From Myxococcales bacterium (GTDB lineage Bacteria; Myxococcota; Myxococcia; Myxococcales; Myxococcaceae): a stretch of 64,000 nt of DNA. The notes beneath the pieces are model-generated. The model searched no databases and was not told the DNA's origin. It saw only the letters and a program-made list of their open reading frames with translations. The stretch covers positions 62,001-126,000 of the forward strand of contig JADLDB010000062.1 of the NCBI GenBank assembly GCA_020846875.1, written 5' to 3'. The translations under genes and the position numbers were made by a program. This document shows positions 1-64,000 of the stretch, piece by piece; the first letter of the stretch is position 1; every line of letters begins with the position of its first letter.

Positions 1-586
1 GGGTTGACAGGTCCGCCGTCACCGAGGCCGGCGTGCCCGTGAAGTGCGCGTCCGACACCACCAGATCGTTCGAGCCCGAGTTGGTGAGGCTGACGGTGAT
101 CGCCTTCGTCTCCGTCACGTACACCTCCCCGAAGGCGAGCGCCGCGGGGACGACGGTGGCCACCGCGGTGACGCCCGTGCCGGCCACGTTCAGCGCCACG
201 GTGGGCGTGGCGGGATCGTCGCACGCGATGGTGGCCGTGCCCGTCTCACGCAGATCCGGCGTGGTGGGCGTGAAGGTGAGCGGCAACTGGAATTCCTCGC
301 CCACCGCGATGGACACCGGCGCGGTGGTGCCCAGGCCGAAGTGCGCGTTGGAGAAGGTCACCCCGTTGAGCGTCAGCACCGCCGCCCCGCCGTTGCGGAT
401 CCGCACCGCCTGCGTCCCGGTGACGTTCACCTGCACCTGCCCGAAGTCCACGTTGGACCGGGAGTTGCCCAGCTCGTCCAGCACCTCGATCTTCGGGAAC
501 CGGGTGTTGGTCTGCGTGCCGCAACTGCACGCCTGAAGCGACCCCGCCACCAGGACCATCACCACCGCTGCCAGTTGCTTGCTCAT
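1..586 (-). CDS. Lipoprotein with choice-of-anchor D repeats (3' end outside window)
   Basis: The gene runs off the left edge; only the first 195 codons are visible. The ATG at 586 gives a short basic start, a hydrophobic core and the lipobox LQAC (Cys20), so the product should be a lipid-anchored envelope protein. Two beta-sandwich repeats of the choice-of-anchor D (ASH/Hydin-like) type follow: the first contains VDFGQVQV, VGEEFQLPLTFTP and ACDDPATPTVALNVAGTG, and the second begins near residue 145 with LAFGEVYVTETKAITVSLTN. Such repeats act as extracellular spacers or adhesion modules; no catalytic domain is visible. It lies 38 bp upstream of the gpsA stop on the same strand, with no sign of shared function. 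Confidence 0.75.
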   Translation of the reverse strand, partial: MSKQLAAVVMVLVAGSLQACSCGTQTNTRFPKIEVLDELGNSRSNVDFGQVQVNVTGTQAVRIRNGGAAVLTLNGVTFSNAHFGLGTTAPVSIAVGEEFQLPLTFTPTTPDLRETGTATIACDDPATPTVALNVAGTGVTAVATVVPAALAFGEVYVTETKAITVSLTNSGSNDLVVSDAHFTGTPASVTADLST

Positions 587-623
587 CGTCTTCTCCGGAC
601 GTTTCTTCTGGCGGACCGGCTCG

Positions 624-1628
624 TCACACCAGCTCGGACTTGGGGGCGCGCACCATCAGGTCGACCACCGCGGCCTTCGGGGACTTCTTCTCGTAGCAGA
701 TCAGGTACACCTGCTCGCAGATCGGCAACTCCACGCCGTACCTCGTCTGCAGATCGCGCGCGCTCTTCGCCGTCTTCACGCCCTCGGCCACCTGGGTCAT
801 CTCTTTCATGATGTCGTCCATCGAGCGCCCCTTGCCCAGCGCGAGGCCCACGGTGCGGTTTCGCGACAGCTCGCCGGTGCAGGTCAACACCAGGTCCCCC
901 ATGCCCGCGAGGCCCGACAGGGTCAGCGGGTTGCCGCCCATGCGCACTGCCATGCGGCTGATCTCTGCCAGCCCGCGGGTGATGATCGCCGCCCGCGAGT
1001 TGTGCCCCAGCCCCATCCCGTCAGAGATGCCCGCGGCGATGGCGATCACGTTCTTGAGCGCCCCGCCCACCTGCACCCCCACCACGTCGGTGGAGGTGTA
1101 GCTGCGGAAGAACTCCGACGCGAAGGCCGCCTGCACCGCGCGCGCCGTCTTCTCCCATCGGCTGGCGATGGTCACCACCGTGGGCAGCTTGTGCATCATC
1201 TCCTTCGCGAACGAAGGGCCGGACAGCACCGCCACGTCGGGCGCGTAGTCCTCCGGCAGGCACTGCTCCAGCACCTCCGTCATCGTGTTGAGGGTCTCGT
1301 TCTCGATGCCCTTGGCCACGGTGACGATCGGCACGTGCGCGGGGAAGACGTGGGCCGCCCCCTTGAGGAAGCCGCGGGTGGCCTGGGACGGAATGGCGAT
1401 GACGCACAGCTCGGCGTGCGCCGCGGCCGCGGCCAGGTCGCTCGACGCCTTCACCTTCTCGGAGAGCTTCAGGCCCGGCAGGTAGTCCGCGTTCTCGTGG
1501 GCCGCGTTGATCGCCTCGGCCTGGGCCGCGTCGCGGCTCCACAGCATGACCTCGTCGAAGTTGGGCGTCAGCACCTGCGCCACCGCGGTCCCGAAGCTGC
1601 CCGCGCCGAAGACGGTCGCCTTCTTCAT
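624..1628 (-). CDS. gpsA: Glycerol-3-phosphate dehydrogenase [NAD(P)+]
   Basis: Cytosolic enzyme reducing dihydroxyacetone phosphate to sn-glycerol-3-phosphate, the backbone for phospholipid synthesis. The protein is 334 residues, the family's usual length. The Rossmann motif FGAGSFGTAVA opens the protein, and the family signature follows: IVTVAKGIE, LSGPSFAKEM, the VGGALKNVIAIAAGISDG segment with the catalytic Lys, and LAGMGDLVLTCTG. The ATG at 1628 was chosen because it places MKKATVFGAGSFG directly at the N terminus; an in-frame start further upstream would add 28 residues of no family character. Confidence 0.97.
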   Translation of the reverse strand: MKKATVFGAGSFGTAVAQVLTPNFDEVMLWSRDAAQAEAINAAHENADYLPGLKLSEKVKASSDLAAAAAHAELCVIAIPSQATRGFLKGAAHVFPAHVPIVTVAKGIENETLNTMTEVLEQCLPEDYAPDVAVLSGPSFAKEMMHKLPTVVTIASRWEKTARAVQAAFASEFFRSYTSTDVVGVQVGGALKNVIAIAAGISDGMGLGHNSRAAIITRGLAEISRMAVRMGGNPLTLSGLAGMGDLVLTCTGELSRNRTVGLALGKGRSMDDIMKEMTQVAEGVKTAKSARDLQTRYGVELPICEQVYLICYEKKSPKAAVVDLMVRAPKSELV

Positions 1629-1681
1629 GGGCGCTCGTCTACCACGCGCCGGGCCGTTGTGGGCCGTCCGTCCGCGGGCCT

Positions 1682-2539
1682 TTAGATCCCCGTCACCAGG
1701 CCTACGCTGCACACCGGCATGGCCACCGAGTCCTCCGGGCGCCCGTGGAAGTCGAGGCCCAACTGGAAGACGAAGGACGTCTTGGTGGACAGGGGCAGCT
1801 CCGCCCCGCCGCGCAGGCCGCCGTTGTGGCCGATCACCACGTCCGGCGGCACCCCGCCCAGCGGATCCTGCGCCACCGGCTCGGTGTCGAAGGCCATCAG
1901 GTAGCGCGCCTCGAAGAAGAGGCGCGCCGCCCGCCGGCTACCGGCGCGGTAGCTGACGACGAAGGCCGGCGACAGGTTGACGTTCCTCCGGCCGGTGATC
2001 CACCGTGCGCCGCGGTTCTCCCGCGAGGCCGGCTGGGTGAACCAGGCGTAGCCGCCCTCCAGCGTCACCGCCATCGACCAGGAGTCATCCTGGAAGAAGC
2101 CGAAGCGCATGGTGAGCCGCGGCTCGTTCATCGTCCCGTAGAAGGTGTCGAAGCCCACGCCCAGATCGAACCAGGACGCCAGCCCGAAGGAGGCGCGAAT
2201 CGACAAGAGCGGGAAGCCCAGCAGGAAGAGCTGCCCCCGCCCCCAGGGCCCCAGCGAGGGCGCGCCCATCATGCTCACGGTGTTGGGCTCCTCGGGCGGG
2301 CGCTGCGGCTGGGCGAAGGTGGATGGCGGAGGCACCGGCGGAGCCACGGGCACGGGCGCGGGCGCGGGGCGCTCCCGGGGTGGAGGCGGGAGCGCGGGCA
2401 GCGGCCAGGGGGCGGGCTCGGGTGCGGGAGGCGGGCCCCCCGGGAAGGTGCCCCAGTCCTCATCCGGTGACTGGCCGAGGGCGGCCCCGGCCAGGAGCGC
2501 CACCCCGAGGATGAAAAACCTGCGCACGCGCGTCCTCAC
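1682..2539 (-). CDS. Secreted protein with Pro-rich linker and beta-rich domain
   Basis: Unrecognised envelope protein of 285 residues. A Sec signal peptide (basic MRTRVRRFF, hydrophobic core, likely cleavage after ALG near residue 22) is followed by a low-complexity Pro/Ala stretch to about residue 80. The remainder has alternating hydrophobic residues with many aromatic and Gly residues (for example SMAVTLEGGYAWF and FEARYLMAFDTEP), as in a small outer-membrane beta-barrel or surface protein. The linker resembles peptidoglycan-spanning Pro-rich segments. It lies 53 bp upstream of gpsA on the same strand. A function cannot be named. Confidence 0.75.
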   Translation of the reverse strand: MRTRVRRFFILGVALLAGAALGQSPDEDWGTFPGGPPPAPEPAPWPLPALPPPPRERPAPAPVPVAPPVPPPSTFAQPQRPPEEPNTVSMMGAPSLGPWGRGQLFLLGFPLLSIRASFGLASWFDLGVGFDTFYGTMNEPRLTMRFGFFQDDSWSMAVTLEGGYAWFTQPASRENRGARWITGRRNVNLSPAFVVSYRAGSRRAARLFFEARYLMAFDTEPVAQDPLGGVPPDVVIGHNGGLRGGAELPLSTKTSFVFQLGLDFHGRPEDSVAMPVCSVGLVTGI

Positions 2540-2581
2540 GGCCGGCAGTCTGTCACGACAGGCGCCCGGCCGGCAGCGCCG

Positions 2582-4585
2582 TCAGAGCGACTTGAGGAAG
2601 AGCACCAGGTCCGACTTCTCCTGGTCGGACAGCGCCGAGGTCAGTCCGTGGCGATCCGACGGGTTGTTGAAGATGCGGTCCTCCAGCGTGCCCTGGCTGC
2701 CGTCGTGCAGGTACGGCGCGGTGCGGCCCACGCCCAGGAGCGACGGCACGTTGAAGCCGCGCGTCATCACCGGCCCGTTGTCGGCGTTGGAGGACACCCG
2801 GTTCAACGTGCCCACGTCCGCGTTCAGGTTGTTGGTGAAGAGCTCGCCCGTGTGGCAGCCGGCGCAGCCCGCCCTCTCGAAGGCCGCGCGCCCGCGCGCG
2901 ACCGCCTCGGTGGGCATGGCCGTCTTGAGCGGGTTCTCCCCGAAGGGCAGTTGATCGAGGAAGGCGTCCAGGTTCCCCGCCGCGGTGGCGTCGAGGCCCG
3001 AGCCGCCCATGCGCTCGGTGATGGTGTGGACGTTGAAGGCCTCCAGCGTGGTGAACTCGCCGCTCCAGTGGTACGGCGCCGTCTTGAGCAGGTGCCGGCC
3101 GGCGAGCGCGGGCGTCTGCCGCGGCCCGTCGGGGAACTGCCACACGTGGCCGTCCTCGCGGCCCTCGAGGTGGCAGGTGGAGCAGGCCACGTTGGTCAGC
3201 GCCGAGCTCATCCGCGTGTCCATGGCGTCGAAGAAGAGGCGGCGGCCGGCGGCGAGGTCGGCCGGCAGCGTGTCCTGCGCCACCTTGATCGGCGTGCCCA
3301 GGTTCACCACCTCGGCGGAGTCGCCACGGCCCTTCGCCACCAGCACGTCGATCTGGTGGTCGAACTGGCTGTAGACGAAGGCCCGGGTGCCGTCGCGGGT
3401 CAGCGCGATACCGTCGGCGCCCGCGCCCACGTGCACCAGCGCGCGCACCGAGGTGCCGGTGCGGTTGAAGTCGAGGTCGCCACCTGTGCGGCGCCAGGTG
3501 GGCATGATCGCTACGTTCTGCGACTCGCGGTTGACCACGAAGAGCCAGGTGCCGGTTGGATCCACCACGCCCACCGTCGGCCCCTGGATCGCCTCGCCTG
3601 AGCCGGCCGCGCGCGGCGCCAGCGTGGACGCCGGGTAGTCCTTGTTCTCGGAGTTGGTGCCCACCGTGAAGCAGGACGTCAGGTCGTCCACCTGCGGCGT
3701 GGGCGTCGAAGCCGTCTCCACGGTGACGATGCCGGCGGTGGCCACCGAGCCGATGTTGCAGGGGCCGCCGGCCGAGTAGTACCCGCCCGCGCTCGACGGC
3801 GCCCGGCCGATCGCGTCCTCCCGCGCCCACACCACAGGGGCGAAGACGCGGCTGCCGTCGGGGGTGACGATCAGATCGTTCATCGCCCGCGGCCGGAAGG
3901 TAGAGAAGGCCGCGCCGAGGCCCGCGCTGTCGCGCGACGCGTTGGCCTGGTTGTAGAGGCCGAGATCCGTCTGGCCCAGCCGCGCGTTGCCCAGTTCGAC
4001 CTCCACCACCTGGCTGCCCTGGCCTCCGGCCCCCGTCTTAAGCAGCGAGACGACGGCGCGATCGCCCTTGCCCACCACCGCCACGCCGCGGGGCTCGTTG
4101 CCCACGTTGAGCTCCCACTTCGGCGCCAGGGTGGCGGTGTCGAAGGCCGTCAGCGTGCCCGTCTCCACCTGGGTGCGCGAGGTGGCGGACACCACCAGCA
4201 GCGTCTTCCCGTCGGGCGTCAGCGCCAGGCCGTTGGGCTCGATGCCCACGTCCAGCGTCTTCGCCACCGCCCAGTCGCCGCGGGTGATGACGGACACCGT
4301 GCGCTCGCCGCGGTTGGTGACGTAGATGGTGTCGTCCGCGCCCACCAGCACGCGCGTCGGGCCCTTGCCCACCTTCACCTCGGCGAGCTTCTGGTGGGTG
4401 GACGTGTCCACCACCGCGAGGATCTGGTTGTCGGTGTCCACCGCGTAGAGCAGCGCGTCGTCCGTCGACAGGGCCAGCGAGCCCGAGCCCCGGTTCGCGC
4501 TCCCGTTCGCCGCAGGCGTGCACGCCGAAAGGACAGCCGCTCCCGCCAGCGCGCCCACCAGCATCGTCCGCTTCAACTGGTTCAT
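2582..4585 (-). CDS. YVTN beta-propeller / di-heme cytochrome c peroxidase-like lipoprotein
   Basis: Periplasmic lipoprotein of 667 residues, lipobox LSAC (Cys22). Residues about 35-430 form a YVTN-type beta-propeller (repeats such as IYVTNRGERTVSVI and TRDGTRAFVYS). The C-terminal third is a di-heme cytochrome of the cytochrome c peroxidase/MauG group with two CxxCH heme sites, CSTCH (Cys468) and CAGCH (Cys574), plus TAPYHWSGEF and TAPYLHDGS motifs. The family carries out heme-based redox chemistry in the periplasm; the substrate is unknown. A paralogue of the same layout lies at 28899-30791. The promoter region is shared with the divergent histidine kinase at 4877 and contains a palindrome at 4820-4835. 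Confidence 0.9.
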   Translation of the reverse strand: MNQLKRTMLVGALAGAAVLSACTPAANGSANRGSGSLALSTDDALLYAVDTDNQILAVVDTSTHQKLAEVKVGKGPTRVLVGADDTIYVTNRGERTVSVITRGDWAVAKTLDVGIEPNGLALTPDGKTLLVVSATSRTQVETGTLTAFDTATLAPKWELNVGNEPRGVAVVGKGDRAVVSLLKTGAGGQGSQVVEVELGNARLGQTDLGLYNQANASRDSAGLGAAFSTFRPRAMNDLIVTPDGSRVFAPVVWAREDAIGRAPSSAGGYYSAGGPCNIGSVATAGIVTVETASTPTPQVDDLTSCFTVGTNSENKDYPASTLAPRAAGSGEAIQGPTVGVVDPTGTWLFVVNRESQNVAIMPTWRRTGGDLDFNRTGTSVRALVHVGAGADGIALTRDGTRAFVYSQFDHQIDVLVAKGRGDSAEVVNLGTPIKVAQDTLPADLAAGRRLFFDAMDTRMSSALTNVACSTCHLEGREDGHVWQFPDGPRQTPALAGRHLLKTAPYHWSGEFTTLEAFNVHTITERMGGSGLDATAAGNLDAFLDQLPFGENPLKTAMPTEAVARGRAAFERAGCAGCHTGELFTNNLNADVGTLNRVSSNADNGPVMTRGFNVPSLLGVGRTAPYLHDGSQGTLEDRIFNNPSDRHGLTSALSDQEKSDLVLFLKSL

Positions 4586-4819
4586 GTGCTCCCCCGCTCC
4601 AATTTCAGCGTTTGACCTGCGTCACTCTAAACTCGGCCTCGCCCACCCTGCCACCGATGTCGCGGCGCCCTGCTTGACGACGCTCGAGAAGGGCATTTCT
4701 TTCCCGAATTTCAACGACATTGCTCCCGGCTCGCCCTGTTTTGCAGGGCGCATGCCCGCCGGCACACCACTTTCGACGGGCTGTTAGGTGCTAGTAGTAG
4801 CTCTTTCAATCATTGCGCC

Positions 4820-4835
4820 GCGCAGAATTCTGCGC
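4820..4835. promoter_or_regulatory. 16-bp perfect palindrome, candidate operator
   Basis: GCGCAGAATTCTGCGC is a perfect palindrome (core CGCAG-AATT-CTGCG). It lies 41 bp before the histidine kinase start and 234 bp before the divergent di-heme gene. A second overlapping inverted repeat follows at about 4832-4851 (GCGCTG...CAGCGC). A near-identical copy of the 16-mer occurs upstream of the paralogous di-heme gene at 30929. The rest of the 291-bp intergenic region (4586-4876) is less GC-rich than the genes around it and shows no ORF. Operator function is inferred. Confidence 0.5.
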
Positions 4836-4876
4836 TGCAACTGCGCAGCGCGGGCGTCCACGGGCGCCCACCCGCC

Positions 4877-6388
4877 ATGTCCAGCCCCGAGACTGTGGAG
4901 TTCCTGTCGTTTCGAAGGACCTTCACGCTGCTCATCCTGCTGGTGGTGCTCCCGTCGGCGGGGCTGTCGGGCTTCGGGGTGGTGGCGATCGTCAACGAGC
5001 GGGCGGCGGTGGAGAAGCGGCTGGAGACGGCGTGGGGCGCGCGGCTGGCGGCGGCGCAGGCGGCTCTGACGGCGTCGCTGGCGGCGGCGACACCGGTGGC
5101 GGAGGAAGGCGGGCTGTCGCTGACGCTCAACGGCAAGCGGCTCACCGACGTGGGCTTCAGCGTCAACGGCCAGGTGAGCTCCCCGGACGCGAAGCTGGTG
5201 GCGACGGTGCAGGGCTTGGGCCCGGAGCTGGCGCAGTTGCCGGAGCGGCCGGTCTTCTTCTCGGTGGCGGGCCCGCAGACGGTGCTGTTGGCGGCGATGC
5301 GCACCGGGGCGAAGGTGGTGGGCGCGCGGCTCTCGCTGCCGGCGCTGGAGGCGCTGCTGTCCGAGTCGGCGGCGCGGGTGGTGCCGGCGGGCGAGCCGGC
5401 GCGGCTGGCGCTGGTGCCGGTGCAGCGCGAGGCGCCGGAGGGGGTGGTGGCGCGGCTGGTGTCGGGCGTGTCGGAGGTGAGGGAGGCGGTGTCGGGCCCG
5501 CGCGAGCTGGCCAGCTTCACCCTGCCCGCCCCGCTCAGCCACTTCCGCCTGGTGGCGCTGGCCGACGGCGAGGATCCGGTGGCGGCGGCGTCTACCCGCA
5601 ACCGCGCGCTGTACGGCGTGCTGCTGGGCATCTTCTACGTCACCCTGGCGCTGGGGGTGATCTTCACCGGCCGCACGCTGTACCGGGAAGCGCGCCTGTC
5701 CCGCCTCAAGACGGACTTCGTGTCGCTGGTGAGCCACGAGCTGCGCACGCCGCTCACCTCGATCCGCATGTTCATCGAGATGCTGGCCCTGGGGCGGGTG
5801 AAGGGCGACGAGATGCAGACGGTGCTCGACCTGCTGTCGCGGGAGACGGCGCGGCTGTCGGAGATGATCGAGTCGGTGCTGGACTGGGCGCGCATCGAGA
5901 GCGGCCGCAAGGAGTACAAGAAGGAGCTGACCGAGCCCCACGGGCTGGTGGACGCCGCGGTGGCGGCCTTCCGCGCCCAGCACATGGACGCGGCGATGGA
6001 CTTCCAGGTGGAGGTGGCCGACAGGCTGCCCCGCCTCTTCGTCGATCGCGCGGCGCTGGGCGGCGCGCTGCTCAACCTGCTGCAGAACGCCTTCAAGTAC
6101 ACGCAGAAGGACGACAAGAAGATCGCCCTGCGGGTCAGGCAGGACGACGGGCACGTGGTGTTCGAGGTCCAGGACAACGGCATCGGCATTCCCCGTGGCG
6201 AGCAGCGGAAGATCTTCGAGCGCTTCTACCGGGTGGACAACCTGCTCTCGCGCGACACCGAAGGGTCCGGCCTGGGGCTGGCCATCGCGCAGCGGATCGC
6301 CCTGGCCCACGGCGGTCGAATCTCCGTGGAATCCGCTCCCCATCGTGGCAGTACCTTCCGCATCCACCTGCCCGTGCCGCATGAGTGA
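4877..6388 (+). CDS. Membrane sensor histidine kinase
   Basis: Class I sensor kinase of 503 residues. A first membrane helix (about residues 15-40), a roughly 200-residue extracytoplasmic domain rich in Ala and Val, and a second helix (about 245-268, LLGIFYVTLALGVIFTG) precede the HisKA box VSHELRTPLTS with phospho-acceptor His287. The HATPase domain has the N box LLNLLQNAFKYTQ, G1 VQDNGIGIP and G2 GSGLGLAI. No HAMP domain is evident between helix 2 and HisKA. The stop overlaps the start of the response regulator by 8 nt, so the pair is translationally coupled. The extracytoplasmic domain matches nothing I recognise, so the signal is unknown. Confidence 0.93.
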   Translation: MSSPETVEFLSFRRTFTLLILLVVLPSAGLSGFGVVAIVNERAAVEKRLETAWGARLAAAQAALTASLAAATPVAEEGGLSLTLNGKRLTDVGFSVNGQVSSPDAKLVATVQGLGPELAQLPERPVFFSVAGPQTVLLAAMRTGAKVVGARLSLPALEALLSESAARVVPAGEPARLALVPVQREAPEGVVARLVSGVSEVREAVSGPRELASFTLPAPLSHFRLVALADGEDPVAAASTRNRALYGVLLGIFYVTLALGVIFTGRTLYREARLSRLKTDFVSLVSHELRTPLTSIRMFIEMLALGRVKGDEMQTVLDLLSRETARLSEMIESVLDWARIESGRKEYKKELTEPHGLVDAAVAAFRAQHMDAAMDFQVEVADRLPRLFVDRAALGGALLNLLQNAFKYTQKDDKKIALRVRQDDGHVVFEVQDNGIGIPRGEQRKIFERFYRVDNLLSRDTEGSGLGLAIAQRIALAHGGRISVESAPHRGSTFRIHLPVPHE

Positions 6389-7064
6389 CCAGCGCCTGAA
6401 GATCCTGATCGTCGAGGACGATCTCTCCATCCTCACCGGGCTGTCGATGAGCCTGCGCTACGAGGGCTACGAGGTGCTGCAGGCGCAGGACGGGCGGACC
6501 GGCCTGCAGAAGGCGCTCGACGAGAACCCCGATCTGCTGGTGCTGGACGTGATGCTGCCGCAGATGAACGGCTTCGAGCTGCTGGAGGAGCTGCGCGCGC
6601 GCGGCAAGCAGGTGCCGGTGGTGGTGCTGTCGGCGCGCGGCCTGGAGCCGGACAAGGTGACGGGCCTCAACCTGGGCGCCGACGACTACGTGGTGAAGCC
6701 CTTCGGGCTGCAGGAGCTGTTGGCGCGGATCCGCGCGGTGCTGCGGCGGCGCCTGCGCGACGACGACGCGGTCGCCTTCTCGGACACCCGACTGGACCTG
6801 CGCGCCAAGACGGTGACGCGCTCGGGCCAGCCGGTGGAGCTCACCGCGCAGGAGTTCAAGCTGCTGGCCCACTTCGCCACCCACCCGGGGCGCACCTTCA
6901 GCCGCGACGAGCTGCTGTCCGGCGCCTGGGGCTACGGCTACGAGGGGACGGCCCGCACGGTGGACAACTTCGTCAGCCAGCTACGGCAGAAGTTCGAGGT
7001 GAACCCGGACGAGCCCAGGCACTTCAAGACCGTGCGCGGGCTGGGCTACCGCTTCGATCCCTGA
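6381..7064 (+). CDS. OmpR/PhoB-family response regulator
   Basis: DNA-binding regulator of 227 residues. The receiver domain has the acidic pocket LIVEDD, phospho-acceptor Asp56 in LLVLDVMLPQMNG, the switch Ser in VVLSARG and the Lys in YVVKPFG. The C-terminal winged helix has the family signature (LTAQEFKLLAHFATHPGRTFSRDEL and KTVRGLGYRF). The ATG at 6381, inside the end of the kinase gene, was chosen because MSDQRLKILIVEDD is the canonical N terminus. It is the partner of the preceding kinase. Palindromes at 4820-4851 in front of the operon are candidate autoregulatory sites, though this is not shown. Confidence 0.95.
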   Translation: MSDQRLKILIVEDDLSILTGLSMSLRYEGYEVLQAQDGRTGLQKALDENPDLLVLDVMLPQMNGFELLEELRARGKQVPVVVLSARGLEPDKVTGLNLGADDYVVKPFGLQELLARIRAVLRRRLRDDDAVAFSDTRLDLRAKTVTRSGQPVELTAQEFKLLAHFATHPGRTFSRDELLSGAWGYGYEGTARTVDNFVSQLRQKFEVNPDEPRHFKTVRGLGYRFDP

Positions 7065-7067
7065 GCG

Positions 7068-7577
7068 TCAGCGCCGCGAGGCCTGGTCCACGAAGGCCAG
7101 CAGCGCGTCGGGCAGCAGGAAGCGCAGCAGCACGTCGCCCAGCTTGAGCTCCGCGCCGTCGGCCAGGGTGGTGCGCTGCTTTCCGGGCAGCTTCTGGCCG
7201 TTGATCCAGGTGCCGTTCTTGCTCTCGGCGTCGGTGAGCTGCCAGGTGTGGAGGCGCTCGTCGTACTGGAGCCAGGCGTGGAAGCGGCTGACGGAGCCGT
7301 CGTCGACGATGATGTCGTTGGACTCGACGCGGCCGACGGTGACGCCCATGGCGAAGGGGTTCTTCCGGCCGGGGACCTTCTCCACCAGCATGATCAGCGG
7401 CTCGCCGGCGCGGGGGCGGCGCAGTGAGTGCCCGGCGTCCGTCATCATCCAGTGGCCGGAGTCGGTGCCGTCCTGCGGCGGCGCCTCCCATAGCAGCGCG
7501 GGCACCTTCAGGCTGGCCTTCGCCCCGGCCGGGTCGACCATCAGGCGGCGCGCGAGGACAGAGAGGCCAAATGACAC
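7068..7577 (-). CDS. FHA-domain protein
   Basis: Cytosolic phosphothreonine-binding protein of 169 residues. The C-terminal FHA domain (about residues 70-155) carries the binding residues in TVGRVESNDIIVDDGSVSRFHAWL and the SKNGTWINGQKL loop. The N-terminal 65 residues have no known domain. It ends 3 bp from the stop of the convergent response regulator. FHA proteins read out Ser/Thr kinase signalling, which is abundant in this group; a kinase partner cannot be assigned from position. Confidence 0.9.
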   Translation of the reverse strand: MSFGLSVLARRLMVDPAGAKASLKVPALLWEAPPQDGTDSGHWMMTDAGHSLRRPRAGEPLIMLVEKVPGRKNPFAMGVTVGRVESNDIIVDDGSVSRFHAWLQYDERLHTWQLTDAESKNGTWINGQKLPGKQRTTLADGAELKLGDVLLRFLLPDALLAFVDQASRR

Positions 7578-7663
7578 GAAGCGGCACTCTAGACGATCGC
7601 CGGACGCGCGGAACGTGCGTTGTGGGTGGCCGCCGCGTCTCGGCCAGGCGTAAGGTGCCCGGC

Positions 7664-7930
7664 ATGCACCGCCGCTACACCGTCCACCGCGATGGAGATC
7701 TGCTGGTCGAGGAGCTGGGCCCGGACGGCAAGCCGCTGGAGGCCGAGCCGGTGCCCGCCGAAGATCGCCTGCCCGTCGAGGTGACCGTGCTCTCGCCCGA
7801 CGACACCGACTCGCGCGCCGCGCTGATCGACCTGCTGGAGCTGGCCCTGGGCCTGGAGACGGAGGGGCCGGAGGCGGTGGGCCTCAAGCTCAAGGAAGGG
7901 CACAAGCTGAAGAACCTCGGCCAAGCCTGA
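7664..7930 (+). CDS. Small acidic hypothetical protein
   Basis: An 88-residue soluble protein, MHRRYTVHRDGDLL..., acidic in the middle and without signal peptide or membrane segment. The first half looks like paired beta strands (YTVHRDGDLLVEELGPDGK) and the second like two amphipathic helices (RAALIDLLELALGLE, VGLKLKEGHKLKNLG). The start is the first ATG after the divergent FHA gene, 86 bp away. Not recognised; codon usage is typical of the window, so it is probably real. Confidence 0.6.
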   Translation: MHRRYTVHRDGDLLVEELGPDGKPLEAEPVPAEDRLPVEVTVLSPDDTDSRAALIDLLELALGLETEGPEAVGLKLKEGHKLKNLGQA

Positions 7931-7988
7931 GCTCGAGGCCATGGCGCCACCCGCTGCTGCAACAGACGGCGCGGGGCGTGCGATCAGC

Positions 7989-8393
7989 TCAGAGGCCGGC
8001 GAGGTCGTCGAGCGAGGCGCTGAAGCTGCCCGCCGCCGGGGCCGGGGCTTCGGGCATCGACGCCTGGGCCGGTGCCTTGAGCCCCCCGGAGAGGTTGACC
8101 GGCGCACGGCGCGCTGCCTCGAAGCCGTCGCGGGAGAAGCTCTGGAGCTGCGCCGGGGCCGCTCGCTGGAACGCGCGCTCGGTCTGCAGCGTGCGCATGG
8201 TGCCGGCCATCCCCTGAGGGAATTGCTCGAAGGCATCGCGGAAGCGCGAGAGGCCCAGCACCGCCGGCACCCTCTGCTCGCGCACCGGCTGCAGGCTCTT
8301 GCCGCCCGCCTCCACCGGCGTCGCCGAGCGGGCCTGGCGATCGGCCTGAAGGAACTGGACCAGGTCGCGGGCGAAGGACCGGAGGACGTTCAC
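7989..8393 (-). CDS. Hypothetical protein downstream of the 495-residue gene
   Basis: About 134 residues from the GTG at 8393, which is the first plausible in-frame start after the upstream gene ends at 8468. It has helical segments (LRSFARDLVQFLQADRQA, RFRDAFEQFPQGMAGTMRTL) and an Ala/Pro-rich tail ending SFSASLDDLAGL. No signal peptide or recognised domain. Same strand and 74 bp downstream of the 495-residue protein, so possibly co-transcribed with it. The start is uncertain and the ribosome site is weak. Confidence 0.5.
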   Translation of the reverse strand: MNVLRSFARDLVQFLQADRQARSATPVEAGGKSLQPVREQRVPAVLGLSRFRDAFEQFPQGMAGTMRTLQTERAFQRAAPAQLQSFSRDGFEAARRAPVNLSGGLKAPAQASMPEAPAPAAGSFSASLDDLAGL

Positions 8394-8467
8394 GTTCCAA
8401 TTGTCGCCCGATGTAGGTGGCCGGTTGTCTACCGCCGCAACCCCGCTTCCCCGCTGGGGAATTCGCG

Positions 8468-9955
8468 CTACTCGCTGAGGATGCGGCGCGCGTCCACGCT
8501 GGACTGGAAAGGCTCTTTCCCCTCGGCCCAGGGCAGCGAGGCCAGCGCGCGCGCCTTCGTCGACGGCGTCATGCGCGTGTCCGAAGGCAGATCCTTGATC
8601 GCGTTGCGCAGCGACTTGAAGGTGGCGTCGTCGGCCCGGTTGGCGTCGGACAGGCGCTTGTCGATTTCGCCCATCAGCACCGAGTCCTTCATCAAGAGCG
8701 GGTACTGGCTGGCCTTGCCGGTGAGCGCCTGCTGCACCACCGCCACCGAGTCGTTGCACACGCCGGTGACACCGTAGCCCGCGGCGTACAGGTGCTTGTC
8801 CTTCGCGGTGGTGTTGACGAGGTCGGTGAAGGCGCCGGCCAGCTTGATCGCCTTGAGCGCCTTGTCACCTGACGCCTCGCCCACCGTCTTCCGGCCGCAC
8901 CACGAGGGATCGGCGTGCACGTTGGCGGGGAAGAAGCCGGTGGCGCTGACGCCCTGGTAGTACTTGAGCTCGGCTTCGAACTTCGGGCCCTTCGTGTTCG
9001 GCCCGGGCTTGAGGCTGATGATCATCTCGCTATGCACGGCGGGCACCAGCGCCTCCTTGCCCGCGCCGTCCTTGATGCCCGTCTTGATCATCAACGGAGC
9101 GGGCACGTCGACGAACTTCGGCGGGTTGGTGCCGGGCACCGCCGTCTTCAGGTTGGAGAAGTTGGCGATGCGCTCGTCGAAGCGCACGTTCACCTCGTAG
9201 CCGTCCTTCTTCAGCGCGGCGGTGAAGTCGGACAACGTAGAGAAGGACTTGCCGTTGTACGTCACCTCGAACTTCTGATCGCCGGCGGCGCTGGCGTTGC
9301 CGGCGAGGCGGTGGAAGACCTCGGCCAGCACGCGGTTCTGCTTCACCTGCGCATCGGACGCGGCGCTGGGCAGGTCGCCCTGGAACAGCCCGGGGGCCAG
9401 TTCCTTCAGCTCGGACTTCGGGCGCGCGACGTCGAGGCTGGCCAGGTCCTTCAGGTCGAACTTCTGCGGCAACAGCCTGGGCGACTCCCCCGGGGCCTTC
9501 AGCTTGCCCGCCTGGTACGCCGCGTTCATCCCGAGGATGCCGCCGGACAGTTGGCCCGGGGTGACCTCCAGCGCCTTCGTCAAGGCCTCGGGGTTGGCCA
9601 GCACCGCGGCGCGCAGCTCGGCCGGCACCTCCACGCCCGTCTTCGCCTTGATCCCGTCGAGGACCTCCTTGAGCGCCGCCTGGCCCTGGGGCGAGGCGCC
9701 CACCGCCTTGAGCACCGTGGGGAAGGACACCGCGTCGGGGTAGCGGCCGGGCAGCATCTCCATGCTGGAAGGGCCGGCGCTCTTGAGCGCGTTCGACACC
9801 GTGCCGGCGACGCGCGCGGTGGCGGCTCCGCGAGGGCTCCAGCCGCGGGGGGCGGGCTCGCCGGCGGGCGTGGACGGCGTGGTCGCCGCGGCGGGCGGGG
9901 TGTCGCGGATCGGCTGCGGCGTGGTGACGGGGTTGTTGCGGATACGGCCTGTCAT
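8468..9955 (-). CDS. Hypothetical protein with disordered N terminus and Cys/His-containing C-terminal domain
   Basis: A 495-residue protein of unknown function. The first 45 residues are disordered, Pro/Thr/Ala-rich (MTGRIRNNPVTTPQP...), a layout often seen in myxobacterial secreted or effector-type proteins. A helical middle section (about 75-220) is followed by an alpha/beta domain with YNGKSFSTLSDFTAALKKDG, a conserved-looking HSEMIISLKPG, DPSWCGRKTVGE and YGVTGVCNDSVAVV. His and two Cys residues within this domain could suit a papain-like fold, but no catalytic motif can be assigned. No Sec signal is present. The stop of the outer-membrane protein gene at 10682 lies 17 bp upstream of its start, so these two genes are probably one operon. 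Confidence 0.8.
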   Translation of the reverse strand: MTGRIRNNPVTTPQPIRDTPPAAATTPSTPAGEPAPRGWSPRGAATARVAGTVSNALKSAGPSSMEMLPGRYPDAVSFPTVLKAVGASPQGQAALKEVLDGIKAKTGVEVPAELRAAVLANPEALTKALEVTPGQLSGGILGMNAAYQAGKLKAPGESPRLLPQKFDLKDLASLDVARPKSELKELAPGLFQGDLPSAASDAQVKQNRVLAEVFHRLAGNASAAGDQKFEVTYNGKSFSTLSDFTAALKKDGYEVNVRFDERIANFSNLKTAVPGTNPPKFVDVPAPLMIKTGIKDGAGKEALVPAVHSEMIISLKPGPNTKGPKFEAELKYYQGVSATGFFPANVHADPSWCGRKTVGEASGDKALKAIKLAGAFTDLVNTTAKDKHLYAAGYGVTGVCNDSVAVVQQALTGKASQYPLLMKDSVLMGEIDKRLSDANRADDATFKSLRNAIKDLPSDTRMTPSTKARALASLPWAEGKEPFQSSVDARRILSE

Positions 9956-9971
9956 TTCTTCCTCCCGGGAA

Positions 9972-10682
9972 TCAGAACGACACTTCGTAGGGGAAACGGA
10001 CGTGGAACTTCAAGAAGGCAAACCAATTGAGCCACAGCGCCTGCTCGATGGGGTTCCACCCGAAGCTGCCCAGCGCCTGGGGCACGTAGACCTGCGCGCC
10101 TCCCCCGAAGCTGACGAGGAAGCGCTCGGTGGCGGCGAGCTGAATGGTGGCCTTGAGCTGCAGCCCGGGGCGGGCGAAGAAGGTGAAGGGGAACTCGTCG
10201 CGGATGGAGTGGATGGCCAACAGCGTGAGCAGCACCGAGGCGTCCAGGTAGAAGCGGCCGCGGCTCTTGTTCCACTCGCGCGGGGACTTCTGGCCGGTGC
10301 TGATCAGCGTGAGGCCCAGCGGCGCCCACGTCGCCCCGTACATGCCGACGCCCCCCAGCACGTCGATGGCGGGGGAGATGAAGAGCGTCTGCGGGATGAA
10401 GAGGGACGCGCCGATCCGCACCTCGGTGACGCTGTCGGCCATCTTCTGGTACTTCGGGGGGATCGCGTCGCGGTGCTCTTCGATCCAGTACTTGTCGATC
10501 ACCGCGTGGACGTTGAGCATCAACGCGAAGTGCGGGACGGCGCCGCGGTTGTCGAGCAACGGCCCGTACCACCAGAAGCCGGCGGGCCCCACGCCCACGT
10601 CGGCCGGGACCTTCACCCCCGCCAGCGCCGGAGTGGCCCACACCACCGCGAGGAGAAGAAGGCGCCGCACCTGAGCTGACAT
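9972..10682 (-). CDS. Predicted outer-membrane protein
   Basis: Secreted protein of 236 residues with a clear signal peptide (MSAQVRRLLLLAVVWATPALA, cleavage after ALA). The mature part has amphipathic beta-strand character with many aromatic residues and ends in ...HVRFPYEVSF, a terminal Phe typical of outer-membrane barrels. The ATG at 10682 was chosen because it supplies the signal peptide. It resembles the 301-residue barrel protein at 31058 in general layout (long loops, terminal strand) but a family cannot be named. It probably heads a transcript with the 495-residue gene, whose start is 17 bp downstream. Confidence 0.75.
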   Translation of the reverse strand: MSAQVRRLLLLAVVWATPALAGVKVPADVGVGPAGFWWYGPLLDNRGAVPHFALMLNVHAVIDKYWIEEHRDAIPPKYQKMADSVTEVRIGASLFIPQTLFISPAIDVLGGVGMYGATWAPLGLTLISTGQKSPREWNKSRGRFYLDASVLLTLLAIHSIRDEFPFTFFARPGLQLKATIQLAATERFLVSFGGGAQVYVPQALGSFGWNPIEQALWLNWFAFLKFHVRFPYEVSF

Positions 10683-10726
10683 CACACTCCGGCAGGAGCG
10701 CGTGCGCAAACCTCGCGCGCGAGGGC

Positions 10727-10993
10727 TCACGGACACGCGCACTGGCAGTCCCAGGCGCCCGCCACGCATTGATCCATCGGCACACACCCGGTGGGACACG
10801 CGCCGCAGGCGCTGGGGCCGCAGTTGCCCGCGTCGGGACAGGAGCAGCGGCACTGCCACTGGCCGCCGGAGCACACGTCCGCCGCGGTGCAGCCAGCCTG
10901 GCACGCGCCGCAGGGGCTGGGGCCGCAGGAGGAAGCGGTGGGGCCGCACGAGGGGAGCAGCAGGAGAGCCGCGAGGAGCAGGAGCGCGCGCAT
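10727..10993 (-). CDS. Small Cys-rich lipoprotein with two tandem repeats
   Basis: An 88-residue lipoprotein: signal MRALLLLAALLLLPSC with lipobox LPSC. The mature part is two tandem repeats of about 35 residues with the pattern C-G-P-S-x-C-G-A-C-x-x-G-C-x3-D-x-C-x2-G-x-W-x-C-x-C-x-C-P, about nine Cys per repeat. That suggests a disulfide-knotted or metal-binding domain on the outer face of a membrane. It starts 14 bp after the histidine kinase stop and is the last gene of the Cpx-like operon. Confidence 0.8.
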   Translation of the reverse strand: MRALLLLAALLLLPSCGPTASSCGPSPCGACQAGCTAADVCSGGQWQCRCSCPDAGNCGPSACGACPTGCVPMDQCVAGAWDCQCACP

Positions 10994-11007
10994 GAAGCGC
11001 CACTCTC

Positions 11008-12264
11008 TCACGCCTTCGTCTTCACCGAGAAGCCGACGGTGGCGCCGCCGCCTTCCCGGTTCTTCGCCCAGGCGGTGCCGCCGTGCGCTTGGGCGATGCG
11101 CCGCACCAGCGCCAGGCCGAGCCCCAGGCCTTCGCTGCTCTCTCCATTGGGTCCGCGGGTGAACTTGTGGAAGAGCGGCTCCACGTCCTCGGGCACGCCC
11201 TCGCCGCGATCGAGCACCTCGAAGCGCGTCAGCTCCGGGCCTACCTCCACCTCCAGCCGATCCGCTCCGCCGCCGTGCCGCCTGGCGTTGTCGAACAGGT
11301 TGGCCAGCGCCCGCTGCAGCAGGGTGGGATCCGCGTGGACCGTCTGGCCTTCGCCCGTCACCGCCAGCGCCTGCGGCGGGAGGCCCGAGCGCTCCAGGGC
11401 GCGCACGCCCAGGTCGTTCACCTCGAGATCGCGCCGCGCCAGTTGGCCGAACTCCACCCGCGACGACGCGAGCAGCTCGCCCACCAGCGCGTCCATCTCT
11501 TCCACCTCGCGATCGAGATCGTCGAACGTCTTCGGGGTGGCGCCGGCGTCGCGGCCCAGCTCGCTGATGATCCGCACCCGCGCCAGGGGCGTGCGCAGCT
11601 CGTGGGAGACGGTGGCCAACAGCTCGCGTTGATCCGCCATCTGCTTCTGGATGCGGGTGGCCATCACGTTCACCGTGTCCGCCACCACGCCGATCTCGTC
11701 GGGCTCGTGGCAGGACAGCTCCGCGCGCGCGGACAGGTCCCCTTCGCCGATCCGCTGCACCACGTCGGACAGCTCGTCGAGGGGACGCGCCAGGCGCCTG
11801 GCGACGCGGCCCGACGCCATCCACACCGCCGCCAGCCCCACCACCAGCCCCACCACCCAGCGCCACCCGTAGCCGGGCGGGTGCCGCCAGCACACCTTCG
11901 CGCTCCCCAGGAGCGCCCCCCTCCGGCTGATGGGGATGTCGAGGCCGTGCTCCCCGCAGGCGCCGCCGGTGGCGTACAGCGCCGTGCCCTGCGCGTCGAA
12001 GAGCTCCACGTCGGCCGACAGATCGCCCGCCGCTTCCTGGGCGAAGCGCTGCCGGGCCGCTGGATCGTCCCAGTCGCGGGCGAACTGCTTGCCCACCCAG
12101 GCGCGGCTCTTCTCGAAGGTCTGCGCCCAGGGCGGCTCCTGCACGCGCGCCAGCACGGTCATCGCCAGCACCACCACGATGGCGGTGGAGACGATGCCCC
12201 AGGTGAACCAGGCGAAGATCCGCCGGCGCAGCTTCGCCCCCACGTAGCGGCCGAGCGGCCCCAT
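11008..12264 (-). CDS. CpxA-like membrane histidine kinase
   Basis: Sensor kinase of 418 residues. Membrane helix 1 (about 17-40), a compact periplasmic loop (about 42-130) containing Cys residues (GGACGEHG, KVCWRHP), helix 2 (about 133-150), a HAMP linker (about 150-203), HisKA with His221 in ATVSHELRTPLAR, and an HATPase domain (LANLFDNARRHG, LDRGEGVP, GLGLGLALVRR). The ATG at 12264 gives a short basic N terminus before helix 1. It follows its regulator by 53 bp in an operon starting at 13939. The two periplasmic Cys residues and the His- and Cys-rich neighbours fit redox or metal stress sensing; this is inference. Confidence 0.92.
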   Translation of the reverse strand: MGPLGRYVGAKLRRRIFAWFTWGIVSTAIVVVLAMTVLARVQEPPWAQTFEKSRAWVGKQFARDWDDPAARQRFAQEAAGDLSADVELFDAQGTALYATGGACGEHGLDIPISRRGALLGSAKVCWRHPPGYGWRWVVGLVVGLAAVWMASGRVARRLARPLDELSDVVQRIGEGDLSARAELSCHEPDEIGVVADTVNVMATRIQKQMADQRELLATVSHELRTPLARVRIISELGRDAGATPKTFDDLDREVEEMDALVGELLASSRVEFGQLARRDLEVNDLGVRALERSGLPPQALAVTGEGQTVHADPTLLQRALANLFDNARRHGGGADRLEVEVGPELTRFEVLDRGEGVPEDVEPLFHKFTRGPNGESSEGLGLGLALVRRIAQAHGGTAWAKNREGGGATVGFSVKTKA

Positions 12265-12317
12265 GCGCCGCCGCCAGGGAGGTCCTCGCCGGTGATGGGG
12301 GTGGTGCGGGAACACGG

Positions 12318-12998
12318 TCAGTCCTTCGCCAGCACGTAGCCGACGCCGCGCACCGTCTTGATCAGCTTCGGGGGATCGTCCTTGAGCTTCTGGCGCAGGT
12401 GGCTGATGTGCACGTCCACCGTCCGCTCGCCCACCACCACGTCGCTGCGCCCCGCCTCGGACAACAGCGCGTCGCGCGGCACCACCCGGCCGGCGCGCCG
12501 CACCAGCGCCACCAGGATGTCGAACTCGATGCCGGTGAGCTCGATGGGCGCCCCCGCGCGCGTCACGCTGCGGGCGGGCACGTCGATCGCCACGTCGGCC
12601 ACCTGCAGGGCCTCGCTCATCACCTCGGGCCGGCTCCGCCGCAGCACCGCGCGCAGGCGGGCGAGCAGCTCCCGCGGGCTGAAGGGCTTGCCTACGTAGT
12701 CGTCGGCGCCCAGCTCCAGCCCCACCACCCGATCCGTCTCGTCGCCGCGCGCGGTGAGCATGATCACCGGCACCTGGCTCTTCGCGCGGATGCGGCGGCA
12801 CACCTCCAGCCCGTCCAGGCCCGGCATCATCACGTCGAGCAGCACCGCGTCGTACGCGCCCTGCTCCAGCATCACCAGGCCCCGGGCCCCGTCCGGCGCG
12901 TGCGCCAACGTCACGCCGTTCTGCGCCAGGTACGACGAGAGCAGCTCGGGCAGCCGCTCGTCGTCGTCGATCAACAGGACCCGGGAAGCCATCGCCAT
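12318..12998 (-). CDS. CpxR-like OmpR-family response regulator
   Basis: DNA-binding response regulator of 226 residues. The receiver has the acidic pocket LLIDDDER, phospho-acceptor Asp55 in VLLDVMMPGLDG, switch Thr in VIMLTARG and YVGKPFSPREL. The winged-helix domain contains LTGIEFDILVAL, VVGERTVDVHISHLRQKL and KTVRGVGYVL, the arrangement seen in the CpxR/RstA branch. It lies 7 bp after the small anchored protein gene and before its kinase; the whole set is a single minus-strand operon. Confidence 0.95.
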   Translation of the reverse strand: MAMASRVLLIDDDERLPELLSSYLAQNGVTLAHAPDGARGLVMLEQGAYDAVLLDVMMPGLDGLEVCRRIRAKSQVPVIMLTARGDETDRVVGLELGADDYVGKPFSPRELLARLRAVLRRSRPEVMSEALQVADVAIDVPARSVTRAGAPIELTGIEFDILVALVRRAGRVVPRDALLSEAGRSDVVVGERTVDVHISHLRQKLKDDPPKLIKTVRGVGYVLAKD

Positions 12999-13005
12999 GC
13001 CGACT

Positions 13006-13401
13006 CTAGGGAGCGCTGGCGGCAGGCGCCACGTTCCCGCTCGGCGCGGGCGACTGGACAGGCACGGCGATCGGCTGCGCGGCGGTGAGGGGCGCGGCGA
13101 CCGGCACGGTGATCACCTGCGGCGCGGGGGCAGCTCCCTGCGGCAGGATCACGAACACCTGCGGCGCGCTCGCGGCGGCCGGCGGCGCGGCGGGCTGCTG
13201 CACCACCACCGTCTGCGGCGTGGGTGCGGGGGCCTTCACTTCCGCCTCGGCGCGCCGCCAGTCACCAGCGCCGGCGCCCCAGCGGCCCTGGCGCCAGTCG
13301 CCGTGACAGCCGCCGTGCATCCGGTACCTGAGGCTGGCGATGCCAGAGCCGAAGCCGAAGATGACGCCCAGACCGAGGACGACCATGAGAATTCTGCGCA
13401 T
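13006..13401 (-). CDS. Small anchored Pro/Ala-rich periplasmic protein
   Basis: A 131-residue protein with one N-terminal hydrophobic segment (RILMVVLGLGVIFGFGSG) and a short Gly/His/Arg part (MHGGCHGDWRQGRWGAGAG), followed by a long Ala/Pro/Val-rich tail. Membrane-anchored with a periplasmic tail is the simplest reading. It sits between the Spy/CpxP-like gene (25 bp) and the response regulator (7 bp) in the Cpx-like operon, so a role in sensing or periplasmic spanning is likely but unproven. Confidence 0.75.
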   Translation of the reverse strand: MRRILMVVLGLGVIFGFGSGIASLRYRMHGGCHGDWRQGRWGAGAGDWRRAEAEVKAPAPTPQTVVVQQPAAPPAAASAPQVFVILPQGAAPAPQVITVPVAAPLTAAQPIAVPVQSPAPSGNVAPAASAP

Positions 13402-13426
13402 GACGTGTTCCTTTCCGTTTCTCAAT

Positions 13427-13939
13427 TCAGAGGTTGACGGCGGAGGCCTCGCCGCCGCCGTGGCGGTAGCCGTGGCCGTGGTGGAAGCGCCCGGAGCCGC
13501 AGCCGCCGTGCACCCGCGAGGGGCCGAACTCGAGCAACTCACCCAAGCGCACCCGCTGCTCGGGGTTGAGCGCCTCGTGAATGGCCAGGAGGCCCTCGCG
13601 CACCGTCTTCTTCAGCTCGTCCACCGCCGCCTGCTGGGTGTCGAAGGCCGCGTCCACCGCCGCGCCGTCGAAGTGCTCGCCCCGCACCGCCTTGCCGAGC
13701 GCCCCGCGGCTCTTGAAGAGCTCCTCGCGCGCCGCCACCAGCTTGCGCTCGGCGTCCACCAGCGCGCTGGCGATCACCTTCTCCTGGCCGGGCGTGGTGT
13801 CGAGGTGCTCGAAGAGGCGCCGCATCATCCAGCGGCGCGGGCCAAAGGAGCGGCCCCAGCCGTGCCGGCCGTACCGCCCCCACCTCCACACCTTGATGAG
13901 GCCCAACAGGCTCAAGGTGCCGATCACGAATCCAAACAT
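13427..13939 (-). CDS. Spy/CpxP/ZraP-like periplasmic protein with His-rich tail
   Basis: A 170-residue protein anchored by an N-terminal hydrophobic segment (MFGFVIGTLSLLGLIKVW). The body is long helices with two LTxxQ-like motifs (DTTPGQEKV near residue 47, LNPEQRVRL near 125), the signature of the Spy/CpxP/ZraP family of periplasmic chaperones and metal-stress sensors. The C terminus is rich in His and Gly (HGGCGSGRFHHGHGYRHGGGE), a likely metal-binding tail. The ATG at 13939 gives a 17-residue leader to the helix; GGGAAG lies upstream. It heads the operon containing the CpxRA-like pair, matching the CpxP-CpxRA logic of feedback on the kinase. Confidence 0.88.
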   Translation of the reverse strand: MFGFVIGTLSLLGLIKVWRWGRYGRHGWGRSFGPRRWMMRRLFEHLDTTPGQEKVIASALVDAERKLVAAREELFKSRGALGKAVRGEHFDGAAVDAAFDTQQAAVDELKKTVREGLLAIHEALNPEQRVRLGELLEFGPSRVHGGCGSGRFHHGHGYRHGGGEASAVNL

Positions 13940-14151
13940 GGTGTCTTCCCTTTCCACTCTGCGGCGCCGGAATGGCGCCCATCGAAGGCCTGCTCCCATT
14001 CGCCTTTCGTGGAGGGACAGTAGGGAGCGTCTGTGAAGGATCCGCCGGGGCGGGGATGAAGAAGTTTGAAGGGCCGCTGCGGCGCGCCAACGTCGTGAAG
14101 CGCCTTGGGAAAGTCGGTGCGTCGGGCCGCACAGCGTGCGAGCGTTGAGGG

Positions 14152-15015
14152 ATGCGGATGGCCTTCGTCCTGACCAATGCGAAGCGGTTGCCTCCTCCCG
14201 CCGCGGTCGATCAAGCGCTCACTGCGTGGCCAGGCCTGGCGCCGGCGACGTGGCTGGGCGAGGTGAAGGACGACGCGCTGGCGCTGGAGGCCGGCGGCGT
14301 GGAGGTGATGGCCGCCTTCATGCGCGCGCCCGTGCCCAACGGCGAAGCAGACGCGGCGACGGAGCACAGCATCTCCGGCGTGTCCCGCCAGTGGACGCTC
14401 CCCGCGCACACCTCACACCTGGTGTGCATCCTCCGATCCGGCGACAGCGGGCTGGCCGAGATGGTGCGCTTCACCCGGGTCGTCGCGGCGATCGCCCGGG
14501 CGGCGAAGGCGGTGGGGGTGTACTGGGGAGAAGGCCACGTCACCCACCACCCGGACCTCTTCGTCGAGCTGGCCTCCTCGGATCTCCCGCTCCCCTTGTG
14601 GGTGGGCGTGTCGCTGGCGAGCGGCAAGCGCGGCGTGGAGTTGCTCAGCATCGGGATGAACCAGCTGGGCCTGCCCGATCTGCTGCTCACCACCTCCGAG
14701 GCCAGCGGCAGCGCGCTGGAGTTCTTCTACGATCTGCTGGCCTACGTGGTGCGGCGCGGCGAGGCGCTGCCCGAAGGCGACACCGTGGGGCGCTCTGAGG
14801 ACGAGCACTACACGGTCCACTACACGCCGTCGCCGGTGGACCAGGGCGTGAAGGTCTGGCGGGTCGACTTGAACGGGGTGGCCACCACGGGCCGGGCGGA
14901 GGTGAAGCGGCCGGTGAAGAAGGCCAAGGCGAAGCCCCGGAAGGAGGCGCCCGCGCGGGCGGCCGCGGCGAAGAAGAAGGCCCCCAGGCGCGCGGCGCGC
15001 GGCAAGCGGAGGTGA
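14152..15015 (+). CDS. DUF4261 protein with basic histone-like tail
   Basis: A 287-residue soluble protein. Residues 1-240 follow the DUF4261 pattern: MRAPVPNGEAD near residue 59, a conserved HLVCIL strand, AVGVYWGEGH, LPLPLWVGVSLAS, GMNQLGLPDLL, and the C-terminal GDTVGRSEDEHYTVHY. The function of that family is unknown to me. The last 45 residues are almost entirely Lys, Arg, Ala and Pro, like the tails of histone H1-like and AlgP-type proteins, which could bind nucleic acid. A second ATG two codons downstream (14158) is an equally good start. Monocistronic as far as can be seen. Confidence 0.85.
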   Translation: MRMAFVLTNAKRLPPPAAVDQALTAWPGLAPATWLGEVKDDALALEAGGVEVMAAFMRAPVPNGEADAATEHSISGVSRQWTLPAHTSHLVCILRSGDSGLAEMVRFTRVVAAIARAAKAVGVYWGEGHVTHHPDLFVELASSDLPLPLWVGVSLASGKRGVELLSIGMNQLGLPDLLLTTSEASGSALEFFYDLLAYVVRRGEALPEGDTVGRSEDEHYTVHYTPSPVDQGVKVWRVDLNGVATTGRAEVKRPVKKAKAKPRKEAPARAAAAKKKAPRRAARGKRR

Positions 15016-15042
15016 GCCTCGTCAGGCCGTGCCCCGGCGACG

Positions 15043-16590
15043 TCACGCCACCGTGCCGGCGGGCACGGGCCGCGCGGGTGCCCCTTCGTCCAGCAGCGCC
15101 TGCGCGAAGACCTGCGCCAGGCCCATGATGGTGTGCTGCGGGTTGACGCCGAGGTTGGTGGGGATGACGGACGCGTCGGCCACCACCAGCCCCTGCACCC
15201 CGTGCACCCGGCCGCGCGCGTCGGTGACGCTGGTCTTCTCGTCTCGACCCATCACGCAGCCCCCGAAGAGGTGGCTCAAGATGGCGACGTACCTCCGGGG
15301 ATCGAGCGGCGCGCTCTCCATCAGCGGGAGCTGATCCGCGGTGAGCTCGTAGGGCAGGCCGGTGATGCCGGGAATGACGCTGCGCGCGCCGGCGGCGAAG
15401 TGCTGCCGGGCCACCAGCAACATCCCCTGTCGGAAGCGCTCCATGTCGGGGCGATCGAGCGTGTAGCGGACGACGGGCCGGCCGAAGAGCGACGGCTTCA
15501 CCGTGCCCGTCGACTCGGCCCGCACGGCGTGGACCCACATCGCGAAGTGCCGGTAGCGGGTCAGCCGCTCCATCAGCTCGCGCCCGCCGCCGGCCAAGCG
15601 GCTCGCCACCAGCTCCGGGGGGATCGCCAGCGTTTCCAGCTTGAGGCCCGGCGCCTGACGGAAGGCCATCGACGCCCAGCCCTGGGTAGTGCCGACGTTC
15701 ATGTCCACCGGCGAGTCGTAGTTGCCGAAGACGCCGGTGCCCGGGTGCGCGCGGAAGAACTCGCCCAGCGCGGGCAGCTTCAGGCCCGAGCGCAGCAGCA
15801 GCACCGGTGAGTGGGTCGCCGACGCGGCCACCACCACCGCCCTCTTCGCGCGCAGGAAGAAGGAAGCGCCCTTCGCGCGCGACGCCGGGTGCACGAAGCG
15901 GCCCCGCACGCCCGCCGCGCGCCTCCCGTCAAGGACGAGCCGCTCCACCGGCGCGCAGGACAGGACGGTGCCGCCGCGGGAGAGGACCTCGGGGACGAAG
16001 GTGAGGTTGAGGCTCTGCTTCTGGCCCCCGCGGCAGCCCTGCAGGCACTGCCCCGCGCCCGCGCAGCGCTTCACGTAGCGCACCATGTAGTGCGAGTCGG
16101 ACCAGCCCAGCCCGTCCGCCCCCGCCTTCGCCAGCAGGTTGGAGCGCCCCCGCGAGGCCTCGGGCGCTTCTTCGGCGGACAGTTCCCGCTCGAGCCGCTC
16201 CTGCGCGGCGCGCACCGGGGCCTCGAGGCCGGTGAGGCCGTGCTGCGCTTCCCACTGCGCGAAGATGTCGCCGGGCGTGCGCACGCAGATGGCGGAGTTG
16301 ATGACGGTGGTGCCGCCGACGACGCGCGCCTGCACGATGGGCCACAGGGCGCGGCCCACGGCCACCTGCGAGCCGAAGTCGTCCATCAGGTCCCGCATCC
16401 CCCCGTAGGCCGACGACGGGTAGTCCGAAGGATCGCGCCACGGCCCCGCCTCGACGACGGCCACCGAGGCGCCGCCGCGCGCGAGCGTCACCGCGGCGGA
16501 AGCCCCACCCGCGCCAGAGCCGACCACCACGAAGTCGAAGTCGCCGTCCAGCGGCCCTTCCCCCGCCGCGCGGAAGGCCACGTGCCTCAC
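15043..16590 (-). CDS. GMC-family FAD oxidoreductase (alcohol oxidase type)
   Basis: Flavoenzyme of 515 residues. The FAD motif VVGSGAGGASAA is near residue 25; ARVVGGTTVINSAICVRTP and a Cys cluster (C-AGAGQ-C-LQG-C) follow, as in long-chain alcohol oxidases. The C terminus has LFGGCVMGRD, VVADASVIPTNLG and GVNPQHTIMGLA, the substrate and flavin end of the family. The start is the GTG at 16590, whose last two bases plus the next form the TGA stop of the upstream gene (GTGA overlap), a strong sign of translational coupling. A longer in-frame reading to 17718 was rejected because it runs antisense to dtd. The substrate is inferred to be a long-chain or hydrophobic alcohol. Confidence 0.93.
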   Translation of the reverse strand: MRHVAFRAAGEGPLDGDFDFVVVGSGAGGASAAVTLARGGASVAVVEAGPWRDPSDYPSSAYGGMRDLMDDFGSQVAVGRALWPIVQARVVGGTTVINSAICVRTPGDIFAQWEAQHGLTGLEAPVRAAQERLERELSAEEAPEASRGRSNLLAKAGADGLGWSDSHYMVRYVKRCAGAGQCLQGCRGGQKQSLNLTFVPEVLSRGGTVLSCAPVERLVLDGRRAAGVRGRFVHPASRAKGASFFLRAKRAVVVAASATHSPVLLLRSGLKLPALGEFFRAHPGTGVFGNYDSPVDMNVGTTQGWASMAFRQAPGLKLETLAIPPELVASRLAGGGRELMERLTRYRHFAMWVHAVRAESTGTVKPSLFGRPVVRYTLDRPDMERFRQGMLLVARQHFAAGARSVIPGITGLPYELTADQLPLMESAPLDPRRYVAILSHLFGGCVMGRDEKTSVTDARGRVHGVQGLVVADASVIPTNLGVNPQHTIMGLAQVFAQALLDEGAPARPVPAGTVA

Positions 16591-16979
16591 GACGTCCTCC
16601 AGGTGCCGGGATCGGCCGGCAGCGGGGGAAGCGCCAGCCTCCTGCGGACCTCCGCGTCTGCCCCCCAGCACAGGCCGGCGGCCAGCTTCACCAGGAAGAT
16701 GCCCTGGCGCGCCAGGTAGACGTTGGTGGAGGCGATGCGCGAGGCGTGCCGGTCGCGCAGCCCCGCGGGCAGGAGAAAGGCCGGCAGCGGCACGAAGACG
16801 GTGAAGAACGCAGAGAAGTGGAAGACGAGCGCCCCCAGCACCACCCCCAGCCACACGAGCGCCGGCGCCTCCCGGCGGAAGCGGCGAAGGAAGCCGTCGA
16901 GCCCGCAGTCCGCGGCGCCCGGCAGCGCCCCACCGGACGGGTACAGCGCGACGATGGCGGAGCGAACGAGCCAGAGCAC
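16587..16979 (-). CDS. Membrane helper subunit of the GMC oxidoreductase
   Basis: About 130 residues from GTG 16979 (an upstream GTG at 17027 would add 16). It has a hydrophobic hairpin (LVWLGVVLGALVFHFSAFFTVFVPLPAFLL), a conserved-looking start ALYPSGGALPGAADCGLD, and an end LKLAAGLCWGADAEVRR...PADPGTW-type segment. These elements occur in the same order in the first 130 residues of the second GMC enzyme (57499-59436), where they are fused to the catalytic part. I therefore read it as the detached N-terminal domain, anchoring or activating the oxidase. Its stop overlaps the oxidase start. Confidence 0.72.
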   Translation of the reverse strand: MLWLVRSAIVALYPSGGALPGAADCGLDGFLRRFRREAPALVWLGVVLGALVFHFSAFFTVFVPLPAFLLPAGLRDRHASRIASTNVYLARQGIFLVKLAAGLCWGADAEVRRRLALPPLPADPGTWRTS

Positions 16980-17032
16980 GGCGCATCGATAGCACGGCTC
17001 GAGAGCGCGGCTTCGTGCGAAGGTCACGGCCC

Positions 17033-17479
17033 GTGAGAGCCATTCTGCAGCGGGTGAAGGAGGCGTCGGTGACGGTGGACGGCCGCGTCACCGGGAAGAT
17101 CGGAAGCGGCCTCTTGGTGCTGCTCGGCGTGGGCAAGGGCGACACCGAGGCCGACGTGGACTTCATGGTGGACAAGATCCCCGCCCTGCGGATCTTCGAG
17201 GACGGCGCGGGGAAGATGAACCTGTCCCTGCTGGACACCTCGAAGGCGCTGCTCGCGGTGAGCCAGTTCACCCTCTTCGCCGACGCGAAGAAGGGCCGGC
17301 GCCCCAGCTTCATCGACGCCATGCCGCCCGAGGAGGCGAAGCGGCTGTACGCGCTGTTCTGCGAGAGGTGCCGGGCGCTGGGCCTCGAGGTGCAGGAAGG
17401 CGTCTTCGCCGCCCACATGGACGTGGCGCTCGTCAACGACGGGCCGGTGACGGTGAGCCTCGACTCGCGCGCCGCGTAG
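17033..17479 (+). CDS. dtd: D-aminoacyl-tRNA deacylase
   Basis: Cytosolic proofreading enzyme that hydrolyses D-aminoacyl-tRNA and Gly-tRNA(Ala). The protein is 148 residues, the standard size. It begins MRAILQRVKEASVTVDG and has the two signature motifs, SQFTLFAD (oxyanion Ser-Gln) and NDGPVTVSL (the cis Gly-Pro motif). The start is the GTG at 17033, which gives the canonical N terminus. Its TAG stop abuts the stop of the convergent methyltransferase gene. Confidence 0.97.
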   Translation: MRAILQRVKEASVTVDGRVTGKIGSGLLVLLGVGKGDTEADVDFMVDKIPALRIFEDGAGKMNLSLLDTSKALLAVSQFTLFADAKKGRRPSFIDAMPPEEAKRLYALFCERCRALGLEVQEGVFAAHMDVALVNDGPVTVSLDSRAA

Positions 17480-18097
17480 TCAGCGCCGGCCACCCACCAC
17501 CACCTGCAGTTGGGCGTCGTCAGCCGCCGGCGTCCCCGAGAAGTCCTGGTAGCGCTCGCGCGCCTCGAGCCCCACGTCGCGGAGCAGGGCGTCGAGGTGA
17601 GCCGCCGACACGCCCGACCGCTCCAGCCGGTGGAGCGCCCTCTGCCCGCCCTGCCGCCCCAGCAGGTGGGGGACCGCCCTTCCGCGCACCTCGTCCGGCG
17701 CCGACTCAACGCGCACATCCAGGGCGAAGGCGCCTTCCGCGGCCAGGTGCGCCTCCACCGTCGCCAGCAGGGCGCGCAGCTCCCCGTCGGCCCGCGCCAG
17801 CCCCAGCGCGTTCCTCGGCAGCAGCACCGCGAGGAACAGCCGGCCCAGCCGCTCGGTGCGGGGATCCGCGTTGAGGAAGCGAATCGACGCCCGCGCCGTC
17901 TCCGCCTCGCGCCGCTCGATGGCCAGCGCGAGCAGCTTCGCCGACGGCTCCAGCGCCACCACCTCGTGCCCTCGCCGCCCCAGCGCGCAGGCCAGCTGGC
18001 CTTCCCCCGCGCCGAGGATCAGCACCGGTGCGCCCCGCGGCACCTGCCGCACGTAGAAGTCCAGCGCGACGTCGCTGCCGATCACCGACAAGGGCAT
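17480..18097 (-). CDS. Class I SAM-dependent methyltransferase
   Basis: A 205-residue protein with the SAM-binding motif I VLILGAGEGQLACALGRRGHEV (around residue 28) and the acidic motif II VVALEPS. The fold continues with FLNADPRTERLGRLFLAVLLPRNALG and a beta-rich C terminus. ATG 18097 was preferred over a GTG four codons upstream. The substrate is unknown. It is convergent with dtd and divergent (38 bp) from the FHA/sigma-54 activator, with which it may share a promoter region. Confidence 0.85.
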   Translation of the reverse strand: MPLSVIGSDVALDFYVRQVPRGAPVLILGAGEGQLACALGRRGHEVVALEPSAKLLALAIERREAETARASIRFLNADPRTERLGRLFLAVLLPRNALGLARADGELRALLATVEAHLAAEGAFALDVRVESAPDEVRGRAVPHLLGRQGGQRALHRLERSGVSAAHLDALLRDVGLEARERYQDFSGTPAADDAQLQVVVGGRR

Positions 18098-18135
18098 GAC
18101 GCACCGCACACTACCGCCTAGAGTGCGGGGCCTCC

Positions 18136-19512
<1,377 letters not shown>

Positions 19513-19518
19513 AGGGCC

Positions 19519-22500
19519 TTACTTGCGCGGGACGATGCGGCCCCGCAGCTGCAGGTAGCGCTCGCTGGCGGCGAAGCGCACCAGGGCCATCATCTCGGCC
19601 GGCAAGGCCCGCTTCACCCGCAGCGCCGCCACCGCCGGCGCGATGCCCCCGCACACCACCAGCCCGGCGCGGTTCGACGAGTAGCGCGCGCCTTCGGCCA
19701 GCTGCGCGTAGTTCAGCTTGCGGCCCACCCGCTGGATCAGCTCCCGCACCCGCTCCCAGGCCCGGGGGGTGACGGCTTCCTTCGCCACCCGCGCCTCGGC
19801 GGACTTCGCGCGGCCCGCCGCCACGTCGGCGATCACCTGCAGCCCCTTGAGCAGTTGATCGCGCCGCAGGTTCCTCAAGGCCATCAGCTCCGGCAGTTGG
19901 GTGAAGAGTGCGCGCCCGGCGAAGAAGCGCAGCTCGGCCGCGTCCGTCTCCTTCTTCACCGCCAGCTTGCCCACCAACAGCCGCGGCTCGCCCGCGTACG
20001 CCAGCGAGAAGGGCGGGCCGGCGTCTTCGGCCACGTACACGTCGGGCGCGCGCAGGCCGAGGATCCGCACCGCGGCCAGGAGCGCGTCCGCCGCCGCCCG
20101 CGCGCCCTTGCCCGCCTCGAGGTTGAACTCCTCGTCGGTGCCCGCGGCCTTGCCGGTGGCGGGGTACAGGCGGCACAGGGCCGCGCCCACCAGCCCCATC
20201 AGCTCTCCTGCCTCGCCGCGCAGGCTGGGGTGCTTGAGGCCCAGCCTGTCGGTGGCGTTGAGGATGAGGCGCGGCGTGCGCGGCGCGGCGTTGGGATCAC
20301 CCTCCAGCGCGCGGGCGATCTCCAGCATCAGCGAGGACCGCGAAGGATCATTCCCCGTGTCGAAGTGCTCGGCCAACAGCCGGTACCCGTCGGCCTCGAG
20401 CGGCTCGGCGCGGACCCGCTCGAACAGCGCCTTGCGCTCTTTTGACAGCGCCTTCGACGGCGACGGCCCAAAGGACGGCGGCACCGCTTCGTCTGGATCT
20501 CCCAGCGCGACCGGGAGCTCCTGCGTGCGGCGCGAGACCGGACGAGGCGTGCTGGCCTCGTCCTCTTCCTCTTCCTGCGACTGCGCCACCGCCCGGGCGT
20601 CGCCGTGGGGCCACTCCTCCGGAGGCGGCTCTACGTCGGAGGAGCCAACCTCCTGCACCTCTCCGGAGTCGTCGGGGAGCGGCGTGTCATCGGGAGGCGG
20701 GGCCTCGGCCGAGTCGTCCAGCTCGTCGACCTCCAGCAGGCGGGTCGGTCCGGCCTCCTCGGCGTCGACGTCCGCGGGCTCATGGCTCTGGGGCGTCTCG
20801 TCCGACAGGCCCAGCTCGGCCAACTGGCGCGCGATGCGATCGGGCACCCGGTTGTGCGCGCGCGACGGCGGATCCGCCTCGACCCGCGCCTGGAGCAGCT
20901 TCGCCACCATCTCGAAGTCCGGGGCCCGCCCGGCTGGCGCGGGCGCCTTGAGCCCCGGGCGCCTGGGGACCACCAGCGGTCCGCCCGGGAGCGTGCTCGT
21001 CTTCGGGGGCGCCTCGGCGGCCAGCTCCTGCTGGAGGCGATCGGCGCGCTGCGAGAAGGTGGCGGCCTTCGCGTCGTCTTTGAGCGCCTCGCGGGTGAGG
21101 CGAGCCAGCCGGCGCCACAGCTCGAGGCGCTGGGTGCGATCCTCGGTGGCGGTCGCCGCGTGCTCCAGCGCCCAGGCGGCCTCCGCGTCACGGCCGCCGA
21201 GAGAGAGCAGGCGATCGGCGTAGGCCAACCAGGCGGCGCGGTGGCCGGGCTCGAAGCGCACCGCGTTCTTCAGCGCCGCCAGCGCCTCGGCGCCACGGCC
21301 CGCGCGATCGAGCAGCGCCACCAACTCGAGCCAGGCGGTGCGGCTCTTCGGCCCCCGCGGTTCGCGCTCCAGCAGTTCACGCAGCTGCTGCTCGAGCGCC
21401 ACGTCGTCGCCCGCCCCGCGCGTCAGCTGGAGCACCTGGGCGGTGGCCTCTTCGTCGCCGGGCAGCTCGGCCAGCACCTCGGTCCACGCGGCGCGCGACA
21501 GGCGTTGATCGTTGAGGGGGGTTCCGGCGAGGCGCGCCAGGCGGCGGTAGAGTTCTCCCCGCCCGCTGGCACGGCGCGGAATGGCCGCGAGCGCCTTCTC
21601 CAGGGCGCGCACCGGGCCGACGTCGCCCTGCACCGCGGCGAGCTCGGCCAAGCCGGCGGCGGCCCCGGCGTGGGTGGAGACCAGGGCGAGCGCCGCCTCG
21701 AAGTCGCGCCGGGCGGCGGCCACCTCCCGCCGGGTGAGCGCCTCTTCCGCCCGCAGCACCAGGGCCCGCGCCTTCTCCGGGTTCGACTGGGCGCGCTTGA
21801 CGCCTTCGTCCAGGGCATGACGGACGCCGGTGCTGTCCTTCGACTGGGCCAGCAGGCGCACCTGCTCGGACACGGCGCGGGTGTCGCCGGTGGCTGAGAC
21901 CACGTCGCCCCAGGCCTGGGCGGCCCCGGCCGGATCCTGCAGCTCCGACTCCAGCAGCTCGGCCAGCTTCTCTGCCCACGCCGCCTTCTCCGGCTTCGCC
22001 TGCGCGCGGGCGATCGCGTCCTTGTAGAAGCGCGCCAGCTCTCTCCACGCGCCGCGCGCGATGTAGTGGGCTTCGAGCTTCTTGGCGGCCTGGGGATCCG
22101 GCCCCTCGCGGGCGGCGGCCGACAGCACGGCGGCCACCTCGGCGGCGGCCTTGCCGATGCGCGCTACGTCGTCGGCGATCGCCATCAGCTCGATCTGGGT
22201 GGAGATGCGGCGGGGCCCGGGCGCGGCGGCCGGCGCAGCCCTCCCCGGCTCGGGCACCGCCTCCACCACGGGAGAGGTCTCGAGGCTGGCGGTGGGGCGC
22301 TCGGCGGAGGTGGACGGCTCCTGTGACAGCCCGAGCTCGCCGATCATCGCCCGCGCGCGCGCGGCCTGGCCTGCGCGGTCTCCCGCGGCGAGCACCAGCT
22401 TCACGCCGTCCTCCAGCGCGCGTCTGGGCGGGGCGCTCTTCTTGAGCGCTCGCAGCCACAACAGGCGCAGCGGGAAGGCGTGGGCGAAGCGGGACGCCTG

Positions 22501-23133
22501 CTCGGCGTACTGGGCGGCCTGGCCGTAGCGCAGGGCGGCGCGCGCGGGGTCCTGCCGCTGCTCGTCCCACATCCGGGCGCGGCGCAGCGAGGCCCGGGAG
22601 GCGGTGAAGGTGGCGCCGCGGCGCAGGGCTTCCTTGATCTCCTTCTCCAGGGAGGCGTCGAGCTCGTCCCACCGGCCCTCGCGCTCGAGCAGGGCGTTGA
22701 GCACCGCCCGGGCGCGGCGATCGCCGGGGCGCTCGGCCAGGAGGTGCACCAGGGCCTCGCGGCTCTCCTCGAGGTGCCCCGCGCGACGGGTGAGGCGGGC
22801 CAACTGCCGCAGGACGGCGACCCGCTCGGCTCCGCCGCACTCCTCGAGCCCCTGGTTGAGCACCAGGGCGGCCGGCCCGTAGGTCTGGGCGAGCAGCGCC
22901 ATGCGGGTGAGCGAGGAGGCGAGGCGCCGATTCATCGTCACCGCGCGGCTGGCGCGGACCAGCTCGTTGAAGGCCCGCACCGGCGCGCCTTCGGCCAGCA
23001 GGCGGGCGGCGATGCGGCGGTGCATGTCGACGACGCTCTGGACCTCGGGGGCGACGGTCTGCGCCTGGACGCTCTGCATCGACTTCTCGCCAGAGAGATC
23101 GCTGAGCGTGCGGGCGCTCGGGTCCGTGGACAT
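19519..23133 (-). CDS. Large TPR-like helical-repeat protein
   Basis: A 1204-residue protein without signal peptide or membrane segment. Residues about 30-740 consist of degenerate helix-turn-helix repeats of TPR type (for example AVLNALLEREGRWDELDASL, AAWLAYADRLLSLGGRDAEAAW). A highly acidic, Pro-rich linker (about 760-900) includes runs of Glu and Asp. The C-terminal 280 residues form a separate domain (APDVYVAEDAGPPFSLAYAGEP, AELRFFAGRALFTQLPELMAL) with no recognised catalytic motif. TPR proteins scaffold multi-protein machines; the partner is unknown. Start at ATG 23133 in a divergent promoter region of 88 bp shared with the coiled-coil pair. Confidence 0.85.
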   Translation of the reverse strand: MSTDPSARTLSDLSGEKSMQSVQAQTVAPEVQSVVDMHRRIAARLLAEGAPVRAFNELVRASRAVTMNRRLASSLTRMALLAQTYGPAALVLNQGLEECGGAERVAVLRQLARLTRRAGHLEESREALVHLLAERPGDRRARAVLNALLEREGRWDELDASLEKEIKEALRRGATFTASRASLRRARMWDEQRQDPARAALRYGQAAQYAEQASRFAHAFPLRLLWLRALKKSAPPRRALEDGVKLVLAAGDRAGQAARARAMIGELGLSQEPSTSAERPTASLETSPVVEAVPEPGRAAPAAAPGPRRISTQIELMAIADDVARIGKAAAEVAAVLSAAAREGPDPQAAKKLEAHYIARGAWRELARFYKDAIARAQAKPEKAAWAEKLAELLESELQDPAGAAQAWGDVVSATGDTRAVSEQVRLLAQSKDSTGVRHALDEGVKRAQSNPEKARALVLRAEEALTRREVAAARRDFEAALALVSTHAGAAAGLAELAAVQGDVGPVRALEKALAAIPRRASGRGELYRRLARLAGTPLNDQRLSRAAWTEVLAELPGDEEATAQVLQLTRGAGDDVALEQQLRELLEREPRGPKSRTAWLELVALLDRAGRGAEALAALKNAVRFEPGHRAAWLAYADRLLSLGGRDAEAAWALEHAATATEDRTQRLELWRRLARLTREALKDDAKAATFSQRADRLQQELAAEAPPKTSTLPGGPLVVPRRPGLKAPAPAGRAPDFEMVAKLLQARVEADPPSRAHNRVPDRIARQLAELGLSDETPQSHEPADVDAEEAGPTRLLEVDELDDSAEAPPPDDTPLPDDSGEVQEVGSSDVEPPPEEWPHGDARAVAQSQEEEEDEASTPRPVSRRTQELPVALGDPDEAVPPSFGPSPSKALSKERKALFERVRAEPLEADGYRLLAEHFDTGNDPSRSSLMLEIARALEGDPNAAPRTPRLILNATDRLGLKHPSLRGEAGELMGLVGAALCRLYPATGKAAGTDEEFNLEAGKGARAAADALLAAVRILGLRAPDVYVAEDAGPPFSLAYAGEPRLLVGKLAVKKETDAAELRFFAGRALFTQLPELMALRNLRRDQLLKGLQVIADVAAGRAKSAEARVAKEAVTPRAWERVRELIQRVGRKLNYAQLAEGARYSSNRAGLVVCGGIAPAVAALRVKRALPAEMMALVRFAASERYLQLRGRIVPRK

Positions 23134-23221
23134 CGCGCGAGCAGCCTAGACGATCCGCCCGCCGTGGCAGCGTCAGAAGCGGCGCTCCGGCCGGGACGAC
23201 AGGGCTCACCCCTGGCGATCG

Positions 23222-23674
23222 GTGGAGGTAGACTGGGAGGCGGTGGAACACGAAGCGCCAGCGGCCTCCGGGACGTCCGATCGTGAGCGCCGCGAGCGCC
23301 TCGAGCGACTGCAGCAGGAGGTGCGCCAGGCGAGAGCAAAGCTGGCCACCCTGACGGAGGACAGCCAGGCCGCGGTGTCGTCCCTCGAGGCGACGGTGGC
23401 GCGAGGGAAGGAGCGGCTCGCGTCCGAGCTCGATCGCGCGGCGAAGCTCGAGGAGGAGCTCGCAGCCGTCAGGGCGGAAGTGGACGACCTGAAGCCCCGC
23501 TACAACGCGGTCATCGCCCGGCAGCTCGGCCACCACCTGAGCGAGGGCCTTGCGAACATGTCCAGGAGTCAGGACGACAACGGACCAGACCTCGCCAAGG
23601 TGCTGCTGATCATCCCGCTGATCGGGATCGGCGGCCTCCTCATCCTCCTCATGGTGCAGGGGCTCTTCAGGTGA
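23222..23674 (+). CDS. Coiled-coil protein with C-terminal membrane anchor
   Basis: About 150 residues. Residues 20-95 are a heptad-patterned coiled coil (ERRERLERLQQEVRQARAKL..., KLEEELAAVRAEVDDLK) and the C terminus is one hydrophobic helix (VLLIIPLIGIGGLLILLMVQG), so it is probably tail-anchored with a cytosolic coil. The start is uncertain: GTG 23222, or GTG 23243 which has GGGAGG unusually close. Its stop overlaps the GTG of the next gene (GTGA). Not recognised. Confidence 0.65.
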   Translation: MEVDWEAVEHEAPAASGTSDRERRERLERLQQEVRQARAKLATLTEDSQAAVSSLEATVARGKERLASELDRAAKLEEELAAVRAEVDDLKPRYNAVIARQLGHHLSEGLANMSRSQDDNGPDLAKVLLIIPLIGIGGLLILLMVQGLFR

Positions 23675-23931
23675 ACGGGGTCGATGAGCTCGACGACGCG
23701 CTGAAGGCCACCGAGGCCGAGCTCGAGCGCCTGCGCACCGCCGTCCGGGAAGGGCACGAGGCCCTGGCCGGCGAGCGCCTCGCCGCGCTCCAGAAGGAGC
23801 TGGAGCAGACGCTGGTCGCCATCGCCGACGCGGAGCAGACCAACGCGAGCCTCCAGAACCGCATCCTCGCGGCACGAGAGAAGGCGGCGGAGATGCGGGA
23901 GCGGATTGGGGCTGCGGACGATCAGGGCTGA
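23671..23931 (+). CDS. Small coiled-coil protein
   Basis: An 86-residue, almost entirely helical protein with heptads throughout (LKATEAELERLRTAVREGHEAL, LQKELEQTLVAIADAEQ) and no membrane segment. The GTG start shares the sequence GTGA with the stop of the tail-anchored coiled-coil protein, so the two are translationally coupled and may form a hetero-coil at the membrane. Function unknown. Confidence 0.7.
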   Translation: MNGVDELDDALKATEAELERLRTAVREGHEALAGERLAALQKELEQTLVAIADAEQTNASLQNRILAAREKAAEMRERIGAADDQG

Positions 23932-24034
23932 GGCCCTCCGAACGCCTGCAGGCGCACCCGATGCCTCACTCGCTCACCTCTGAAATCGCGCGCTGGCGCG
24001 GTGGTACCTCGTCGGGTATGCGCCCCAGGTCCGC

Positions 24035-24952
24035 ATGAGCGATACCGTCCTCACCTGCACCGCGCTGAGGAAGAGCTTCGGCGAAGTGCGCGCCGTGCAG
24101 GGGGTGGATCTGGAGCTGCGGGCCCGCGAGTGCTTCGGGCTGCTGGGGCCCAACGGCGCCGGCAAGACGACCACCATCGAGATCCTCGAGGGGCTCACTT
24201 CCCTGGACGGCGGCGAGGTGAAGGTGTTTGGCCTGCCGCCGGGCGACGTGGCGGTGCGGGCGCGGGTGGGCATCGCCCTGCAGGAGACGCAGCTGCCCGA
24301 CCGGCTCACCGTGCAGGAGTGCCTGCGCGTCTTCCGCTCGTTCTACGCCAGCGGCCGCGAGGTGGATCAGGTCATCGCCCAGCTCGAGCTCGAGGAGAAG
24401 CGGCACGCGCGGGTGGCGAAGCTCTCGGGCGGGCAGCGGCAGCGCCTGGCGCTGGCCTGCGCGATGGTGGGCGACCCGGACCTGTTGTTCCTCGACGAGC
24501 CCTCCACCGGCCTGGATCCCCAGGCGCGGCTCAAGGTCTGGGAGCTGGTGCTGGCCTTCAAGGCCCAGGGCGGCACGGTGCTGCTCACCACCCACTACAT
24601 GGAAGAGGCCGCGCGCCTGTGCGATCGCATCGCCATCGTGGATCACGGCAGGGTCATCGCGCGCGGCACGCCCGCCGAGCTCATCGCCTCGCTGGGGGCG
24701 CCGCAGGTGCTCGAGCTGGTGACCGAGCCCGGCCTCGACGACGCCCCGCTCTCGGCGCTGCCGGGGGTGGCGCGGGTGACCGCCAAGGCGGACGCGCGGG
24801 TGCTGCACGTGGCCGACGTGACGGTCACCCTGCCCGCCGCGCTCGAGCTGGCGCGCGCCCGCGGCGCGGCGGTGAAGCACGCCACCACCCGCGACGCCAC
24901 GCTGGAGGACGTCTTTGTGCACCTCACCGGGGCGGAGCTGCGCGATGCCTGA
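24035..24952 (+). CDS. ABC transporter ATP-binding protein (DrrA/CcmA type)
   Basis: A 305-residue ATPase of the exporter branch. Walker A GPNGAGKT (near residue 40), Q-loop GIALQETQL, signature LSGGQRQRL, Walker B LLFLDEP and the switch His in LLTTHYMEEA are all intact. The last 85 residues form the C-terminal extension common to DrrA-like proteins. Its stop overlaps the permease start by 8 nt, so ATPase and permease form a two-gene operon. The substrate is unknown; the family exports drugs, lipids or polysaccharides. Confidence 0.96.
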   Translation: MSDTVLTCTALRKSFGEVRAVQGVDLELRARECFGLLGPNGAGKTTTIEILEGLTSLDGGEVKVFGLPPGDVAVRARVGIALQETQLPDRLTVQECLRVFRSFYASGREVDQVIAQLELEEKRHARVAKLSGGQRQRLALACAMVGDPDLLFLDEPSTGLDPQARLKVWELVLAFKAQGGTVLLTTHYMEEAARLCDRIAIVDHGRVIARGTPAELIASLGAPQVLELVTEPGLDDAPLSALPGVARVTAKADARVLHVADVTVTLPAALELARARGAAVKHATTRDATLEDVFVHLTGAELRDA

Positions 24953-25988
24953 GGCGAAGGCCCAAACCCGCTCGGCGCTCTTCGAGCTCACCAGGATGCG
25001 GGTGCTGGAGACGTTGCGCGACCCGGGCGCGCTCTTCTGGGTCTTCGTCGCCCCCGTGCTGTTGGCGGTGGGGCTGGGCCTCGCCTTCCGCAACCGCGCG
25101 CCCGAGCCGATCCGGGTGGTGGTCGCCGACAGCCCCGGGCTGGCCGCGGCGCTGCGCGTCGATCCCACCTTGAAGGTGGAGGAGGCCGGCCTCGAGGACG
25201 CCCGCTGGAAGCTGCGCCGCGCGCAGGCCGACGTGCTGGTGCAGGAGCTGGGCGCCGAGGTGCTCTTCCGCTACGACGAGTCGCGGCCCGAGGGGCGCAC
25301 CGCGCGGCTGGCCGTCGATCGCGCGCTCGCGGTTGCGGCTGGCCAGCGGCCGGCGGTGCCACAGCGCGACGAGAAGGTGACCGAGCCGGGCTCGCGCTAC
25401 ATCGACTTCCTGCTCCCCGGGCTCCTGGGGATGAACCTGATGGGCAGCTCGATGTGGGGCCTCGGCTACGGGCTGGTGGACGCGCGCAGGCGCAACCTGC
25501 TCAAGCGGCTGGCGGCGACGCCGATGCGGCGGCGGGACTACCTGCTGTCGGTGCTGCTCGCGCGGCTGATCTTCCTGGTGGGGGAGACGGTGGCCCTGGT
25601 GACGGTGGGCCACTTCGCCTTCGGGGTGGAGGTGCAGGGCAGCCTGGCGGCGGTAGGAGCACTGTCACTGCTGGGCGGCTTCGGCTTCGCGGGGCTGGCG
25701 CTGCTCGTCGCCGCGCGCACCGCCAGCACCGAGGTGGCTACCGGACTGATGAACCTGGTGATGATGCCGATGTACCTCTTGTCGGGGGCCTTCTTCTCGG
25801 CCTCGCACTTCCCCGACTGGTTGCAGCCGCTCATCCGCGCGCTGCCGCTGACGGCGCTCAACGACGCCCTGCGCGCCGTCATCAACGAGGCCTTGCCGCT
25901 GGCCTCGCAGTGGCCGCAGGTGGCCGTGCTGGCGGCGTGGGGCGTGCTGCCCTTCGCGGTGGCGCTGCGGCTGTTCCGCTGGCAGTGA
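24945..25988 (+). CDS. ABC-2 type permease
   Basis: Membrane partner of the preceding ATPase, 347 residues. Layout is the ABC-2 form: one N-terminal helix (ALFWVFVAPVLLAVGLGLAF), a 150-residue extracytoplasmic domain, then five helices in the C-terminal half (LLPGLLGMNLMGSSMW, LIFLVGETVALVTVGH, LGGFGFAGLALLV, TGLMNLVMMPMYLLSG, VAVLAAWGVLPFAVAL). The motif YLLSGAFFSASHFPDWLQPL is typical of the ABC-2 signature region. ATG 24945 overlaps the end of the ATPase gene. Confidence 0.95.
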   Translation: MPEAKAQTRSALFELTRMRVLETLRDPGALFWVFVAPVLLAVGLGLAFRNRAPEPIRVVVADSPGLAAALRVDPTLKVEEAGLEDARWKLRRAQADVLVQELGAEVLFRYDESRPEGRTARLAVDRALAVAAGQRPAVPQRDEKVTEPGSRYIDFLLPGLLGMNLMGSSMWGLGYGLVDARRRNLLKRLAATPMRRRDYLLSVLLARLIFLVGETVALVTVGHFAFGVEVQGSLAAVGALSLLGGFGFAGLALLVAARTASTEVATGLMNLVMMPMYLLSGAFFSASHFPDWLQPLIRALPLTALNDALRAVINEALPLASQWPQVAVLAAWGVLPFAVALRLFRWQ

Positions 25989-26010
25989 GGCGCGCGGCTC
26001 GGGGCCGTGG

Positions 26011-26712
26011 TCAGCGCCAGAAGGCGTACTGGTACGGCCGGCCATGCGTCATCAGGAACTGCCACATCTTCAGGGGAGGCACGGCGTGCACGCCGTCGGG
26101 CCACGGGTTCTTCATGAGGAAGTTGCCCGTCTCGTCCATGCCGTCGACGACGATGAAGTGTCCGCCGTAGCCCTCGAGTTTCTCGTACGGCGGCAGGACG
26201 TACGGGTTTCCCGCCGCGACGACGTAGTGGCCCTGCTCCAGGTGCCGGGCCATCCAGAAGGTGGCCTCACCGTCCCAGTCCTGTGAGCTGAGTCGCAGGT
26301 GGGTCGCCATGCGGTAGAGGCCGGTGCGATCCGTACCGCGTCGCGCCGTCGCGCCCGCGATGCGGCACAGCCGCATGACCAGCTCCGCGTCGGTGAACTG
26401 CGAGCCCAGGCCGTAGGCGCGCGCGACCATCGCCAGGCAGGTGGGCCCGCAGTAGCCCTCGTCGAGGTACTCCGAAGTCGCGCCGGCTGGCCGCGTCTGG
26501 CTGATGTGCCGGACGGGCGGAGGGCCGATGCGCCCGGGCTCCAGCGGCGCCTGCGCCTGCGGCGGCTCGTCAGCCCGTGGGGCTGGCGCTCGGACTGCGG
26601 GGTGCCCGCCGCCCCCTTGCAGCGCCACCTGGCGCCGACGCGCGCGGACCGCGTCCTCGAGCTCTTTCGCTGGAGGCCTTGGCGGCGCGCCGCGGCGGGG
26701 CGGGGGTGGCAC
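26011..26712 (-). CDS. C39-like cysteine peptidase
   Basis: About 233 residues from GTG 26712 (other in-frame GTGs exist, for example 26628). The first 80 residues are Pro/Arg/Ala-rich linker. The C-terminal domain is papain-like of the C39 type: nucleophile Cys in EGYCGPTCLAMVARAYG, active-site His in GYGGHFIVVDGMD and the third residue in FLMKNPWPDG. No signal peptide or ABC domain is present, so it is the free-standing C39_2 type, not a bacteriocin exporter. It is divergent (93 bp) from the predicted selenoprotein and convergent with the ABC permease. The substrate is unknown. Confidence 0.8.
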   Translation of the reverse strand: MPPPPRRGAPPRPPAKELEDAVRARRRQVALQGGGGHPAVRAPAPRADEPPQAQAPLEPGRIGPPPVRHISQTRPAGATSEYLDEGYCGPTCLAMVARAYGLGSQFTDAELVMRLCRIAGATARRGTDRTGLYRMATHLRLSSQDWDGEATFWMARHLEQGHYVVAAGNPYVLPPYEKLEGYGGHFIVVDGMDETGNFLMKNPWPDGVHAVPPLKMWQFLMTHGRPYQYAFWR

Positions 26713-26805
26713 ACGCCCGAGCCTACCGCTGAACGGCCGAGCGAGCCGGGCCAGGCCTCGACTTCCAGTTGCGCGCCGCCGCCACCCGGCTATTCCTCCT
26801 GCCCC

Positions 26806-27405
26806 ATGAGCGAGATCGCCGTCACCGTCTGGTCGGACTACGTCTGACCCTGGTGCTACATCGGCCTCGGCGAGGTCGACAGCTTGAGGCAGGAATACAG
26901 GCTGCGGCTGGACTGGCGGCCCTTCCTCTTGCGGCCCGACGCCGCCGAGGAAGGTTGGCCCTTGCCCGAGGCCATCCGCGCCCGCATGAGCTCGCCCGAC
27001 AACCCGCTCACCGCGCGCGCCAGGGCGCTGGGGCTGACGCTGGTGGAGCGGGCGCACATCCCCAACTCGCGGCGGGCCCACGAGTGCACCGAGTTCGCCC
27101 GGGCGCACGGCCGCCTCGACGCCTTCCACGCGCAGGTGCTGGAGCGGTACTGGTCGAAGGGCGACGATCTGCACGAGTGGCCCGTGCTCGAGGCCGCCGC
27201 GGTGGCCGCGGGCCTCGACGCCGCCGCGATGCGCCGGGAGGTGGCCGCGGGCCAGTGGCGCGAAGTGACGCAAGCCGCGCTGGACGAGGCGACGGACATG
27301 GGGGTGCAGGCGGTGCCCACCTTCCTCGTGGCGGACCGCTTCGTCATCCAGGGCGCGCAGTCGGCCGACGTCTTCCGGCAGGCCTTCGCGCGCCTCGGCC
27401 GGTGA
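26806..27405 (+). CDS. Predicted selenoprotein: DsbA/FrnE-family thiol oxidoreductase with UPWC active site
   Basis: A thioredoxin-fold protein of the DsbA/FrnE family, 199 residues if the TGA at 26845-26847 (codon 14) is read as selenocysteine. The family motif is Cys-Pro-Trp-Cys-Tyr-Ile-Gly after a first beta strand ending S-D; here the reading is WSDYV-TGA-PWCYIG, so the stop replaces exactly the first, nucleophilic Cys. Everything downstream is intact: the helical insertion (RAHECTEFARAHGRLDAFH), the cis-Pro loop GVQAVPTFLV and the terminal FVIQGAQSADVFRQAF. A bacterial SECIS-like hairpin follows at 26861-26879. The ATG at 26806 starts right at the first strand; no clear ribosome site precedes it. 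A nonsense mutation is the alternative. No selA/B/C/D genes occur in the window. Confidence 0.82.
26855..26883 (+). promoter_or_regulatory. Bacterial SECIS-like hairpin
   Basis: The stem TCGGCCTC (26861-26868) pairs with GAGGTCGA (26872-26879) over 8 bp, including one G-U pair, around the 3-nt loop GGC. A short outer helix GCT/AGC (26855-26857 with 26881-26883) extends it. The loop starts 21 nt after the TGA and has G in its first two positions. Both facts fit the known rule for bacterial SECIS elements (loop 16-37 nt after UGA, G in the first two loop bases). It lies inside the coding frame, as bacterial SECIS elements do. Confidence 0.7.
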
Positions 27406-27455
27406 GGCGCCGGGCAGGGTCTTCGAGCCGTTGGGGGCACGGTAAGGCCCCGAGC

Positions 27456-27778
27456 ATGGACAAGATGGCGCTGCTCGCGGCGTTTCAGCCTGGGTCGCTG
27501 GCGGGCGTTGGGCAGGCGGCGCGTGAGGCCTGGCCGGGCGCCGTACGGGCGGAGGCGTTCACGCGCCACCTGGCGGCGCGCAGGCGCGGTGGCTTTGCGG
27601 TTGCTCGATGAGCGGGTCCTCGCGAAGCTCCACAAGGCGATCGCCGGGGTGGATCGGCGAAGGGATCGCGTTGGGGCGGTACGTCGGACGCCGGCGCGTC
27701 GGTGGCGGCGCCATGGGAGTCGTCTTCGAGGCGCACGATCCTGCGCTCGAGGGCCGCGTCGCGGTGAAGGTGCTGCGC
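27456..27778 (+). pseudogene. Fused remnant of an ECF sigma factor gene and a Ser/Thr kinase gene
   Basis: ATG 27456 opens a 51-codon frame (MDKMALLAAFQPGSL...EAFTRHLAAR) resembling the N terminus of the myxobacterial sigma factors that precede Ser/Thr kinase genes; it stops at 27611. Overlapping it (ATGA at 27608) is a frame with the kinase glycine-rich loop LGRYVGRRRVGGGAMGVVFEAHD and the lysine strand RVAVKVLR, after which homology ends near 27778 and unrelated sequence runs into the glycosyltransferase. The rest of both genes is missing. I read this as a deletion scar; it could still express a short peptide. Confidence 0.55.
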
Positions 27779-27872
27779 GGTCCGGCGACCGACGGGCACT
27801 GCGAGAAGCACCACGACCTGGGCGGCTGGCGGCTTGTCAACCCCGGCTTCCTCACGAAAGAGTGCGCGGGCC

Positions 27873-28883
27873 TTGAGCGCCCCTCCCCGCGTCAGCGTGC
27901 TGCTCCCCGCCCGGGACGCGCTGGCCACCGTGCGCCAGGCGATGGCCAGCGTGCTGGGCCAGTCCTTCACCGACTTCGAGCTGGTGGCCGTGGACGACGG
28001 CAGCGTGGACGGCACGGGCGAGCTGCTCCGGCGCCTCGCGGCCGAGGACGCACGGGTGCGGGTGCTGAGGACTGCTGGGCTGGGGTTGGTGGGCGCGCTG
28101 ACGGTGGGCCTGGAGGCGTGCCGGGCCAGCCTCATCGCGCGCATGGATGCGGACGACGAGAGCCTGCCGGGCCGCCTCGCGGCCAGCGTCGCGGCGCTGG
28201 AGGCGGATCCTTCCCTCTCGGGCGTGGGCACGGGGGTGGAGATCTTCCGCGACGATCGCCCGCCCAGCCCCAACCTCCAGGCCTACGGGCGCTGGCTGTC
28301 GTCGCTCACCTCACCGGAGCTGGTGTTCCGCGATCGCCTCATCGAGTCGCCGCTGTGCCACCCGTCGGTGACGCTCAGGCGCAGCGCGCTGGAGGACGTG
28401 GGCGGCTGGCGCGACGGCGACTTTCCCGAGGACTGGGAGCTCTGGCTGCGGCTGCTGGAGCGCGGCCACCGCCTGACGGTGCTGCCGGAAGTGCTGCACC
28501 GCTGGAGAGATCACGATCGCCGCCTCACCCGGCAGGACGAGCGCTACGCCCTGGCGCGGCACCTCGACCTCAAGGCCGACGTCCTCGCCCGGCGCTTCTC
28601 CGGAGTGCCGCTGACCCTGTGGGGCGCGACGGAGACGGGGCGCGGCCTGGCGAGGCGGCTGCTCCAGCGGGGCGCGCGGGTGGAGCGCTTCGTGGAGCTC
28701 TCGCCGCGCAAGCTGGGCCAGACGATCCACGGGGCGAAGGTCGTTTCCCCCAATGCGCTGCCGGGGCCGGGCGAGGGCCACCTGCTGGCCTGCGTGGCCG
28801 CGAAGGGCGCGCGCGAAGACATCCGCGTTTGGCTGGCCGGGCGCGGGTACGTCGAGCTGCGTGACTTCACCTGCGTAGCGTAG
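27873..28883 (+). CDS. Family 2 glycosyltransferase
   Basis: A 336-residue GT-A fold enzyme that transfers a sugar from a nucleotide-sugar donor. The N-terminal domain (about 1-230) has VSVLLPARDALATVRQAMASVLGQ, the first Asp motif VAVDDGSVDGT, the metal-binding ARMDADDES and the EDWELWLRLLERG acceptor-loop motif. The C-terminal 100 residues (TLWGATETGRGLARRLLQRG) form a small Rossmann-like domain. The start is taken as TTG 27873, directly before the first strand; TTG 27834 is possible. It follows the sigma/kinase remnant, so its original promoter may be lost or replaced. The product glycan is unknown. Confidence 0.88.
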   Translation: MSAPPRVSVLLPARDALATVRQAMASVLGQSFTDFELVAVDDGSVDGTGELLRRLAAEDARVRVLRTAGLGLVGALTVGLEACRASLIARMDADDESLPGRLAASVAALEADPSLSGVGTGVEIFRDDRPPSPNLQAYGRWLSSLTSPELVFRDRLIESPLCHPSVTLRRSALEDVGGWRDGDFPEDWELWLRLLERGHRLTVLPEVLHRWRDHDRRLTRQDERYALARHLDLKADVLARRFSGVPLTLWGATETGRGLARRLLQRGARVERFVELSPRKLGQTIHGAKVVSPNALPGPGEGHLLACVAAKGAREDIRVWLAGRGYVELRDFTCVA

Positions 28884-28898
28884 GCCGAGCCGCCGAGC

Positions 28899-30791
28899 TC
28901 ACTTCGTGCGAAGGAAGGCCTCCAGCGCGTCGAGGTCGCTCGCGGACAGGCCGGCCTGCGCGTGCGCAGCGATGGTGGGCCGCGAGTCCACCAGCACCCC
29001 GCGAAGCGTCGAGCGCGAGCCGTCGTGCAGGTACGGCGCGGTGGCGAACACGCCTCGCAGCGACGGCGTGTCCAGCTTCTGGCCCGAGCCGAGGGCAGCG
29101 TGGGCGCGGCCGTCCGTCAACGCCTCCCCGGCGTGACAAGCGCCGCAGCGCGCCCCGAAGAGCGCCTCCCCGCGCGCGACGAGGCCAGGGGCCAGCAGGC
29201 CTTCGGCCGGGTTGTCCGGCGGCTTCACGGTGGCGAGGTAGGAGGAGAGCTGGTTCACCTCGCGCGCGTCGAGCCCGAAGCCGCCCATCTGCGACACCAT
29301 GCGCGCGGAGAAGGCGGGGAGATCGGCCAGCGCGCCGTCCCAGTGGTAGGGCGCGGTGCCGGTGACGCCCCACAGCGCGGGCGTGTTGCGGCTCGGGCGG
29401 TTCCCCGGCGCCTCCCAGGGCCCGGTGGAGGTGGCGCCCTCAGGCAACACCCAGGACAGCCCGTCGGTTCGGCCGTCGGGGTGGCAGCTCGAGCACGACA
29501 CGCCGCCGAACTCGGGCTGGGTGAGGCGCGGATCGACCGCGGAGTAGAAGAGCCGGCGCCCCTGGTCGACCTCGGCAGGCAAGGGCGAGCGATCGAAGGC
29601 GATGACCTCGCTCTCCACCAGCCGCCCCGAGCGGTTCTCGATGACGGACACGGTGTAGTCGAGCGCGTTGTGCACCCACGCCCGGCGCAGATCGCCCGAC
29701 ACCGCGATGCCCGTCGGCCGCGCCCCCACCCGCACCACGTCGGCGATGCCGCGCTCCGGCACCCGGTAGTCGGGCGCGCTGCGGCCCATGGCGGAGACGA
29801 TCGCCACCGCGTTGGAGTTGTGATCGGCCACGAAGATCCACTGCCCAAGCCCGTCCACCACCAGCGACGACGGCGCGTCCATGCCCGTGCCGGCGCCGGC
29901 CTCGCGGCAGGACTCGTCGAGGTTGGTGCCCAGGAGCGCGGGGGGGTACGGGGGCGGGGTGGTCACCACCTCGCCGGTGAGCGGGTTGGTGGTGCGCGCC
30001 ACGTCCTGGAAGACGGCGTCGGTGTCGGTGTCGATGGTGCTCATCGCCGGGGCGACCGCGAGGCGGAGCGACACGTTGAAGCCTTGCGTCACGCCGGTCC
30101 GGCTCTGCACGTGCGCCACGTACACGCGATCTCCCTCGGGAGAGAGGACGACGTCGGCCGGCTGGGCGGGGGTGCGCTCGGGCACCTCACCGAAGGCGCA
30201 CTCCGCGACGGACGGCTGCTCGAGGGTGAGGGTAGAGAGGACGTTGCGCTCGAGATCGAGCACCCCCACTCCGCCGGCCAAGAAGTCCGTCACGTACAGG
30301 CGCCTCCCGTCGGCCGCCGCCGTCACCGCCCACGGCTGGCCGCCCACCGTCACCTCGCGGCGCGGCTCCAGCGTGGCCGCGTCCAGCACCGAGATGGTCC
30401 CCGACATGGAGTTGGCGACGAAGAGCTGCGTGAGATCGCTGGACAGCGCCAGCCCCACCGGCTCCGCGCCCACCGTGGCGGTGGCCTCGACACCCGCGCC
30501 GTCGGCCGTCAGCTTCGACACCGTGCGCGCGCCGCGGCTCGACACGAAGATGGCCCCGTCCGGCGCCACCAGCACCCGCTCGGGGCCCTTCGCCAGCGGC
30601 GTCTGACGGAGCACCGCGCGGGTGGCGGTGTCGATGACGGTGAGGCGATCGTGATCGGCGTCGGCGACGAAGAGGAGCGCATCGTCCCGGCTCACCGCGA
30701 TCGAGCCCGAGCTCTTCGGCACCACCGCCGGCCGCGCACAGGAGGCCAACAGCAGAACGGCGAGGGACGCGACGAGGTGACGAGGCGACAT
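28899..30791 (-). CDS. YVTN beta-propeller / di-heme cytochrome c peroxidase-like lipoprotein (second copy)
   Basis: A 630-residue periplasmic lipoprotein with lipobox LASC (Cys18). It has the same layout as the protein at 2582-4585: a YVTN propeller (about 30-400; DAIFVSSRGARTVSKL-type and LYVTDFLAGGVGVLDL repeats) and a di-heme domain with CSSCH (Cys433) and CGACH (Cys549), TAPYHWDGAL and TAPYLHDGS. The two are clear paralogues, diverged in the loops. ATG 30791 gives the signal peptide; a longer in-frame start would add 55 residues. The upstream region carries a palindrome nearly identical to that at 4820. Confidence 0.9.
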   Translation of the reverse strand: MSPRHLVASLAVLLLASCARPAVVPKSSGSIAVSRDDALLFVADADHDRLTVIDTATRAVLRQTPLAKGPERVLVAPDGAIFVSSRGARTVSKLTADGAGVEATATVGAEPVGLALSSDLTQLFVANSMSGTISVLDAATLEPRREVTVGGQPWAVTAAADGRRLYVTDFLAGGVGVLDLERNVLSTLTLEQPSVAECAFGEVPERTPAQPADVVLSPEGDRVYVAHVQSRTGVTQGFNVSLRLAVAPAMSTIDTDTDAVFQDVARTTNPLTGEVVTTPPPYPPALLGTNLDESCREAGAGTGMDAPSSLVVDGLGQWIFVADHNSNAVAIVSAMGRSAPDYRVPERGIADVVRVGARPTGIAVSGDLRRAWVHNALDYTVSVIENRSGRLVESEVIAFDRSPLPAEVDQGRRLFYSAVDPRLTQPEFGGVSCSSCHPDGRTDGLSWVLPEGATSTGPWEAPGNRPSRNTPALWGVTGTAPYHWDGALADLPAFSARMVSQMGGFGLDAREVNQLSSYLATVKPPDNPAEGLLAPGLVARGEALFGARCGACHAGEALTDGRAHAALGSGQKLDTPSLRGVFATAPYLHDGSRSTLRGVLVDSRPTIAAHAQAGLSASDLDALEAFLRTK

Positions 30792-30928
30792 GGCGCACTC
30801 CGGGTTGAGCGAGATCAACGGCAGCGACTCCCCACGAGCGCGGGCGGAGTTGCAGCCGCGATGCCACCACGGAGCCTTGAGGAAACTCGACCGCGGGTGT
30901 GCCGGCGCCTGCGCAGTCCCGCGTGGTT

Positions 30929-30944
30929 GCGCAGAGTCCTGCGT
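30929..30944. promoter_or_regulatory. Copy of the 16-bp palindromic operator candidate
   Basis: GCGCAGAGTCCTGCGT matches 13 of 16 bases of the palindrome at 4820 and keeps the symmetric core CGCAG-N4-CTGCG. A partial copy (GCGCAGTCCCGCGT) lies about 19 bp to its left, so the site is a direct repeat. It is 137 bp upstream of the second di-heme gene and 113 bp upstream of the divergent barrel protein. The rest of the 266-bp gap (30792-31057) shows no gene. Confidence 0.45.
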
Positions 30945-31057
30945 GATCGAAGACAAGCGCGCCGCGTGGCGTGCCCTGGAGAACGCGACTTTTCCGTCGT
31001 GGAGCGCCGCTTGAAAAGCGTTGCGGCCTCACCCGCCAGCCCTGATTCTCGCCCCTC

Positions 31058-31963
31058 ATGCGCGCTCCCGCTCTCCTCGCCGCCCTCGTGGTGTCCACGC
31101 CCGCCGCCGCCCAGTTGCTGGCCGACCAGGGCCCGCCGCAGCACCGCCTCGTCCACAAGAACACCTTCGCGCTCCGCTACAACCCGCTGGGGCTGCTCTA
31201 CAGCGGCAGCTTCACCTACCGCTACCGGCTGTACGAGACGCCCAGCGTGGCCCTGCGCGACAACTTCGTCGGCGGTGGCCTCAACCTCATCGCCAGCCCC
31301 GCCTTCGTGCGGGTGGGCCCGATGATCGAGGTGAACCCGCTGACGGTCTTCGGCCTCTTCGCCGCCGTCCAGTTCGTGCAGTACTTCGGCACCTTCAACC
31401 TGTACCAGGGCTTCCCTTCGGCGAACTCGAACTTCTCCGACACCGCGCTCAAGCAGACGGCGGGCACCACGGCCAACGGCTGGGAAGTCACCTTCGGCGC
31501 CAACCTGCAGCTCAAGGTGGGGCCGATGGTGATCCGCAGCCAGGCGCGGCTGCTGCGCCCCGACATGGGGACCGGCGATCGAATCTACTACGATCAGTTC
31601 TACGATCTGGGCGTGCCCAACCGGGGCTGGTTCTTCACCAACGACCTGGACGTGCTGTGGCAGGGGCTGTCCAACAAGCTCTTCGCCGGCCTGCGCTACA
31701 CCGCGAGCGCGCCCTTCTACGATCCGAGCAAGCACGTGGCCCCAGGCGAGTCCGTCCCGGACAACTCCACGCACCGGGTGGGACCCTTCCTCGGCTACAC
31801 CTTCAAGAGCGCGGACGGGGCGAAGTTCAACAACCCCACCGTGTTCCTCCTCATCCAGTGGTTCCTGAAGCACCCCTACCGCACGGGAGCGGACGTGAGC
31901 CGGGCGCTGCCACTCCTGGGCGTGGGCTTCCAGTTCACCGGGGACTTCCTGCCGGTGAAGTGA
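31058..31963 (+). CDS. Predicted outer-membrane beta-barrel protein
   Basis: A 301-residue secreted protein: signal MRAPALLAALVVSTPAAAQ, then regularly spaced amphipathic beta strands rich in Tyr and Phe (LYSGSFTYRYRLYETP, FGLFAAVQFVQYFGTFNLY, LFAGLRYTASAPFYD, VGPFLGYTFKS). No N-terminal linker. The repeated strand-turn pattern and length suit a 10- to 12-strand barrel. The family is unknown to me. It is transcribed away from the di-heme lipoprotein gene and may share its control region. Confidence 0.8.
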   Translation: MRAPALLAALVVSTPAAAQLLADQGPPQHRLVHKNTFALRYNPLGLLYSGSFTYRYRLYETPSVALRDNFVGGGLNLIASPAFVRVGPMIEVNPLTVFGLFAAVQFVQYFGTFNLYQGFPSANSNFSDTALKQTAGTTANGWEVTFGANLQLKVGPMVIRSQARLLRPDMGTGDRIYYDQFYDLGVPNRGWFFTNDLDVLWQGLSNKLFAGLRYTASAPFYDPSKHVAPGESVPDNSTHRVGPFLGYTFKSADGAKFNNPTVFLLIQWFLKHPYRTGADVSRALPLLGVGFQFTGDFLPVK

Positions 31964-31969
31964 CGGCCG

Positions 31970-32392
31970 TCATTTGATGCCGATGAGGATGCGCGGGATC
32001 GTCAGCAACAGCTCGGCGTAGATCTGCAGCAGCGGGCCGACCAGCTTCGCCACGTGGATCGCCGTCTCCACCGCCGAGACGACCATCTTCACGTGCTCGA
32101 ACCGAAGCTGCGAGCCCTTGAGGTAGTCGAGGAGGTCGGGGCCCGGGTAGGGGCGCTGAAAGCCGGCCTGATCGGCGTAGTAGTTGAGCGACGCCTGCGT
32201 CACCTGGTCGCCGGCCTCGGGCTGGCGCAGGTTGGGAGGCAGCTGCTCGTTGTCCTGGAACTGCTGGCCGAGGGCGGCGCCGAAGGCGGCCACCGCCAGG
32301 GCGTCCGGCGAGGTGAGCTCGAGGACGGGCTTCGCGTGGCTGCAGCCGGAGACGAAGGGGGCGAGCACCAGGGCGACGAGAGCAGAGCGCAT
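31970..32392 (-). CDS. Small lipoprotein
   Basis: A 140-residue lipoprotein with lipobox VSGC (Cys17, MRSALVALVLAPFVSGC). The mature part is mostly helical (LAVAAFGAALGQQF, LRFEHVKMVVSAVETAIHVAKLVGPLLQIYAELLL), ending in a hydrophobic helix and IGIK. ATG 32392 was chosen for the signal peptide. It is convergent with the barrel gene, 6 bp apart. Unrecognised. Confidence 0.75.
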   Translation of the reverse strand: MRSALVALVLAPFVSGCSHAKPVLELTSPDALAVAAFGAALGQQFQDNEQLPPNLRQPEAGDQVTQASLNYYADQAGFQRPYPGPDLLDYLKGSQLRFEHVKMVVSAVETAIHVAKLVGPLLQIYAELLLTIPRILIGIK

Positions 32393-32439
32393 CCGCAGGA
32401 CTCTAGCCGGACTCCTCGAGGCGCACGTGGCGCTCCGCG

Positions 32440-33312
32440 TCACCTGGGCACCACCGCCTGGCCGGGAAAGGCGGACGCCAGCGCTTGCACCAGGTCCGGC
32501 GGCACCGGCGCGACGAGCTCGAGCCCGTCGACGTCGAGCTTCCACGCGTGCAGCAGACATCGCGGCCCTTCTGGCCCACCGTAGAGGCGATCTCCGACGA
32601 TGGGGTGACCCAGGGCGGCGAGGTGGGCGCGCAGTTGGTGGGTGCGCCCGGTGCGCGGGAAGAGCGCGACCAGGCAGACCGGTCCGTCGGCCAGCCGGGT
32701 GTACTCCGTCTCGGCGGGCACGCCGTTGGCCTGCGCGCTGGCCCGCCACCGCCCGGGGCGGGCAGGATCCTTCGACAGCGGCAGGGCGATGCGTCCGTCG
32801 GTGGGAAGGCCGGGCGAGGTGAGCGCCAGGTACTGCTTCTTCGCGCGGCCCTCGCGGAAGGCGGCGGCGAGGCGCGTCGTGGCCTTCTCGTGCTTGCCGA
32901 AGATGGTGACGCCCGACGTCTCCTTGTCCAGCCGATGGACGAGGCCGGCCTCGCGCCCCAGGCGCGCGCTCACCAGATCCACCAGGCTGTCTCCGCTGCG
33001 CCCCGGCGTCGGTTGCGCGGTGACGCCCGCCGGCTTGTCCACGGCGATGACGTGCGCGTCCTCATAGAGGATGGTGAGGGGCGGCGCTGGCGCGGCCTGC
33101 TCCGTCACCGCGCGGCCACCCTCCTCCAGCACCACCGTGATGGTCGCGCCCACCTCCACGCGCGTCCCGGCGTCCCTCACCCGGCGGCCTCCTACGTAGA
33201 CCGCGCCGGCCTCCACCAGCTTCGTGGCTTCCACCTCCGCCACGCTGAGCCCGCGCGCCACCGCCGCGTCCACCCGCCCCGCCGCCTCGCCGTGAAAGGT
33301 GCGCCGCTTCAT
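32440..33312 (-). CDS. RluA-family pseudouridine synthase
   Basis: Converts uridine to pseudouridine in structural RNA. The protein is 290 residues with an N-terminal S4 RNA-binding domain (about 15-65; VEAGAVYVGGRRVRDAGTRV) and the catalytic domain, in which Asp129 sits in the invariant HRLDKETSG motif; LFPRTGRTHQLRAHL and GDRLYGG complete the family signature. The target position (rRNA or tRNA) cannot be told from sequence alone. It is divergent from the 500-residue hypothetical gene. Confidence 0.95.
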   Translation of the reverse strand: MKRRTFHGEAAGRVDAAVARGLSVAEVEATKLVEAGAVYVGGRRVRDAGTRVEVGATITVVLEEGGRAVTEQAAPAPPLTILYEDAHVIAVDKPAGVTAQPTPGRSGDSLVDLVSARLGREAGLVHRLDKETSGVTIFGKHEKATTRLAAAFREGRAKKQYLALTSPGLPTDGRIALPLSKDPARPGRWRASAQANGVPAETEYTRLADGPVCLVALFPRTGRTHQLRAHLAALGHPIVGDRLYGGPEGPRCLLHAWKLDVDGLELVAPVPPDLVQALASAFPGQAVVPR

Positions 33313-33442
33313 GAAGGCGAGTCGAACCTACCCGCAACGCCCGCGGGGTGGGGACAGCGTCGCCGCAGTGACGGGTGCACGGGGAGATCCGCCACCGCAC
33401 TACATCGCACCACCTCGAGGAGTTGACGGATCGCCCAAGCTG

Positions 33443-34945
33443 GTGCCCGATAGCGCCGTGGAGCTGTCACTCAACGCGCTCGTCGAGCACCTGGACGATC
33501 ACCTGTTCGAGCAGGCGACGCGGGACTGGCGTGTCTTCTCCGGCGTAACGCCCGACGCGCCGCCGGTGCCCGAGCTGCCCGAGCTGACCCGGCCGGACGC
33601 CTTTCAATACGTGTCCGAGCTGATCGACAGCCCCCGCACCGACGAGGGCAAGCGCGCGCGCCTGGTGCTCTTGCGTCGCGAAGTGGCCCGCCGCTTCCTC
33701 CGCTTCCGCGCCGGCGAGCCGCGCCGCGTCGTAGACGAGCTGCTGCGCAAAGACACCTTCCTCTCCGCCGCGAAGCGCTGGACGCCGGCCGAGGCCCTGC
33801 TCGAGCTGCCACGCCTGGCGTCCCGTGAGCTGCGCGACGCGCTGGAGCGCGAGCTCTCCGCCCACCTGTGGGAGCAGCGCGATCTCTTCACCCGGCGGGA
33901 CGACGCCCTGGTGGCCGCCGCTGCGGAGCTGCGCTTCGAGCCGCCCGCGCTCGTCGAGTTGCTGCACGGCCGGCCGCTCACACCCCGCCAGGTGCAGGCC
34001 ACCGCGCTCCTCCGGGACACCGAGGACGCCTTCCGCGATCTGCTCGGCTACGCGCTCAGGCGCCTCGACACGCAGCTCGCCCCCGGACAGGCCCGCGTCC
34101 ACGACGTGCGGCGCGCCTCCGGGGCGCCCTGGCTGTGCGAGCTGTTCCGCCGGGAAGATCTCTTCCACGCGGTGACGCGGTGCCTGGGAGATCTCGGCCT
34201 GCACCCCAGCGCCGAAGGCCGCATCACCGTGGACCAGGAGGCGAAGGAAGGCCGCGCCGCCGGCGCCCACCTCTTCGAGCTGCGGGTGCCCGAGCAACTG
34301 CGGCTGCTGCTCCAGCCGGACCTCGGCTACCCGGTGTACGCGTCCTGGCTTTCGGGCTGGGGCATGGCGCTGTCACGCGCGCACGTGGGCCGCAGCCTGC
34401 CCTTCGTCGAGCGCCGGCTGGGCGATCACGCGGTGGTGCAGGCACAGGGGCGACTGTTCGCGTCCTTCCTCCTGGAGGAGGCGTGGCTCAAGCGCTACCT
34501 GCGCCTCACCAGTCCCCAGGCGCGCGAGGCCGCCCGGCTGTTCGCCTTCTTCCAGTTGGTGGAGCTGCGGCGCGACGCGGCGCTCACGCTGGTGCACAAA
34601 GAGCATCTCGCCCGCGGCGCCTTCCCCGTCGACGACGCGGTGCCGCGGCTGGCCGACGCGCTGGGCGCGGACGTCTCACGCGGGCGGACGCTGGTGGAAG
34701 GCGACCTGCTGGGCGACGCCGTCCTGTCCCTGGACGGCTGGGCGCTGGAGGGGCGGCTGGCCGAGTCGCTGCGCGAGCGCTTCAACGAAGACTTCTTCCG
34801 CAACCCGGCCGCGGGCCGCTGGCTCGTCGAGGCGTGGGGGAAGGGCCAACGCGACGACGCGGCGCAGGTGGCGGCAGCGCTCGGGGACGAAGCCCTCGAC
34901 GTGCTGCGCGCCGGCCGGCGCCGCGTCACGGTGATGGGCGCCTGA
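33443..34945 (+). CDS. Hypothetical cytosolic helical protein
   Basis: About 500 residues from GTG 33443; upstream in-frame starts back to 33299 would overlap the divergent pseudouridine synthase gene. The protein is helical throughout, without signal peptide, membrane helix or HExxH motif. Distinctive segments are RRFLRFRAGEPRRVVDELL, FRREDLFHAVTRCLGDLGLHP and the C-terminal ERFNEDFFRNPAAGRWLVEAWGKG. That ending recalls a conserved family of myxobacterial proteins without assigned function. I cannot name an activity. Confidence 0.75.
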   Translation: MPDSAVELSLNALVEHLDDHLFEQATRDWRVFSGVTPDAPPVPELPELTRPDAFQYVSELIDSPRTDEGKRARLVLLRREVARRFLRFRAGEPRRVVDELLRKDTFLSAAKRWTPAEALLELPRLASRELRDALERELSAHLWEQRDLFTRRDDALVAAAAELRFEPPALVELLHGRPLTPRQVQATALLRDTEDAFRDLLGYALRRLDTQLAPGQARVHDVRRASGAPWLCELFRREDLFHAVTRCLGDLGLHPSAEGRITVDQEAKEGRAAGAHLFELRVPEQLRLLLQPDLGYPVYASWLSGWGMALSRAHVGRSLPFVERRLGDHAVVQAQGRLFASFLLEEAWLKRYLRLTSPQAREAARLFAFFQLVELRRDAALTLVHKEHLARGAFPVDDAVPRLADALGADVSRGRTLVEGDLLGDAVLSLDGWALEGRLAESLRERFNEDFFRNPAAGRWLVEAWGKGQRDDAAQVAAALGDEALDVLRAGRRRVTVMGA

Positions 34946-34971
34946 AAGCGCCCGGCCGACCTCAAAGCAGG

Positions 34972-35292
34972 TCAGCTCTTCTTCTTGCCCTTGAGCGCGC
35001 TGACGATCTTGCTCTTCGTCGCGCTCTTCGGGGCCGCGGCCTTCGCCTTCGCCTTCGACTCGGCCGCGCGGCGCTTCAAGGCCCGCAGCAGCGCCATCTC
35101 GATGACGAGCAGCTCGTCCTCCAGCTCCTCGTTGCCGCCGTGCGCCTGGGGCAACGGGGTGTCGTGGTCGAGCGCCGCGCCGTACCGCATGCGCAGGACC
35201 TGCTCTTCCGCCGCCGTGGTCGCCGTCTTCGTCAACGCCACCGCCACCGTCTCCGCCGTCACCACCGCCGTGCTGCCACCCTTGCGCTCCAT
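34972..35292 (-). CDS. Sigma-70 region 4-like small protein with Lys/Ala-rich tail
   Basis: A 106-residue protein. Residues 30-75 (EEQVLRMRYGAALDHDTPLP...NEELEDELLVIEMALLRALKRR) resemble the ends of sigma-70 region 4 (ExxVLxxRxG and the terminal IExxALxxLR), but the central helix-turn-helix is replaced by a short acidic loop. The last 30 residues are Lys/Ala/Ser-rich. It might bind core polymerase or DNA without promoter recognition; this is inference. ATG 35292 was chosen because upstream codons lack character. The 182-bp gap to the next gene on the same strand contains a hairpin CCAGCC-N6-GGCTGG at about 35429-35446 that could end that gene's transcript. Confidence 0.65.
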   Translation of the reverse strand: MERKGGSTAVVTAETVAVALTKTATTAAEEQVLRMRYGAALDHDTPLPQAHGGNEELEDELLVIEMALLRALKRRAAESKAKAKAAAPKSATKSKIVSALKGKKKS

Positions 35293-35474
35293 GTTGTGTG
35301 CCCTCGTTCCGTTACCTGAACAACCGGCCATGTACGATGCGGCTGAGCCGCAACTGCTGGGCAGTGTAGCGATCGACCTCGAAGCGGCAAATTTTTGGCC
35401 GGCGCGCCCGCCGAATGTCGTTCAACCAGCCTGTAGCGGCTGGAACAGGCCGTATTTCAGACAGTTAGGAGCGC

Positions 35475-36503
35475 CTATTCGTCGTCTTCGGGGAGGTCGC
35501 CGCCCGAAGCCGCGACACCCCCATCGGCCCCGGCGCGCGCGATGCCAAAGCGCTTCAAGGCGGCGGCGATGCCGGCGGGCTTGTCCTCGTCGGGGAGGAA
35601 GTCCTTGGGGACTTCGATGCGTGGGCTCTTGCCGAGGTCGCTCATCGAGGAGTCGAGGGCGAGGCGGAGCTCGGCGTCGGCGCCGCCGTCGGTGCCGGTA
35701 ACGCCCATGCGCCCGTCGAGGTGCGCCTTCAAGACGACGGAGGTGTCGGCGTCGACGTAGATCTCTCCCTGCAGGCTCTTCGGCGCGCGCTGCTCGTAGA
35801 AGGCGCGGCGGCGGCGGGTGGTGTCGTCGACGCCGCCCTTCGGCTCGAGCAGGGGCGGCAGGGCAGACGGGGTTTCCTCGGCCGCGTCGGCCAGCGACAC
35901 GACGTACTTCCACGCGGTGCGGCCCTCGAAGGACGAGGTGCCCTGAGCGACCAGCTTCAGCCGGCCCCGGAAGAGCTGATCGAAGTCGCGCACCGCGCCG
36001 AAGGCCTCGTCGCGCATCCGCTCGGCCATGCCGCGATCGCGCAGCCGCTGGCGGAACTTCCCCGCGCCGTCCTTGCCGTAGGTGGACCGCGCGTACACCT
36101 TGCCGCCCACGCGCATCACCTCGAGGCCCATGTTGTTGGTGTTGGACAGGGTGGCGAAGAAGTCGCCGGACATGCCACCCGCGCCGGCGAGCAGCTCGCG
36201 GCTCTCTTTGAGGCGCACCGTCTTGCCTCCAGTCCCGGCGGCCGCGGACCACTCCCAGCTGATGGTGGCGACGTAGCGGTGCGCGCCGATGCGCTCGGTG
36301 GCCTCGGCGGCGCTCATGCCCAGCACGCGGCGGGCGACGGCGGGCTTCTCGGCGACGTCTTGCGGGGGCAGCTTCTCGCTGGCGGCGGCGACCGCCTGGG
36401 GCGGATCCTCCGGAGAGAAGATGCGCTTCTTGGCGGCCTTGTCGACCTGGTCAGAGCAGGCAGACAGGGACAGCACCAGCGCGATGACGACTTTCCGCTT
36501 CAC
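35475..36503 (-). CDS. Lipoprotein, unknown function
   Basis: A 342-residue lipoprotein with lipobox LSAC (Cys16). After a 50-residue linker the mature domain is beta-rich (HRYVATISWEWSAAAG, NMGLEVMRVGGKVYARSTYG, RTAWKYVVSLAD, LQGEIYVDADTSVVLKAHLDGRMGV), a curved-sheet pattern reminiscent of LolA/LppX-type lipid-binding folds, but no signature proves this. The C terminus is acidic (LPEDDE). It appears monocistronic. Confidence 0.75.
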   Translation of the reverse strand: MKRKVVIALVLSLSACSDQVDKAAKKRIFSPEDPPQAVAAASEKLPPQDVAEKPAVARRVLGMSAAEATERIGAHRYVATISWEWSAAAGTGGKTVRLKESRELLAGAGGMSGDFFATLSNTNNMGLEVMRVGGKVYARSTYGKDGAGKFRQRLRDRGMAERMRDEAFGAVRDFDQLFRGRLKLVAQGTSSFEGRTAWKYVVSLADAAEETPSALPPLLEPKGGVDDTTRRRRAFYEQRAPKSLQGEIYVDADTSVVLKAHLDGRMGVTGTDGGADAELRLALDSSMSDLGKSPRIEVPKDFLPDEDKPAGIAAALKRFGIARAGADGGVAASGGDLPEDDE

Positions 36504-36692
36504 GTGAGGCGCGCCACCCTAGCACCGCTCTTCCTCGTGGCCACCGGAGACAACCTGACCCTGCAGCCAACTCGAACTCATCGCGACAACTCAGCAGCGG
36601 CGCCGTCTTGAGGGCGCAACCAAGCCGTGGTCAAGCAGTAAGAACTCGAAGCCATCGAGACGACGCCCGTCCTCCAAGAAGGTCAAAACGAA

Positions 36693-37559
36693 ATGGGAAA
36701 AGAACTCTACGTCAACCCTGAAGGCTTCACTCCCGTTGTCATGGAGGTGTTTCCCTACCGAACGGACGGCATCGGCTGTCTGGTCGTGCTGTCGAACGCG
36801 GATCGCGACCAGCATCAGAGCGAGATCAACCTCTGCAGCGACTTCAAGACTGAAGATCCTGAAACCGTCTTCTCGATGAAGGGTCACATCTATTCGATGC
36901 TGCAGACCGGGGACGAGCAGGTGGTGCTCTGCCACAGCGGCAAGACCATCCGCCTTGGCAGCCATGCCGATCCGCAGGTGCTGCTGACGGTCGAGGCCGA
37001 CATGACCCGCCTGCTCCCCGCCCGGGACGGGGTTTTCGTCCTTGGCCTGAACGGCTATCTGGGATTGCTGCGCGGAGCCACCTTGGTCGAGCTGTCGGTT
37101 CCAGGGGTGGCCACCCTCTACTACGCCTCACAGGCGCCCGATGGTGCCATCCTTGCGTCCGCCGGAGCGGGCGGGTTGTTCCGGTTCCAGGGTGGCGCCT
37201 GGCGCAAGATCGAGCTGGCCACCAACGTTGAGATATACCGGGTCGAGGCGCTCGCTCACAACGAGGCGATCCTCGCAGGCTCGAACGGGTTCTGCGCCCG
37301 CTGGACGGAAGAAGGCCTGCGCGTCTACAAGGCCCCCGGCGACCGGGACTACCGCGATCTGACATTCTATTGCGGCAAGCTTTACCTGGGGGCTGGGCAC
37401 CGAGGCCTCGAAGTGCTCGAGGGGGACGCGGTGGTGCCGTTCAAGGACAACGTCTTCAGCTTCCACCTCAATTCCAGCGAACGTTACCTCTTCGCGGGGG
37501 GCTATAACGAAGTCGCGCGGTTTGACGGCGACGGCTGGGTGGCGACCGAGTTCACCTGA
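36693..37559 (+). CDS. Beta-propeller-like hypothetical protein in a less GC-rich pocket
   Basis: A 288-residue protein without signal peptide. It is built of short beta repeats with Gly turns (GVFVLGLNGYLGLLRGATLVEL, GAILASAGAGGLFRFQGGAWRKIEL, GKLYLGAGHRGLEVLEG, RYLFAGGYNEVARFDGDGW) and begins MGKELYVNPEGFTPVVMEVFPYRTDG. The layout resembles propeller-like proteins encoded next to polymorphic toxins, some of which are immunity proteins, but no toxin is adjacent. Wobble positions are less GC-biased than in neighbouring genes, which suggests transfer. Confidence 0.7.
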   Translation: MGKELYVNPEGFTPVVMEVFPYRTDGIGCLVVLSNADRDQHQSEINLCSDFKTEDPETVFSMKGHIYSMLQTGDEQVVLCHSGKTIRLGSHADPQVLLTVEADMTRLLPARDGVFVLGLNGYLGLLRGATLVELSVPGVATLYYASQAPDGAILASAGAGGLFRFQGGAWRKIELATNVEIYRVEALAHNEAILAGSNGFCARWTEEGLRVYKAPGDRDYRDLTFYCGKLYLGAGHRGLEVLEGDAVVPFKDNVFSFHLNSSERYLFAGGYNEVARFDGDGWVATEFT

Positions 37560-37647
37560 GCAACAACCCAGCGGTCGGCACTGTCGCCTGGCTTCTTCGG
37601 GAGCAGCGAGCCGGCGACGACGATCCGGTAGCGCTGGGTGCATCGAG

Positions 37648-37779
37648 GTGTCCCGGTACGACACGGAGCAGACGGCGATCAACGAGTTGGACCGGATGCT
37701 CCAAGAGGACATGCGCGACCACCAGAGCATCGATATGGTCGTCCAGTACCCTGGTGCCCACTATCCGGGCGAGCGGTGA
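37648..37779 (+). CDS. Short ORF, probable gene fragment
   Basis: A 43-codon frame from GTG 37648 encoding VSRYDTEQTAINELDRM... and ending HYPGER. It is hydrophilic, with codon use unlike random frames here. Just upstream another frame reads SNNPAVGTVAWLLREQRAG before the two frames part, so the piece may be the end of a frameshifted or truncated gene. The 295-bp gap (37560-37854) holds nothing else I can support. Confidence 0.3.
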   Translation: MSRYDTEQTAINELDRMLQEDMRDHQSIDMVVQYPGAHYPGER

Positions 37780-37854
37780 ACTCGATGAATTCTGCGCTGG
37801 CGAGTTTTCTCCCGGCGAGTCCGCTGCTCGGCTCTCTGACCGTGTCCCCTGATC

Positions 37855-39105
37855 ATGCACGGCGCCAACTTCACTACTGAGGCCCTGCTGCTCTCTTGGT
37901 TGCTCGCCACGGCGGCCTGCACGGGCGTCGTGGGCGGGCAAAGCGGAGCAGACGCCGGCCCCGCGGACCGCTGTGCGACGGACGAGGCGTGCGGGACTGG
38001 CCTGTCGTGCGATCTATCGACCGGCACCTGTCTGCCGCTGGGCTGCGTGGCGGCAGGCTGTCCCGCGGGGCAGCGGTGTGATCGGGGCACACGCGCATGC
38101 GTGGCCGTCGCGCAGGGCCCGCATCGGCTCTATCGTGGCGAGACGCTGGCAGGTCACGCGATCGGCTCGTCATTCTCCACGCGCGACGCGGTCGGCCGGT
38201 CTGCGTTCGGTGAATTCGACTGTCTCGTCGCTTCACGCAACGGGCGCTACCTCTACGTCGTCGACTCGGCCGTGGTGATGCGGGTGGACACCACCAGCGC
38301 GAGGGTCGAGACGCTCTCGGGCATCGGCTGGCCGGGCGAAGTCGACGGGCCGGCGACCATCGCCCAATTCGAGACCAACTTCTACCAGAACGGCGGCCTG
38401 GGCCTCACTCCCGACCAGCGCTCCTTCGTCTTCACCTCGCCCTTCGCGGTGCGCAAGGTGGACGTGGAGACAGGCGAAGCGTCCACGGTGCCGACGGCCT
38501 TCACTCCACGGGCGCTCGCGGTGGGGCGTGACTCGGGGAACCTGTACGTCGTCAACTATGAGCCCTCGCGCATGGACGTCCTCTTCCCTGACGGCCACGT
38601 CGAGACGCGCCCGCTGGTGTCCGCGGGTGGGACCATCGGCTTCATGGTGGTGGATGAGGTGCGCGGGTTGGCCTACGGCCTCGACCGCAACCGCGAGTCC
38701 GGCGCCTTCTACCGCTGGTCCCTCGAGGGCGGCGCGCTCGAGTGGCTCAACCACGAAGCGACCGGCGGTCGGACCCCGGCTCAGTACCTCTCGGACGGGC
38801 CCGTCGCCGGCCTCGAGATGGCGAACCCCGCTGGCCTGTCCATCGACGCCGAGGGCTTCGTGTACATCGGCGCGGGGGACGGCCTGACCTTCCGCCGCTT
38901 CGATCCGGACCGCGGCATCGTCGAGAGCCTGTGCCGCGTGCTCTCGGACGCGGGCGAGGAGCTCTTCGAATGGTGCATCGGCGACAACGTGCGCAACAGG
39001 CTCTTCGGAACCTGGCCCAGCACGTTGGCCTTCGATGACTCGGGCAACGGCTACTTCGGTTACAGCGTCTGGCCGCGCCTGGTGCTGCTGCGGAGGCTGG
39101 AATGA
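37855..39105 (+). CDS. Lipoprotein with Cys-rich module and NHL-like propeller
   Basis: A 416-residue lipoprotein; the signal peptide ends in the lipobox TAAC (Cys22). A Cys-rich module follows (about 40-85; CATDEACGTGLSCD, CLPLGCVAAGCPAGQRCD), typical of myxobacterial surface lipoproteins. Residues 120-416 form an NHL/SMP-30-like beta-propeller (NGRYLYVVDSAVVMRVD, SGNLYVVNYEPSRMDVLF, EGFVYIGAGDGLTFRRFD). The ATGA overlap with the following gene implies translational coupling. The role is probably extracellular binding. Confidence 0.82.
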   Translation: MHGANFTTEALLLSWLLATAACTGVVGGQSGADAGPADRCATDEACGTGLSCDLSTGTCLPLGCVAAGCPAGQRCDRGTRACVAVAQGPHRLYRGETLAGHAIGSSFSTRDAVGRSAFGEFDCLVASRNGRYLYVVDSAVVMRVDTTSARVETLSGIGWPGEVDGPATIAQFETNFYQNGGLGLTPDQRSFVFTSPFAVRKVDVETGEASTVPTAFTPRALAVGRDSGNLYVVNYEPSRMDVLFPDGHVETRPLVSAGGTIGFMVVDEVRGLAYGLDRNRESGAFYRWSLEGGALEWLNHEATGGRTPAQYLSDGPVAGLEMANPAGLSIDAEGFVYIGAGDGLTFRRFDPDRGIVESLCRVLSDAGEELFEWCIGDNVRNRLFGTWPSTLAFDDSGNGYFGYSVWPRLVLLRRLE

Positions 39106-40346
39106 AGCGCTTCGGCGTCGTGGTGGGCGCGCTGCTGCTGGTGGCGCGAGGAGCCCCCGCGCAGGTGACGTTGAGCGCGTCGGTGCCGGTGACGCTCACG
39201 GTGACGACCGAGGGTCAGGGGCAGGCTCGCGTGGTGGGCACGCCGTCGGGCTTCGTCGTGGTCTGGCAGGCCGGCGTCGGGCGGAGCGCGACGGTCCGCG
39301 CCGCGCGCTTGGGGCTCAACGGGGCGTCTCTGGATCCCTCCGGCTTCACCGTCGCCCAGGGCACCGGTGGCCGCTTCGAGCCTGGGGTGACCTACGGCCA
39401 TGGCGCAGCCTTCGTGGTCTGGAGCGACCTGCGCGACGGCCAGTACGCGGTGTATGGCGCGCGCGTCGATGGCTCGGGACAGGTGCTGGACCTGGACGGT
39501 CTGAAGTTGTCCGAGGCGCCGGGTGCCCGCATGGCCGACGTGGTGGCGACCGCGACGGGCTTCATCGTGGCCTGGGCGCAGGCGACGCCCGACGGCCAGG
39601 GGACGGAGGCGTGGGCGCGCGCCCTGGGCGCCGACGGCAGGCCGCTCGGCCCCCCGGTGGTCCTCACCACGGCGCGCCCGTGGACGGCGGGAGAAGACTT
39701 TGCCCATCGCGCGCTCTCGCGGGCCTACGCGCAGGACGTGCGCGTTGCGGCCGTCGGTGGCCGGGTGCTGGTCGCATGGATGGGGAACCTGGGCGGCTCC
39801 CAGGATATTCGCATCGGCCGGGCGATCATCGACGCGGCGACGGCGGCGGTGCTGGTGCCCGCGGCCTACGCGATCCCCGCCACGCAGTCACGCGTGTCCG
39901 CTCCAGCGGTCGCAGCGCAGAGCGACGGGAACGTGCTCATCGCCTGGAACGATCTCCGCAATCGCGGCAACGAAGGGCTGCCCGCACACAACGCGGCCCT
40001 GGTGTCCGTCGATGGCCCGGACGCCGGGCTGCAACAGCTCGTCGCGTTGAAGCCCAACGGTGGGGCGCGTGAGGTGTTGCGTCCCGCGGTGGCTCCCAAT
40101 GGGACGGTGGCGTTCGTCAACCGGGTGGAGAACCCGCAGCGCAACCGCCGCGTCGAGTGGCGCCTGCGCGTCCGGTACGTCGACGCGATGGGCGTCTCAC
40201 CCGGCGAAGACGTCACGCTACCCGAGCAGGCGGCCTGGCCGGCGCTCGCGACGGGCCCCACGGGGGTCACCGTGCTCATCACCACCACGGTGAACGGCGC
40301 GCCCGGCGAGACGGGGCGCCTGCTGAGCCGGCTCGTCACCCGCTGA
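39102..40346 (+). CDS. Secreted beta-rich repeat protein
   Basis: A 414-residue protein with a Sec signal (MKRFGVVVGALLLVARGAPAQ). The mature part consists of repeated blade-like units of the form GxxFVVVWxxxVG...VRAARLGLNGxxLDPxGF (GAAFVVWSDLRDGQYAVYGARVDGSG, GFIVAWAQATPDGQ, NVLIAWNDLRNRGNEG), a pattern common in large secreted myxobacterial proteins. No catalytic motif. The start shares ATGA with the stop of the upstream lipoprotein, so the two are probably made together and may interact outside the cell. Confidence 0.82.
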   Translation: MKRFGVVVGALLLVARGAPAQVTLSASVPVTLTVTTEGQGQARVVGTPSGFVVVWQAGVGRSATVRAARLGLNGASLDPSGFTVAQGTGGRFEPGVTYGHGAAFVVWSDLRDGQYAVYGARVDGSGQVLDLDGLKLSEAPGARMADVVATATGFIVAWAQATPDGQGTEAWARALGADGRPLGPPVVLTTARPWTAGEDFAHRALSRAYAQDVRVAAVGGRVLVAWMGNLGGSQDIRIGRAIIDAATAAVLVPAAYAIPATQSRVSAPAVAAQSDGNVLIAWNDLRNRGNEGLPAHNAALVSVDGPDAGLQQLVALKPNGGAREVLRPAVAPNGTVAFVNRVENPQRNRRVEWRLRVRYVDAMGVSPGEDVTLPEQAAWPALATGPTGVTVLITTTVNGAPGETGRLLSRLVTR

Positions 40347-40390
40347 GCGTCCTCTTCCGCCGGTGCCTGCGATAGCGCAGACGACGAGCC

Positions 40391-40463
40391 ATGACGTCTC
40401 GGCCCGCCCCTGGGAGTCTTCGACTCGGGCACCGGCGGTCTCTCAACGCCTGCGATCGGCTGA
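40391..40463 (+). pseudogene. 5' remnant of a glutamate racemase gene
   Basis: In the frame starting at 40410 the sequence reads LGVFDSGTGGLST and then a stop (TGA at 40461-40463). GVFDSGxGGLS is the N-terminal signature of glutamate racemase (MurI), which makes D-glutamate for peptidoglycan. An ATG at 40391 lies one frame away, as if a base had been lost in the C run between. Nothing else of murI follows. It occupies the 306-bp gap 40347-40652, which otherwise shows no gene. Confidence 0.5.
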
Positions 40464-40652
40464 CTGGTCTTCCCTCTTCAACCCTCTTTCAGCGTGGCCC
40501 TCGGTCGGTGCTCGAGAATCACGCTCGATCGTGTAGCGTCGATGCGCTCTTCAAGGACGCCCTCGGCGCCGAGGTCGCTTGAGGGGCGCTCACCCGAAGG
40601 CAGCCCGACCGGGTGGACAAGACGCGCTGAGCGTGCTGAACGCGCGCGTCGC

Positions 40653-41288
40653 ATGCAGAGCCTGAAGGACAAGCTGCTCAAGGCGGGGCTGGTGTCGGAA
40701 GCGGACGCGAAGCGCGCCGAGGCGGAGAAGAAGACCCCTCCCCTGAAGCCGGAGCGAGCGCCCGAGCGCCGCGAGGCACGGCCCGCGCGCCGCGACGAGG
40801 ACAGCCGCATCCCCAAGCTGGCGCCCATGGCCGGGAGCAAGGAAGCCAACCGGCAGCTGGCGCGGCAGCAGCAGCAGACCGATCGCGCGATCCGCGAGAA
40901 GGTGCAGGCGGCGGAGGTGCCGGTGGAGCCGGGCGCCACCGTCTTCTACTTCGTCACCCGGAAGAACAAGCTGCGGCGGCTCGAGCTATCCGAGGCCCAG
41001 GCGGCGAAGCTGCAGGCGGGAGAATTGGCGGTGGTGGAGCGCCCGGATCCGGACAAGATCGAGCACGCGCTGGTGCCGCCGGCGGTGGCCGAGGAGCTGC
41101 TGACGCTGTCCGAGAAGGCGGTGCGCTTCATGAACAAGCAGGGCGCGGCGGTGGGCTTCTTGAGCGACGAGGAGATCCACCAGCGGGCCACCGAGGCCGA
41201 CGTGCCCGACAAGAGCGCCCCCGCCGCCGCACAGAGCGCGGAGCCGGCGGGGACCTTCATCACCATCAAGCGCGCGCCGAAGCCGTAG
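40653..41288 (+). CDS. DUF2058 (YaiL-like) protein
   Basis: A 211-residue charged, helical cytosolic protein. It opens with MQSLKDKLLKAGLVSEADAKRAE, the DUF2058 signature, followed by a Lys/Glu/Arg-rich coil, and then a small beta domain (ATVFYFVTRKNKLRRLELSEAQAAKLQAGELAVVE) and KIEHALVPPAVAEELL. The family's role is unknown; members behave as nucleoprotein-associated factors. ATG 40653 gives the canonical N terminus. Confidence 0.85.
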   Translation: MQSLKDKLLKAGLVSEADAKRAEAEKKTPPLKPERAPERREARPARRDEDSRIPKLAPMAGSKEANRQLARQQQQTDRAIREKVQAAEVPVEPGATVFYFVTRKNKLRRLELSEAQAAKLQAGELAVVERPDPDKIEHALVPPAVAEELLTLSEKAVRFMNKQGAAVGFLSDEEIHQRATEADVPDKSAPAAAQSAEPAGTFITIKRAPKP

Positions 41289-41358
41289 CTGAGCTCCAGA
41301 GACGCTCCGGGGGCATGGTGAGCTCCTGCCGCGGCCCGTGAGCAGGCCTCAAGCCCGA

Positions 41359-44316
41359 TCAGCGGCGGCGGCCTTCCTGGTAGGTCGCCTCCAGCGCCAC
41401 CGGCTTGCCGTCGCGCAGGACGATCGCCGTCACCGTCTCGCCCGGCTTGGCCTGCATGAGGACGAACATCAGGTCCTCCACGCTGCGGATCTCGAAGGAG
41501 CCCAGCCTCTGCAGCACGTCGCCGCGGCGCATGCCAGCCTGGTCCGCGCCTCCACCCGGCCGCACGTCGGACAGCAGCACGCCGGCCACTCCGGGAGGCG
41601 GTCCGCCGTAGTCCGGCACCGTGCCCAGGGAGGCGTTGAAGCTGCGCGCGTCGCCCCGGCCGGCCGGCGCGGGGATCTTCGTGTACGTCAGCTTCGCGCC
41701 CTGCACCCGCGTCGCCAGCCCCACCACCACCTGCGCTACCCGCGCCATGCCCACCTCGTTCAGCTTGTCCGCCGAGTCGGAGGGCTTGTGGTAGTCGGAG
41801 TGCGCGCCGGTGAAGAAGTGCAGCACCGGCAGGCCCGCCGTGTAGAAGGGCAGGTGATCCGACGGGCCGTAGCCGTCGCCGCTGGCCTTGCAGGACACGC
41901 GGGCGTCGGCGCAGGAGGCCTGCACCAGGTCCATCCACTCGGGCGCGGTGTCGCTGCCCAGCACCGACAGCGTGTTGTTCCGCAGGCGGCCCACCATGTC
42001 GAGGTTCAGCATGGCCACCGCGCTGGTGAGCCAGGGCGGCTTCGCGGTGAGGAGCGCGCTGCTCCCGTGGACCCCGCCTTCCTCGGCGGAGAAGCTGACG
42101 ATGATCACGTCCTGGGTGAGCGCGGCGCGCTGCTCGGCCAGGGTGCGGGCGATCTCCAGGAGCGTCACCGTGCCCGAGGCGTTGTCGTCAGCGCCCAGGT
42201 GCGGCTCCTTCTTGTCGGGCGCCAGCGAGTCCGGCCCGCCGTAGCCGAGGTGATCGTAGTGCGCGCCGATCACCACCACGCCGTCGCCGCGCTTCTTCCC
42301 CGCGGCGATGCGGCCGACCACGTTGAAGGCGGTGGACTTCTCGAAGTCGAGCGCCACGGCGAGCTCGACGTCGACCCGCTGCTTCGCCTCCAGCTTCTTC
42401 CACACCGGCTCCAGCACGGACCGCTTCACCACCAGCACCGGAATGCCGGAGTCCCCCACGCCTTCCGTGCGCAGCGTGGGGAGCGGCGCCTCGCGGGGCA
42501 ACTCTGGGCCAGCCTTCGCGCCCACGGCGGTAGTCGGCGCCAGGGCCGGAGCGCCGTGCGCCGGGGGAGCCCCCGCCGCTGGACCGGCCGCCGCAGGACC
42601 ACCCGGCGCAGGCCTGCCTGCCGGAGGAGCTGCGGGACCTGCACCGTGCTCCCCGCCTCCGGACGCCGCGCCGCCCGCAGGAGCCTTCGACGGCGCCGGC
42701 CAGTCGACGACGATCACCGCCGCCGCCCCCGCCTGCTTCGCGGTGAAGACCTTCTTCCGCAGGTCGCCCGCCTTCCGCTGCGCCTCCGGCGTGGCCAGCT
42801 TCTCGTGCTCGGGCGTGAAGCGCCGCAGCACCACCACCTTCCCCTTCACGTTGAGCCCCTTGAAGTCGTCGAGGCCCAGCGCCGCGTCCTGAATCCCGTA
42901 GCCCGCCAGGACCGCCGCGCCCTTCGCCTTCGCCTGCGCCGAGAAGCCCAGCGGCACGAAGTCCGCCGCCTCCGCCGCCTTGCCCGCCACCTTGAGCGAT
43001 GTCGCCGCCCCCGACTTCACCGCCGTCGTCACCTCGAAGGGTGCGCGGTAGCCCTTGGTGCCCGCCGGCTCCAGGCCCAGCGCCTTGAAGCGCGCCTCCA
43101 CCCACTCGCCCGCCGCGTCCAACCCCTTCGTCCCCAGCCCGCGGCCCTCGCGCGAGGGATCCGCCAGCCAGATCGCGTCGTCCTTCAGCCGCTCGGGCGC
43201 GCCCGCCGTCGCCGCCTTCGGCGCATGACCGTCCCACCTCGCGAGGAAGAGGTTGGTGTCCGACTTCCCCTCCGCCGTCATCCGGTTGGACGCGAAGATC
43301 AGCCACTGCCCGTCGGGCGAGAACATGGGAAAGCCGTCGAAGCCCTTCGTCCAGGTGATGCGCTCCAGCTGGGTGCCGTCGACGTTCACCGCCCACAAGT
43401 CGAACTCGCGCCCCTTCGGATCGCCGTAGTTTGAGGAGAAGATGATCCGCTTCCCGTCGGGCGTGAAGAAGGGCGCGAAGGACGCCGCGCTCAGGTACGT
43501 CACCTGCTGCGCGTCGCTCCCGTCCGCGTTGGCCACGACCAGCTCCAGCTTCGACGGCCGCACCAGGCCCTGCTTGAGCAACGCCTGGAAGTCCTCCAGC
43601 TCCTGGCCGGGCCTCGGGCGCGAGGCCCGCCACACCAGCTTCGAGCAGTCCGCGCTGAAGAAGGCCCCTCCGTCGTAGCCGGGCGTGAAGGTGAGCCGCT
43701 TCACGTTCTTTCCGTCCTTGTCCATGCGGTACAGCTCGAGATCGCCGTCGCGCACGCTGGTGAAGACGATGCTGCCGTCCTTCGCGCACACCGTGGCCTC
43801 CGCGTCGTAGCCGGGCGAGTCGGTGAGGCGAGTGAGCCCCGAGCCGTCCTCGTTGGCGCGGAAGATATCGTACGAGTCGTAGAGCGCCCACACGTAGCCC
43901 TGCTTCATGTCCGGCTTCGGCGGACAGGCGTCTCCGCCCAGGTGGGTGGAGGCGTAGAGGAGCTGGCGATCGCCGGTCAGGTAGTGCGCGCAGGTGGTGG
44001 CGCCCTTCCCCGACGACACCAGGTTGAGCGCGGGGCTCTCGATCCGCTTGCCGTCGGCGAACAGGGCCATCGTGTAGATGCGATCGCACCCCACGTCGCC
44101 CGAGCGCCGCTGCAGCGACACGCCGGTGCCGTCGAAGCGCCAGTAGGCCTCGGCGTTCTCACCCTCGAAGGTGAGCTGGTGCAGCTCGGTGAGGTGCGTC
44201 TCTTCGGGGAGGCGGACGACCGGGGCGGCCCTCGGGGCCTCGAAGACGGCCGAGGGCTCGGGCGTGCTGGCGCAGGCGGCGCCCAGACACAGGAACGGCA
44301 GCGCGAAGCGGTTCAT
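41359..44316 (-). CDS. Lipoprotein M28 metallopeptidase with PD40 propeller, PA and PDZ domains
   Basis: A 985-residue envelope lipoprotein (lipobox GAAC, Cys15). Residues about 45-390 form a TolB-like PD40 propeller (YDIFRANEDGSGLTRLTDSPGYD, FDGFPMFSPDGQWLIFASNR). A protease-associated domain (about 410-540) is interrupted by a long Ala/Pro/Gly insert. The M28 aminopeptidase domain has all zinc ligands: GAHYDHLG, GADDNASG, SAEEGG, NLDMVGR and GAHSDYHKPSD. A C-terminal PDZ domain (GVLLSDVRPGGGADQAGMRRGDVL) ends the protein. It probably trims peptides at the cell surface or periplasm. No operon partners. Confidence 0.93.
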   Translation of the reverse strand: MNRFALPFLCLGAACASTPEPSAVFEAPRAAPVVRLPEETHLTELHQLTFEGENAEAYWRFDGTGVSLQRRSGDVGCDRIYTMALFADGKRIESPALNLVSSGKGATTCAHYLTGDRQLLYASTHLGGDACPPKPDMKQGYVWALYDSYDIFRANEDGSGLTRLTDSPGYDAEATVCAKDGSIVFTSVRDGDLELYRMDKDGKNVKRLTFTPGYDGGAFFSADCSKLVWRASRPRPGQELEDFQALLKQGLVRPSKLELVVANADGSDAQQVTYLSAASFAPFFTPDGKRIIFSSNYGDPKGREFDLWAVNVDGTQLERITWTKGFDGFPMFSPDGQWLIFASNRMTAEGKSDTNLFLARWDGHAPKAATAGAPERLKDDAIWLADPSREGRGLGTKGLDAAGEWVEARFKALGLEPAGTKGYRAPFEVTTAVKSGAATSLKVAGKAAEAADFVPLGFSAQAKAKGAAVLAGYGIQDAALGLDDFKGLNVKGKVVVLRRFTPEHEKLATPEAQRKAGDLRKKVFTAKQAGAAAVIVVDWPAPSKAPAGGAASGGGEHGAGPAAPPAGRPAPGGPAAAGPAAGAPPAHGAPALAPTTAVGAKAGPELPREAPLPTLRTEGVGDSGIPVLVVKRSVLEPVWKKLEAKQRVDVELAVALDFEKSTAFNVVGRIAAGKKRGDGVVVIGAHYDHLGYGGPDSLAPDKKEPHLGADDNASGTVTLLEIARTLAEQRAALTQDVIIVSFSAEEGGVHGSSALLTAKPPWLTSAVAMLNLDMVGRLRNNTLSVLGSDTAPEWMDLVQASCADARVSCKASGDGYGPSDHLPFYTAGLPVLHFFTGAHSDYHKPSDSADKLNEVGMARVAQVVVGLATRVQGAKLTYTKIPAPAGRGDARSFNASLGTVPDYGGPPPGVAGVLLSDVRPGGGADQAGMRRGDVLQRLGSFEIRSVEDLMFVLMQAKPGETVTAIVLRDGKPVALEATYQEGRRR

Positions 44317-44417
44317 GGCGCGCGTATAGCCCCGGCGGCCCCAGGTGCTAAGCGCCGCGAGCGGCTCCTCGTCTTTCTCACTGCCCGGGGCGCTCTCGAC
44401 CTGTCAGGCTCCCCGCC

Positions 44418-44906
44418 GTGCGGCTCGTCCTCCTCGTCGCTGCAGCGCTCGTCGCCTCGGCCTGCGCCACCACGCCGTCCGCGTCGCTGCGCGTGCACGG
44501 AGAGTCCTTCACCGCCGGCCAGCAGATCTCCGGCTCGCTGGCCAACGGGTCCAGCGTGTACGAGCTGCAGCACGGCGCGCTGTGCCTCGCGCACCTGGAG
44601 CTGAAGGAGGAGGACAACTGGCACCGCGCCCCCGAGCCCAGCCGCGCCTGCATCCTCCCCTTGCTGATCACCCCGCCGTCGTCGCTGGTCCTCTTCGACT
44701 ACCTGCTCGACGCCAGCCTCCCCGGGGGCACCTACCGGCTGCGCTTCGAGGTGCAGCGCGGACGGCTGCGCCTCCTGGGCCTGCCCATGGGCGGCGTCGG
44801 CGAGTCGGTCAACCTGGCCAGTGAGCCCTTCGAGCTCCAGGCGTTCCGCGCCCCTGAGCCCGGCCCAGGCACGCCGGCTGCAATCAGCGCCCTGCCCGAG
44901 CGTTAG
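44418..44906 (+). CDS. Small lipoprotein
   Basis: A 162-residue lipoprotein from GTG 44418 (MRLVLLVAAALVASAC, lipobox ASAC). The mature part is one beta-rich domain (SLRVHGESFTAGQQISGSLANGSSVYEL, LVLFDYLLDASLPGGTYRLRFEV) with two Cys residues (GALCLAHLE, SRACILPLL) that could form a disulfide. Function unknown. It is divergent from the M28 peptidase gene and 43 bp upstream of the kinase gene. Confidence 0.75.
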   Translation: MRLVLLVAAALVASACATTPSASLRVHGESFTAGQQISGSLANGSSVYELQHGALCLAHLELKEEDNWHRAPEPSRACILPLLITPPSSLVLFDYLLDASLPGGTYRLRFEVQRGRLRLLGLPMGGVGESVNLASEPFELQAFRAPEPGPGTPAAISALPER

Positions 44907-44949
44907 AGCTACCCGGTACGTCCGAAACCGAAGGGGCGTTCAGTGCACA

Positions 44950-47589
44950 ATGGAAGGCGATGGGGGCTGCGGCGTGAATCCCGGTGAGCGCTTTGGGCAG
45001 TACGACATCGTCGGCCCGCTGGGGGCGGGCGGCATGGGGGTGGTGTACCGCGCGCGGGACACGAAGCTGGGCCGCGAGGTGGCGCTCAAGATGCTGCCGA
45101 AGGTGAGCGCGGCCGACCCGGTGCGGCTGCAGCGCTTCGAGCAGGAAGCCCAGGCCGCCAGTGCGCTCAACCACCCCAACCTGGTGGTGGTGTACGACGC
45201 GGGGCAGCACGACGGCACGCCCTTCCTCGTCAGCGAGCTCTTGGAAGGCCTCACCCTGCGGGAGCGGATCGACGAAGGCCCCCTGCCCCCGCGCAAGGCG
45301 ATCGAGATCGCCGTGCAGCTCGCCGCCGGCCTGTCGGCGGTGCACGAGAAGGGCATCGTCCACCGGGACTTGAAGCCCGAGAACGTCTTCCTCACGCGCG
45401 ACGGGCGGGTGAAGATCCTCGACTTCGGCGTGGCGCGGGCGATGGAGGAGCTGCCCCGCGCCACCAACACCCTCCCGCTGACCCAGACGGGCGCGGTGAT
45501 GGGCACCGCCGGGTACATGTCCCCCGAGCAGGTGCGCGGCCGGCCCGCCGACCCGCGCAGCGATCTCTTCTCCCTCGGCGCGGTGCTGTACGAGATGTTG
45601 ACCGGATCCATGGCCTTCCCCGGGGAGACGCCGGTGGAGCGCGGCTACGCGATCTTGAACCACGATCCGCCCGGCTTCGAGGAGGCCGGCGTGTCCGTGG
45701 CGCCGGCCCTCGACAGGGTGGTGCGCCGCTGCCTGGAGAAGGAGCCCGAGCAGCGCTTCCAGCACGCGCGCGATCTGGCCTTCGCGCTCGAGGCCATCAC
45801 CCACGACTCGGGCCGTCACCTCCCCCTGGCGCCCGCGCGGAAGACGCCGTGGCGCCGGGTGGGCCTGGTGGTGGCCGGCGCGGCGCTCCTGGCCTTGGGC
45901 TCGCTCATCGGCCAGCACGAGGCCGCTGCTCCCCCGCCGCCGGCCGTGCTGCCTCCCGGGCCCGCCCGGCCCGCCATCACGCGGGTCAGCTTCCGCAACG
46001 GAACCATCTTCGCGGCGCGCTTCACCGCCGCCGACAAGGGCCTGGTCTACTCCGGCGCTTTCGAGGGTGGACCGCCGCAGGTGGTGAGCGGACAGCTCGG
46101 CTCCGCGCAGACGCGGCCGGTGGCGGCGAGCTGGAGCACGCTCCTCGACGCGTCCCCCGACGACGAGCTGGCGATCGCCACCCTCGACAAGAAGAAGGGC
46201 GATCAGAAGGGGGCCGTGCTGTCGCGGGTGGCGCTGGCCGGCGGGACGCCCCGGGCGATGCTGGAGAACGTGGTCAGCGCGGACTTCTCGCCCGACGGGC
46301 AGCAGCTGCTCACCGTGCGGGCCGGCAGCAACTCCTGGACCCTCGAGTTCCCCCCCGGGCACGTGCTGGTCGAGTCGAAGGAGCTGATCCGCTCCGCGCG
46401 CTTCTCGCCTTCGGGCGATCGCGTCGCCTTCACCCGCCACCCGGTCCCCTTCGACGATCGGGGCCGCGTCGAGGTCGTCGATCTCTCGGGGAAGCTGCTC
46501 GTGCGGTCGAGCGACTACTGGACGCTGGACGGGCTGGCCTGGCCGCCCGGCGGCGACGAGGTGTGGTTCACCGCCGCGAACCGCAACCTGCAGCGCTCCA
46601 TCCGCGCGCTGTCCAGCTCGGGGAACGAACGGGAGGTCTTCGCGACGCCGGGCACCTTGCGGATCCACGACGTGGACGCGAAGGGCCGCGCCCTGGTGGG
46701 CACCAGCATTCAGCGGTCGCGGATCTTCGGAAAGGTGGCCGGCGATGAGCGCGAGCGGCCCTTGAGCTGGTTCGACGGCTCGGAGCCAGCGGCGCTCTCT
46801 TGGGACGGTAAGCAGATGCTCTTCATCGAGGGTGCCGGTGCGGACTCGCAGGAGATCGAGACCTACCTGCGCGTCTTCGACGACGGTCCCGCGCCGATCC
46901 GCCTGTCCTCCGGCTGGGGCCGCGCGCTGTCCCCGGACGGGAAGTGGGCGCTGATCTCCCCGGCGCCCCCGTTCACCAGCCTGGCCCTGGTGCCCACCGG
47001 GCCGGGAGATCCCATCGCGCTGCCGAAGGGCGACTTCACCGCCATCCTCTGCGCTTCCTTCTTCCCCGACGGGAAGCAGCTCCTCATCTCCGCGCGCGGC
47101 CCGGACGGGAAGCCCCACGTCTACGTTCAGCCGCTGCCGGCGACGGGCGCCAATCCCGGCCTCGAGCGCCCCTCGAGCCCCCCGGAGCGCGTGGCGGATG
47201 ACGAGCTGCGCTCCATGGCGCCGCCTTCTCCCGACGGGAAGAAGGTGGTGGCCATCACCGAGGAGCGAGCGGTGGTGATGCTGGACCTGGAGAGCGGCCA
47301 GAAGGCACCCCTCAGAGGTCTGCCTCCCGAGAACTACCCCCAGCAGTGGACCGAGGACGGCAAGGGGTTGATCGTCACCCGGCCCAATGAGGGCGACGAG
47401 ATCGCCATGCAGCTCTGGCGCTTCGAGATCGCCAGCGGCAAGAGCACGCTGCTGGCTTCCATCGCCCCGGTGGACACGGTGGGCGTCATGGGCCTCAAGA
47501 AGGGCCTGGTGACGCCCGACGCGAAGCACTACGTGTACTCGACGAACCAGCGGCTCGATGAGCTCTATGTCATCGAGGGGTTGAGGTAA
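44950..47589 (+). CDS. Transmembrane Ser/Thr protein kinase with propeller-like sensor domain
   Basis: A Hanks-type kinase of 879 residues. The kinase domain (about 17-275) has the glycine loop LGAGGMGVVYRARD, Lys47 in VALKML, catalytic HRDLKPEN (Asp140), DFGVARA (Asp158) and the activation segment ending GTAGYMSPEQ. One membrane helix (about 295-318, VGLVVAGAALLALGSLIG) leads to a 550-residue C-terminal domain of PD40/WD-like repeats (ADFSPDGQQLLTVRAGS, ARFSPSGDRVAFTRH), presumably periplasmic. The start at ATG 44950 places the glycine loop at its usual distance. It lies 9 bp upstream of an FHA-type sigma-54 activator, so it may phosphorylate a Thr bound by that FHA domain; this is inference from position. 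Confidence 0.95.
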   Translation: MEGDGGCGVNPGERFGQYDIVGPLGAGGMGVVYRARDTKLGREVALKMLPKVSAADPVRLQRFEQEAQAASALNHPNLVVVYDAGQHDGTPFLVSELLEGLTLRERIDEGPLPPRKAIEIAVQLAAGLSAVHEKGIVHRDLKPENVFLTRDGRVKILDFGVARAMEELPRATNTLPLTQTGAVMGTAGYMSPEQVRGRPADPRSDLFSLGAVLYEMLTGSMAFPGETPVERGYAILNHDPPGFEEAGVSVAPALDRVVRRCLEKEPEQRFQHARDLAFALEAITHDSGRHLPLAPARKTPWRRVGLVVAGAALLALGSLIGQHEAAAPPPPAVLPPGPARPAITRVSFRNGTIFAARFTAADKGLVYSGAFEGGPPQVVSGQLGSAQTRPVAASWSTLLDASPDDELAIATLDKKKGDQKGAVLSRVALAGGTPRAMLENVVSADFSPDGQQLLTVRAGSNSWTLEFPPGHVLVESKELIRSARFSPSGDRVAFTRHPVPFDDRGRVEVVDLSGKLLVRSSDYWTLDGLAWPPGGDEVWFTAANRNLQRSIRALSSSGNEREVFATPGTLRIHDVDAKGRALVGTSIQRSRIFGKVAGDERERPLSWFDGSEPAALSWDGKQMLFIEGAGADSQEIETYLRVFDDGPAPIRLSSGWGRALSPDGKWALISPAPPFTSLALVPTGPGDPIALPKGDFTAILCASFFPDGKQLLISARGPDGKPHVYVQPLPATGANPGLERPSSPPERVADDELRSMAPPSPDGKKVVAITEERAVVMLDLESGQKAPLRGLPPENYPQQWTEDGKGLIVTRPNEGDEIAMQLWRFEIASGKSTLLASIAPVDTVGVMGLKKGLVTPDAKHYVYSTNQRLDELYVIEGLR

Positions 47590-47598
47590 GCAGGGCGC

Positions 47599-49008
47599 GT
47601 GCAGAGCACGCTGACCGAGGGCTTCCAGTCGACGGACGACGCCGGGCGCCGGCGCGAGGCCTTCCTGTTTCGCGTGCTGGACACCGACGCCCCCTTGTCG
47701 CCGTCCGGCCGCTTCGCCCTCGCCGACGTGGAGGTGGTGCGCCTGGGCCGGGGAGGCGCGCGCGCCGTGCGACGCGAGCAAGAGAACAGCACCCGGGTGT
47801 TGTCCATCGAGGTGGCCGATCGATGGATGTCCGGCCAGCACGCGCGCCTCTCCCGGGTGATGCGCCGGTGGGTGCTGGAGGACGCGGGCTCGAAGAATGG
47901 GGTGCGCCTCAACGGGAACCAGGTGAGCCGCGCCGAGCTCGCGGACGGCGACGTCTTCGAGCTGGGGCGGACCTTCTTCGTCTTCCGCGCCGAGCAACCC
48001 GCGCTGCACGCCACCGAGCGGGACGTAGAGAGCGATCGCCTCGCCGCCGGGCCGCCCGGGCTCGTCACCCTGCAGCCCGCGCTGGCCGAGAGCCTGGCGC
48101 AGTTGATGCGGGTGGCGCGCTCCAGCGTCACGGTGGCGCTGGCCGGCGAGTCGGGCACCGGCAAGGAGGTGCTGGCCCGGGCCATCCACGCGCTGTCCGG
48201 CCGCGCCGGCCCCTTCGTGGCGGTCAACTGCGGCGCGCTGCCCGACGAGCTGGTGGAGTCGGAGCTGTTCGGTCACCGCAAGGGCGCCTTCTCCGGCGCC
48301 GCCGAGGATCGTCCGGGGCTGGTGCGCTCGGCCCACGGCGGCACGCTCTTCCTCGACGAGGTGGGCGATCTTCCCCTGGCCGCGCAGCCGGCGCTGCTGC
48401 GGGTGCTGCAGGAGAAACAGGTGGTGCCGGTGGGGGCCACCAGCCCGGTGCCGGTCGATCTGCGCGTGGTGTCCGCCACCCACCGGGATCTCGTCGCGCT
48501 CTGCCGGCGCGGAGCCTTCCGCGATGATCTCCGGGCCCGACTGTCCGGCTTCCAACTGGCCCTGCCGCGCCTCGTCGAGCGGCGCGAGGATCTGGGCCTG
48601 CTGGTGGCCCTGCTGCTGCAGCGGGTGGCCGGCCCGAGGGCCCCGTCGGCGCAGCTCACCCTGCCCGCCGCGCGCGCGCTGTTCTCCTGGAGCTGGCCGC
48701 TCAACGTGCGCGAGCTGGAGAAGGCGCTCGAGGCCGCGGCAGTACTGGCGGGGTCCCGGCCGATCGACCTGGAGCACCTGCCCGAGGCGATGCGCGGAGG
48801 CCCCGCGCCGTCCGAGAAGCCCAGCCCCCCGAAGCCGGTCGCGGCGGCGGCGGAGGACGAGGCCCTCAAGGCGCGCCTGGAGGCGATGCTGACCACCCAC
48901 GGGGGCAACGTCTCGGCGGTGGCGCGCGCGATGGGCAAGGCCCGCATGCAGATCCAACGGTGGATGGCCCGGTTCGGGCTGGATCCGAAGGACTTCAAGC
49001 GCCCCTGA
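47599..49008 (+). CDS. FHA-domain sigma-54-dependent transcriptional activator
   Basis: Enhancer-binding protein of 469 residues. The N-terminal FHA domain (about 35-135; [27 protein letters not shown]) senses phosphothreonine. The AAA+ domain (about 150-380) has Walker A GESGTGKE, Walker [11 protein letters not shown] and a sigma-54 contact loop that reads GAFSGA in place of GAFTGA, a conservative Thr-to-Ser change at a critical position. A Fis-like helix-turn-helix ends the protein ([21 protein letters not shown]). It starts 9 bp after the kinase gene (GTG 47599). Directly downstream lie a palindromic cluster and a -24/-12 promoter, its likely target. Confidence 0.95.
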
Positions 49009-49017
49009 GGCCGGCGG

Positions 49018-49053
49018 CACCTGCAACAGGTGCAACACCTGCCACCTGTTGCA
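49018..49053. promoter_or_regulatory. Palindrome cluster, candidate upstream activating sequence
   Basis: Three overlapping inverted repeats are built from CACCTG/CAGGTG: CACCTG-CAA-CAGGTG (49018-49032), CAGGTG-CAA-CACCTG (49027-49041), and an outer 11-bp repeat TGCAACAGGTG (49022-49032) with CACCTGTTGCA (49043-49053). There is no T tract, so a terminator is unlikely. The cluster is centred about 90 bp upstream of the expected start site of the sigma-54 promoter at 49101, the usual place for an activator's enhancer. Confidence 0.6.
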
Positions 49054-49100
49054 CCCCCGTTCGTCCCACCGGAATTCGCGACCCTGGCACTGGTGCGCCG

Positions 49101-49116
49101 CGGCACTGCTCTTGCT
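49101..49116 (+). promoter_or_regulatory. Sigma-54 (-24/-12) promoter
   Basis: CGGCACTGCTCTTGCT matches the consensus TGGCAC-N5-TTGC(A/T) at every position but the first. The invariant GG (49102-49103) and GC (49114-49115) are 10 bp apart, as required. The expected start site is near 49127, giving a leader of about 20 nt with a strong AAGGAGG ribosome site before the ATG at 49148. It lies just downstream of an activator gene and a palindrome cluster. Confidence 0.7.
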
Positions 49117-49147
49117 CTCTGCCCGGCTCGAGGAAGGAGGAAGCGCC

Positions 49148-49384
49148 ATGTTGAAGAGCCCGCTGGTTTTCGGAGTTGCGCTGTTGGCGGGGTGGATCCT
49201 GCTCGCGACCGGCGCCCTCACCTCGCTGGCCGGCGTGGCGCCCGTCGCCAACCCGCCGCACTCCATCGTCCGCGACGCCGTCGAGGTGCTTGTCCCTGTC
49301 AGGTCCGACGTCGCCGACGCCTCGGTGCCGAATGTAGAGCTCACGCCTTCCTCCGCAGTTCGGCCCGTCAGGGCAACCTTGTAG
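49148..49384 (+). CDS. Small membrane protein under sigma-54 control
   Basis: A 78-residue protein with one N-terminal hydrophobic helix (PLVFGVALLAGWILLATGALTSLAG) and a hydrophilic, Val/Pro-rich tail, so it is either anchored or secreted. The AAGGAGG sequence 7 nt before the ATG is one of the strongest ribosome sites in the window. Its only visible promoter is the -24/-12 site at 49101. Not recognised; the context suggests a small effector of the neighbouring kinase/FHA-activator system. Confidence 0.7.
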   Translation: MLKSPLVFGVALLAGWILLATGALTSLAGVAPVANPPHSIVRDAVEVLVPVRSDVADASVPNVELTPSSAVRPVRATL

Positions 49385-49459
49385 TGCCTCCGTCCATACC
49401 GCCTTCGTGCCGTTCTTCTCCCAGGGAGCAGCACGAAGCGGGGGGGCACCCCGTCGTCT

Positions 49460-49492
49460 CGTGGCCCACGCCGACCCCCGACGTGGGCCACG
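49460..49492. repeat. Perfect 11-bp inverted repeat
   Basis: CGTGGCCCACG (49460-49470) and CGTGGGCCACG (49482-49492) are perfect reverse complements separated by 11 nt. It lies in the 200-bp gap between the small membrane protein gene and the AAA ATPase gene. No T run follows, so it is either a Rho-independent-like hairpin without a tail, an mRNA-stabilising structure, or an operator. Confidence 0.5.
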
Positions 49493-49584
49493 GGCCGCCG
49501 GCCTGAGCCAGGCGATGACGCGCGCCACCGGGGCCACGTGGTGACGCCGCGCCCAGCGTGACGGGTGTAGGCTTGCGGGCCCTC

Positions 49585-51090
49585 ATGGCCGACGCCCAGC
49601 CCCGCTTCCTGCGCGAGCTCGACACGATGATCCGCGCCCGCTACCCGCTCATCTACCTGGTGACGTGGGAGGAGCAGCGGGTGGAGGCGCTCTTGGGCGA
49701 TCTCGCGCGCTCCCACGGAAAGGATCTGCTGGAGTGGACCGCCACCCGCGGCCTCTGCGCCCTGGCCGGCTCGCTGCGAGGCGTGGACCAGGACGAGTCG
49801 CGGGAGCCGGTGGCCGCGCTGCAGGCGGTCGGCAAGCTGCAGAACCCGTCGCTGGTGCTGCTCAAGGACTTCCACCACGCGCTCGAAGGGCCGGTGGTGG
49901 TGCGCGCGCTGCGGGAGCTGGGCACGAAGCTCAAGTCGGCCTTCACCACCGTGCTGCTGATCGGCCCTACCCTCAAGCTTCCCGACGAGCTGGAGAAGGA
50001 CGTGTCGGTGATCGACGTGCCGCTGCCCACGCGCGACGATCTCATGCAGTTGCTCCGCGACATCGCCCGCGTGGTGACCAAGAGCAGGCGCGCGGTGGTG
50101 GAGCTGACCGTCGAGCAGGCCGAGGCGCTGGTGGGCGCCGCCCACGGCCTCACCCTGACCGAAGCCGAGAACGCCTTCGCCAAGGCCATCGCCCAGGACA
50201 ACCGCCTCGACGGGGGCGACCTGCGCCTCATCCTCGAAGAGAAGAGCCAGGTGATCCGCAAGAGCGGGCTGCTCGAGTACTACGCGACCGATCAGTCGCT
50301 GGCGGACGTGGGCGGGCTGTCCCACCTCAAGCGCTGGCTGGAGCGCCGGCGCCAGGCCTTCAGCGAGGCCGCGCGGAAGTTCGGCCTGCCCGAGCCCAAG
50401 GGCCTGCTGCTGCTGGGCGTGCAGGGCTGCGGCAAGTCGCTCACCGCCAAGGCCATCGCCACCAGTTGGAAGATGCCCCTGGTGCGGCTGGACATGGGGC
50501 GCATCTACAGCGGGCTGGTGGGCTCGTCCGAGGAGAACCTGCGCAAGGCCATTCGCGTGGTGGAGAGCCTGGCCCCGGTGGTGCTGTGGGTGGACGAGGT
50601 GGAGAAGGGGCTGGCCGGCGCGAGCGGAGGCAGCCAGGACACCGGGGTGTCGGCGCGCGTCTTCGGCACGCTGCTCACCTGGCTGCAGGAGAAGACGGCC
50701 CCGGTCTTCGTGGTGGCCACCGCCAACCGGATCGACTCGCTGCCCCCGGAGCTGTTGCGCAAGGGCCGCTTCGACGAGATCTTCTTCATCGATCTCCCCT
50801 CGGCGAAGGAGCGCCAGGACATCCTCGACATCCAGCTCAAGCGGCGGGGGCGCAACCCGGCCCTCTTCCCGCTGGAGGAACTGGCCATTCAGACGGAGAA
50901 CTTCAGCGGCGCCGAGCTGGAGCAGGTGGTGGTCAGCGCGCTGTACGACGCCTTCGCCGACGGGGCGGAGCTGGAGGCGCACCACCTGGTGATGGCGGTG
51001 CAGGAGACCCTGCCCCTGGCGGTGACCATGGCCGAGGACGTGCGGCGCCTGCGAGACTGGGCGAAGTCGCGCACCCGGCCCGCGTCCTGA
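49585..51090 (+). CDS. AAA+ ATPase, Ycf46-like
   Basis: A 501-residue cytosolic AAA ATPase. The N-terminal half (about 1-235) is a degenerate P-loop-like domain ([26 protein letters not shown]). The C-terminal AAA domain has Walker [18 protein letters not shown], Walker [13 protein letters not shown], sensor 1 [10 protein letters not shown] and the arginine-finger region [17 protein letters not shown]. This two-part layout and the GCGKS P-loop match the Ycf46 family found in cyanobacteria, plastids and some bacteria, linked to stress or carbon-uptake regulation, though its substrate is unknown. ATG 49585 gives [12 protein letters not shown]. Confidence 0.93.
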
Positions 51091-51129
51091 CGCTGGCGCC
51101 GGGCCACCTCACGGGAGATGCTCGTGCGA

Positions 51130-53025
51130 ATGCGACTCTGGCTGGTGCTCCCCGCCGCGCTGCTGGCCGCGAGCGGATGCGGTGAGAAGAGCTGCACCTC
51201 GGAGGCGGACTGTCAGCTCCCCGCGGTGTGTGGCCCCGACGGCCGGTGCGCCGCGCCTCCTCCGGCCGCCGACGGAGTGGCGTGCCGCCATGACGCCCAC
51301 TGCCAGGGCGGCGCGTGTCTGTTCACCGACGGGGCCGGCCTGTGCGCCACCGCCTGCCAGAGCGCGTCGGACTGCACCTCGGGCCGGTGCGCGGTGGCCA
51401 CCGACGCGCGCGCCGAAGGCAGCCGCTTGCGCCTGGCCTGCACCGCGGTGACGGGCGATCGCTACGCCGCCGAGACGTGCACCGGTGACGGCCAGTGCCG
51501 CTCGGGGATCTGCCACGACGGCCATTGCTCCTCGCCCTGCGGCACCTGCCCCACCGAGTTCGAGTGCCAGCCGGCCACCCTCTCCCGCGCGGGCCTGTCT
51601 CTCGATCACGGAGTCTGCACCTGGTGGCCGGTGCAGCCGGAGCTGGAGCTGGGCGCCTTCGACACCCCCGCCGCCACCGCTGCCAGCGCGAGCTTCGAGC
51701 TGCCGCCCGGCTTCGACGCCTTCACCCTGGTGTTGGAGGACGCGGAGAACCTGGTGCCGGTGGTGACACGCCTGGTCGGCCCCGACGGGACGGTGTTGAT
51801 CGGCAACCCCCAGCCGGCGGACGCGGGCTCGCTCGACCTCGCCCGGTGCTCCAGCTCGCCTGGGACCGCCACGGTGCTGGTGCCGGGCACGGACGATCCT
51901 CGTGGCGCCGCCCGCCCGGGCCGCTACCAACTGGAGTTCGTCACCTACCAGGCCGCCGGCTTCCCCCTGATGCCGACGCGCGCGTCCGGCCGGGTGGAGC
52001 GGCTCGCCGCGGCCCTCAAGCGTCGAGCGCCCGGCGGCGTGGTGGACGTGTGGATCCACATGGCGCCGGAGGTCGGCTACAGCGTGGCGGACGGGGGCGG
52101 CACCTGGGTCCGCACCCTGTTGTCCCGCTTCGACGCGGTGGCGCGCGACAAGCTGGGAGTGGCGCTGGGCCAGGTGCGCATGGATCTGCTCCCACTCGAC
52201 GCCGGCGTCACCATCGACTCCTCGACGGAGAGCCGCGCGCTGTGGGCGGCGTACTCGGTGGGCGCGCCCGCCTCGCGGATGATCAACGTGATGGTGGTGG
52301 ACGAGCTCACCTTCGCCGGCGGGCTCGCGGGCGGCGTGCCGGGCGCACCGGGCGTGTACGGACGGCCGGGCAGCGGCATCACCCTCGCGCCGCTCGGCTC
52401 CGGGCCAGCCAGCACCGGCGTACTCCTGGCGCACGAGGTGTCGCACTACCTGGGCCTGTTCCACTCCACGGACGGCTTCCTGGGCCCGGACCTGATCCGC
52501 GACACGCCGGAGTGCGACGACCCCTCTGCCTCGGGGTGCCCCGACGCGCGCAACCTGATGTTCCCCTTCTTCCCCACCGGCGAGCCGCTCGCCATCACCG
52601 ACGGCCAGCGCGGCGTGCTGGAGGGCAGCGCGTGGCTGTACCGGTGGTTGCACCCCGGCGCGTGCGGGACCCACGACGTGGTGGGCCTCACCAGGGTCCC
52701 CTTCGCCACCGGCACGACGGTGGGCGCGCCGGCCACGCTCAGCGCGACGTGCGGGGGCGGGGGCGGCCCGGAGCGCGTGCACCTGCTGCGGCTCGAAGCG
52801 ACGGCGACCAGGCTCGAGGCCACCGTGACGGGCAACGGCTTCACCCCCGTCCTCTCGCTGCGCCAGGCGGAGTGCGGTGGGACCGAGGGGGCCTGCACCG
52901 TGGCGGGCGGGAGCGGAACGGCGACCGCCGGAGTTGACAACCCGGCGGCGGGGGCGTGGTTCATCGTGGTGGACTCCGACGCCGACGCGGGCAGCTACCA
53001 GCTCGAGGTCACCGTCACGCCCTGA
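51130..53025 (+). CDS. Lipoprotein zinc metalloprotease (HExxHxxGxxH) with Cys-rich N-terminal module
   Basis: A 631-residue lipoprotein: MRLWLVLPAALLAASGC, lipobox ASGC. ATG 51130 is preferred over ATG 51118, since the GGGAG at 51113-51117 would abut the earlier codon. Residues about 20-160 contain some 20 Cys residues in Dickkopf/EGF-like repeats (CTSEADCQLPAVCGPDGRC, CQGGACLFTDGAGLCATACQ). The catalytic domain carries HEVSHYLGLFH near residue 435, the metzincin/M43 zinc site with a third His, followed by RNLMFPFF (a Met-turn candidate). A C-terminal beta-sandwich resembles pre-peptidase domains. Likely surface or secreted protease. Confidence 0.88.
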   Translation: MRLWLVLPAALLAASGCGEKSCTSEADCQLPAVCGPDGRCAAPPPAADGVACRHDAHCQGGACLFTDGAGLCATACQSASDCTSGRCAVATDARAEGSRLRLACTAVTGDRYAAETCTGDGQCRSGICHDGHCSSPCGTCPTEFECQPATLSRAGLSLDHGVCTWWPVQPELELGAFDTPAATAASASFELPPGFDAFTLVLEDAENLVPVVTRLVGPDGTVLIGNPQPADAGSLDLARCSSSPGTATVLVPGTDDPRGAARPGRYQLEFVTYQAAGFPLMPTRASGRVERLAAALKRRAPGGVVDVWIHMAPEVGYSVADGGGTWVRTLLSRFDAVARDKLGVALGQVRMDLLPLDAGVTIDSSTESRALWAAYSVGAPASRMINVMVVDELTFAGGLAGGVPGAPGVYGRPGSGITLAPLGSGPASTGVLLAHEVSHYLGLFHSTDGFLGPDLIRDTPECDDPSASGCPDARNLMFPFFPTGEPLAITDGQRGVLEGSAWLYRWLHPGACGTHDVVGLTRVPFATGTTVGAPATLSATCGGGGGPERVHLLRLEATATRLEATVTGNGFTPVLSLRQAECGGTEGACTVAGGSGTATAGVDNPAAGAWFIVVDSDADAGSYQLEVTVTP

Positions 53026-53174
53026 ACGAAGAGCGCTCTTCCCACGGCGTTCGGCGGACGACGTCAGCGCCGCCGCGACGAGCGCGTCCGTGCCCCGAGG
53101 CCCGTGCGGAGACTCCGGGCGATCTCCGCGGCGACGCCAGGCGCCGCATCGAGGTCGCGATCCGCTGGTGAGGT

Positions 53175-53589
53175 TCACGAGCGAACCTGAAGGACCCCTC
53201 CACCGCACCGCTGCGCGAGCTGCTCGATGAGCGCCCGCTCACGCGCGGTCAGCCGCTCCGCGTCGACGAAACGCCAGTTCGCCTCGTAGAGCGCGAACGC
53301 CTCCTCTTCGTCGAGCGTGCGGGTGCCAGGGCGGCTCCAGGCCAGACTCGCCAACTGTGGGAACCGGGCGAGCTCCACCCGCGGCGCCGCGCGGCGCCTC
53401 GCCGTCAGCTCCAGGCCGACCGCTTCGGCCACCCACAGGACCCGGCCCTCCGATGCCCGGCCTTTCCGCGCTCGAGCTCGGAGAGGAAGCGCAGGCTCAG
53501 CCCAGTCCGCGCCGACAGTTGTTCCAGCGACAGCCCGCGGGCTCGCCGGGCCTGTCGGAGGCGCCGCCCGAGCTCCAGGGGGTGTCCAT
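53175..53589 (-). pseudogene. XRE-family regulator interrupted by two frameshifts
   Basis: ATG 53589, with AAGGAGG just upstream, opens one frame (MDTP). One base later in frame, the sequence reads LGRRLRQARRARGLSLEQ and TGLSLRFLSELERGK, a clear XRE helix-turn-helix. A second shift then leads into VLWVAEAVGLELTARRR, LARFPQLASLAWSRPGTRTL and ALYEANWRFVDAERLTARERALIEQL, the usual C-terminal extension. Both shifts have the same sense and equal one missing base each; the first falls in a run of five Cs. The intact protein would be about 138 residues. Sequence error or true decay cannot be told apart here. Confidence 0.7.
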
Positions 53590-53638
53590 GTCCTCCTTCT
53601 GCCGTTTTTCCCGTTCGGGAAAAGGGCTGCCGGGCCCC

Positions 53639-55063
53639 TCAGCGCCCCAACAACTGCCGCGCGCCGGAGATGAGCAGCTCCAGCGTCGACTCCACAACCT
53701 TGCCGAAGGGCGGCTTCAGCATCTGCCGCGCGGGGCTCAAGCCGCTGGCTACCAGCACGCTGCGCGCGTGGCTGAAGGTCTCGAAGCCGGCGCGCCCGTG
53801 GTACGCGCCCATGCCGCTGGGGCCCACGCCTCCGAAGGGCAGGCCTTCCTGGGCGAAGTGCACCAGCGTGTCGTTGACGCACGCCCCGCCCGAGGTGACG
53901 CGCTTCAGCACGTCGTCGGCGCGGCCGGAGTCGTCGTCGAAGTAATAGAAGGCCAGCGGGCGTGGCCGGGCGGCGATGCGCGCCACCGCCTCGTCCAGCG
54001 AGGAGTACGTCTCCACCGGGAGGATGGGACCGAAGATCTCCTCCTGCATCACCTTCATCTCATCGGTGACGCCCAGGAGCGCCACCGGCGTCATCACCCG
54101 CCCGGCCAGGCCCAGCGCGCCCAGCTCCACCACCTCCGCGCCCTTCGCCTTCGCGTCCGCCACCAGCGCCCGCAGCCGGGCGTGGCCCTTGTCGCTGGCC
54201 ACCGAGGTGAAGCCTTCCAGCCGCGGGTACATGCGCCCGACCGCGCGGGCCAGCGCGGCGACGAAGGGCCGCTCCTTGCCGGCGGGGACCAGCGCGTAGT
54301 CCGGCGCGATGCAGGTCTGCCCGCCGTTGAACAGCTTGCCCAGGGCGATCCGATCGGCGGCCTTCTCCAGCTCGTACGAGGCGTGCACCAGCGCGGGCGA
54401 CTTGCCGCCCAGCTCCAGCGTCACCGGCACCAGGTGCTCCGCCGCGGCCTTCGCCACCAGCCGGCCCACCTGCGTCGATCCGGTGAAGAGCAGCGCGTCC
54501 AGGGGCAGCCGCGTCACCGCCTGCGCCACCTCCGCCCCGCCCTCCACCACGGCGATCTCCTCGGCGGTGAAGGCCTCCGCCACCGCGTCGGCGATGAGCG
54601 ACGAGGTGCGCGGGGTCAGCTCCGACGGCTTCACCAGGCAGCGGTTGCCCGCGGCCAGCGCCCCCGCCAGCGGCCCCAGGGCGAGGTTCACCGGGTAGTT
54701 CCACGGAGCGATCACCCCCACCACGCCCTTCGGCAGGTACTCGATGAAGGCGCGCGAGGGCTGGAAGAAGGGGTGGGGGCTCACCGAGCGCCGCTGCATC
54801 CACTCCCGCGCGTGGCGCTTCGCGGCGCGCACGCCGTCCAGGGTGAGCAGCACGTCGGCGCTGAGCGTCTCCCCCCGGGCGCGGGTGCCGAAGTCGTCGC
54901 TCACCGCCTTCACGAAGTCGTCGCGGTGGCGCGTGAGCAGCTTCTCCAGGCGGGCCAGCCGATCCTCCCGCTCTGCGGCGGACGGGAAGGGCGCCGCCCC
55001 CTGCGCGCGCCGCAGCTTCTCGTAGGCCACCTGCACGTCGTTCACCTGGTTGCGCGCCTGCAT
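53639..55063 (-). CDS. Aldehyde dehydrogenase (coniferyl/fatty aldehyde type)
   Basis: A 474-residue NAD(P)-dependent enzyme oxidising aldehydes to acids. Motifs are intact: APWNYPVNLALGPL, LFTGSTQVGRLV, catalytic Glu in VTLELGGKSP, nucleophile Cys in NGGQTCIAPDY, and QEEIFGPILPV. The C-terminal segment (LKPPFGKVVESTLELLISGARQLLG) is an amphipathic or hydrophobic tail like that of membrane-associated fatty aldehyde dehydrogenases. The gene is divergent from a FadR-like repressor, with an operator 20 bp upstream of its ATG. Together with the GMC oxidase downstream of the repressor it suits the second step of long-chain alcohol oxidation. Confidence 0.93.
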   Translation of the reverse strand: MQARNQVNDVQVAYEKLRRAQGAAPFPSAAEREDRLARLEKLLTRHRDDFVKAVSDDFGTRARGETLSADVLLTLDGVRAAKRHAREWMQRRSVSPHPFFQPSRAFIEYLPKGVVGVIAPWNYPVNLALGPLAGALAAGNRCLVKPSELTPRTSSLIADAVAEAFTAEEIAVVEGGAEVAQAVTRLPLDALLFTGSTQVGRLVAKAAAEHLVPVTLELGGKSPALVHASYELEKAADRIALGKLFNGGQTCIAPDYALVPAGKERPFVAALARAVGRMYPRLEGFTSVASDKGHARLRALVADAKAKGAEVVELGALGLAGRVMTPVALLGVTDEMKVMQEEIFGPILPVETYSSLDEAVARIAARPRPLAFYYFDDDSGRADDVLKRVTSGGACVNDTLVHFAQEGLPFGGVGPSGMGAYHGRAGFETFSHARSVLVASGLSPARQMLKPPFGKVVESTLELLISGARQLLGR

Positions 55064-55082
55064 CGTGTGTCACCCCCTGCTT

Positions 55083-55099
55083 GACTGGTCGGACCAGAA
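55083..55099. promoter_or_regulatory. FadR-type operator, site 1
   Basis: GACTGGTCGGACCAGAA contains the perfect palindrome CTGGTC-G-GACCAG with the FadR-family core TGGT-N3-ACCA. It lies 20-36 bp upstream of the aldehyde dehydrogenase start, in the 115-bp divergent region. The E. coli FadR site AACTGGTC-N-GACC-N-GTT is nearly the same. Confidence 0.8.
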
Positions 55100-55161
55100 C
55101 TGGCCACACGGGGGCGGACAAGTCAACGGGACGCCCTTGCGTCGGCACTCACCGGCCTGCT

Positions 55162-55178
55162 AACTGGTCGGACCAGTC
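55162..55178. promoter_or_regulatory. FadR-type operator, site 2
   Basis: AACTGGTCGGACCAGTC carries the same 13-bp palindrome as site 1, 79 bp away centre to centre. It abuts the ATG (55179) of the FadR-like gene and takes the place of a ribosome binding site, so the repressor's own mRNA is probably leaderless or very short and autorepressed. Confidence 0.8.
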
Positions 55179-55883
55179 ATGAGCCGCGCAACCCCGAAGA
55201 AGAACGTCGCCGAGCGGATCGCCTCGACGCTCAAGTCGGCCATCGTGAGGGGGCGCTTCCAGCCGGGGGCCGCGCTGCCGTCGGAGCGCGAGCTGGCGGA
55301 GCAGTACGACGTCAACCGCTCCAGCATCCGCGAGGCGATGAAGCGGCTGGAGGGCTGGGGCCTGGTGACGATCCGCCACGGCGGGGCCACCCGGGTGACG
55401 GAGTTCCTCTTGAACGCCGGGCTGTCGGTGCTGCCGGAGCTGCTCGAGTCCGGCGGGCAGTTGGGCACCAGCGTCCTGGGCGATCTCCACGAGCTGCGCG
55501 GGCTGCTCTTGGGGTGGAGCGCGGAGCAGGCGGCGCGACGGGCGGATCCTTCCTCGGTGGCGCGCCTGGACGAGCTGGCGCGAAGGCTCTCGGAGCCGAA
55601 GCTCAAGCCCGCCGAGGCCCAGGCGCTGGACTACGACTTCTTCGAGCAGTTGGTGGCGATCACCGGGAACCAACTGCTGGTCCTCTTCTCGAGGGTGGTG
55701 CGCGACATCTACTTCCGCGCGCCGGAGCGCTTCCTGCCTCTCTACCGTCCCGACGTGTTCGACGCGGGGCACCACCGCCGCGCGGTTGCCGCGATCAAGG
55801 CCAGGGACGTCAAGGTCGCCGGCGACACGATGCGCGCCCACGCCGCGTCCGCCCTCACGCTGCTGCGAAAGGAGACCGCATGA
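55179..55883 (+). CDS. FadR-like GntR-family transcriptional regulator
   Basis: A 234-residue acyl-CoA-responsive type regulator (E. coli FadR is 239). The N-terminal winged helix contains IVRGRFQPGAALPSERELAEQYDVNRSSIREAMKRLEGWGLVTIRHGGATRV, given here as its ends: GRFQPGAALPSERELA and RSSIREAMKRLEGWGL. The linker VTEFLLNAGLSVLPELL parallels the FadR linker. The C-terminal helical domain (LDYDFFEQLVAITGNQLLVLF) binds the ligand. Two perfect FadR operators flank its promoter. Its stop overlaps the next gene (ATGA), so it heads the four-gene operon ending with the GMC oxidase. Confidence 0.92.
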   Translation: MSRATPKKNVAERIASTLKSAIVRGRFQPGAALPSERELAEQYDVNRSSIREAMKRLEGWGLVTIRHGGATRVTEFLLNAGLSVLPELLESGGQLGTSVLGDLHELRGLLLGWSAEQAARRADPSSVARLDELARRLSEPKLKPAEAQALDYDFFEQLVAITGNQLLVLFSRVVRDIYFRAPERFLPLYRPDVFDAGHHRRAVAAIKARDVKVAGDTMRAHAASALTLLRKETA

Positions 55884-56914
55884 CCGCCCCACTGCGAGGC
55901 CTCTTCTCCTCCGAGGCGCCGGACAACGCGCTGCGCTTCGCCGGCCGCCCCGGGCTCGTGGAGAGCTACTTCCTGCGCGCCAACCACCCGTCGCGCCCGC
56001 TGGCGCTCTGGCTCAAGGCCACCCTCCTCGCGCCGCTGGACGGGCCGCCGGTGGCTGAAGCGTGGTTCATCTTCTTCGACGGCGAGCAGGGCACCACCTT
56101 CGCCCACCGGCAGACGCAGCCCTTCCCCGAAGCATCCTTCTCGGGCCCGGGCGCGCCGGCCCTGGAGGTGAGGGCCGCGGGCCTGTCCCTGTCCCTGGGG
56201 ACGCCGGGCGCGGCCACCGGCACCTTCACCGCGCCCCAGGGCACCGCCTCGCTCGAGCTGCGCTGGCACGCGGACACCTCGCCCATCGCGCGGCCGCTCT
56301 CCATCTACCCGTGGAAGCTGCTGCGCACCGGGCCCTTCCCCAAGTCCAAGCTGCTCACGCCCTTCCCCGCGCTGCGCTTCGTGGGCCGCGTCCGCCTGCC
56401 CGGCGGCGTGGTGGAGCTGTCCGACTGGCACGGCATGCAGGGCCACAACTGGGGCAAGGAGCACGCCTTCGAGTACGCGTGGGGCCAGTGCCTCTTCCCG
56501 GCGGAGGACGTGATGGTGGAAGGCTTCTCGGGGCGGGTTCGGGTGGCGGGCCGGACCACCCCCCGCATGTCCGCGCTGGTGGTGCGCCGGGGCGCCCGCA
56601 CCTTCCGCTTCGACACCCTCTTCGACGTGTGGCGCCAGCAGGCGGAGGTGGGCCTGGACACCTGGGCGCTCACCCTGCGCAGCGGCGACGGGGAGGCCAG
56701 CCTGGCGATGGACGCCTCGGGCAAGCCGATGGTGTGCCTGGGCTATGGCAACCCGGATGGGCAGCCCTCGTACTGCTTCAACAGCAAGCTGGCGAAGGTG
56801 ACGCTGACGGTGCGGCCGGCCGACGACGCGTCCTTCACCTGCACGAGCGCGCACGGGGGCGCGCTGGAGTTCCTCCGCCGCGAGCCGGATCCCCGCTTCC
56901 CCCACGTCGTCTGA
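55880..56914 (+). CDS. AttH/CrtC-like lipocalin-fold protein
   Basis: A 344-residue cytosolic protein with two beta-barrel halves. The pattern AEAWFIFFDGEQG, LSIYPWKLLRTGPFPKSKLLTPFPALRF, SDWHGMQGHNWGKEHAFEYAWGQC and VCLGYGNPDGQPSYCFNSKL resembles AttH/hydroxyneurosporene-synthase (CrtC) type calycins, which bind or hydrate hydrophobic ligands. No other activity can be assigned. ATG 55880 overlaps the stop of the FadR-like gene. Its place between a FadR homologue and an alcohol oxidase fits binding of a fatty or isoprenoid substrate. Confidence 0.75.
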   Translation: MTAPLRGLFSSEAPDNALRFAGRPGLVESYFLRANHPSRPLALWLKATLLAPLDGPPVAEAWFIFFDGEQGTTFAHRQTQPFPEASFSGPGAPALEVRAAGLSLSLGTPGAATGTFTAPQGTASLELRWHADTSPIARPLSIYPWKLLRTGPFPKSKLLTPFPALRFVGRVRLPGGVVELSDWHGMQGHNWGKEHAFEYAWGQCLFPAEDVMVEGFSGRVRVAGRTTPRMSALVVRRGARTFRFDTLFDVWRQQAEVGLDTWALTLRSGDGEASLAMDASGKPMVCLGYGNPDGQPSYCFNSKLAKVTLTVRPADDASFTCTSAHGGALEFLRREPDPRFPHVV

Positions 56915-56933
56915 CTTCCAAGGAGAGCACCTC

Positions 56934-57407
56934 ATGCCCATCGCCTTCGTGGAGACCATGCGCGGCGCCCTGCGGGACGGAGCCGGCGCCGAGCGCCCCG
57001 TCGACTTCCACGTCCGCGCCTCCGGTGGCTCGGGCGGACACTTCGAGCTGTCCGGGGTGGTGCACGCGGCGCCCTGGGCCGAGGAGACGGTGGCCGCCGG
57101 GACGTTGGTCATCTCCGCCCTGCCCGCCTCCATCGCCTACGACGTGCGCTTCCGCGCGCGCGACGGGAAGACGCTGCGGTTGCACGGGGCCAAGCGGCCC
57201 AGCCTGTTCGCGCCGGTCAAGTCGATGACGGTGCTGGGCGTGACGCTGTCGGACGAGGCCGGCCTCGCGCTGGCCGAAGGGACGTTGCGCTTCGACTTGA
57301 TGGACCTGCCCGGCTTCCTCGCCTCGTGGTTACCGATGCCGTCGAAGGCCCGCCGGCAGCTCGAGGCGCGGCGCGTGGCCGTGGCCCGGCGCGAGCTGCT
57401 CGGCTGA
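56934..57407 (+). CDS. Accessory protein of the GMC oxidase operon
   Basis: A 157-residue soluble protein preceded by AAGGAG. It is beta-rich (VDFHVRASGGSGGHFELSGVVHAAPW, VKSMTVLGVTLSDEAGLALAEGTLRFDL) and ends in a basic helix (SKARRQLEARRVAVARREL). The start FVETMRGAL and the LxxMTVL segment recall extra domains attached to some cholesterol-oxidase-like GMC enzymes, so it may be a detached domain. Located between the calycin-like gene (19 bp) and the GMC oxidase gene. Confidence 0.65.
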   Translation: MPIAFVETMRGALRDGAGAERPVDFHVRASGGSGGHFELSGVVHAAPWAEETVAAGTLVISALPASIAYDVRFRARDGKTLRLHGAKRPSLFAPVKSMTVLGVTLSDEAGLALAEGTLRFDLMDLPGFLASWLPMPSKARRQLEARRVAVARRELLG

Positions 57408-57418
57408 GAGGCACCTCC

Positions 57419-57498
57419 ACCGTGACGACCTTCACCGACTCCGAGCACGTCTCACCCTCTCCCCCTGGGAAGAGCGCCGGAGAGAGGGGCACCCAACC
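57419..57498 (+). repeat. Duplicated gene start interrupted by a REP-like palindrome
   Basis: The sequence around GTG 57422 (ACCGTGACGACCTTCACCGA) nearly repeats the true start of the next gene at 57497 (ACCGTGACGTCCTTCACCGA). Between them lies a GC-rich imperfect palindrome (CCCTCTCC ... GGAGAGAGG, about 57451-57490). The first copy reads 26 codons and then meets TGA. This looks like insertion of a REP-type element with duplication of about 25 bp. A similar palindrome lies at 62276. Confidence 0.5.
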
Positions 57499-59436
57499 GT
57501 GACGTCCTTCACCGACGCCGAGCGTCATGCCCTGTCCCTGCTGGCGGTGACGGCGCTCCCTCCGGGGCGCCTGCTCCCGGGCGCCACCGACGCCACCGTC
57601 ACCCGCGCCGAGCGCCTCCTCGCCGAGCTCCCCGCGTCCATCTCTTCCGGCTACCGGCGCCTCCTCGTCACGCTCGACGCACAGTCATTACTCGGCCACC
57701 GCGCGCGCTTCGTCGAGCTCCCCCTGGGCAAGCGCCTCGACGTGCTGTCCCGCCTGGAGCAGGGCGAGTTCTCCCGCCTGGCGCTGCGCGGCCTCCTCGC
57801 GCCCCTCAAGCTGGCGCACTTCGACGATCCCCACGTCTACGCGGCGCTGGGCTGCCGGTACGCCGTCGATCCCCCCCTCAGGCCGGAGCGGGCCCGTTGG
57901 CGCTCGCAGGTCTTCGACGCCTCCACCCTGCCGGCCGGCGAGGCGCTCGAGTGCGACGTGGTGGTGGTGGGCACGGGCGCAGGTGGAGCGCCGGTGGCCA
58001 AAGTGCTGGCCGAGCGCGGCCACGCGGTGCTGCTGGTGGAAGAAGGTCCCCTCTTCACCCGCCAGGACTTCACCGGCCGGCCGCTCCAGATGATGAAGCA
58101 GATGTACCGGCGCGCCGGCGCCACGGTGGCCTTCGGGAACACCGCCATCCCCATTCCCCTGGGGCGCGGAGTCGGCGGCACCACGCTGATCAACTCGGGC
58201 ACCTGCTTCCGCGCGCCGCGCCCGGTGCTCGATGGGTGGGCCGGGGAAGGGCTGACCGCGCTGGGCGGCGACGGGCTGACGCGCTTCTACGACGAGGTGG
58301 AAGAGGTGCTGGGCGTGGGCCCGTCCTCTCCGGAGGCGCTCGGCGCGCCGGCGCGGCTGATCGCGAAGGGCTGCGACGCGCTGGGCTGGTCCCACCACCC
58401 GCTACGGCGCAACGCCCCCGGCTGCGACGGCCAGGGCCTGTGCTGCTTTGGCTGCCCGACGGACGCGAAGCGCTCCACCAACGTCTCGTACGTCCCGCTG
58501 GCGCTTGAGAAGGGCGCGCAGTTGATGACGGGCTTCGAGGTGACGAAGGTGCTCACCGAAGGCGACGCGGCGGTGGGCGTGGAGGGCGTCGTCGCCGGGC
58601 AGCAGACGCGCCTCAGCGTGCGCGCGAAGGCGGTGGTGCTGGCCTGCGGCTCGCTCCTCACCCCCGGGCTGTTGCACCGCAACGGACTGGGCCGCACGTC
58701 CGGACAGCTCGGGCGCAACCTGAGCATTCACCCGGCGTCGGCGGGCATGGGCCTCTTCGACGAGGACACCAACGCCTGGCGCACCGTGCCGCAGGGCTAC
58801 GCGATCGACGAGTTCGCCGGCGACGGGCTGTACTTCGAAGGTGGGCAGGTACCGCTGGACCTCTCCGCGGTGTCCTTGTCCGGCTTCGGCCCGTCCTTCG
58901 TCGCGCTGATGGAGCGCTTCAACCAGACCTTCACCTTCGGCTTCATGGTGAAGGACAGCTCGCGCGGAAGGGTGACGAGCGGGAAGGACGGCGCGCCCCG
59001 CATCACCTACGTGGTGAACGAGCGCGACCGGGCGAAGCTGCAGCGCGGGTTCGGCCTGTTGGCGCGGGTCTACTTCGCCGCGGGCGCGAAGGCGGTGTAC
59101 CTGCCCGTCCTGGGCTTCGAGCGGCTGCGCTCGCTGGCCGACGTGGACCGCTTCGAGCGGGCGAAGGTGCCGGCGCGCCACATGGATCTCACCGCCTACC
59201 ACCCGCTGGGGACCGCGAGAATGGGCGTCGATCCGCTGCAGTCGGTGGTGAACGTCGATCACGAGCTGCACGACTTGAACAACCTCTTCGTGTGCGACGG
59301 CTCGGTGGTCCCGTCCTCGCTGGGGGTCAACCCGCAGGTGACGATCATGGCCCTGTCTCTGAGGGCGGGCGAGGGCATCCACCGCCGGCTCGAGCGGTTG
59401 ACCGCGAGGAGCGCCGGCGTCTTGAGGAGCGCCTGA
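57499..59436 (+). CDS. GMC-family FAD oxidoreductase with fused N-terminal helper domain (long-chain alcohol oxidase type)
   Basis: A 645-residue flavoenzyme from GTG 57499. Residues 1-130 (LPPGRLLPGATDATV, LAPLKLAHFDDPHVYAALG, PLRPERARW) are the domain that is a separate gene beside the other GMC enzyme (16587-16979). The FAD motif VVVGTGAGGAPVAKVLAERG, VGGTTLINSGTCFRAP, the Cys cluster CDGQGLCCFGCPTDAK, the AYHPLGTARMG His motif and SLGVNPQVTIMAL are intact. These are the marks of long-chain fatty alcohol oxidases. With the FadR-linked aldehyde dehydrogenase it would oxidise alcohol to aldehyde; the substrate is inferred. Confidence 0.93.
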   Translation: MTSFTDAERHALSLLAVTALPPGRLLPGATDATVTRAERLLAELPASISSGYRRLLVTLDAQSLLGHRARFVELPLGKRLDVLSRLEQGEFSRLALRGLLAPLKLAHFDDPHVYAALGCRYAVDPPLRPERARWRSQVFDASTLPAGEALECDVVVVGTGAGGAPVAKVLAERGHAVLLVEEGPLFTRQDFTGRPLQMMKQMYRRAGATVAFGNTAIPIPLGRGVGGTTLINSGTCFRAPRPVLDGWAGEGLTALGGDGLTRFYDEVEEVLGVGPSSPEALGAPARLIAKGCDALGWSHHPLRRNAPGCDGQGLCCFGCPTDAKRSTNVSYVPLALEKGAQLMTGFEVTKVLTEGDAAVGVEGVVAGQQTRLSVRAKAVVLACGSLLTPGLLHRNGLGRTSGQLGRNLSIHPASAGMGLFDEDTNAWRTVPQGYAIDEFAGDGLYFEGGQVPLDLSAVSLSGFGPSFVALMERFNQTFTFGFMVKDSSRGRVTSGKDGAPRITYVVNERDRAKLQRGFGLLARVYFAAGAKAVYLPVLGFERLRSLADVDRFERAKVPARHMDLTAYHPLGTARMGVDPLQSVVNVDHELHDLNNLFVCDGSVVPSSLGVNPQVTIMALSLRAGEGIHRRLERLTARSAGVLRSA

Positions 59437-59472
59437 GCCTTCCGGTGGCGCTGCGTCCCCGACGGCGCGACA

Positions 59473-60138
59473 ATGGCGGCGATGTCCCGCGCGTCCCGCT
59501 TCGACAAGCTCGAGAACGAGCGCCGGCCGGCCGCCGAGCAGAAGTCCGGCGCCTCCCTCGAGCGCTTCAGCGAGGCGCCCGCCCCCGCGCCTCTGGAGGA
59601 CCAGGCGCCCGGCCCGGCCGGCACCCTGGACCGCTTCTCGTCCGACGGCAGCGACGCCGTGCGGACCAACGACGACGAGCTGGCGGCCCTCCCCTTCCTG
59701 GTGTGCCCCGCGTGCGGAGGTCAGGCGGGCAAGTTCGACGTGTCCTGCTTCAACTGCGGCACGCGGCTCGACACCCGCGAAGCGCGCGCGCACAACCTGG
59801 AGCGGCTGAAGGGGCTGGAAACCGAGCGCGCGGAAGAGCAGGCCCGGGTGGAGGCAAGACGCGAAGCGGAGATCGCCGACGCCGCGCAGCTTCGCCAGGG
59901 CCAGCGCGCAGTGCTGGAGAAGCAGCTCGACGACATCAAGCGCGCTCACGGCGGAGGCAACGACGAGCTGATCCGCTACGTCGGGGTGTGGATCGCCATC
60001 GTGGTGAGCGCGGTGCTGGCGATGCAGCTGTCCGGCGGGCTGCGCTTCTTCTTCGCGCTGCTGACCCTGGTGCTGCTGGCGACGCGGCTCCCGGTGGGTG
60101 CGTGGAAAGTGCTGGGGAAGCACATCGATCGACGGTGA
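59473..60138 (+). CDS. Zinc-ribbon membrane protein
   Basis: A 221-residue protein. A disordered N terminus (about 1-70), a zinc ribbon with two Cys pairs (CPACGG near 78 and CFNCGT near 92), a charged coiled coil (ERLKGLETERAEEQARVEARREAE), and two C-terminal hydrophobic helices (VGVWIAIVVSAVLAMQL, LRFFFALLTLVLLAT). A second ATG at 59482 is possible. Probably a cytosolic zinc-binding coil anchored in the membrane; function unknown. It is 36 bp downstream of the GMC oxidase and may be in its transcript. Confidence 0.75.
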   Translation: MAAMSRASRFDKLENERRPAAEQKSGASLERFSEAPAPAPLEDQAPGPAGTLDRFSSDGSDAVRTNDDELAALPFLVCPACGGQAGKFDVSCFNCGTRLDTREARAHNLERLKGLETERAEEQARVEARREAEIADAAQLRQGQRAVLEKQLDDIKRAHGGGNDELIRYVGVWIAIVVSAVLAMQLSGGLRFFFALLTLVLLATRLPVGAWKVLGKHIDRR

Positions 60139-60154
60139 ACCCCAAGGAGGGCTG

Positions 60155-60408
60155 ATGGCGCGCGTCGCGGGCCTTGGCGGGGTGTTCTTCAAGTCGAAGG
60201 ACCCGAAGAAGCTGGGGGCGTGGTACCGCAAGCACCTGGGAGTGGACGTGCGGGACTGGGCCGGCGCGGCGTTCGACTGGAGGGAGGGCGCGAAGGTGAA
60301 GATCGACAGGAAGCCGATGGAGGTGAGCGCTTCGCCTGGGTCTACGATCCGGAAGGCCGCGAGCTCGAGCTGTGGGAGCCCGCGCCCGTGTCCCGGCGGA
60401 AGAAGTAG
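60155..60408 (+). pseudogene. VOC-family (glyoxalase-like) gene with internal deletion and frameshift
   Basis: ATG 60155, preceded by AAGGAGG, starts LGGVFFKSKDPKKLGAWYRKHLGVDVRDWAGAAFDW with the usual VOC N terminus (split here: GVFFKSKDPKKLGAWYRKHL). The family's next 55 or so residues are missing. After a short piece (REGAKVKIDRKPMEV) the frame shifts and the C-terminal strand appears (RFAWVYDPEGRELELWEP) followed by a stop at 60408. The original enzyme would be about 130 residues. The good ribosome site suggests recent loss. Confidence 0.65.
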
Positions 60409-61068
60409 TCAGTCGAAGGGCGGCAGGCGCCCGTCCAGCACCACGCGGCGGCGCTGAATGGAGGTGACGCCTGCGCGGCGGGCGATGACCAGCGCGCGCT
60501 CGCACTCCGCCCAGACCAGCGGGCCCAGCACCTGCCAGTGGGACGGATCCACCACCGTGAGCTCCAGCGCGCTCAAGGTGAACTCGAGGCCCGGAAGCTT
60601 CGCAGCCAGCGCGGTCCGCGTCGCCGGCACCAGCGCGTCGGTGAGCGGTTGATCGGCGGTCGGCCCCAGCAGCACCGCGAAGCCGTCGGTGTGAAGGCGC
60701 ACCACCTTGGCGCGGGGGCAGACGGACTTCATCGCCTCCACCATCGCCCGGAGCGCGGCGTCACCGGCGGGCAGACCGTGCTCCATGTTGAAGACGGTGA
60801 ACTCCAGGGGATCGACCAGCACCGCGCCCAGCACCCAGCCGTCGGAGTGGCCGTGGGTGGACAGATCGTACTCCTCCTTGAGCAGCGACCCGTCCTTGAG
60901 CGCCAGGGCGTGGAAGGCCCCGGACACCGCGTCCGGGTAGCCGCGGCGGTGCAGCTCCGCGTCCACCACCTGATCCACCAGCCACGACGGCCCGTCGGGT
61001 CGTCCCTGCGCGGTGGGGAACAGCGCCAAAAGGGCCTTCGCGCTGCGCTCGGAGATGGAGTGCGTCAT
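60409..61068 (-). CDS. Hypothetical cytosolic protein
   Basis: A 219-residue protein from ATG 61068 (MTHSISERSAKALLALFPTA). It alternates helices and strands (WVLGAVLVDPLEFTVFNMEHGL, ALRAMVEAMKSVCPRAKVVRL, TRTALAAKLPGLEFTLSALELTVV) without signal peptide or known motif. Its stop abuts that of the convergent VOC remnant. Unrecognised; codon use is typical, so it is probably expressed. Confidence 0.7.
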   Translation of the reverse strand: MTHSISERSAKALLALFPTAQGRPDGPSWLVDQVVDAELHRRGYPDAVSGAFHALALKDGSLLKEEYDLSTHGHSDGWVLGAVLVDPLEFTVFNMEHGLPAGDAALRAMVEAMKSVCPRAKVVRLHTDGFAVLLGPTADQPLTDALVPATRTALAAKLPGLEFTLSALELTVVDPSHWQVLGPLVWAECERALVIARRAGVTSIQRRRVVLDGRLPPFD

Positions 61069-61162
61069 GTCCGCCCGCGTACGCGAGGCCCGCGCGCCCC
61101 GCAACTGGCCGTGCGGCGCTGGGCCGCGAGACAGCCGCCCCCTGCGCCGGTAAGGAAGCGCC

Positions 61163-62275
61163 ATGCAGCCGCGAGACATCGCCCTGGTCGTCATCGTCGG
61201 ACTGGCGCTCGGCCTGGCGGCCCTCTTCGCGTTGAGGAAGCTGGGGCCGGCCGACGGGTCCGCCGCGGAGTCGTACGCGCACCAGGCGGACAAGGCGGAA
61301 GCGCTGCCCGAGCTCTGGCCGGTGCCGGACTTCAGCTACCTCGATCAACACGGCAAGACGGTGACGCCCCAGGCGCTGCGCGGGCAGGTGTGGGTGGCCA
61401 ACTTCATCTTCACCCAGTGCCGCACGGTGTGCCCCTTGCTCACCTCGAAGCTGGTGCAGCTGCAGCGGCTGCTCGCGGGGGTGGACGTGCGCTTCGTGTC
61501 CGTGTCCGTCGATCCCGCGCACGACTCACCCGAGGTGCTGAGGGCGTACCAGGACAAGTGGGCGCCGGAGGAGACGCGGTGGACGTTGCTCTCCACTGAC
61601 GAGAAGACGCTGGCGGCCACGGCGGCGGGGTTCAAGATCGCCGCGGCGCAGTCCGACAGCGGCGTGGATCCGATCATCCACAGCGCCGTCTTCGTGCTGG
61701 TCGACGGCCGGGGCGTGGTGCGCGGGGCCTTCTCCAGCGAGGACCGGGCCGACTTCCTGGCGCTGGTGAAGGCGGCGAAGAAGCTGGCGGGCCAGGAGAC
61801 GAAGCAGGCGCCCGCGCTCGCGGTGGATGGGCCGTCGCTCTACCACCAACTCTCCTGCGCCGGGTGCCACGAGCGGCCGGACCTGGCGCCTCCGCTGGGT
61901 GGGCGCGCCGGGAAGCGCCAGGAGCTCACCAACGGGCAGTTGGCCGTGTTCGACGACGCGTACGTCACCGAGTCGATCCTCACCCCACAGGTGAGGATGG
62001 TGCGCGGGTACACCCTGCTGATGCCGGCATACGACGCGCTGCTCGACGAAGCGCGGCTCAAAGCGCTCGTGGACTACGTGATGGCGATGCCTGCCCCTCC
62101 GGAAGAGAGCGCCGGCGCGGCGCGCGTCGAAGCCGATCCCGTGTGCCACATGAAGGTCCGCGTCACCGACAGCACGCCCACGACGAGCTTCGACGGCGGC
62201 ACGTTCTTCTTCTGCGCCGAGATCTGCCGGGAGAAATTCCTGACGACACCGGCGGCGTTCGTCTCCTCGCCCTGA
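61163..62275 (+). CDS. SCO1/SenC - cytochrome c - YHS fusion protein
   Basis: A 370-residue protein anchored by an N-terminal helix (about 6-25). The SCO1/SenC domain (about 45-205) has copper ligands Cys86 and Cys90 (TQCRTVC) and His173 (IIHSAVF). A class I cytochrome c domain follows with CAGCH (Cys232/235, His236) and Met287 in LLMPAYD. The C-terminal YHS domain (about 325-368) has DPVCHMKV and FFCAEICREKF, a probable metal site. SCO1 domains insert copper into the CuA site of cytochrome oxidase; the extra domains suggest combined copper and electron delivery in the periplasm. No oxidase genes lie next to it in the window. Confidence 0.92.
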   Translation: MQPRDIALVVIVGLALGLAALFALRKLGPADGSAAESYAHQADKAEALPELWPVPDFSYLDQHGKTVTPQALRGQVWVANFIFTQCRTVCPLLTSKLVQLQRLLAGVDVRFVSVSVDPAHDSPEVLRAYQDKWAPEETRWTLLSTDEKTLAATAAGFKIAAAQSDSGVDPIIHSAVFVLVDGRGVVRGAFSSEDRADFLALVKAAKKLAGQETKQAPALAVDGPSLYHQLSCAGCHERPDLAPPLGGRAGKRQELTNGQLAVFDDAYVTESILTPQVRMVRGYTLLMPAYDALLDEARLKALVDYVMAMPAPPEESAGAARVEADPVCHMKVRVTDSTPTTSFDGGTFFFCAEICREKFLTTPAAFVSSP

Positions 62276-62306
62276 TCCTCTCCTCCCGATGGGGAAGAGG
62301 GGAGGC
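62276..62306. repeat. REP-like GC-rich palindrome
   Basis: CCTCTCCTCCC-gat-GGGGAAGAGGGGAGG is an imperfect palindrome in the 34-bp gap between two convergent stops (SCO1 fusion and glmS). It resembles the element at 57451 and could act as a bidirectional terminator, although it lacks a T run. Confidence 0.45.
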
Positions 62307-62309
62307 GCC

Positions 62310-64000
62310 TCATTCCACCGTTACGCTCTTGGCCAGGTTCCGCGGCTGATCCACGTCCGTCCCGCGCAAGTCCGCCACGTGGTACGCGAGCAGCTGCAGC
62401 GGCACGGTGGCGATGATCGGCGCCACCAGCGCGCTCGTCTTCGGAATCTCGATCACGTCGTCGGCGAGGCCCTTCACGTGGGAGTCGCCTTCCTCCACCA
62501 CCGCGATCACCAGCCCACTGCGCGCCTTCACCTCTTCGAGGTTCCCGATGATCTTCTCGTAGTGCACGTGCGGCTCCGACGGCGCCGCCACCACCACCGG
62601 CAGCTTCTCGTCGATGAGCGCGATCGGCCCGTGCTTCATCTCCCCGCCCGCGTAGCCCTCCGCGTGGATGTACGAGATCTCCTTCAGCTTCAGCGCGCCC
62701 TCCAGCGCCACCGACTGCATCGGCCCGCGCCCGAGGAACAGGAAGTCCGTCGCGTTCATGTACTTGCGCGCCACCTCCTTCACGTGCGGCTCCGCCTTCA
62801 GCACGTGCTCGACGTGGGCCGGCACCTCCGCGAGCGCCTTCAGGTGTTCCTGCGCCTGCGCCACCGTCAGCGTGCCCTTCGCCCGCCCCAGCTTGATGGC
62901 GAGCAGGTACAGCCCCACCAACTGCGTGGTGAAGGCCTTGGTGGACGCCACGCCGATCTCCGGCCCGGCGTTGGTCAGCACCGTGAAGTCCGCCTCGCGC
63001 GTCATCGCCGAGCCGACCGCGTTGCACAGCGTCATCGTCGTCGCGCCGCGCGCCTTCGCCTCGCGCATCGCCGCCAGCGTGTCCAGGGTCTCGCCCGACT
63101 GGGAGATGGCGACGGCCAACTGCCCCTTCGTCACCAGCGGATCGCGGTAGCGGAACTCGCTGGCCAGCTCGACCTCCACCGGCAGCTTCGCCAGGTGCTC
63201 GATCATCCACTTGCCCGCCAGGCCCGAGTGGTACGAGGTGCCGCAGGCGAGGATCCACACCCGATCCATCGCCTTCACCTGCTCGTCGGTGAGCGACCAG
63301 CCGTCGAAGTGCACCGTGCCTTCGCTGCGCAGCATCCGCCCCCGCAGGGTGTCCGCCACCGCGCGCGGCTGCTCGCAGATCTCCTTGTGCATGAAGTGCT
63401 TGTGGCCGCCCTTCTCCGCCATGCCCGGCGTCCAGTCGATGCGCCGCACCGACCGCTTCGCCACCGCGCCGTCCCTCGAGAAGAGCTGCACCTGCTCCTT
63501 CATCACCACCGCCAGATCTCCGTCCTCCATGAAGATCACGTCGCGGGTGTGCTCGAGCAGCGCCGGCACGTCACTGGCCACGAAGTTCTCTCCCTGCGAG
63601 AGCCCCAGCACCATCGGCTGCGCCTCCCGGGTGGCGACGATGCGCTTCGGATCCGCCTCCGCCACCGCCACCAGCGCGTACGTGCCCTTCACCCGGGCCA
63701 CCGCCGCCTTCACCGCCGCGGGCAGGTCCTTCCCCCCCTTGAGCTCCTCGCGGATCAGGTGGGCGAACACCTCGCTGTCCGTCTCCGAGGAGAAGACGTG
63801 GCCCTTCGCCTTGAGCTCGGCCTTGAGCGCCAGGTGGTTCTCGATGATCCCGTTGTGCACCACCGACACGCCCTCGAAGGTGTGTGGGTGCGCGTTGTCG
63901 TCGCTGGGGCGGCCGTGCGTCGCCCACCGCGTGTGACCGATCCCCACCATGCCCCTGGGGGACTCCTTCTCCACCTTGCCTTCGAGGTTCCTGAGCTTCC
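62310..64000 (-). CDS. glmS: Glutamine-fructose-6-phosphate aminotransferase (5' end outside window)
   Basis: Makes glucosamine-6-phosphate from fructose-6-phosphate and glutamine, the first step towards UDP-GlcNAc for peptidoglycan and LPS. The last roughly 563 residues are visible and the frame stays open through the right edge (KLRNLEGKVEKES...), so the N-terminal Cys1 and about 45 residues lie outside. Visible marks: GIGHTRWATHGRPSDDNAHPH and VVHNGIIENH of the glutaminase domain, two SIS domains (ACGTSYHSGLAGKW, ISQSGETLDTLAAM, GRGPMQSVALEGALKLKE) and the terminal DVDQPRNLAKSVTVE. A glmS ribozyme or other leader would lie beyond the window. Confidence 0.97.
   Translation of the reverse strand, partial: KLRNLEGKVEKESPRGMVGIGHTRWATHGRPSDDNAHPHTFEGVSVVHNGIIENHLALKAELKAKGHVFSSETDSEVFAHLIREELKGGKDLPAAVKAAVARVKGTYALVAVAEADPKRIVATREAQPMVLGLSQGENFVASDVPALLEHTRDVIFMEDGDLAVVMKEQVQLFSRDGAVAKRSVRRIDWTPGMAEKGGHKHFMHKEICEQPRAVADTLRGRMLRSEGTVHFDGWSLTDEQVKAMDRVWILACGTSYHSGLAGKWMIEHLAKLPVEVELASEFRYRDPLVTKGQLAVAISQSGETLDTLAAMREAKARGATTMTLCNAVGSAMTREADFTVLTNAGPEIGVASTKAFTTQLVGLYLLAIKLGRAKGTLTVAQAQEHLKALAEVPAHVEHVLKAEPHVKEVARKYMNATDFLFLGRGPMQSVALEGALKLKEISYIHAEGYAGGEMKHGPIALIDEKLPVVVAAPSEPHVHYEKIIGNLEEVKARSGLVIAVVEEGDSHVKGLADDVIEIPKTSALVAPIIATVPLQLLAYHVADLRGTDVDQPRNLAKSVTVE

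Follow-up and report, generated by a model that had tools for sequence, protein, structure and literature searches.

The window, the whole 64,000-nt stretch of Myxococcales DNA analysed here, contains a plus-strand frame that runs from an ATG (26806) to a final TGA (27403–27405), with an in-frame TGA at codon 14, 185 open codons between the two TGA codons and no other stops (Table 1). Reading the in-frame TGA as selenocysteine (Sec, U) gives the motif VWSDYV-U-PWC-YIG, in which Sec takes the place of the first Cys of a CPWC motif, exactly as an earlier sequence-only reading of this DNA had stated. With the TGA read as either Sec or Cys, residues 6–194 match the Pfam family DSBA (PF01323, E = 4.7e-29). 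An alignment of 34 homologues, with TGA read as Cys (one other homologue also has a TGA), showed D11, Y12, position 14, P15, W16, C17 and P171 to be invariant, and codon 14 stands opposite an invariant Cys in 33 homologues. Residue P171 lies in the cis-Pro loop, a position known for thioredoxin-fold enzymes. There was no clear Shine-Dalgarno sequence upstream of the ATG at 26806.

Table 1. Coordinates of the features of the predicted selenoprotein gene in the window
Feature	Position	Strand	Evidence
CDS, predicted FrnE/DsbA-like selenoprotein, 199 residues and stop	26806..27405	+	Frame, Pfam, orthologues, PDB sequence and fold matches
TGA in frame (codon 14), predicted to encode selenocysteine at the first position of UPWC	26845..26847	+	Only TGA or Cys codons at the aligned position
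TGC, Cys17, resolving residue and second of the active-site pair in UPWC	26854..26856	+	Invariant in 34 homologues
Predicted hairpin of bSECIS type with 8 bp stem and GGC loop (26869-26871)	26861..26879	+	Folding and conservation in TGA relatives
CCC, Pro171 of the VPT cis-Pro loop	27316..27318	+	Invariant in homologue alignment

Protein family and gene start

The best sequence match in the PDB was FrnE of Deinococcus radiodurans (E = 4e-21), and the same protein (5cnw, TM 0.85) was the top Foldseek match; the query protein for these searches carried a spurious residue 200, which corresponds to the stop codon. The AlphaFold model (pLDDT 94) places residue 14 immediately N-terminal to a helix of residues 15–29, and the residue just before helix 1 is the catalytic position of thioredoxin-fold enzymes. 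Membership of the DsbA family (PF01323) follows from the above-cut-off Pfam match, the thioredoxin fold with a helical insert, the CxxC position before helix 1 and the cis-Pro, and the best PDB sequence and fold matches identify FrnE (cd03024/COG2761) as the closest DsbA subfamily. NCBIfam contains no model for this subfamily, and gave only a partial, below cut-off match to NF041057. The possibility that the final TGA (27403) is a further Sec codon was considered and set aside, as the DsbA domain is already complete upstream of it.

Mechanical ORF detection starts this gene at a TTG (26884), giving a 173-codon frame that has lost the active site, which bears out the expectation that ordinary gene calling would remove the functional core of this predicted selenoprotein. 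The presence of that frame would fit a scheme in which the TGA closes a short peptide and ribosomes begin anew at the TTG to give a truncated protein without active site, or in which near-cognate read-through inserts some other amino acid at the TGA. A restart leaves unexplained why the residues encoded between the TGA and the TTG (PWCYIG...) are conserved among homologues, and in the Cys orthologues the start lies upstream of the motif; we consider suppression or restart very improbable, and regard decoding of the TGA as Sec as the best reading of the gene.

Two other frames in the vicinity were recorded. An antisense frame (26011–27273, minus strand) matches Peptidase_C39_2 with its residues 254–391 (E = 6e-8), and is probably a real divergent gene with a start downstream of the first codon of the long frame. 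Downstream, a plus-strand frame (27608–28864) opens like a Ser/Thr protein kinase (GRYVGRRRVGGGAMGVVFEAHDPALEGRVAVKVL), after which the similarity ends; it has no Pfam match, and by its sequence it is a truncated or frameshifted kinase remnant.

Selenocysteine machinery of the genome

A search of the 7.06 Mb genome assembly (100% complete) for selA, selB, selD and selC, as proposed with the sequence-only reading, found all four. The tRNA-Sec scored 68.6 bits, above the cut-off, with ARAGORN giving a tca anticodon, and SelB, SelA (E = 4e-172) and SelD (E = 3e-111) are all encoded. Other selenoproteins were sought by single-family searches, which detected a formate dehydrogenase alpha subunit (L203, G000:C94:52925-54799) with an in-frame TGA at NRT-U-HAPS, a predicted second selenoprotein of this genome; UHxP is the standard Sec site motif of formate dehydrogenase (PMC13188914). 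Together, the tRNA-Sec, SelA, SelB, SelD and the formate dehydrogenase TGA indicate that UGA is very probably read as Sec in this organism.

A hairpin associated with the TGA codon

The hairpin reported in the sequence-only reading was recovered at the same position, with pairing between positions 17–24 and 28–35 (numbered from the TGA), its onset 13 nt after the TGA and a distance of 21 nt from TGA to loop. The published bacterial SECIS (bSECIS) model comprises a stem-loop with a G at loop position 1 or 2, located 16–37 nt from the UGA (PMC13188914), and the predicted hairpin agrees with it in its position after the UGA, its loop G and its spacing, as had been proposed. The single-sequence fold was only slightly better than that of shuffled sequences (z −1.1 to −1.55), and the hairpin alone would therefore not be evidence; what makes it convincing is its conservation in TGA-containing relatives, with few exceptions among the Cys forms. 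The outer seven pairs were complete in 25/25 distinct TGA sequences, each with a stem of 7–8 bp that starts 13 nt past the TGA, versus 3/23 distinct Cys sequences, and 98.1% of cells were paired in the TGA set compared to 73% in the Cys set. Among the TGA forms two pairs were changed on both sides, with C21-G31 replaced by U-A in three sequences (changing Val to Ile in the protein) and U23-A29 by A-U in one. The first loop base was always G in the TGA forms, with loops of GGC, GGU, GUG or GGUCG. The species are not independent in this association, which rests on few independent switches: of three independent pairs on supported branches, about two were concordant, none was discordant and one showed no difference.

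Other DsbA-like genes with a TGA were also noted. A second subfamily (L103–L107, L110, L114, L197–L199), from relatives in the same family and order, has the motif UPFCF(I/V)AE and its own hairpin of 5–7 bp past the TGA, of the type AGCAGCC-UGGU-CAGGCUGC. A third form (L108, L200) has UPWCYLST, and its hairpin differs in sequence. The genome encoding L114 (G051) lacked a tRNA-Sec above the cut-off, probably due to an assembly gap.

Sec and Cys alleles at an orthologous locus

Orthologues (E ≤ 1e-40) were detected in 68 of the 147 genomes of the class searched, with one TGA in 39, a TGC or TGT in 28, and a truncation before the motif in the remaining one. All TGA codons checked were at codon 14, and the TGA forms span two families. 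As anticipated, relatives thus differ at this position, with Cys in some and TGA in others.

This distribution bears directly on whether the TGA is a stop. It could be a sequencing or assembly error for TGC, as the two codons are one base apart, but a TGA at the same place in independent genomes from many genera effectively refutes this, and we regard such an error as vanishingly improbable. A recent nonsense mutation in a dying gene would fit the TGC or TGT found at this codon in some close relatives, including the nearest (L090, 70% identity), and the sequence-only reading had held that either a lack of selB or selC, or TGC relatives without a conserved hairpin, would point in this direction. 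Neither gene is absent; TGC relatives without the hairpin do exist, but these do not imply a nonsense mutation, since frame and hairpin are both intact at 38 other TGA loci in the class. With the identical TGA in 39/68 orthologues and the frame open beyond it, the lack of further stops in the window gene, a hairpin that with few exceptions is kept only together with the TGA, and the full Sec machinery, a pseudogene is highly improbable, and the conserved TGA refutes it in practice. The machinery, the conserved TGA and the TGA-linked hairpin all support the earlier proposal that the codon is read as Sec.

Both states were found within genus g23, which has Myxococcus-like loci, and within g26. 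For example, the Sec forms L161 and L174 share their neighbours with the Cys form L100, as does the Sec form L171 with the Cys form L149: upstream lies an S9 peptidase in divergent orientation, and downstream a PF03692 protein; the neighbours of the window gene differ from these. Paralogy was considered as the source of the Sec/Cys variation, and is ruled out for the loci compared by these common neighbours.

On a maximum-likelihood tree of 82 rows with position 14 left out, a method which does not fix the direction of change, the distribution of Sec and Cys needs approximately six changes, and branches with strong support make three of these unavoidable. Since the outgroups have Cys and Sec occurs on both deep branches of the ingroup, a single gain followed by five returns to Cys is the simplest reading. 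The more distant homologues found, from Chloroflexota and Proteobacteria, have Cys at position 14.

SelA was present in all Cys genomes tested (G013, G017, G022, G030, G032 and G034), and a tRNA-Sec scored above the cut-off in G017, G022, G030, G032 and G034. No tRNA-Sec above the cut-off was found in G013, which carries the nearest Cys form; loss of the Sec system was set aside here, with an assembly gap being likelier as SelA is present and the assembly is 92% complete. Three Cys alleles, L100 (TGT), L166 (TGT) and L172 (TGC), have kept a full SECIS-like hairpin with loop GCC, which is likely to be a relic of a recent switch from Sec to Cys.

We consider it probable that, across Myxococcaceae and adjacent families, a single orthologous FrnE locus with shared synteny among the compared genera has undergone one gain of Sec and about five reversions to Cys while the Sec machinery was kept, with one Cys group retaining the relic hairpin. 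If true, this would be a naturally occurring series in which to study the benefit of Sec to a DsbA-type enzyme. The predicted Sec alleles and their Cys orthologues at the same locus, in some cases within a single genus, provide matched pairs for studying why bacteria keep or drop selenocysteine.

Proposed mechanism and function

The gene almost certainly encodes a cytoplasmic FrnE-like DsbA-family protein that has a selenocysteine, decoded via tRNA-Sec, SelB and the bSECIS hairpin, as the nucleophile of its CPWC-type active site. From the features described above we infer Sec insertion, SelB binding, enzyme activity and its catalytic direction as follows. The genome's own SelA and SelD would supply the selenocysteine, and the UGA would be decoded by tRNA-Sec carried by SelB, which would bind the hairpin, whose apical loop opens with G. 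Located just ahead of helix 1 of the thioredoxin fold, Sec14 would attack substrate disulfides, Cys17 would resolve the mixed selenide-sulfide, and some partner would recharge the enzyme.

The protein begins at the first strand without a signal peptide, and is thus probably cytoplasmic. Deinococcus FrnE has been proposed to reduce disulfides in the cytoplasm, and mutants in frnE are more sensitive to oxidative treatment (PMC8945050). Given this proposal and the lack of a signal peptide, the most likely catalytic direction is reduction or isomerisation of disulfides in the cytoplasm, and together with the mutant sensitivity it suggests that the protein may serve as a Sec-based disulfide reductase or isomerase in oxidative stress.

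Comparison with known systems

DsbA-like selenoproteins with a UxxC motif are a family published since 2005, of which the present gene is one more member. They were described from the Sargasso Sea (COG2761; PMC1088965), from the myxobacterium Anaeromyxobacter dehalogenans and other species (PMC1794560), and as 'DsbA 1' in the GOS data (PMC2398784), and are listed as 'DsbA-like protein form 1' (PF01323) in a 2026 review (PMC13188914), so this kind of selenoprotein was already known. The Sargasso Sea, GOS and 'form 1' proteins share with ours the Pfam family, Sec as first residue of the CxxC motif and a bacterial SECIS after the UGA, whereas, in a comparison at the level of the published descriptions, the window gene belongs to a lineage with UPWCYIG from myxobacteria and their relatives. 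The A. dehalogenans selenoprotein is likewise myxobacterial and DsbA-like, but family f5 of the same order, which appears to be Anaeromyxobacter-like, has the other subgroup (UPFCFVAE), which is approximately 30% identical and has another hairpin. Our literature search found no paper describing the UPWCYIG lineage, nor any on the subject of selenoproteins in Myxococcus, Myxococcales, Myxococcota or myxobacteria; in Myxococcus and its relatives, where the literature searched describes almost no selenoproteins, the gene is a well-supported addition.

With D. radiodurans FrnE (PDB 5cnw; PMC8945050) the protein shares a CPWC-type site, a DsbA-type fold and a predicted cytoplasmic location. That enzyme has Cys in its active site and a C-terminal CXXXXC pair for regeneration (PMC8945050), whereas the window protein lacks such a pair and retains only Cys17 and Cys93; the pair is also absent from FrnE of S. 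roseofulvus, and is frequent but not defining for FrnE (PMC8945050). What the present locus adds to these known systems is evolutionary, with Sec and Cys alleles predicted at one syntenic locus and several apparent Sec/Cys switches in the myxobacterial branch.
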